Source of the DNA: a virus | IMG/VR virus record: IMGVR_UViG_3300030060_007264 | Location: 1,067 to 23,161 of that record | DNA length: 22,095 bases | Strand: one strand, 5' to 3' | Notes under the pieces: generated by a model | Databases searched by the model: none | What the model saw: only the letters and a program-made list of their open reading frames with translations | Told to the model about the DNA's origin: nothing | Translations under genes and position numbers: made by a program | Shown: piece after piece, positions 1-22,095 of the stretch | Position numbering within the stretch: the first letter of the stretch is position 1 | Layout of the letters: every line of letters begins with the position of its first letter

Positions 1-311
1 GGTGCAAAAGTTCTCATTTTAGGTTCAAGTCTTTTACCTTGAATCCATTCATCTTTATTACCTGTTGATTTTAGTTTGTCAGCAAATTCAGCTACTGGGT
101 CAGGACGACCAAATGACATTGGTGATAGGTAAGTTTTGTTGTTACCTAGATTATAGTGAAAGAACAATTCAATAAATGGATTGTCTTTATTGTGTTTGTA
201 AGGTACAATACGAACAACTTGTTTACCTGGTTCAGGTTTCCAAAAGTTTTCTTTTGTTGATGTTGTTGATTGTAGTGTTGCGAGTTTGGATTTTATTGCG
301 TTTATATCCAT
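1..311 (-). CDS. 32: gp32-like single-stranded DNA-binding protein (N-terminal part)
   Basis: This is the first 103 codons of a gene that runs off the left edge. It starts at ATG 311-309, behind a good AGGAG ribosome site. The protein begins MDINAIKSKLATLQ, followed by a region with FWKPEPGKQVVRIVPY, then FFHYNLG and MSFGRPDPVAEFADKLK. This pattern of W-K-P, a V-R-I-x-P strand and a D-P-V motif matches the N-terminal OB-fold half of T4-type gp32. In that family gp32 coats single-stranded DNA in replication, recombination and repair, and represses its own translation. The zinc-binding and acidic C-terminal parts lie outside the window. It has its own 119-base upstream gap with a promoter-like motif and a hairpin, so it is probably a separate transcription unit. 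Family assignment is by recognition of motifs. Confidence 0.85.
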   Translation of the reverse strand, partial: MDINAIKSKLATLQSTTSTKENFWKPEPGKQVVRIVPYKHNKDNPFIELFFHYNLGNNKTYLSPMSFGRPDPVAEFADKLKSTGNKDEWIQGKRLEPKMRTFA

Positions 312-351
312 TTGTACTTCTCCTATGTTTTATCGTTTATCGTTTATTAAT

Positions 352-370
352 TATGGTTTAGAAAACCATA
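352..370 (-). promoter_or_regulatory. Hairpin in the gp32 leader, possible autoregulatory operator
   Basis: An 8-bp perfect stem (352-359 with 363-370) encloses a 3-base loop. It lies between the promoter-like motif at 391-400 and the gp32 ribosome site. Between hairpin and ribosome site the leader is A-rich and unstructured, with a repeated ATAAACG. In T4, gp32 represses its own mRNA by nucleating on a folded leader element and spreading over an unstructured A/U-rich stretch into the ribosome site. The layout here is the same in outline. A role in autoregulation is inference. Confidence 0.45.
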
Positions 371-385
371 TAACCTATTTTTTAC

Positions 386-402
386 TCGTCTATAAATATA
401 CG
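386..402 (-). promoter_or_regulatory. Promoter-like ATATTTATA motif upstream of gp32
   Basis: In the direction of gp32 this reads TATATTTATAGACGAG. It shares the nine-base core ATATTTATA with six other gaps of the window, but has GAC where the others have TAT. It lies about 80 bases before the gp32 start and directly after the end of the upstream gene. The core is the reverse complement of the T4 late promoter TATAAATA. Confidence 0.4.
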
Positions 403-430
403 AATAATTTTATTTCTATACAAGCTTTTT

Positions 431-838
431 TTATTTTTTATCACATTCTGAATTACATCCACATTTTTTATCCCATTTTCCAATAGGACACTCAGCGACT
501 GCATAGTGAACTTTTACATTCATAAAACACCCACACAATGGACACCTACCATCTTTTTTTCCTGTGTCTGGATTGGTTTCATCATAAAGAAGTTTAGGAC
601 AAGCTTTACAAATCTCCCATCTTCGTTCAGCCTCTTCTTGACTTGTAATAACTTGAGAACCTTTAACCCAAGCTTTTAAGGACTTCCAATGAGTAACAGC
701 TAAGTCACGAACCATTTGAGATGCTGGTGGAAGTTTATTTTCTTCCTCCAGCATTTTCTCAGTTTCTTCAATACATTCTAGTTCTTCTTTAGTGGCTTCT
801 CTATCTTTAGTAACTTTTGGTTTGAACTTAAAGCTCAC
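431..838 (-). CDS. Cysteine-rich, probably zinc-binding small protein
   Basis: This 135-residue protein starts with GTG at 838, behind AGGAG. The GTG overlaps the TGA stop of the preceding gene (GTGA), so translation is probably coupled. The first 40 residues are charged and probably helical. The C-terminal half holds C77-x2-C80, C99-x2-C102-x-C104 and C117, followed by PIGKW, then C126, C128 and C132. The spacing suggests at least one zinc ribbon. The arrangement of C-x2-C, GRCPLCGCF and ECPIGKW resembles small phage proteins of unknown function. No catalytic motif is visible. It sits between a thioredoxin-fold protein and gp32, at the end of a two-gene unit. Function unknown. Confidence 0.8.
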   Translation of the reverse strand: MSFKFKPKVTKDREATKEELECIEETEKMLEEENKLPPASQMVRDLAVTHWKSLKAWVKGSQVITSQEEAERRWEICKACPKLLYDETNPDTGKKDGRCPLCGCFMNVKVHYAVAECPIGKWDKKCGCNSECDKK

Positions 839-1605
839 TTAACTCCTAAGTGTTTCATGAGTTTATCCATCTTCTGTTCAATTCTTTGGAATCTAGCTTC
901 TAAATCTGGAGTTATACCAGTTACATTACCAGCTGGTGATTGTTGATTTTTCTGTCTATCTCTAGCTTGTTTCATTCTTTCAACTAAAACCGCAGATGGT
1001 TGGAGATTTGGTAAATGAGTATTGTCTTTAATCCAAACATCATACTCTTTACCCCAATCTTCAAATTGTTCATCTGTGGCATCAACTCCCATAGGTGGAC
1101 GAGGTGGGTCTGACTTTGGTCTCGGCCTCTCCAATATTTCTTCAGCTGTTTGTATTTTTGGAAGGTGTTCGTTTTCCTTTGTCCACGTTTCGTATTCTTC
1201 TTTCCATTTAGATATCTCTTTCTCAGTAGCACCATGGAATGGAACTTTTGGTATAGGGCCTTTAGGTCTTGGTGGAGCAGGTATGTCCTCACCATTAACC
1301 CACTTAGTAAGAGTTTCTTTATCTCTAAAACCACATACTTGATTACCCGTTTCACCATCTATGAACCATGGAGTTCCACATTGTTTTCCATATTTTTGTG
1401 ATAGTTCGTTTTTTAAACCTTGATTATCTTTTTCAGCTAAGTCAAGCTTTAGAATGTCGTGGCCTTCTTTTATTAGCTCATCGACAATTGGGTCTGCTTT
1501 TTTACAAAAACCACATCCTACTGAGTAAAAATAATATAGGGTGGATTCTTTTGGGGTTTCTTGTTTTACTTCTTTTAAGACTTCTTTGTCTTTTTTCTTG
1601 GCCAT
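835..1605 (-). CDS. Thioredoxin/glutaredoxin-fold protein with two tandem 50-residue repeats
   Basis: 256 residues, ATG at 1605 with an AGGAG site. Residues 21-105 look like a thioredoxin or glutaredoxin fold. Strand LYYFYS precedes the redox motif C31-G-F-C34, and T78-P79 gives the usual cis-proline. Additional cysteines lie at 76 and 91. Two repeats of about 50 residues follow (112-160 and 161-210). Each opens with PRPK, is proline-rich, has a W-x(3)-Y-x-x-W helix and an HLP turn, and ends in a V/L-E-R helix. Residues 232-253 could form a coiled coil. The family is known for dithiol-disulfide exchange. The substrate and the role of the repeats are unknown; the repeats suggest a binding platform or virion anchor. 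It heads a two-gene unit with the cysteine-rich protein downstream. Confidence 0.75.
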   Translation of the reverse strand: MAKKKDKEVLKEVKQETPKESTLYYFYSVGCGFCKKADPIVDELIKEGHDILKLDLAEKDNQGLKNELSQKYGKQCGTPWFIDGETGNQVCGFRDKETLTKWVNGEDIPAPPRPKGPIPKVPFHGATEKEISKWKEEYETWTKENEHLPKIQTAEEILERPRPKSDPPRPPMGVDATDEQFEDWGKEYDVWIKDNTHLPNLQPSAVLVERMKQARDRQKNQQSPAGNVTGITPDLEARFQRIEQKMDKLMKHLGVK

Positions 1606-1626
1606 AACCTTATTCTCCTGTAACTA

Positions 1627-1650
1627 ATTAGTATATATAAATATATATAA
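1627..1650 (-). promoter_or_regulatory. Promoter-like ATATTTATA motif upstream of the thioredoxin-fold gene
   Basis: In gene direction this reads TATATATTTATATATACTAA. It lies about 25 bases before the start codon, with an AGGAG site between. It fills the only gap (1606-1663) in this part of the window. Confidence 0.45.
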
Positions 1651-1663
1651 ATTGTAAAAACGA

Positions 1664-2059
1664 TTAAACTTTTTCTATTTTAAATATTCTTGTATTGATT
1701 TTATTCAATCCATCTGCGTTAGTTATTAATAACATGTTTTTAAAATTTTCCCACGGCACCATAAACTTTTCATCCATAACACCATTGTTTAAATTCTTTA
1801 TACATTCATTCAATGCATTGATTGTATATAATGTATTAGAGTGTTTTTTTCTATGTAGGGAAATCGTTCCATCTACTTTATTGTAATCCACACCACCCTC
1901 AGTACTTACATTATATGTGCAGATTAATTCATTCACATTGTTTTCATTTTGTAATACATACACTTTACTGAATATAATCGTATACGCATCTGTGATTTTC
2001 TTAATTGTATCATCAAGACTTTCTTTTGTTGTAAATGTGCATAGTAGTTGTGATTTCAT
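1664..2059 (-). CDS. Conserved phage protein of unknown function (131 aa)
   Basis: Its ATG overlaps the stop of the preceding 675-residue gene (TAATG), so translation is probably coupled. The protein is mixed alpha/beta with no membrane segment. It opens MKSQLLCTFTTKESLDDTIK, has a strand region around VYVLQNE and ELICTYNV, and a distinctive block ISLHRKKHSNTLYTINALNE followed by NLNNGV. The block looks familiar from unnamed proteins of marine T4-like phages (from memory, not checked). The start fits the whole protein, with no plausible later start. It ends the long operon. It may act together with the 675-residue protein, but nothing in the sequence shows how. Confidence 0.75.
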   Translation of the reverse strand: MKSQLLCTFTTKESLDDTIKKITDAYTIIFSKVYVLQNENNVNELICTYNVSTEGGVDYNKVDGTISLHRKKHSNTLYTINALNECIKNLNNGVMDEKFMVPWENFKNMLLITNADGLNKINTRIFKIEKV

Positions 2060-4086
2060 TATTCTTCTTCTTTTGTTCTCAATGTCGCTGCACTATCTGG
2101 AAAACGAATTGGCTCTTGGTCTCCAAAAATATCTCGTGAAACCGACTCAACATATTTACCAAAGTCTTGAGCAACTAACATTTCAAATTTGTGAGCACCA
2201 CCATATCCCTCACCATCTTCCCTAATACCAATTGTTGTAATTGGAACAACCACATCTTTTCCTCTAACTTTACCTTGATATTGTATTGCTGGTGGGTCTG
2301 CGTCAGGATTTACTACTAATTGTTCAACAACTTGATTCCAATCATCAGTTCCAAATATACCTTCCATTGTTTTTTTATTTATAACAAATTCACCTAAAAT
2401 TATACTCTCATCACCATCTGATACAGATTTAAGTGGTAATTTTTCTTGAACTTTTTTTAATACAGATGCTTTAGCTTCATCACTTGTATTAATAAATGTG
2501 GCTACCTCTTTAGCATGTTCTTTAGCTATTAATTTTTGTTGTTTTACAAACTCTCCACCCATTACATCACCATAGTCGTTCATCATAAGTCCCAAAGTCA
2601 TAGATACTTTATCCATACCTCTTTTGTCTGATTTAAGTCCTTGGGTTTTGAGATTTTGTTTAATGTAATCTCTTGTTAAAACTAAATTAGGATTTTCAGC
2701 TAAATCTTTTTTATATTGAGATAGAAACCCATTAAACCCATCTTTTATTAATGATTGATTAGTTTCTTTATTATCCATATTTTTAGCTACTTTATCAAGT
2801 GTCTCGTCAAAATCATCATTATCACCAACACTACTTAAAAACTCGTTTATATTACCTTGATTATTTTGATAAAAGTTATCTATGTTTTTTACTTGATTTT
2901 CTTTATATTGATTTACACCTTTTTGTTGTAAATGTTGTGGTAAAACATCATCCTCAAAAGCAGAGCCAAGTGTTCCGTTCCATAACCTTTGATTTTTTAA
3001 TTTTTGTTTCAAAGATATTTCTTCTTTCATCACAGTATCACCAACTTTTACTGTAAACATAATATCTGTACTATATCCTTTTTCATCATAATCTTGCCCT
3101 AAAGCTTCAAATTCCTCTTGAATATCCCAAGCCGAACCAACTATTTCATAGTCTTTTCCATACTTATCATACATCATTCTTAAAATGGCTGAACTATTTT
3201 CTTTAGCTGCTTTAGACCAAGCTGATGATACGTATATTTTTTCACCTCTAGCTTTTGCTTTTTGTATGTGTTCGTCTATATTTCTAAAAAACTCAGCTCT
3301 ATCATCACGATTCATTGTTGTGGCCATCATTGACAAAAGTTCACCTGCATTAGCATCTGTGTTTCCAGCACCAGCTTTTCCTATACCATAATAATCTGAG
3401 TAATTGTTTTTATCTTTTGTATTTTTTTGTGTATTCATTACTCTTTCAATAAATTGTGTATACTTTTTTGGTATTTTTGGATTATTTTTTACACCATCGG
3501 GCATTGTAAAAGTGTCTGTGGTTTGATTTCCAATGTTTTTTGCTTTAAAATCTTCATTACTCATTTCTAGTGGTTCACTATATACTTTTCCACCAATTTT
3601 TTCTCTTTGACTATCAGATTTTGATTTTGGTTTATCTTCAGTATCTTTATCTTTATCACTTTTACCAGTCATATACTTTTCAGTATCACCCAAATCACTT
3701 GGTTTTAATTTTTCACCACTATCTTCTTTATCTTGTTTAGTATCCGTATCACCATCTAAATTAGCAGCTTTCACAGCAGCTTCCTTTTCATCACTCCCTT
3801 TTCCTTGTTCAATATCTGAAGCATATTGTCTAGCGGTTTTCATCGTGATGGTTCTCGTCTCACCAGTTCTTGGGTCTTTAAAAGTTACTTTTTCCTCATC
3901 ATCATCTTGTTCATTTATGATGTTGTGAATAACCTGATAAATTATATCATTGGGTAAATTTAACTTTTCCATTGATTCACGAAGTTGTTGAATGTGTTGT
4001 GCGTTTTTTGGATTAGGCATTCCATCGTGAACACGATATGCCCATTCTACTAATATAGTCTCAATGATTTCTGAAATATGTTGCAT
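2059..4086 (-). CDS. 675-aa protein with possible PD-(D/E)xK-like core, function unknown
   Basis: ATG at 4086 directly follows the stop of the polymerase-like gene. Residues 1-58 form a helical domain containing VEWAYRVHDGMPNPKN and ending in VIHNIINE. Such N-terminal domains occur, from memory, in several otherwise unrelated marine phage proteins. Residues 60-165 are a very polar, low-complexity linker rich in D, K, E and S. Residues 230-375 look folded. They include KIYVSSAWSKAAKE, then YSTDIMF with D341, and KEEISLKQ with E356 and K360. This spacing recalls a PD-(D/E)xK nuclease, but residue 358 is Ser, not Asp or Glu, so the match is weak. The rest is mostly helical and ends acidic. Position between a polymerase-like gene and gp32 would fit DNA metabolism. 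A virion role is equally open. Confidence 0.6.
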   Translation of the reverse strand: MQHISEIIETILVEWAYRVHDGMPNPKNAQHIQQLRESMEKLNLPNDIIYQVIHNIINEQDDDEEKVTFKDPRTGETRTITMKTARQYASDIEQGKGSDEKEAAVKAANLDGDTDTKQDKEDSGEKLKPSDLGDTEKYMTGKSDKDKDTEDKPKSKSDSQREKIGGKVYSEPLEMSNEDFKAKNIGNQTTDTFTMPDGVKNNPKIPKKYTQFIERVMNTQKNTKDKNNYSDYYGIGKAGAGNTDANAGELLSMMATTMNRDDRAEFFRNIDEHIQKAKARGEKIYVSSAWSKAAKENSSAILRMMYDKYGKDYEIVGSAWDIQEEFEALGQDYDEKGYSTDIMFTVKVGDTVMKEEISLKQKLKNQRLWNGTLGSAFEDDVLPQHLQQKGVNQYKENQVKNIDNFYQNNQGNINEFLSSVGDNDDFDETLDKVAKNMDNKETNQSLIKDGFNGFLSQYKKDLAENPNLVLTRDYIKQNLKTQGLKSDKRGMDKVSMTLGLMMNDYGDVMGGEFVKQQKLIAKEHAKEVATFINTSDEAKASVLKKVQEKLPLKSVSDGDESIILGEFVINKKTMEGIFGTDDWNQVVEQLVVNPDADPPAIQYQGKVRGKDVVVPITTIGIREDGEGYGGAHKFEMLVAQDFGKYVESVSRDIFGDQEPIRFPDSAATLRTKEEE

Positions 4087-5400
4087 TTATAACCTCTTTG
4101 TAATATCTTGCATTTCACCATAGTTTAATCCCATTTTGGATTTGGTAAAATGTTTTCCTTCCTCTAAAATTGATTTTATATCTTTCAAAGTTTCCACTCC
4201 ATCTTGTTGTGAGAAATCAAATAGGAAACTATCATATCCATATAAAACCAATTTAGTGTTCTTATTTAATAAATAGTCTTGAATTAATAAAATCTTCTTA
4301 ATATTTGATTCCGTCTCAAAAGCTTGAATCAAATAATTAAAAACTTTGTTTCTATTTAAATCTTCGTAATTATTATATGTAAGTTTCCTTCTATAAATAT
4401 CAGTATAAACACAATTATGTGTATTTATTTCATTCCATTTTGAATTAATGTATTCATGAACTTTTCTAAAAAATGGTACTTTTTCTCTGGTTTGTTTATC
4501 AATTCCACCATACAATAGTTTAAATGTTCTTTGTTTTGATTCTTCATATGAACATTCATAGTGTTCTGCAAGATGTTCATGTACTGAATTTTCACCAAAT
4601 TTATAATCAACTAAATCAGCGATTAATCTTAAATGATATGCATCAAAGTCAAATTCAACTAAATAATCATTTTCAGGCACTATGGATTTTCTCTTTTCGG
4701 GTGGTAGAGCTGCGAAATTAACAGTTCCAAATGCATTTGATGGACGACCTGTTGTTGTGGTAAGATTGTAGTTGGAATATAATTTACCATTCGATATATG
4801 TTTTTTAACTCTTACGTCAAATATATCACATACGTCATTGGATACCTTTACCCCATTTTTTTCTATATTGTAAAAAGCCTTTATCTTATCAAGTGCTCCA
4901 CTATTTTCAAACCACCCATCATCATCAATAAGGTTTTCTAAATCTTTCTTCACCCATTCCAATATCTTGTCTGTAACCTTATCACAATACTCTTTGTGTT
5001 TGCTTATTGGTATGATTTCGTTAAGTTTTTTTACATTGTAGTATTTATTACTCAAAAAATCCATTGCATTGTTTCTTACTTCCAAGTCTAAAGGTTTTCC
5101 ATGTAACCACCAATGTCCAATATTCACATCAAGAATACATCTATATTCAGGCAATATTGGTAATAATTTCTTAGCATCAGGTGTCATAACAATCTGTTTA
5201 TCATCCATTAGAAATGAATAATCAACCATGTATTGATTGGAATCTGGATGTTTTTGAGGTAAGATATAACTCTTTGATGAATCCCAATTATCCACATCAT
5301 GTCCATGAATTTCTCTAATATAAAGTAGCGACAACTTGTTATTCTTATGTAGTGGATGTAAGAATGGCTCTGAATATATGGGTATAACAATATAAATCAT
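4087..5400 (-). CDS. Divergent family A DNA polymerase-like protein without a clear exonuclease domain
   Basis: 437 residues, ATG at 5400. The ribosome site is weak. The C-terminal half carries the PolA signatures in order. TTTTGRPSN at 214-222 matches the T-x-T-G-R-x-S block. Motif A is D251-F-D-A-Y-H256-L-R258. Motif B is K289-x3-F293-x3-Y297-G298. An N-Y-L-I-Q359 block follows, and motif C is Y389-D390-S391. Aligned to E. coli Pol I, both catalytic aspartates (D705, D882) are kept, as are K758, F762 and Y766. The Pol I steric-gate Glu710 is replaced by His256, His881 by Tyr and Glu883 by Ser. The N-terminal 200 residues show no clear 3'-5' exonuclease motifs. It could be a small repair or translesion polymerase, a nucleotidyltransferase with another use, or an inactive relative. 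T4 itself replicates with a family B enzyme (gp43). Confidence 0.7.
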   Translation of the reverse strand: MIYIVIPIYSEPFLHPLHKNNKLSLLYIREIHGHDVDNWDSSKSYILPQKHPDSNQYMVDYSFLMDDKQIVMTPDAKKLLPILPEYRCILDVNIGHWWLHGKPLDLEVRNNAMDFLSNKYYNVKKLNEIIPISKHKEYCDKVTDKILEWVKKDLENLIDDDGWFENSGALDKIKAFYNIEKNGVKVSNDVCDIFDVRVKKHISNGKLYSNYNLTTTTGRPSNAFGTVNFAALPPEKRKSIVPENDYLVEFDFDAYHLRLIADLVDYKFGENSVHEHLAEHYECSYEESKQRTFKLLYGGIDKQTREKVPFFRKVHEYINSKWNEINTHNCVYTDIYRRKLTYNNYEDLNRNKVFNYLIQAFETESNIKKILLIQDYLLNKNTKLVLYGYDSFLFDFSQQDGVETLKDIKSILEEGKHFTKSKMGLNYGEMQDITKRL

Positions 5401-5447
5401 ACTACAATATATAACCTTTTATGTTAAAAAACAAGCTTTTTTATAAG

Positions 5448-8400
5448 TTATCCTGCTGCACCTAAACAACAACAATTAGGGCCCTGTTCAAATCCAGCTC
5501 CATTTGTATTACACCAAGCAGTGCAACTATGTTCATTTCCATTCCAAATAACTTGACAAGCTTGTCCATCTGGATTATTATAATAATCAGATATGTTACT
5601 ATTCGATCCATCGTGACGACAAGGTATGGTTGCATCTGGATTGTACATTTCATCACCTGGTATCATGCATCCAATTATATTTACAGGCCCTTCAGATTCA
5701 TCTTCAGATGGTGTGGCTTCACTCACACAAGATTGTACATCTGCATTATAATGTTGATGTGATGGGTCTGTTGGCGCACCTAAATAATCACAACATGGTT
5801 TTTTAAGACATGTACCAACGCTGAACAAATCAAATTGAAAAACACAATATGTGGTTGGACAATCATCACTTCCAAAGATTTCAACCCCAACTTCATCACA
5901 AATATCACACGCAGGATCATAATATAAACAAGAACCATCATCAGTTGTAGCATTTAGATTGTAATTTGTAGCGTTCAAATCTGTACAACCTGGCCAATCA
6001 GGTATTGCTGGTGTTGTGAATGGTTGTAGTTCATCATTAACAATCACACCCTCAGTTGTTAATTGTGTTCGATCTGCGTTTTGGAATTGAATGAATAAAT
6101 CCCAATTTTCAGGATTACCTCGTAAGTATTGATCAATTTCACTTCTATAGTAGCTACCATAGTCATCATCTTCATATCCACTTAAATAATGAGTCAAATA
6201 ATAATTTATAGCCTCTTCTCCCTCACCATATTTATCTGTTGAAAAATCATGATTAGCATCATAATCATAATACTTTATGTGTTCAGGATCACTTACAACT
6301 GCCCAATTTTGCCCATTGGTTATTAAATAGTAGTCATTTCCATTTTCAAGCACTATACCAAAATAAGAAAAATCATCAGGCCTATTCATTATGGTGTTTT
6401 TAGTGTGTTGTTCATCAGTCGTTGTGTCACCAAATACTGGATCGAATTTACCTGTATTAAATGTTTCAAGAGTTTTTGATAAATCTTGAGAAAGTGTTTT
6501 TATCTTTTTAGTTGATAGTTTTGCTCCATATCCAATCAATGGCCCTTTTATTATTTTAACATCTTTTACGGCTCTATTACCTGAAGCTTTTGTATTTAAA
6601 ACTTTAACTTCCCTATTTGGGAATATTAACATCATACCCTCTTGTGGTAAACTGACTTGTTGCCAATCACTACTAAGATAACCTAAATTTGTGTCCAAAC
6701 CATATTTTTTTGGTGACTTACCAAAGTATTTATAACCCCATTTAATTTTAAAAACTTTATCAATGAATTGATAATTCTCGGCTGGTGAATAAGGAGTTAT
6801 TGATTTTAACCCAGCCATAAAATGTTCATTACTCACAAGTTCACCACCACCCTCAAGATCAGCGGTTGCAGCGAGCCTTTCTGGCCTTGGATTCTCCGTT
6901 GCCTCTTGACCAAGTGTCCACCATAAATTATCTTTTATATCTAATAAATTCAATTTTTCAAATATATTTCTTGGGTCATATACTGTGTCGGGTACCGAGT
7001 TACCTGTGGAGGAAGCTATACTTGGATTGTATGTTGATGATTTTATTTCAGGTCTTATTCTAAATTGAGTGTCCAATGTTGTATACCAACCATCAACTCC
7101 AATATCATGTGTTACTTTTGTTGTTTGAAAATAAACATTATCTTTATATATTTTTGGTAAATAATTAACTTTAAAAATATCACCTGGTTGTATACTTGAT
7201 ATTCCATAAATTGTTAAATTAAGGTTCATTGGTAATAAATTAGGAACTTCCTCTTTTACAACCTTAGATATAAAATATTTTCCATAATAATCTTTAGTGT
7301 CCTCAGCTACCTGAACACCAAGAGCTTGTTGTGCAAGTAAGTTTTCATCTATTTGTCGTTGTAATCTTGATTGAGCTGAACCATCAGTATCTTTGGTTTT
7401 GTCTTCACTCTCTTGTTCACTTTCAGTAAAATCTTGCTCCTCTAATTCTGTAGAGTTATACATACTACCAATAATATTATTTTCATTAGATTGTTTTCCT
7501 CTAATTGGATAAGTGTCATCTGATACTAAATCTAAAGTTTTTTGATATGATGAAGCTAAAAGTGCATTTTTATCAGCCGTTAATTGATTACCACGAAAAG
7601 CACTATTATCAGGAAGATATCTTATGGATAAATTATCTTTATCAACAGCTGTTAATCCCACGACATCATCAATTCTTTTACTAATTGGATTTGGTTTGTT
7701 ACCATGACTCATGGCTTGAATGGCTAACATGTCTCCAATACCACCATCGGGCATGTTGAATGAAACATCATATGATTTAACTATTGAGTTTCCAGATGTA
7801 ACGTCAAATTCAAAAATTTTATCAAATGCATCATTTTGTACACTTTGTTGTGTTTGATTATCACTCGAGTTTCCAGCATTAGATATTTTTTCTTGAATGT
7901 CTAATTTATTACCATCAATGATTGATAACTCAGAGTCAACCTGTCCTGATTTTAATCTTAAATCCATAATACCATATGAATCATCATTTATTTTTTCTAA
8001 CAAATCCTCTATAGCACTTTGAACGGAACTTGAACTTTTAAATGATTTTAATATCTCTTCAGCACTAATGAATAACTCTCTTATTGGTATTCTATTTTTT
8101 TGTTTATCAAGTTGAGCTTCATCATCAATATCATCCTCATAATTTGGTGTTTTTCCAATTTGAGATGAATAAGAATTGCCCTCATCATTTGGACTTGAAT
8201 TACCCCACCATTCTGGATATACACAGATTGGTGCACCTTCACCCGGCGCATCTAATGCTTTTTGATAGTCTAATAATTTAACATTATAAGTTGTAAAGTT
8301 TTTTGATGAATCAATTCGTGTTTGTAAATTATTACCTGTATTGATATTATTTTTTTTAGTTTTATCAATATCATTTCCAAATCCAAATTGAGAATTTATA

Positions 8401-9743
8401 ATTATATCCTCAAATAAACCAATTGAAATATAAGTGTCATTTATATTACCATCGTTGATAAAAACACCAGTTCTAATTGAATTGTTGTGTGAGGGTATAG
8501 TTTCATCAACTCCAGGCGTGAACTTATTACCTGATAATAATTTACGACTTAGATAATTTACGTTAGCGTTGAATGTTTTTACATCATCCGTTGAGGAGTT
8601 AGCGTTTGGTATATCTATTATTTGTTTTGCATCAATTTCATCATCAGTAATATTATCTTGAACGTCAGATACCAATGGATTGATGGCTAAATATTTAATG
8701 GTATGATTTAGAATATTTTCAATATTTAATTTTACAGTTCTATTTACTTCAAGTGTTAACATAGCAGCGTTAGCTGATGTTATGGTTAACTCACATTCAA
8801 CGCTACCATCTTGCATTATTTTAGAACTAAAATTATTAACAATACCATCAATAACATCCATGTTTGAATAATTTTCTGTTACGAATCCTTGTTTGGAATC
8901 ACCCTTGTCAGTTTCACCATATAGAAATGTCTTAATGTCTCCACTATCTATTAAGTCTTGAGGTTCGTATAATGAGTCTGTGTTTAAAGTTCCCCATCCA
9001 AAATCTAAGAATATTCTAGCGCCTGGTTTTAAAAAGTATTTACTATATATGTTTTCAAAATCATCAAAGTTGTGAACCATGAATCGTATACTTGTTTGTT
9101 TTCTAACACCAAACATATCTTGAGTTTCTGAATTAATTGAAATAATTCCAGCGTCAGGTTTTAAAAATGGATTTTTTGAGTTTTGATTTTGAAAAAATGT
9201 TGATTCATCTTCTTGATTATTAGGATTAAATAAATTAAAGTTATTGGTGTTCACTTGATAGATTTTAAAATCAAAAGTTTTGTCCTCAACATCTTGTCCA
9301 GTTTTTACAAACCACGCACCATTGGGATATTGCTCCGTTCCTTCAACCCAAACAACTTTAGAACCCTCATTTAATTGAGCTAAATTATTGGCCTTTCCTT
9401 CAGCTACAAGTTTTTCTTTTTCTATATATTCTTGATTAGACGTTGAATTTGGGGCTACTTCAAAAACAGCTAAGTTTTCAATCGCTTGTTCAGGTGTAAC
9501 CAACTCCACAGCCGTCCACATTCTAGCGAATGGAGTTCTTGATGATAAATCTGCAACACCATTGAAATCATTATTTATTAATTCACCAAACTCCCAATAA
9601 TTTTCATTATCATATTTTTTGTATCGTTTAGATGCAACCTCATCATTAGGGTGACGAGTTCGAGATGCAGCTAGTTGTCTAGCTTCAAGTACCTGTTTTA
9701 CTTTTATTGGTAAATCAGAACCAAATATTCTTTCATTAATCAT
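5448..9743 (-). CDS. Giant baseplate hub protein (gp27/gpD-like) with cysteine-rich C-terminus
   Basis: 1431 residues, ATG at 9743, six bases after the LysM gene. Residues about 190-330 include FLKPDAGIISINSE, ARIFLDFGWGT and ECELTITSANAAMLTLE, typical of hub beta-barrels. Residues about 815-900 include FISKVVKEEVP, LNLTIYGISSIQPGDIFKV and KVTHDIGVDGWYTTLDTQF, which match the second hub barrel of gp27, P2 gpD and VgrG proteins. From 900 to 1250 there is a mixed region of unknown fold. From 1252 to the end there are 18 cysteines in 180 residues. This part includes the module GCTDLNATNYNLNATTDDGS and a shorter relative near residue 1358, and ends NCCCLGAAG. T4 gp27 has only 391 residues. Hub identity is likely from motif and from position after tape measure, cap and LysM genes. 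The C-terminal part may form a spike or bind a partner. Confidence 0.75.
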   Translation of the reverse strand: MINERIFGSDLPIKVKQVLEARQLAASRTRHPNDEVASKRYKKYDNENYWEFGELINNDFNGVADLSSRTPFARMWTAVELVTPEQAIENLAVFEVAPNSTSNQEYIEKEKLVAEGKANNLAQLNEGSKVVWVEGTEQYPNGAWFVKTGQDVEDKTFDFKIYQVNTNNFNLFNPNNQEDESTFFQNQNSKNPFLKPDAGIISINSETQDMFGVRKQTSIRFMVHNFDDFENIYSKYFLKPGARIFLDFGWGTLNTDSLYEPQDLIDSGDIKTFLYGETDKGDSKQGFVTENYSNMDVIDGIVNNFSSKIMQDGSVECELTITSANAAMLTLEVNRTVKLNIENILNHTIKYLAINPLVSDVQDNITDDEIDAKQIIDIPNANSSTDDVKTFNANVNYLSRKLLSGNKFTPGVDETIPSHNNSIRTGVFINDGNINDTYISIGLFEDIIINSQFGFGNDIDKTKKNNINTGNNLQTRIDSSKNFTTYNVKLLDYQKALDAPGEGAPICVYPEWWGNSSPNDEGNSYSSQIGKTPNYEDDIDDEAQLDKQKNRIPIRELFISAEEILKSFKSSSSVQSAIEDLLEKINDDSYGIMDLRLKSGQVDSELSIIDGNKLDIQEKISNAGNSSDNQTQQSVQNDAFDKIFEFDVTSGNSIVKSYDVSFNMPDGGIGDMLAIQAMSHGNKPNPISKRIDDVVGLTAVDKDNLSIRYLPDNSAFRGNQLTADKNALLASSYQKTLDLVSDDTYPIRGKQSNENNIIGSMYNSTELEEQDFTESEQESEDKTKDTDGSAQSRLQRQIDENLLAQQALGVQVAEDTKDYYGKYFISKVVKEEVPNLLPMNLNLTIYGISSIQPGDIFKVNYLPKIYKDNVYFQTTKVTHDIGVDGWYTTLDTQFRIRPEIKSSTYNPSIASSTGNSVPDTVYDPRNIFEKLNLLDIKDNLWWTLGQEATENPRPERLAATADLEGGGELVSNEHFMAGLKSITPYSPAENYQFIDKVFKIKWGYKYFGKSPKKYGLDTNLGYLSSDWQQVSLPQEGMMLIFPNREVKVLNTKASGNRAVKDVKIIKGPLIGYGAKLSTKKIKTLSQDLSKTLETFNTGKFDPVFGDTTTDEQHTKNTIMNRPDDFSYFGIVLENGNDYYLITNGQNWAVVSDPEHIKYYDYDANHDFSTDKYGEGEEAINYYLTHYLSGYEDDDYGSYYRSEIDQYLRGNPENWDLFIQFQNADRTQLTTEGVIVNDELQPFTTPAIPDWPGCTDLNATNYNLNATTDDGSCLYYDPACDICDEVGVEIFGSDDCPTTYCVFQFDLFSVGTCLKKPCCDYLGAPTDPSHQHYNADVQSCVSEATPSEDESEGPVNIIGCMIPGDEMYNPDATIPCRHDGSNSNISDYYNNPDGQACQVIWNGNEHSCTAWCNTNGAGFEQGPNCCCLGAAG

Positions 9744-9748
9744 TTTTG

Positions 9749-10018
9749 TTAAAAACCTTTTGCTCTATCAGTTGATATTGGTATTCTTAATGATGTTCCA
9801 GCTGGAATGTTATTAGTTGTTAAATTATTTACTTTCGCTATAAACCACCACAATGACGCATCATTATAAAACTCATTAGCTAAATTATCACATCTGTCAC
9901 CTTCTTGTGCTATGAAATACATGTCATCATTTTGTTCAGGTACTTTTTCATATATGGTTGTTCCATAAGCGTTTTTTCCACTTTTTTTACTAACTCGTGT
10001 TTGTTTATATCTAGCCAT
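9749..10018 (-). CDS. LysM-domain tail protein (gp53- or gpX-like)
   Basis: 89 residues. Its ATG lies inside the end of the preceding gene, with an 8-base overlap (ATGGCTAG). The ribosome site GGAG lies within that gene. Residues 34-80 form a LysM-like domain: YFIAQEGDRCDNLANEFYND, then LWWFIAKVNNL and IPAGTSLRIP. This matches the LysM part of baseplate wedge protein gp53 (ANAIYG..LYWVLL in T4) and the small P2 gpX proteins. In contractile tails these link hub, tube and baseplate. T4 gp53 is about twice as long, so this is a minimal version. Its place between the cap and hub genes fits. Confidence 0.75.
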   Translation of the reverse strand: MARYKQTRVSKKSGKNAYGTTIYEKVPEQNDDMYFIAQEGDRCDNLANEFYNDASLWWFIAKVNNLTTNNIPAGTSLRIPISTDRAKGF

Positions 10019-11732
10019 TTGAATCTCCTACATATCCATAGAATGAATAATCATTTTCAGATTCTTCGGTTTCAAGATTTCCTGATTCCGCGATTTGTTT
10101 AAATTGTGGTACGTCCCCATGAATTACTTGATATGAAATAGTAACCATTATGTGTCTAGGCGCTCTTTTTCCTTCCTCAGTTTCATATGGAGATTCTTCA
10201 GGAATGTTATAAGATAAACTTTTTATAAATCCTGTTAATTCATTGTTTTCTCTACCAAACATTTCACCAATTCTCATTTTTGTAAGTGGTGGTTTCATAC
10301 GTAATCTTGATTGGTCATCTTTTTTATATTCTGGATAAGCTAAAGATGTAAGTCTATTTATTTTAGTATATATCATTGAAAATTCATCAGGTGTATGGGC
10401 GAATAATTTTAAATTAAAGTTAATTTCTCGTTCAGCGCTTTGATAAACATACACAGGTTCACTACGACCAATATAATTTGTGGGGTTCCAGTTTGGACTA
10501 ACACTTTCAGTCAAGCCATCTATGTAAGCTCTAAAGAATATATATCCATTATCTCTCAAATCTTTAAAGTAAAACGGCATTCCGTTCTTATAAGACTCAA
10601 CGTTAAAGTTTAATTGTTCGTCTCCAGCTTCTGTTGATGCCACATCAACTTTTAAGTTATCACCTTTAATAATTTTAGCTAACGTTACTCTATCACCCGA
10701 CTTAACAACTGCATTTTTATTTCTATATCTACTTCCAACGGCTACAAGACTACCACCTCTTCTTGTATCAACCAATGGACTATTTGTGTCAGTTGAAAAT
10801 TGCATATACCCACCAAAACTTGGATGAATACTATAATCATTTACTACACTCTCGTAGTCGGTGAATTGAGAAAAATTAGCTGTAGGAGTTTGAAACAATT
10901 CACCTGTTGGAAGACTTGGTATATCAAAACTATTATCAGTTGGTAATGGAAAATCTCTTCTTAACAAAGTGGGGAGAGATGGCACTCCTCCTTGATTTCC
11001 AGACCCCACCACTCTTGCCAAGGAAGAACCTAAAGTTGATAATGGGCTGTACAACGATGCAAATCTAGATGGTGAAATTATTGTTGATTCCGATGGTGAA
11101 CCATCATTAGATGGAATAGCCCATTCAGCTTGTGAACCAGCCACACCTAAAGCATTTTGCTTAGCTATAAAAGCCAATCCAGCTGGTGATGATAAATACT
11201 TAGTTAACCTAAGTGTATCCGTAACAGCTCTAATTAATGGAATTGAACGTCCTCCTTGATTTAAAATTCTACCACCACTTAAACCTTCAGTTGTTGGTAT
11301 GTTTGATACTATGTATGGTTCACCCCCACCAATTCCTAAAAAATCATCTCTAGAGGGGCTGAATATACTAACTTTCCGTGAGTCTCCCCCACCTCTAATT
11401 TTTAAATTATCTCTATTTACCTCTCCCCCATACAAATATGGTTGAATTGTATTTCCACTTCTTGGACTAGGTGAATCTATCGTTAATGGATTATGGTCTG
11501 AGGTGTATAGTTTTTCCCATGATGAACCATTTAATGGTCTGTTGATATCAATTCTATTAGGTTCAACTAAACTACTTTTTGGTATTCTTGTTAATTGTCT
11601 TGTTAAATTATCAGGTGAAACAATTGGAAAAAGATTTATGTCATTAAGTGAGCTGTTATCACCTCGATGAACACTTTCATTTGGAAAGTCGGGTAAATCA
11701 TTAAATATACTATTTAGATTTTCTAAAGCCAA
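10011..11732 (-). CDS. Baseplate tail-tube cap/initiator protein (gp48/gp54-like)
   Basis: 573 residues with a TTG start at 11732, behind GGAG at about 11740. The first 380 residues are Gly-, Ser- and Pro-rich, with little recognisable structure. The C-terminal domain from about 387 is characteristic. It has FFRAYIDGLTESVSPNWNP, YIGRSEPVYVYQSAEREINF, a helical KINRLTSLAYPEY, then FIKSLSYNIPEESPYE and HIMVTISYQVIHGDVP. This resembles the gp48/gp54 class that caps the hub and starts tube polymerisation. T4 gp48 (364) and gp54 (320) are shorter; here one longer protein may do both jobs. It lies between the tape measure and LysM genes. The two T4 roles cannot be separated from sequence alone. Confidence 0.7.
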   Translation of the reverse strand: MALENLNSIFNDLPDFPNESVHRGDNSSLNDINLFPIVSPDNLTRQLTRIPKSSLVEPNRIDINRPLNGSSWEKLYTSDHNPLTIDSPSPRSGNTIQPYLYGGEVNRDNLKIRGGGDSRKVSIFSPSRDDFLGIGGGEPYIVSNIPTTEGLSGGRILNQGGRSIPLIRAVTDTLRLTKYLSSPAGLAFIAKQNALGVAGSQAEWAIPSNDGSPSESTIISPSRFASLYSPLSTLGSSLARVVGSGNQGGVPSLPTLLRRDFPLPTDNSFDIPSLPTGELFQTPTANFSQFTDYESVVNDYSIHPSFGGYMQFSTDTNSPLVDTRRGGSLVAVGSRYRNKNAVVKSGDRVTLAKIIKGDNLKVDVASTEAGDEQLNFNVESYKNGMPFYFKDLRDNGYIFFRAYIDGLTESVSPNWNPTNYIGRSEPVYVYQSAEREINFNLKLFAHTPDEFSMIYTKINRLTSLAYPEYKKDDQSRLRMKPPLTKMRIGEMFGRENNELTGFIKSLSYNIPEESPYETEEGKRAPRHIMVTISYQVIHGDVPQFKQIAESGNLETEESENDYSFYGYVGDSNG

Positions 11733-11744
11733 TTATATTCTCCA

Positions 11745-13580
11745 TTACATAGATTTCAAGGTATCACCAACTCTACTTCCAATACCACGTATAGCACTTC
11801 CACCAACACCAAAATAAGAAGACATTTCTTGTCTTAATTTTGATATCTCTGTTTTCACTAATTCTGTTTCTCTTTTTAATTCCATAATGTTACCACCACC
11901 ACCCCCAGCAACCATTCCAGCCACACCAGGCCCTGCTACAAAATCATCATTAGGACTCAAAGAAAACAAACCACCTTCACTTGGTGACACCAAAGTTTTA
12001 CCATTCGCACTAAACATATCACCAGCTGGAGTAGCGAATCCCGTGATAAGCGCAGCTATTCCTCCTAACACAGCAGGAGCTGCGGCGAAAGCTGCTAATG
12101 CACCTGGCCCTAAAGTACCAGCTGCGTTAAAATAAGCTAAGGCTGATGCTGATATGGCAGCTGCTGTATTTTTTACCACTATACCGGCTAACAACCCACT
12201 AACTAAAGGTAATAAACCAACTGTTTCATCAAGTCCTTTAATAAACGAACCAACACCTTCAACCAATCTAGCTATACTTGGACCTATAGAACCAGCTAAT
12301 TCCAGACCAAGACTTTTGAAATCATTTAATATTTTTGCAGTTGCTGTAATGGTGTCTTCAGGTATTTCGTTTTCCGCTGATAATCTATTGATTTCACCTT
12401 GTAAGGTTTTTTGTTCATTTTGTTGAGATACTAATTTTTGTATGTCTTCAACATTCAGTCCAAGCGCTTTGGACAATGCATCTCTTTGTATTCTATTTAA
12501 AGCGTTAAACTCTGCTTCACTACCAACTTGTTTTACTATTTCAGATTGTAAACCCTCTAAATCATTTGCTAGTGATAACTCTCTAGCTTTCTGTAAATTT
12601 AAATTTCTACCTAATAATATTGAGGCCTCTACCTCTGCATTTATTGAATCTTGAAAATTTAATAAACCATCAGCGGCTGAAGCCACAGATGACAATTCAA
12701 TACCTAATTTTCTAGCTTGTACAGCAGCTCTTAAAATATTCTCACCACCATCTTGAGAAAATCTTGCGAATAATCCTGTGTTAGTGGCCACATCACTTAA
12801 TACTTTATCAGGCGCTACATTATTTGCCTTAGCTAATTGTCGTGCTCCTAATAATAAATTTTCTGCTTGTTGTCCAGTTAATCCTTGAGTTTGTGTAAAT
12901 AACCCTACTAATTTAGTTGAATCATCTACACTCATACCAGTTGAGGCTGATATTCTAGCCACATTGTTTGATAATTTAGCAGCTTCAATTACTCCAATAC
13001 CGAAACTGTTTGCTAAATCTGATATAGACCTTTGAGCATTTTCACTAGTAAGCCCTACACTTACGAATTGTCTATTAGACTTTTCTAGTTCTTGTCGAAA
13101 CTCCGTTACACCAATTCCACCAAATTGGTCAGCTATGACTCTTTGTTGAGCTTCAAAGGTGGCTAATAAAGCTGTGGCTATTGTGAGTGGGTTTGTCAAG
13201 AAACCACTTATAGATGCACCCACATTACCAAATGCGTTATCTATTTCACTTACTGAGTCTTTTGCAGTTTGAAGTAATTTATTAGCTTGTTTTTGTAGTT
13301 TTAATTCAGCAACTTTATTTGTGATAATTTTTTGTTCATTTTTATATCTGTTAGCTGTTATGGTTTTACCTTGTTTATTTAAGCTATTTACTTTAGATAA
13401 AATATCTTTTTGTATGTTGGTTAATTTATTTAAATCATCCTCTGATTCAACCATTTCACTTAAAATTTTAGCTCTATCCTTAAGTGTTTTTACGTTACGA
13501 TTACTAGCTGCAGCTCTTTCCTGCTCTAATCTTAAAGCTTCTTTCGCAAAATCTATTTGTTCTCTAAAGTTGTCCGCCAT
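11745..13580 (-). CDS. Tail tape measure protein (gp29-like)
   Basis: 611 residues, close to T4 gp29 (590). ATG at 13580, nine bases after the preceding gene. Residues 1-115 are a charged helical, coiled-coil region. A hydrophobic segment follows near 127-142. A long helical middle contains several A-x-x-L-S repeats and SASTGMSVDDSTKLVG. A second hydrophobic, Ala/Gly-rich stretch spans about 454-517, with potential membrane-spanning helices. A Gly-rich run near the C-terminus precedes a final coiled coil, ELKRETELVKTEISKLRQE. This is the standard build of a tape measure, which sets tube length and takes part in DNA ejection. Its position after gp26 and a small protein, and before the cap and hub genes, supports this. 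Confidence 0.85.
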   Translation of the reverse strand: MADNFREQIDFAKEALRLEQERAAASNRNVKTLKDRAKILSEMVESEDDLNKLTNIQKDILSKVNSLNKQGKTITANRYKNEQKIITNKVAELKLQKQANKLLQTAKDSVSEIDNAFGNVGASISGFLTNPLTIATALLATFEAQQRVIADQFGGIGVTEFRQELEKSNRQFVSVGLTSENAQRSISDLANSFGIGVIEAAKLSNNVARISASTGMSVDDSTKLVGLFTQTQGLTGQQAENLLLGARQLAKANNVAPDKVLSDVATNTGLFARFSQDGGENILRAAVQARKLGIELSSVASAADGLLNFQDSINAEVEASILLGRNLNLQKARELSLANDLEGLQSEIVKQVGSEAEFNALNRIQRDALSKALGLNVEDIQKLVSQQNEQKTLQGEINRLSAENEIPEDTITATAKILNDFKSLGLELAGSIGPSIARLVEGVGSFIKGLDETVGLLPLVSGLLAGIVVKNTAAAISASALAYFNAAGTLGPGALAAFAAAPAVLGGIAALITGFATPAGDMFSANGKTLVSPSEGGLFSLSPNDDFVAGPGVAGMVAGGGGGNIMELKRETELVKTEISKLRQEMSSYFGVGGSAIRGIGSRVGDTLKSM

Positions 13581-13589
13581 TTAAATTCT

Positions 13590-13850
13590 CTATTTTACAA
13601 AATCACTCAATTTATATCTACTAAGTTTGATAGGTTTGTGATTGGGATTCAATTCTTTAAGTCTTTTGTTTAACGTGGTTTCTATATCATTAACACCTTT
13701 ATTCAAAGACATAAATCCAGATACTATTTTTTTATCTTTTCTAAGTATTTTTTCTTCTTTAGAAGGTATTCTTAACAATCTTGCTAATTTACTAAAAAAA
13801 CTCTCAGCTAAAATATTTTCATTGTTCATATATGACTTTTTCTTTGACAC
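13590..13850 (-). CDS. Small basic protein of unknown function between gp26 and tape measure
   Basis: 86 residues starting with GTG at 13850, six bases after an AGGAG. The protein is very lysine-rich and mostly helical. SFFSKLARLLRIPSKEEKIL forms an amphipathic helix, a second helix runs around VNDIETTLNKRLKEL, and the end has KPIKLSRYKLSDFVK. It is not secreted and has no known motif. Sitting immediately before the tape measure gene, and after the gp26 frameshift extension, it could be a tape measure-associated factor. That is inference from position only. It appears to be the first gene of the long operon, since a promoter-like motif lies 30 bases upstream. Confidence 0.7.
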   Translation of the reverse strand: MSKKKSYMNNENILAESFFSKLARLLRIPSKEEKILRKDKKIVSGFMSLNKGVNDIETTLNKRLKELNPNHKPIKLSRYKLSDFVK

Positions 13851-13877
13851 ACTTTTCTCCTAATTAGATGTAAGTAT

Positions 13878-13894
13878 TCATATATAAATATAAA
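13878..13894 (-). promoter_or_regulatory. Promoter-like ATATTTATATATGA motif, start of the long tail operon
   Basis: In gene direction this reads TTTATATTTATATATGA, 28 bases before the GTG of the 86-residue protein with an AGGAG between. No further copy is found until 1650, so this element may serve eight genes over 12 kb. Confidence 0.45.
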
Positions 13895-13906
13895 ATATGT
13901 AAGAAA

Positions 13907-14140
13907 TTATCTTTTAAATCTTGGATTGATAGCCGGCTTTGAAACTTTTGGTTTATTTTTATTTCTTGACTCCTCTGCTCTTTTCTTTTCTTCTTGTTTA
14001 ACATCAAGAAGTTTTTTAAAATAGAATTGTCTTAAATAAGTAGGCATATTATAAACGTCAGAATGTGTAAATCCTTGTCCATAATAAATTAATTGAAATA
14101 TCTGTTCGTGAACTTTTGGTTTATCAGTCGATTGTAGGCC
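13907..14140 (-). CDS. Frameshift extension of gp26 (77 codons), probable chaperone C-terminal domain
   Basis: An open frame in -2/+1 relation to gp26 begins right at the T-run and runs 77 codons to TAA 13909-13907. Immediately upstream the frame is closed by TAA, three codons before the shift point, and the first internal ATG is codon 32, without a ribosome site. It therefore has no usable start of its own. The peptide has HEQIFQLIYYGQGFTHSDVY, then MPTYLRQFYFKKLL, a helical lysine/glutamate stretch and a basic end. A long first product plus a short, shifted, partly helical extension just before the tape measure gene is the layout of the G/GT tail assembly chaperones. The combined protein would have 319 (+1) or 320 (-2) residues. 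In T4, gene 51 follows 26; whether this domain corresponds to gp51 is open. Confidence 0.7.
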   Translation of the reverse strand, partial: GLQSTDKPKVHEQIFQLIYYGQGFTHSDVYNMPTYLRQFYFKKLLDVKQEEKKRAEESRNKNKPKVSKPAINPRFKR

Positions 14141-14867
14141 AAAAAAAGTTTACCGTCATTGGTATTTCTACCTTGACGGACTCACCTCCTATCTCTATTT
14201 CTTGTTCTAATTCAATGTCTGGTGATACTTTTCTTATCTCAACTCTCAAATGCATTGAATCTCTAGCCAGCATGTTTTGTGCTAAATTATTTATTGTTGA
14301 TTGATTATCATCACCATCAACAGAGGTTATTGTGTGCCTTAAACGTGTTGTTAATTCAGGCAATACAGTTGAACCAACTTTTTTAGATGCTGCTAAGTCT
14401 TTGTTTATAGAAGCCTCATCTTTACTAGTGAGTAATTTAAAAGTTATTTTTTTCTTTGAAATTGGTAATTCAGTCTCAAACTTATTTTCTTCCACACCAT
14501 CTGGTAGTTTTTTAAAAGGACAATCTGCTAAATTAAATGTATGATTAATTTTTTGTCCTGTTTTTGGATTGATAACTTCAGCGGTATACTCAGGCCCATA
14601 AGCTAACACCCTAGCGGCCACCATTATAGCGTTTTTATCTCCAAGTATTAAATCATCTGATTTAACACCATTGGTTAATATTAATGAATCCAACAATCTA
14701 TCAATTACTACACCTTTTTGAATTAAGTTTTGTGACGTTAAAATATCTTCTTCCTTCGCAGTCATATATTTTATTTCTATTTTACCGTCTTTTAATGGAT
14801 GATTATCTGGATATAACTTACCTTCACTTGGTAAGTCAATCATTTCACTCGAAAAACTATTTGACAT
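14124..14867 (-). CDS. 26: gp26-like baseplate hub assembly / tail chaperone protein
   Basis: 247 residues, ATG at 14867. The N-terminus has the family signature LPSEGKLYPDNHPLKDGKIE, followed by YMTAKEEDILTSQNLIQKG, LLDSLIL and the block LILGDKNAIMVAARVLAYG. The middle holds a CPFKKLPDG segment and a second beta-rich part. The end, VNFFWPTID, resembles T4-like gp26 termini from memory. T4 gp26 (208 residues) is required for baseplate hub assembly. The last seven codons contain a TTTTTTT tract where a -2 or +1 shift would replace WPTID with a 77-residue extension. The gene starts three bases after the muramidase stop, so the two are probably co-transcribed. Confidence 0.85.
   Translation of the reverse strand: MSNSFSSEMIDLPSEGKLYPDNHPLKDGKIEIKYMTAKEEDILTSQNLIQKGVVIDRLLDSLILTNGVKSDDLILGDKNAIMVAARVLAYGPEYTAEVINPKTGQKINHTFNLADCPFKKLPDGVEENKFETELPISKKKITFKLLTSKDEASINKDLAASKKVGSTVLPELTTRLRHTITSVDGDDNQSTINNLAQNMLARDSMHLRVEIRKVSPDIELEQEIEIGGESVKVEIPMTVNFFWPTID
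14141..14147 (-). other. Putative programmed frameshift site TTTTTTT
   Basis: In gene direction the site reads AAC TTT TTT TGG in the gp26 frame. Slipping back two bases or skipping one places ribosomes in the 77-codon downstream frame. A simple -1 slip gives a short product ending after 16 codons. A homopolymer sequencing or assembly error is the alternative explanation. Confidence 0.6.
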
Positions 14868-14870
14868 AAC

Positions 14871-15350
14871 TTAAACCTCCGTGGCTCTTTTGTACCAACC
14901 ATACCAAAATCTCTCTTGTTCTGGTTTCTTTATAACTAAATTAGCGAATCGTAACACACGATAGGCTCTAACTCTTTCAAGTTCTACATTTTGAATAGCT
15001 TTTAAAGTCATTGGCCCCATTCCACCATCTACATCAATCTTGTTTCTGTTTTTAGCATTAGCCGCTCTTTGTAATACCTTTACAGCTCCACCTCTACCAA
15101 AGTTTACACACATGTCAAAATAAATATGTCGTAAATGTTTTGGGACTTCATCACATTTAGCAGGTCTCCAATAATCTTGATGATATATTTTTTTGGCTTG
15201 TTCTATGGTAAGATTTTTGATGTCCACATTAGGATACCATCTTTTAGCGATTCCATACTTGGTTTCACCACCAGCATCATGTGGGTCGTTAACATAACCA
15301 CCTTCATGGTGTAAAACGTCTTCTATTATTTCTTCAAATGTAGTTTTCAT
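14871..15350 (-). CDS. GH108-type N-acetylmuramidase (phage lysozyme)
   Basis: 159 residues from ATG 15350. A longer frame to a TTG at 15413 exists but passes through the terminator hairpin and would add an unlikely leader, so it is rejected. Residues 5-60 match the GH108 fold: FEEIIEDVLHHEGGYVNDPH with the catalytic Glu at 16, GGETKYGIAKRWYP, then IYHQDYWRP. The C-terminal part has NFGRGGAVKVLQRAAN and DGGMGPMTLKAI, a peptidoglycan-binding type 3 domain. The enzyme would cut the glycan strands of the host wall. There is no signal peptide or membrane segment and no holin nearby, so release may need a holin elsewhere, or the enzyme may be a virion component. It sits between tail tube and gp26, among structural genes. 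No ribosome site is visible before the ATG. Confidence 0.8.
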   Translation of the reverse strand: MKTTFEEIIEDVLHHEGGYVNDPHDAGGETKYGIAKRWYPNVDIKNLTIEQAKKIYHQDYWRPAKCDEVPKHLRHIYFDMCVNFGRGGAVKVLQRAANAKNRNKIDVDGGMGPMTLKAIQNVELERVRAYRVLRFANLVIKKPEQERFWYGWYKRATEV

Positions 15351-15351
15351 T

Positions 15352-15370
15352 TCATATATAAATATATATA
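15352..15370 (-). promoter_or_regulatory. Promoter-like ATATTTATATATGA motif touching the muramidase start
   Basis: In gene direction this reads TATATATATTTATATATGA, and it ends one base before the ATG. If it is a -10 element, transcription would begin inside the gene or the mRNA would be leaderless. A two-codon frame ATG-AAA-TGA overlaps the real start. Confidence 0.4.
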
Positions 15371-15374
15371 ATAC

Positions 15375-15407
15375 AAAAAAACCCTCAATAAAATTAAGGG
15401 TTTTTTT
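15375..15407 (-). terminator. Strong hairpin terminator after the tail tube gene
   Basis: Plus-strand positions 15375-15385 pair with 15397-15407, an A7-CCC stem against GGG-T7. In transcript direction the stem can extend to about 14 bp with one G-T pair, leaving a loop of about 5 bases, followed by TTTTTTTG. It begins about 20 bases after the gp19 stop. The symmetric A/T runs let it work in both directions. Confidence 0.85.
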
Positions 15408-15428
15408 ATTCAAGTATTTAGCATTAAA

Positions 15429-15917
15429 TTAAAACTTAAGTATAGCGTAATCGTATCTTAAAGTTAGTGCTATTTCAACCGGGTCGCTTGTTTCAAAAGA
15501 TAAGTCACCAAAGTTAGCTGTTTGAATATAAGCTCCCTTTAGTTCCCATTCTTCAATAACATCACCCACAGGCCCTAAAAGGTTAAAAGTAATGTCTTTT
15601 TTATAAAAATCTGAGTAACCATCTCTACCAGTTACTGATTCGTGATGTAATCTAATCCATTCAATCACTTGTTGTGCACCTGATGGAACGATTGGGTCGT
15701 ATAATGTGATATCTAATGGTTGCCATCTTGACTTACCTTTAACATATCGTGTCACATTCATATGTTCCAATACCACCTCATCTGATTCCAATGATGGCCT
15801 ATTCATTGATTTAATCAAATAAGCGTTAATACCATCAATCTGCATTATGAACCGATTTTGTAGTTTCGGTTCAAAAGGTGTAAACATTATATCTTGTGGT
15901 TCTAATAATTCTGGCAT
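15429..15917 (-). CDS. 19: Tail tube protein (gp19-like)
   Basis: 162 residues, one fewer than T4 gp19. ATG at 15917 with AGGAG before it. It opens MPELLEPQDIMFTPFEPKLQ, then NRFIMQIDGINAYLIKSMNRP, a strand block RYVKGKSRWQPLDITLYDPI, VTGRDGYSDFYKKDITFNLL, and ends in a beta strand, VEIALTLRYDYAILKF. This is the typical gp19 fold with no insertions. The protein polymerises into hexameric rings around the tape measure, forming the inner tube through which DNA leaves. The gene is alone in its unit, with a promoter-like motif before it and a strong terminator after it. This suits independent high expression. Confidence 0.9.
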   Translation of the reverse strand: MPELLEPQDIMFTPFEPKLQNRFIMQIDGINAYLIKSMNRPSLESDEVVLEHMNVTRYVKGKSRWQPLDITLYDPIVPSGAQQVIEWIRLHHESVTGRDGYSDFYKKDITFNLLGPVGDVIEEWELKGAYIQTANFGDLSFETSDPVEIALTLRYDYAILKF

Positions 15918-15948
15918 TTTATTTCTCCTAAATACTTGATACCTTTAT

Positions 15949-15965
15949 TCATATATAAATATCTA
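15949..15965 (-). promoter_or_regulatory. Promoter-like ATATTTATATATGA motif upstream of the tail tube gene
   Basis: In gene direction this reads TAGATATTTATATATGA, 31 bases before the gp19 ATG. A strong terminator lies just upstream, so the tube gene appears to be insulated from the sheath unit. Confidence 0.45.
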
Positions 15966-15975
15966 AAAATACAAA

Positions 15976-16005
15976 AAAAGGGATTTATATTTCAAAATCC
16001 CTTTT
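15976..16005 (-). terminator. Strong hairpin terminator after the second sheath gene
   Basis: Positions 15976-15986 pair with 15995-16005 over 11 bp around an 8-base loop. In transcript direction the stem ends in TTTTTTTG. It starts 16 bases after the stop of the second sheath gene. Confidence 0.85.
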
Positions 16006-16021
16006 CTATACATTACTTGTT

Positions 16022-18409
16022 TTACTCTGGAAAAGAAGCGCCTGTAGGTTGTATTGTAAAGTCTAATACAATGAACTCAGCAGTTCTTGTAGGTTGTAAG
16101 AATAATTGTCCAACTAATTGATTTCTATCAATTGTATCAGGTGTATTATTCGTTTCGTCCATCACCACCCTAAAAGCAGTTAATCCACTTTGAGATTGAA
16201 CGTTTTCCAAGAAAGGATTAACTATTGATAAAAATCTTCTCCGTGTTGCGGCTGTATTTTGTTCAAATACAAGGAATCTTGAAGAACTTGCTATAAACTT
16301 CTTCACATTTATCAATAATCGTCTAACATTCACTCTGTCCAATGCACTTGCTTTTTTCTGTAATGTTTTTTGCCCAAACACAGTCACTCCTTGTCCAGGA
16401 AATGTAGCGATTGGATTCACATTACTATCATACAAAGTATCTCTATCTGCTCGGGTAAGCTTTCTTTCAGCAAATGATGCGATGTCAATTGTACCCCTAT
16501 TCAATCCTGCTGGAGCGAACCATGGATGAGCCACTCTATCATTAAATGAGTAAACACCTGCTACCATTACTGATGGTGGCACCCATCTTTGGAAACCAGA
16601 TACTTGCGAATCAGGTATTTTTACCCAAGGCCAATACATGGCTGCGAAGTTAGAGTTTTTCTTTTTAGCTTCTGTCGTAGCATCTGCTACATTTTTATTA
16701 TACTCCACAGGATCTATAATAGCGAAACAATCTCCTCTGTCTTCACATACGTCAATTACCTTTGAAACCACACCACCATGAATTGAATTAATAATACCAG
16801 GCACTAAGATTAAATTAACGTCAAACTCGTCTTGATTTGATATTAAATCTAAAGCCTGAGTGTATTGATTGAACCCATTCGCGGCTCCATCATCACTTGG
16901 GTCTAAGCCTTGTGAATTATTTTCTGCTATATTTTCATAAAATGTTCTTGGATGTTGAACCGTCCCATCACTTCCACCTTCAAAACCACCATGTAAAGAA
17001 CCACTACCAGTTGAAGGTAAAGAGGCAGATGCTGCTGGTATTCTAACATCACCATTTTCATCAATATAATCAATGGTTGATTCATTAACACTATCTAAAT
17101 ATACATAATTTGATTTTCTAGCATATGAGCCGGTAAGTCTTAAATATGGTTTACCATTTTCATCAGTAGCGATTGTAAACACTTGGTCACCCACTGCTTT
17201 AGCTATGTAATTTGGTGAATTCGGGTCTAGATTAACATTATTAAAAGTTTCCAATACTTGTTTTCTTTTAATAGTATCATCACCTCTTCGTATCACTAAG
17301 TTGAAAGTACCTTTATTGTTAACTCTTGATGGTATTTCAAATCTTACGTTGTCAGCTGAACCACTCAATAGAATACTATTCTCACCAACAGGTCCTGCAC
17401 TGTTCATTATTTCACCATGTGAAAATGTTCTTAATACAAATGGTTCTTTTGCTGCTGGTGATAATCCATTAGCTGTCTGTCCAAAATCTAATCCTCCACC
17501 TGAGCCACTTGTTGTAGCTATATTTGAAATCGCTGGATCTGTTACATGACCAGTCATAGTAAAATGAAAGTCACCTTGTGAACCATGACTTAATGGAGTT
17601 AATTGAGCAGATGACGAATTAGCAACAAATGTTCCTAAATTACCATTCACTAATGTATTTGCATTAACTCCACCCTTACTAGCTGTTAAACCAACTAGAT
17701 TAGCACCATCGGTTGATGCACTAACGGGTAAATTGTGAAGAGACGCACTACGATTAATAGCATCTCTTAAATTTTCTGCATTTAGTTTTCTACTATTTGC
17801 TACAACCGCATGGGATGCAGAGTTAACATAAATCACCGTTGCTGTATCAGCAGTAACTCCATCTATTGTTGTCTCACCTGTTGTTCCAGGCTTTTGAGCA
17901 GACGCTGTAAATACAAACTTCACTGTATTTCCATTATTTGGAGTGATTGAACATGAGGTAGAATTAAGTGTTGAACCTTCTTTTGCACCACCCTCAATTT
18001 CTGTGATTGTGAAACTACCAGTATTGTGAGCTCCACCTCCAACTATAGATGGGTCGATAGATGCAGACACTGTGGCTTTAGCACTATCATACTCACCAGC
18101 TAGTATTCTAACAACAGTCAATTTATCACTATTTTTTAAATATTGTTCAGCTGTGTGTGATGTTAAAAATTGATTAACACTACCTGTAGTTTCTGTTCCC
18201 GTACCAGTATACACATCAGAGCCACTTTCAAAGGTTGTCCCAAATATTTGTTGATACTCTGAGAATGATGTAACCACGGTTGGAACTAAAACAGGCCCTT
18301 TTACCGTTGGGCCTATTACACAAGCCCCAATTTCAGCAACAGCCGCTGGTAAAAATGTTTGGTCTACTTCATTAGTAAAAACACCGGGACTAACTATTTT
18401 TTCTGCCAA
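16022..18409 (-). CDS. 18: Tail sheath protein, long paralogue with inserted domain
   Basis: 795 residues starting with TTG at 18409, behind GGAG. Only 16 bases separate it from the first sheath gene, so the two are co-transcribed. The N-terminus MAEKIVSPGVFTNEVDQTFL and the block LTSHTAEQYLKNSD match the first copy. The last 141 residues differ from it at four positions only and end TIQPTGASFPE. Compared with the short copy it carries about 185 extra residues around 118-305, rich in T, S, G, N and A. This stretch includes a repeat-like segment, ENLRDAINRSASL with TVIYVNSAS before it, typical of small surface beta domains in phage proteins. In T4, gp18 (659 residues) forms the contractile sheath, and its middle domains point outward. 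The insertion would therefore lie on the outside of the sheath. Confidence 0.9.
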   Translation of the reverse strand: MAEKIVSPGVFTNEVDQTFLPAAVAEIGACVIGPTVKGPVLVPTVVTSFSEYQQIFGTTFESGSDVYTGTGTETTGSVNQFLTSHTAEQYLKNSDKLTVVRILAGEYDSAKATVSASIDPSIVGGGAHNTGSFTITEIEGGAKEGSTLNSTSCSITPNNGNTVKFVFTASAQKPGTTGETTIDGVTADTATVIYVNSASHAVVANSRKLNAENLRDAINRSASLHNLPVSASTDGANLVGLTASKGGVNANTLVNGNLGTFVANSSSAQLTPLSHGSQGDFHFTMTGHVTDPAISNIATTSGSGGGLDFGQTANGLSPAAKEPFVLRTFSHGEIMNSAGPVGENSILLSGSADNVRFEIPSRVNNKGTFNLVIRRGDDTIKRKQVLETFNNVNLDPNSPNYIAKAVGDQVFTIATDENGKPYLRLTGSYARKSNYVYLDSVNESTIDYIDENGDVRIPAASASLPSTGSGSLHGGFEGGSDGTVQHPRTFYENIAENNSQGLDPSDDGAANGFNQYTQALDLISNQDEFDVNLILVPGIINSIHGGVVSKVIDVCEDRGDCFAIIDPVEYNKNVADATTEAKKKNSNFAAMYWPWVKIPDSQVSGFQRWVPPSVMVAGVYSFNDRVAHPWFAPAGLNRGTIDIASFAERKLTRADRDTLYDSNVNPIATFPGQGVTVFGQKTLQKKASALDRVNVRRLLINVKKFIASSSRFLVFEQNTAATRRRFLSIVNPFLENVQSQSGLTAFRVVMDETNNTPDTIDRNQLVGQLFLQPTRTAEFIVLDFTIQPTGASFPE
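17223..17269. repeat. 47-base stretch identical in the two sheath genes, copy in the long gene
   Basis: This tract encodes KRKQVLETFNNVNLDPN and is base-for-base the same as 19660-19706, while flanking codons differ at third positions. It is a candidate gene-conversion tract. Confidence 0.8.
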
Positions 18410-18425
18410 TTTCTTTCTCCTCTAA

Positions 18426-20258
18426 TTACTCTGGAAACGATGCACCAGTTGGTTGAATTGTAAAGTCTAATACAATGAACTCAGCTGTTCTTGTTGGTTG
18501 TAAAAACAACTGGCCTACTAATTGATTTCTATCAATTGTATCCGGCGTGTTGTTGGTTTCATCCATAACAACTCTAAATGCATTTAGTCCACTTTGTGAT
18601 TGTACTTGCTCTAAAAATGGGTTAACAATGCTCAAGAATCTTCTTCTTGTAGCTTGTGTGTTTTGCTCAAACACTAAAAATCTAGATGAAGAAGCGATAA
18701 ACTTCTTAACTCTAATTAATAATCTTCTAACATTTACTCTATCCAACGCCGAAGCCTTCTTTTGTAGAGTTTTCTGTCCAAATACCGTTACACCTTGTCC
18801 AGGAAATGTCGCTATTGGGTTTACGTTTGAATCATATAATGTATCCCTATCAGCTTGAGTTAGTTTTCTTTCAGCTTGAATAGCCACATCAATACCACCA
18901 CGATTCAAACCTGCTGGAGCAAACCAAGGATGAGCTACTTTATCATTGAAAGCATAAATTCCACCTAATACAACTGATGGTGGCACCCACCTTTGAGTTC
19001 CACTAACCAATGTATCAGGAACTTTAATCCATGGCCAATACATGGCTGCGAAATTAGAATTTTCCTCTTCAGCTTCCGTTGTAGCATCTGCTACATTTTT
19101 ATCATATTGCACTGGATCGATAATTGCAAAACAATCACCTCTATCCTCACACACATCAATTACTTTAGTTGTAATGGTTGAATGAACATCATGTAAAATA
19201 CCAGGTGTAAGAATTAAGTTAACATCATATTCATCTTGATTTGATAATAAGTCTAAAGCTTGATTGTAAGCATTAATACCTCTATCTTTATTACTTACAT
19301 CAATACTAAATCCTTGTGTTTGTGCAACTATTAATTCATAAAAATTAGCTGGTTTAGCACTATCGTGTCCTTCATGAACACCAAGAGCGTTAAATCCACT
19401 TTGTCCGTTTAATCCCCCTTTAAATGCACCACGAACAGAACCACTTCCACTCTGTGGTAAAGAAGCTGATAAAGCACCAAGTCTAACATCACCATTCTCA
19501 TCAACGTAGTCGATAGTGGTTCTAATGTCAGATACTCTAACAAACTTGGATTTATTTGGAAAATCACCATTTAATTTTATAAATGGTTTTAAATTCTCAT
19601 CTGTTCCAATTGAATTAAATTGAGTTCCAACAGCTTTTCCAATAAAGTTTGGAGTATTTGGGTCTAGATTAACATTATTAAAAGTTTCCAATACTTGTTT
19701 TCTTTTTTCGCTATCATCACCTCTACGAATTATCAAATTAAAACTACCCTTTGATACATTTACACCATTAATTTCATATCTAATATTATGTTCAGAACCA
19801 CTTGGTAACAAATCATTTGCATTAACAGTACTACTACTGTTATTCATTATTGTTCCGTCTGATAATGTTGTTAATACAAATGCAGCGTTTCCATCATCAC
19901 CATTGGAGAAAGATGGACCTGGAGTGTCACCACCACCAAAACTACCTGTTGGTACGTTTGCAGTCGCTGGGCCAAATGTCCCATCCATTATCCTCACAAC
20001 TGTTAAAGTATCACTATTTTTTAAATATTGCTCAGCTGTGTGTGATGTTAAAAATTGAAATGAGTTCGAACCACTTTTAAACACATCTCCGAATTTCTGT
20101 TGAAAGTCTGAGAATGATGTTACAATGGTTGGTACTCCTGCGGGTCCTTTTACTGTAGGCCCTATTAAAGCTGCTCCAATATCTGTAACAGCTGCGGGTA
20201 AAAATGTTTGATCTATTTCATTGGTAAAAACACCGGGGGAAATTATTTTCTCGGCCAT
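18426..20258 (-). CDS. 18: Tail sheath protein, short paralogue
   Basis: 610 residues, ATG at 20258 with GGAG before it, near the length of T4 gp18 (659). It starts MAEKIISPGVFTNEIDQTFL and shares VPTIVTSFSDFQQKFG, LTSHTAEQYLKNSD, the IIRRGDD block, KVIDVCEDRGDCFAIIDPVQ, AAMYWPWIKVPD and GLNRGGIDV with the second copy. The C-terminal part, with FGQKTLQKKASALDRVNVRR and RTAEFIVLDF, is nearly identical to that copy. It forms the contractile sheath by family knowledge. Having ATG, a regular size and the first position, it is probably the major sheath subunit, and the long copy a minor or specialised one (inference). Confidence 0.92.
   Translation of the reverse strand: MAEKIISPGVFTNEIDQTFLPAAVTDIGAALIGPTVKGPAGVPTIVTSFSDFQQKFGDVFKSGSNSFQFLTSHTAEQYLKNSDTLTVVRIMDGTFGPATANVPTGSFGGGDTPGPSFSNGDDGNAAFVLTTLSDGTIMNNSSSTVNANDLLPSGSEHNIRYEINGVNVSKGSFNLIIRRGDDSEKRKQVLETFNNVNLDPNTPNFIGKAVGTQFNSIGTDENLKPFIKLNGDFPNKSKFVRVSDIRTTIDYVDENGDVRLGALSASLPQSGSGSVRGAFKGGLNGQSGFNALGVHEGHDSAKPANFYELIVAQTQGFSIDVSNKDRGINAYNQALDLLSNQDEYDVNLILTPGILHDVHSTITTKVIDVCEDRGDCFAIIDPVQYDKNVADATTEAEEENSNFAAMYWPWIKVPDTLVSGTQRWVPPSVVLGGIYAFNDKVAHPWFAPAGLNRGGIDVAIQAERKLTQADRDTLYDSNVNPIATFPGQGVTVFGQKTLQKKASALDRVNVRRLLIRVKKFIASSSRFLVFEQNTQATRRRFLSIVNPFLEQVQSQSGLNAFRVVMDETNNTPDTIDRNQLVGQLFLQPTRTAEFIVLDFTIQPTGASFPE
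19660..19706. repeat. 47-base stretch identical in the two sheath genes, copy in the short gene
   Basis: Partner of 17223-17269. A second shared tract (20009-20058 against 18124-18173) has one mismatch in 50 bases. Confidence 0.8.
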
Positions 20259-20315
20259 AGAGGGTCTCCTAAAATATTATATGTTATCAAGGTTAGACAA
20301 ACGCATAAATATTTG

Positions 20316-20334
20316 TCATATATAAATATATGAA
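20316..20334 (-). promoter_or_regulatory. Promoter-like ATATTTATATATGA motif upstream of the sheath genes
   Basis: In gene direction this reads TTCATATATTTATATATGA, about 58 bases before the ATG of the first sheath gene. A weaker second copy, CAAATATTTATG, follows at 20304-20315. It is the only such element for both sheath genes. Confidence 0.45.
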
Positions 20335-20362
20335 AAAAAATGAAACATTAATTTTATTTTTT
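20331..20362 (-). terminator. Weak A/T-only hairpin after the 93-residue gene
   Basis: An imperfect stem of A and T pairs directly follows the stop codon and ends in a run of eight T in transcript direction. It lacks the GC core of the two strong terminators in this window. Confidence 0.35.
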
Positions 20363-20364
20363 AA

Positions 20365-20646
20365 TTATGATGATTTAGTTGGAATAAAAACACCAGTGGT
20401 TGGATTTAAATTTCCTTCACCGTATTTTTCAGTAGTTTCTTCTAAAAACTTTTTTTCTCTTTCTTGTAAATCAAAAAACTTTTCATTACACTCATCTTCT
20501 TTTCGCATTATGTCATTTAATCTATCTTCAAGAGTTAGTTTTGTTATTTTAGTTTGTCCAAATTCAATTTGTAAATTAGAATATTCACTTTGAAACCCTC
20601 TAACTTTTTCCATTTCTTCTTCTGTGAATTTTACTTCTTCTGACAT
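20365..20646 (-). CDS. Small coiled-coil protein of unknown function (93 aa)
   Basis: ATG at 20646 follows a strong GGAGG site. The protein is acidic and almost entirely helical: EEVKFTEEEMEKVRGFQSEY, then KLTLEDRLNDIMRKED and FDLQEREKKFLEETTEKYGE, with heptad-like spacing. It ends in a short non-helical tail, GNLNPTTGVFIPTKSS. Similar small unnamed proteins occur, from memory, in marine T4-like phages. It has its own promoter-like motif and a weak hairpin after it, so it may be a separate unit between gp15 and the sheath genes. It could be an assembly scaffold or chaperone for the tail end, but nothing shows this directly. Confidence 0.7.
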   Translation of the reverse strand: MSEEVKFTEEEMEKVRGFQSEYSNLQIEFGQTKITKLTLEDRLNDIMRKEDECNEKFFDLQEREKKFLEETTEKYGEGNLNPTTGVFIPTKSS

Positions 20647-20665
20647 TATAACCTCCGTTTGTTAA

Positions 20666-20684
20666 TCATATATAAATATATATA
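20666..20684 (-). promoter_or_regulatory. Promoter-like ATATTTATATATGA motif upstream of the 93-residue gene
   Basis: In gene direction this reads TATATATATTTATATATGA, 19 bases before the ATG, with GGAGG between. It lies in the 41-base gap after the gp15-like gene. Confidence 0.45.
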
Positions 20685-20687
20685 AAA

Positions 20688-21551
20688 TTATTTTCCGACT
20701 TGTTTATTTGTAGCATCACCTTCAAAATCAAAAGTGATTCTAGATGTAGTGGTAAATTTTTTCATATTTGATACTTTGTTTGTAATTATTGAATTTAAAT
20801 ATTCTGGTAATAAATAAGCTTTTGTTGTAACACTAAATGTTGATTTAATAAATCTCTCACCATCTTGATTCATTTCTGACGCATCTGATATATTTTCAAG
20901 TGCACATAAGAATTTAGTATTCGATGTATCCCCCCAATATTTATTTGATTGGTCTACAAAGGATTCAACTAATGGATTCATTTGTTCAATGAAATTAGTC
21001 CATAGTACAAATTCATAAGTTATATCAGCATAGTTTGGCATGCCGGTTGTAATTACATCATAGACAGGTTGAGTGTTTTGTTGAACTGAAAATCTATCAT
21101 ATTGATTGTCTTTACTCCATTTATTAGCTCTCACCACCTCTATGAAATCACCTTTAACGTCATGTTGAAAAGATTGACCAGACAAGTCATTTCTTGTTAA
21201 CTCAGTTCTTCGTAACATGATTAATGGTAAGATTAATGAATTATTTTTATCCCTCAGCACTCCTCTTTTTCTAACTGCTTTCCACCTTTCCTCATTACCA
21301 TAATAAACAGGTATTTTAAAAGTTTCATTGGCTTCTTTGACTCTTGGTTTCATTACATTTTTCACATGATTTAAGACTGCAGTATCAACATCTTTTAAAG
21401 TAATTGAAAAGTTTTTCGAAAAATTATTACCTGGTATGATGGTAGTTTCTCTATTACCACGAATTGTAGTTCCTTTAGTAGATACCTCATTAGCTCTATT
21501 AACCAACTCTTTATTCACCGCTTGTTTGTTTGTTATTCTATTAACGGCCAT
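20688..21551 (-). CDS. 15: Proximal tail sheath stabilisation / tail terminator protein (gp15-like)
   Basis: 287 residues (T4 gp15 has 272). ATG at 21551 overlaps the end of the preceding gene by 11 bases. Residues about 75-175 follow the gp15 pattern. FKIPVYYGNEERW corresponds to VPITYASKEHF of T4, LILPLIMLRRTELTRND to the LPRINL strand, and PNYADITYEFVLWTNFIEQM plus NPLVESFVDQ to the PSPIKMIYELSIFTRYEDDM region. A later beta stretch has FIKSTFSVTTKAYLLPEYL. In T4, gp15 forms the hexameric ring that ends the tail and joins it to the neck. Position just before the sheath genes agrees with T4, where 15 precedes 18. The comparison is from memory at low identity. Confidence 0.7.
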   Translation of the reverse strand: MAVNRITNKQAVNKELVNRANEVSTKGTTIRGNRETTIIPGNNFSKNFSITLKDVDTAVLNHVKNVMKPRVKEANETFKIPVYYGNEERWKAVRKRGVLRDKNNSLILPLIMLRRTELTRNDLSGQSFQHDVKGDFIEVVRANKWSKDNQYDRFSVQQNTQPVYDVITTGMPNYADITYEFVLWTNFIEQMNPLVESFVDQSNKYWGDTSNTKFLCALENISDASEMNQDGERFIKSTFSVTTKAYLLPEYLNSIITNKVSNMKKFTTTSRITFDFEGDATNKQVGK

Positions 21552-21924
21552 TTCGTCTTCTCAGTTTTTTAAGTTTATCCAATTTATTATTTACTTTTCC
21601 TTTTACCTCTTCTGACTTAATACTACTCATATCAGCTTTACCAATTGCAATCTCTTTTTTAATATCCACTTCAATGGCTTTCGTACCTGTTTGACTTGGT
21701 GAATCAAAGTTGTCTAACTTATTCATCAATTTACCCATCATTTGTTCCATTTGTAAATTACCATTTGGTTCAGGTGTATAGGTGTGTTTTCTTTCACCAT
21801 ACACATCTTCATCATCTTGAACATTACCACTAACTTCAACCTTTGGTTTAGGTGTGGGTTGGAAATTTCCATCCTTTTCATTAAACTTTGTAATTTTTTT
21901 ATGTGTTATTCTTTGAACAGCCAT
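21541..21924 (-). CDS. Small polar protein of unknown function before gp15
   Basis: 127 residues, ATG at 21924, two bases after the stop of the preceding gene. The middle is hydrophilic and poor in aromatic residues, probably disordered (NFQPTPKPKVEVSGNVQDDE). It is followed by a Met-rich helix, QMEQMMGKLMNKLDNF, and a basic C-terminal helix, LDKLKKLRRRNGR. The first residues MAVQRITHKK resemble the start MAVNRITNKQ of the gp15-like protein that follows it. The gene overlaps that one by 11 bases, so translation is probably coupled. No domain is recognised. A link to neck or tail-end assembly is suggested by position only. Confidence 0.65.
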   Translation of the reverse strand: MAVQRITHKKITKFNEKDGNFQPTPKPKVEVSGNVQDDEDVYGERKHTYTPEPNGNLQMEQMMGKLMNKLDNFDSPSQTGTKAIEVDIKKEIAIGKADMSSIKSEEVKGKVNNKLDKLKKLRRRNGR

Positions 21925-21926
21925 TA

Positions 21927-22095
21927 TTAATATCCTTTAATCGCTTCCCAAGTTGGTAAACCTGTGCCATCTGTATCAAGTGTTCCGTGATTACCATTAC
22001 CTGAATGGTCAATAACAGTTGTTCCACTACCTTCATTCATTTTCCAATATCCTACAAGATTACTAGCACCTGTATGGTCATAATTAATTCCACCA
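21927..22095 (-). CDS. LamG/ConA-like domain protein, C-terminal fragment
   Basis: The last 55 or so codons of a gene that begins beyond the right edge end at TAA 21929-21927. The fragment reads LVGYWKMNEGSGTTVIDHSG, then NGNHGTL and LPTWEAIKGY. The WxxxEGSGTxxxDxSGNGNHGTL pattern is the classic start of a LamG-type concanavalin-like fold. Such domains bind sugars and are common in phage tail-fibre and virion-decoration proteins. The gene is directly upstream of the tail-end genes. The rest of the protein is not visible, so its full nature is open. Confidence 0.75.
   Translation of the reverse strand, partial: GGINYDHTGASNLVGYWKMNEGSGTTVIDHSGNGNHGTLDTDGTGLPTWEAIKGY

Follow-up and report, generated by a model that had tools for sequence, protein, structure and literature searches.

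The gene at positions 4087..5400 (minus strand, ATG start) of the virus DNA studied here encodes a member of divPolA1, a 437-aa, thumb-truncated and exonuclease-less homologue of the family A DNA polymerases, which we propose, with a probability of roughly 60%, to act as an accessory DNA polymerase that lacks proofreading and serves in gap filling or in synthesis linked to recombination. The window, that is, the whole stretch of 22,095 nucleotides that was analysed, covers bases 1067-23161 of an IMG/VR virus record of 23,161 bases, a size that marks the genome as a fragment. On sequence grounds the gene belongs to an already published family and is not new: divPolA1 was described by Yutin et al. 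in 2024 from 14 phages, among them the Flavobacterium phage vB_FspM_immuto (PMC11348598). What the present analysis adds is a signature of four active-site residues, an obligate small partner protein, and promoter evidence against co-transcription with the baseplate genes.

The polymerase identity of this protein would be missed by a simple search, since on its own it gave no match in Pfam, PHROGs (E <= 0.01) or NCBIfam, and a single chance chain in the PDB. Its relatives in IMG/VR are, in turn, abundant. Three queries, the window protein, the immuto protein and the protein of Microcystis phage Mel-JY01, recovered relatives in 401 of 406, 312 of 316 and 109 of 110 pattern-matching stretches, respectively, with the best 80 kept each time and with sets that may overlap. 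Among 42 aligned family members, 18 are matched by the Pfam model DNA_pol_A (best E 2e-12), the window protein itself not being one of them, and a PDB search with the profile of the family alignment reaches the Klenow fragment (E 8.7e-4). A direct comparison of the family with six Pol A proteins by hhalign gave a probability of 98.1 and an E of 8.7e-14. The AlphaFold model of the window protein (mean pLDDT 89.9) shows the palm and fingers fold of Pol I, and its top PDB match by Foldseek is the Klenow structure 1kfd (E 2.4e-15). Structural alignment with VIA-align extended over 354 residues of Taq polymerase 4n56 (Z 27.1, rmsd 3.3) and 402 of Bst polymerase 4dqi (Z 26.8), spanning residues 1-432. 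Profile comparison, model and fold search thus agree, and they confirm the open reading frame as a real family A polymerase homologue, in the wide sense of a Pol A palm and fingers fold with two catalytic Asp. They also bear out, together with the residue counts given below, the sequence-only reading, in which the gene encodes a minimal polymerase akin to family A whose active site is altered. The gene is under purifying selection, with dN/dS values of about 0.15-0.22 in seven pairs of the window clade and 0.09-0.13 in six pairs of the immuto clade. Between lineages its product is among the most diverged of its gene block, with 29-34% identity, compared with 51% for the family B polymerase (PolB) and 32% for the clamp.

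The text of the original work describes the family as having a truncated thumb and an inactivated 3'-5' exonuclease, with replication genes downstream and a regular polymerase alongside that may belong to family A, B or C; its authors infer a replication role and retained activity (PMC11348598). The window protein is homologous to that of immuto (tblastn, 33.1% identity, E 5e-50) and shares with it the truncated thumb, the degenerate exonuclease domain, the intact palm with its catalytic residues, the status, in relatives, of a second polymerase beside a regular one, and the downstream replication genes, which in the record of the window are SSB and UvsX. It differs from the published members in coming from a lineage whose relatives use family B, in the 675-aa gene that separates it from the small partner, and in its position directly after the baseplate block. 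A further thumb-less Pol A found as a second phage polymerase, divPolA2 of barbaviruses, is set apart by its description in the same article, with an unrelated N-terminal domain and a variable gene context (PMC11348598). The present searches extend the family beyond the published phages, to a Microcystis phage, a phage of 484 kb and contigs numbering in the hundreds; the huge-phage protein used as a query gave no relatives (0 of 5 stretches), and bacterial genomes yielded one MAG contig only (1 of 39 stretches). In the literature divPolA1 is named by one work, as a preprint and an article. We found no mention there of the His at the steric gate, the Tyr in motif B or the 131-aa partner; figures 4B and 5C/F of the article may show the neighbour or the residues (PMC11348598).

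Motifs A, B and C and the TTTGR block are all present in the window protein as named by the sequence-only reading. Motif A reads ...EFD251-F-D-A-Y-H256-L-R, motif B contains K289, F293, Y297 and G298, motif C is L-Y-G-Y389-D390-S391-F, as the Y-D-S proposed in place of H-D-E, and the TTTGR block ends at R219. Equivalent positions in the E. coli enzyme were taken from the hhalign alignment with the six Pol A proteins, and the residue counts refer to the 174 distinct sequences among 217 proteins. R219 (R668), the catalytic D251 (D705), K289 (K758), F293 (F762), Y297 (Y766), G298 (G767) and Q359 (Q849) are invariant in all 174, and D390 (D882) and Y389 (H881) occur in 173 each, the remaining protein having an ambiguous X. 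Set against this conserved core, which the family shares with the Klenow fragment along with the fold, are four fixed swaps around the incoming nucleotide: S707D (D253), E710H (H256), R754Y (Y285) and H881Y (Y389), each in 173-174 of the 174 proteins. In the six diverse reference proteins, by contrast, E710, R754 and H881 do not vary. The residue E710 is a known steric gate (PMC13228545), and the His noted at this position by the sequence-only reading is found in all 174 proteins, as is Tyr285, so that the canonical Pol I signature of a steric-gate Glu and a motif B Arg-x3-Lys is absent from the family. Since R754 and E710 hold and check the dNTP, their replacement suggests that the activity could be weak or directed to another substrate. 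The position of E883 is occupied by Ala or Ser, with one Ile. Ordinary Pol A proteins of Twort and SAC12B also have a Ser after the motif C Asp (HDS), which, judged from these sequences, is not special to divPolA1.

Two further parts of Pol I are reduced. Measured between the glycine of NG and the arginine of TGR (R219), the thumb stretch comprises 36 residues compared with 124 in E. coli Pol I, a thumb about 90 residues shorter. The N-terminal part of the protein aligns structurally with the position of the exonuclease domain, and no set of catalytic acids is retained in it: the acidic residues that it conserves are D91 (169 of 174) and E137 (166 of 174) alone, a pair that does not suffice for an exonuclease site. 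The full thumb and the 3'-5' exonuclease active site of canonical Pol I are thus both missing from the window family. The earlier remark that no exonuclease motifs can be seen holds in the sense that, before position 137, D91 is the only conserved acid. A further difference from the E. coli enzyme, besides the missing exonuclease acids, is that the 5' exonuclease is encoded by a separate gene.

A total of 41 records carrying divPolA1, in sets of 13 and 28, were searched for family B and full-size family A polymerases. The first occurs in 14 of them (6/13 and 8/28) and the second in 11 (1/13 and 10/28), never both together (0/41), which leaves 16 of 41 with neither, probably because these records are fragments. 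Of the 17 records of at least 100 kb, 14 contain a second polymerase, and in the three others (G002, G003 and G028) divPolA1 lies less than 4 kb from one end of the contig, so that the downstream region is missing. The window's own record, a 23-kb fragment, contains no regular polymerase; on contig G009, its closest fetched relative, divPolA1 is accompanied by a gp43-like family B gene, in line with the proposal of a second polymerase type in a T4-like phage. Among the records searched, then, the replicase varies between family A and family B, and the small enzyme stays in place. A family B or full-size family A gene in 25 of the 41 records also rules out divPolA1 as the only replicase of a lineage devoid of gp43. 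Polymerase III was rejected as a companion in our own set (PF07733 in 0 of 20 records); PolC is reported in some divPolA1 phages in the text of the original article (PMC11348598). In two records (G035, 8950-11336, and G046, 53555-55532; those behind loci L184 and L242) the family B match falls into two separate reading frames, of about 600 and 300 aa, as it would in a split or interrupted gene.

The gene stands at the border between tail and replication genes. Upstream, the 1431-aa protein encoded at 5448..9743 (minus strand), syntenic with im_033 of immuto and mel_h2016 of Mel-JY01, closes the tail and baseplate block and is outside the polymerase unit. At its C-terminal end this large protein of baseplate type carries repeats of the form GCTDLNATNYNLNATTDDGSC, a type found in surface proteins of marine Bacteroidota; these repeats and the infection of Flavobacterium (sp. 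LMO8) by immuto are a possible clue to the host. The window also contains two tandem tail-sheath paralogues of 795 and 610 aa (16022-20258, minus strand), the first with extra internal sequence, and one sheath match is seen at their place in G001 and G003. Downstream, the window encodes on the minus strand a 675-aa protein (2059..4086), the 131-aa partner (1664..2059), a 256-aa thioredoxin-domain protein (835..1605; Pfam PF00085, E 4.3e-5) and a conserved 135-aa protein (431..838), which is the last gene before SSB; SSB and then UvsX follow in the record beyond the window. Relatives of the 675-aa protein occupy the same place in G001, G003 and G009, and none was recognised in the immuto or Mel-JY01 block. 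The thioredoxin-domain gene likewise lies within the polymerase block of the window clade and is not conserved there in immuto or Mel-JY01. The T7 polymerase borrows thioredoxin for processivity.

The complete arrangement can be followed in G001, where sheath, tube, lysozyme, hub, tape measure, a 726-aa protein, LysM and the large baseplate-type protein precede divPolA1, which is followed by the 675-aa relative, the 131-aa protein, a thioredoxin-like protein, the 135-aa protein, SSB, UvsX, the 5' exonuclease and DnaB, and further on by the family B polymerase, clamp and clamp loader. In G009 the whole block through PolB and clamp lies on one strand, and the order divPolA1, 131-aa gene, SSB, UvsX, exonuclease and DnaB recurs in G001, G009, immuto and Mel-JY01, with extra genes in between in some of them. 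In Mel-JY01, two genes after the 131-aa member, there is a 428-aa gene (locus L083, 21868-23154) matching the Pfam S-adenosylmethionine lyase (E 4.4e-10), which could possibly be a counter-defence enzyme.

Co-transcription with the baseplate genes, which the sequence-only reading had assumed, found no support in this comparison. The gene heads the replication and recombination block, and in the 47-bp gap before it there is a sigma70-like promoter site, TTGTTT-N17-TATATT (5406..5434, minus strand); a second one, TTG-N20-TATATT (395..423, minus strand), lies just past the 135-aa gene, ahead of the SSB gene that is located outside the window. The motif was derived by comparing relatives. A generic promoter scan did not flag the site before divPolA1, as TTGTTT matches only 3 of 6 positions of the consensus. 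In its strict form, CTTG-N20-TATATT, the motif is found upstream in 44 of 58 window-clade, 59 of 72 immuto-clade and 0 of 78 Mel-like loci (with spacers of 19-21 seen), and in its loose form (TTG) in 56 of 58, 69 of 72 and 12 of 78, respectively, compared with a rate of 0.12-0.19% for the strict form in mononucleotide shuffles. The same type of site precedes PolB and the clamp in G001 and the primase in G003, and it is not exclusive to replication genes, as it is also found before a lysozyme-like gene in G003. In one immuto-clade locus a terminator-like hairpin lies directly upstream of divPolA1. Promoter-like site and hairpin make baseplate co-transcription unlikely in two of the three clades, and divPolA1 probably belongs to a transcription unit other than that of the baseplate genes. 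A distance of 5 nt separates the end of the TATATT box from the ATG in both divPolA1 (window 5400-5411) and PolB (G001, 46310-46345), a spacing that would give nearly leaderless mRNAs.

The most constant companion of divPolA1 is the 131-aa protein, a new family, as judged from Pfam, PHROGs and the PDB, with a predicted alpha/beta fold that is ferredoxin-like in its first half. Among 50,697 phage records, its gene was found in the same six records as divPolA1, which had two further weak matches, both to genes that bear the annotation of another DNA polymerase. Counting only fetched loci with enough flanking sequence, the partner gene is found downstream of divPolA1 in 125 of 125 cases (room of 4 kb or more), and, seen from the partner, divPolA1 is found upstream in 96 of 96 (4.5 kb or more); the two sets share contigs. 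In such testable loci the 131-aa protein is an obligate partner of divPolA1. Its model (pLDDT 94.0) has no PDB match with E <= 0.001, and the best VIA alignment (Z 6.8 over 64 residues) is below a meaningful level. The T4 RegA protein was ruled out as a counterpart (hhalign probability 0.2).

We propose that divPolA1 carries out short, non-proofreading DNA synthesis, either at the replication fork or on recombination intermediates. Its likeliest task would be the filling of gaps after primer removal, where, together with the separately encoded 5' exonuclease, it would amount to a Pol I spread over two genes, and the 131-aa partner may hold it on DNA, standing in for the missing thumb. This proposal draws on the Pol I palm and fingers fold with its catalytic residues, the reduced thumb, the degenerate exonuclease-like domain, the four swaps around the incoming nucleotide, the replicase found beside it in relatives, the block shared with SSB, UvsX, the 5' exonuclease and DnaB, the type of promoter shared with PolB, clamp and primase, the constant small partner and the purifying selection. 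Against it count the replaced R754 and E710, the high divergence, the occurrence of the promoter motif before a lysozyme-like gene and the absence of its strict form from the Mel-like clade, and the 16 records, probably fragments, that show no second polymerase. Very similar facts could be read as a translesion or recombination-repair polymerase, whose lack of proofreading and truncated thumb would suit bypass at gaps bound by UvsX and SSB. Both genes are neighbours in every lineage inspected and the exonuclease-like domain has no conserved catalytic acids; ordinary gap filling, however, fits the same facts, and we regard this more specialised role as rather unlikely.

The invariant E710H, R754Y, S707D and H881Y could instead point to an altered choice of nucleotide, where the His at the known gate and the Tyr for R754 admit ribonucleotides or modified nucleotides, for example in primers or mixed patches. 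We consider this unlikely, since a His is still bulky, F762 and Y766 are retained, and a DnaG-type primase is present in immuto and G003. Single-subunit RNA polymerases, such as those of T7, SP6 and phiKMV, have a palm derived from family A, and they resemble the window protein in the Ser after the motif C Asp (HDS, with YDS in the window protein). Yet this Ser is shared with the ordinary Pol A of Twort and SAC12B, the motif B Arg that is Tyr in divPolA1 is retained by the RNA polymerases (R627, without variation in the three), and the lack of profile similarity to them (hhalign probability 0.1) rejects such a kinship. A doubtful extension of the same idea is a two-part polymerase, in which the 131-aa protein would provide the thumb as a separate chain and the remodelled pocket, with its His gate, its Tyr in place of R754 and its DxD in motif A, would confer a different nucleotide preference, for ribonucleotides or the phage's modified bases. 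Rhodothermus phage RM378, which presumably has a split Pol I, was also considered as kin, and the family profile finds nothing in its 129,908 bases. The fast divergence and altered nucleotide pocket might also be those of a catalytically weak remnant of an ancestral replicase, turned into a DNA-binding or assembly factor after a takeover by family B or another family A enzyme; UvsX does lie a few genes after Pol A in Twort, as do SSB and UvsX in SAC12B. This explanation is improbable, as both metal-binding Asp and the equivalents of K758, Y766, R668 and Q849 persist in essentially every member. Finally, a virion-carried protein expressed with the baseplate genes would account for a gene directly after the last gene of that block and on the same strand, the only pointer to such a role in this analysis; the promoter-like site, the hairpin of the immuto-clade locus and the replication genes downstream make it highly improbable.

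The accessory polymerase that we favour persists across phages whose main replicase changes from one family, A or B, to the other, and it probably does something that the replicase cannot. With its fixed active-site changes and its obligate small partner, a published but unexplained family becomes a concrete subject for the bench, and enzymes of this kind are also of interest to nucleic-acid technology.

Follow-up and report, generated by a model that had tools for sequence, protein, structure and literature searches.

How might a reading frame of 77 codons be translated when it has no start codon of its own and opens only a few codons before the end of another gene? This question is raised by gene 26 in the window, the 22,095-nucleotide stretch of the IMG/VR virus record IMGVR_UViG_3300030060_007264 (positions 1,067 to 23,161 of that record). 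Gene 26 lies on the minus strand (14124..14867), and its 247-aa 0-frame product falls within PF12322 (E 1.3e-8, 35.2 bits against a cut-off of 24.5) and phrog_150 (E 2.6e-12), the same family as both gp26 and gp51 of phage T4; it would be a short tail assembly chaperone of the G type (TAC-N). Near the end of the gene is a run of seven T, at which ribosomes very probably skip one base. We hold with high confidence that gene 26 encodes a tail assembly chaperone whose short and long forms are produced through a programmed +1 shift at this T-run, a reading built on comparison with relatives, namely on the conserved shifted extension, a rule followed by the slip sites, selection on the extension, gene order and homology to T4 gp26/gp51.

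The shifted frame at the end of gene 26

Read on the minus strand, the gene closes with GTA AAC TTT TTT TGG CCT ACA ATC GAC TGA TAA, where the shift site TTT TTT_TGG contains the TTTTTTT run at 14141..14147 (-). The TGG (Trp; 14139..14141, -) is the codon that would stand in the A site in the 0 frame, the 0-frame stop is the TGA at 14124..14126 (-), and a TAA (14123-14121) comes immediately after it. In the +1 frame, which is also the -2 frame, a TAA (14150..14152, -) is followed by ACT TTT TTT GGC, and from this GGC (14140-14138), which takes the place of TGG after the shift, 77 codons are open (13910..14140, -) up to the TAA at 13907..13909 (-), the stop of the long product. The upstream +1 TAA and the 0-frame stop together confine the shift to about eight codons, and such an open frame was obtained by chance in 0.08% of trials in which the local sequence was resampled (Markov-1).

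The observation of a shifted frame at the T-run is real. It was made in a preliminary description of this DNA, according to which seven T near the end of gp26 lead into an extension of 77 codons that precedes the tape measure gene; the sequence agrees, and the arrangement is conserved in relatives. The same description stated that the extension frame has no start and that its first ATG is at codon 32, which is correct and can be extended, since this ATG is within the conserved core and neither GTG nor TTG is found ahead of it. The 319 residues that it gave for the long product are right for a +1 shift. Two of its distances have been revised: the TAA upstream of the T-run is present, one codon before it rather than three, and the -1 frame is indeed a dead end, after 17 codons rather than 16.

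Conservation of the extension across relatives

Relatives were gathered through a gp26 search of IMG/VR (at least 80 loci) and six further searches from distant members (another 190 loci), to which eight phage records were added, giving 278 collected loci, 273 of them with a readable gp26 stop. Whether a T-run-type site and the shifted frame are conserved in gp26 homologues had been proposed beforehand as a check, and the extension is present in all 273 readable loci among the matches listed. It is found in the +1 frame in 182 loci, in the -1 frame in 89, and behind its own ATG in two (L211 and L216), meaning that 271 of the 273 carry it in a shifted frame that overlaps the gene end at a conserved slip site. 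Of the 182 +1 loci, 180 have an extension that the profile finds in the +1 frame and in no other. The remaining two are the copies of the Rhodothermus phage RM378, both with 67 open +1 codons too diverged for profile recognition; with no significant profile match, they count as an open frame alone, and the number of profile-recognised extensions is 271 of 273. Neither a homologue that lacks the extension nor one that carries it in the 0 frame was seen among the matches listed (273 loci and seven MAG contigs).

The +1 arrangement is also found outside the uncultured records, in the isolates immuto, Mel-JY01, SP-15, LIS04, GXN1 and RM378. Seven of eight homologues on bacterial MAG contigs are readable and all seven are of the +1 type; the contigs with a gp26 homologue are mostly from Flavobacteriales and other Bacteroidota, and the hosts are likely Bacteroidota. 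All 280 readable relatives among the matches listed carry either such a shifted arrangement or something that stands in for it. Past the 0-frame stop, the extension has a median dN/dS of 0.31 (486 pairs, 83% of them below 0.5) and, judging from these rates, is under purifying selection.

The slip site and the direction of the shift

The site is conserved over 175 regular +1 loci, in which a Phe codon in second position is always TTT. These sites comprise TTT TTT TGG CCT (104 loci), TTT CTT TGG CCT (35), TTC TTT TGG CCT (17), TTT TTT TAC CCT (11), TTT CTA TGG CCT (4) and four single variants, and other +1 loci have TTT CTA TTC (LR756508), TTT TTT CAC (SP-15), TTT TTT AGT (LIS04), TTC TTT CGT (GXN1) and TTT TTT TGG (RM378). 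Every +1 site has an in-frame TTT followed by T or C, and it follows that tRNA-Phe can step one base on and re-pair. When the Phe codons of the same genes were used as background, the restriction to TTT proved to be strong: at Phe-Phe sites all 93 de-replicated loci have TTT as codon 2, against a TTC background of 20% (P ~1e-9), with TTC tolerated at codon 1 (8/93 loci), and at Phe-Leu sites all 23 loci have TTT for Phe, against a background of 31% (P ~2e-4). The Firmicute-type phages SP-15, LIS04 and GXN1 have TTT at the site though they mostly use TTC elsewhere. The shift is pinned to the slip site by close flanking stops: in 27 loci the end of the upstream +1 stop lies 8 nt ahead of the A-site codon, and the 0-frame stop comes within 9-24 nt.

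The window's own seven T fit a +1 and a -2 shift alike, and the direction has been read from the relatives. A -2 ribosomal shift, which would give a product of 320 aa with one extra Phe, leads into the same frame as +1, and on seven T the tRNA-Phe re-pairs either way; a shift of this kind was reportedly described by Xu et al. in 2004 for the tail chaperones of phage Mu, and the preliminary description, which gave -2 or +1 as the needed shift, pointed to the Mu-like phages. At the TTC TTT TGG/TAC sites (18 loci from several lineages), a -2 movement would place tRNA-Phe on UCU, yet the same extension is kept, and at TTT CTA TGG it offers tRNA-Leu no plausible pairing, whereas TTT_C works for +1. 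The re-pairing of the Mu type is thus available to the seven T of the window but fails at the TTC TTT TGG sites of its relatives, and the -2 route is quite unlikely. The site variants instead leave a +1 ribosomal shift as the reading that fits all sites.

Other candidate signals were considered at these sites. An RF2-like shift at CTT_TGG, which is possible for 36 TTT CTT sites, was rejected, TTC CTT never having been seen among shifting loci; TTT_C is preferred because the sole TTC CTT locus (L216) has a start codon instead. No stimulator was found: the RNA downstream of the site, folded for the window alone, folds worse than its shuffles (z +1.74), and Shine-Dalgarno-like motifs are not enriched upstream of the site (14 seen against 20.6 expected). 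No phage-borne tRNA and no known RNA element were found in the window.

Other routes to the extension

It is also conceivable that the extension is a separate small protein, made from an internal start or by termination-reinitiation, and there are loci at which this has some appeal. In L211 and L216 the ATG of the extension is directly past the gp26 stop, in KVP40 a 55-codon gp51-like ORF abuts gp26, and some +1 loci carry a shifted-frame ATG near or before the site. In the window, however, the first possible start falls too late, inside the conserved core, and in 117 of the 175 +1 loci an ATG is absent or is found at extension codon 15 or later; moreover, the invariant slip site would be left unexplained. 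As a general account, a separate protein is very unlikely.

Homologues with their own start had been named in advance as a finding that would speak against a frameshift, as had homologues without the extension. The latter were not encountered among the matches listed and the former are the two loci L211 and L216, whose sites are degraded to TTC TTG TAT and TTC CTT TGG CCA, respectively; because their slip site is degraded, they support the site rule rather than refute it. Both branch together inside the +1 clade of the gp26 tree, which suggests that the shift was lost there when an own start was gained.

Slippage of the RNA polymerase on the T-run would yield mRNAs with one U fewer or two U more, each of which could be read in one frame, and in principle a run of seven T could slip in this way. 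The sites TTTCTTTGG, TTCTTTTGG and TTTCTATGG have T-runs of no more than four, yet their arrangement is unchanged, and TTT CTT TGG and TTC TTT TGG are without the required T-run. The rule is also codon-specific (codon 1 or 2 must be TTT) and so tracks the reading frame, which makes polymerase slippage highly improbable. Homopolymer runs such as that of the window are prone to sequencing error, but an accident, be it a sequencing indel or a decayed gene, is scarcely credible for a site that recurs in 182 +1 loci, in isolates and MAGs alike, with an extension under purifying selection, and the conservation of the extension across homologous loci rules out a miscount of the T-run in the reads.

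Proposed mechanism and predicted structures

In the programmed +1 shift proposed here for this contractile-tailed phage, most ribosomes would read through to the TGA. The resulting short form of 247 aa would coat the tape measure protein, in analogy to lambda G. In a minority of ribosomes, with tRNA-Phe on UUU in the P site and UGG waiting in the A site, the tRNA would slip one base forward, from UUU_U to UUU, and GGC would be read next. This slipped reading would add a 77-aa helical domain (T-type) and produce the 319-aa long form, which, like lambda GT, may bring subunits of the tail tube to the tape measure. We infer that it is the ribosome and not the polymerase that slips, and likewise the ratio of the two forms and their binding partners.

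The short form and the extension were modelled as separate chains. For the short form, the AlphaFold2 model (pLDDT 90.8) has its best PDB match in 2ob9, the HK97 tail assembly chaperone (Z 5.6, rmsd 3.4, 79/107 residues), which is the top of 680 aligned chains with the next row at Z 3.8, although a Z below 8 can mean a mere common arrangement. In this model, gp26 residues 1-90 appear to resemble HK97 gp14, as a modest fold match, and no match was found when the gp26 sequence was compared with solved structures. In the model of the extension, helices are predicted at residues 4-19, 26-30 and 34-61. The second-best fold match of the short-form model (Z 3.8) is 5ir0, ORF19 from a PICI-like element of Vibrio cholerae, which may mimic a chaperone.

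Gene order in the tail region

Tail assembly chaperone genes are expected between the tail tube and tape measure genes, and gene 26 is in this position. The tail tube protein is gp19-like (15429..15917, -; phrog_4542 E 6e-28), and the probable tape measure protein of 611 aa (11745..13580, -) was recognised by its 29% identity over 306 aa (E 1e-21) to the protein annotated as tape measure in Flavobacterium phage immuto. The order in the window is tail tube, a GH108 endolysin-like gene (14871..15353, -; PF05838 E 9e-28), gp26, extension, an 86-aa ORF from the ORF list (13590..13850, -) and tape measure; in immuto it is tube, gp26 and tape measure. The classic adjacency is thus broken in the window by the GH108 gene and by the 86-aa ORF, for which no confident family was found by Pfam and PHROG profile comparison. 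That a short and long pair of the G/GT type precedes the tape measure gene had been proposed from the letters of the window, and it is supported by this layout together with the shifted extension.

Several other features of the region may be recorded here. The GH108 endolysin-like gene is placed inside the tail assembly cassette. Two adjacent tail sheath genes (16022-18409 and 18426-20258, -) are 69% identical over 518 residues, with C-terminal 150 residues that are nearly identical, which may reflect a recent duplication or gene conversion, perhaps with a mixed sheath. In the baseplate region, 5448-9743 (-) encodes a 1431-aa protein without a Pfam match that has Cys-rich GCTDLNATNYNLNATTDDGSCLY-type repeats near its C-terminus, and a 437-aa ORF at 4087-5400 (-), also without a Pfam match, contains a DYLVEFDFDAYHLRLIADLV stretch resembling a family A polymerase motif.

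Probable modes of production within the gp26/gp51 family

The extension of gp26 is arranged differently in different branches of the family. In Syn9, P-SSM2 and HTVC008M, it follows gp26 in the -1 frame, and all 80 loci with cyanophage-type -1 sites read T TTT TTC there. The records of Syn9 and HTVC008M annotate the extension as a short 'gp51' or baseplate hub assembly catalyst with a later start of its own. Profiles connect the +1-type extension to that of the cyanophages (E 1.3e-5) and the latter to the C-terminus of gp51 (4.4e-5); the +1 type and gp51 compared directly do not match significantly, nor does the window extension match T4 gp51 or RM378 directly by HMM. The Firmicute-type and LR756511-type extensions join by profile at 5e-8 and 3e-8.

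When the four labels (+1, -1, own start, duplication) are placed on the gp26 tree, they require 5 changes, against 48 in shuffles, and the direction of the shift is constant within clades, with the deep long branches (T4, RM378) placed unsurely. These data probably reflect one chaperone pair with at least four modes of production, namely +1 at UUU_Y, -1 at U_UUU_UUC, a detached gene with its own start, and gene duplication, in which the direction has switched and the products have been kept. Under this four-mode reading, the +1 mode would belong to a large branch that includes Bacteroidota phages, Thornevirus and RM378, the -1 mode to cyanophages and, separately, to a giant-phage clade, the own start to L211/L216 and possibly KVP40, and duplication to T4.

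The giant-phage clade (LR756511 group, L088, L223-L230) falls among the +1 branches of the tree but has a -1 shift itself; in L088, the 0 frame continues about 20 codons beyond the site. T4 gp26 also matches the gp28 family (phrog_1140, E 9e-4), and the chaperone fold may have another relative in gp28.

Frameshifting in tail chaperones is the classic case of conserved recoding in phages, to which the T4 group was long listed as the exception (PMC5009743). The gp26 family is frameshifted in nearly all sampled branches bar T4 itself, in two opposite directions, which suggests that the two genes of T4 are the derived state. A chaperone role for T4-type gp26, advanced in the preliminary description as a recasting, holds up but is not new: according to its citation by PRFect (PMC10885494), Vladimirov, Gautam and Davidson (2022) reported that T4-like phages carry a short TAC gene and a long one, and PMC12846349 credits the same work with poly-T -1 sites in the chaperone genes of such phages. 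No report of +1 shifting in the gp26 family was found in the literature searched, and the apparent novelty is the +1 mode of a large branch that is mostly uncultured, together with the change of mode inside a single family. The rule for this mode (TTT in frame with T or C as the next base, TTC excluded, no evident helper structure) describes a simple bacterial +1 signal and gives gene finders a means to treat a gene end that is now mis-annotated. A shifted extension also explains why the cyanophage 'gp51' was annotated by Sullivan et al. as only the last fifth of T4 gp51 (PMC3037559).

Comparison with known systems

In lambda, the short form coats the tape measure protein and the long form brings tube subunits (PMC5009743). 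Lambda G/GT, P2 E/E' and HK97 gp14 share with the window the layout, the short and long products and the position, with a modest fold match in the case of HK97 gp14; they differ in using a -1 shift, and no sequence similarity was found. The tail chaperone of the haloarchaeal myovirus HSTV-2 is also very likely made by a +1 shift (PMC5009743), the likeness drawn here being one of shift direction alone.

At the level of the site, the closest parallels are UUU_C, which is an experimentally supported +1 site in influenza A PA-X and has been proposed for amalgaviruses (PMC5052127), and RF2, for whose type of +1 shifting UUU is among the supporting codons (PMC10885494). At the UUU_CGN of influenza A PA-X and amalgaviruses and at the RF2 CUU_UGA, the P-site tRNA re-pairs one base on, as is proposed here, and UUU_C sites occur in gp26 loci too, one such example being the UUC UUU CGU of GXN1. 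The gp26 loci differ in that they are a bacterial phage gene with mostly UGG in the A site, whereas UUU_CGN and RF2 sites use CGN or a stop.

Within the family itself, Syn9, P-SSM2 and HTVC008M have the same pair in the same place before the tape measure gene, with a shifted extension as in the window, although theirs is reached by the canonical T TTT TTC -1 shift and that of the window by +1. T4 gp51, a gp26 paralogue, has an additional part at its C-terminus that matches the cyanophage extension, which in turn matches that of the window. In T4, two genes provide the two forms and there is no frameshift, whereas in the window a single gene of the same family would provide both forms through a +1 shift.
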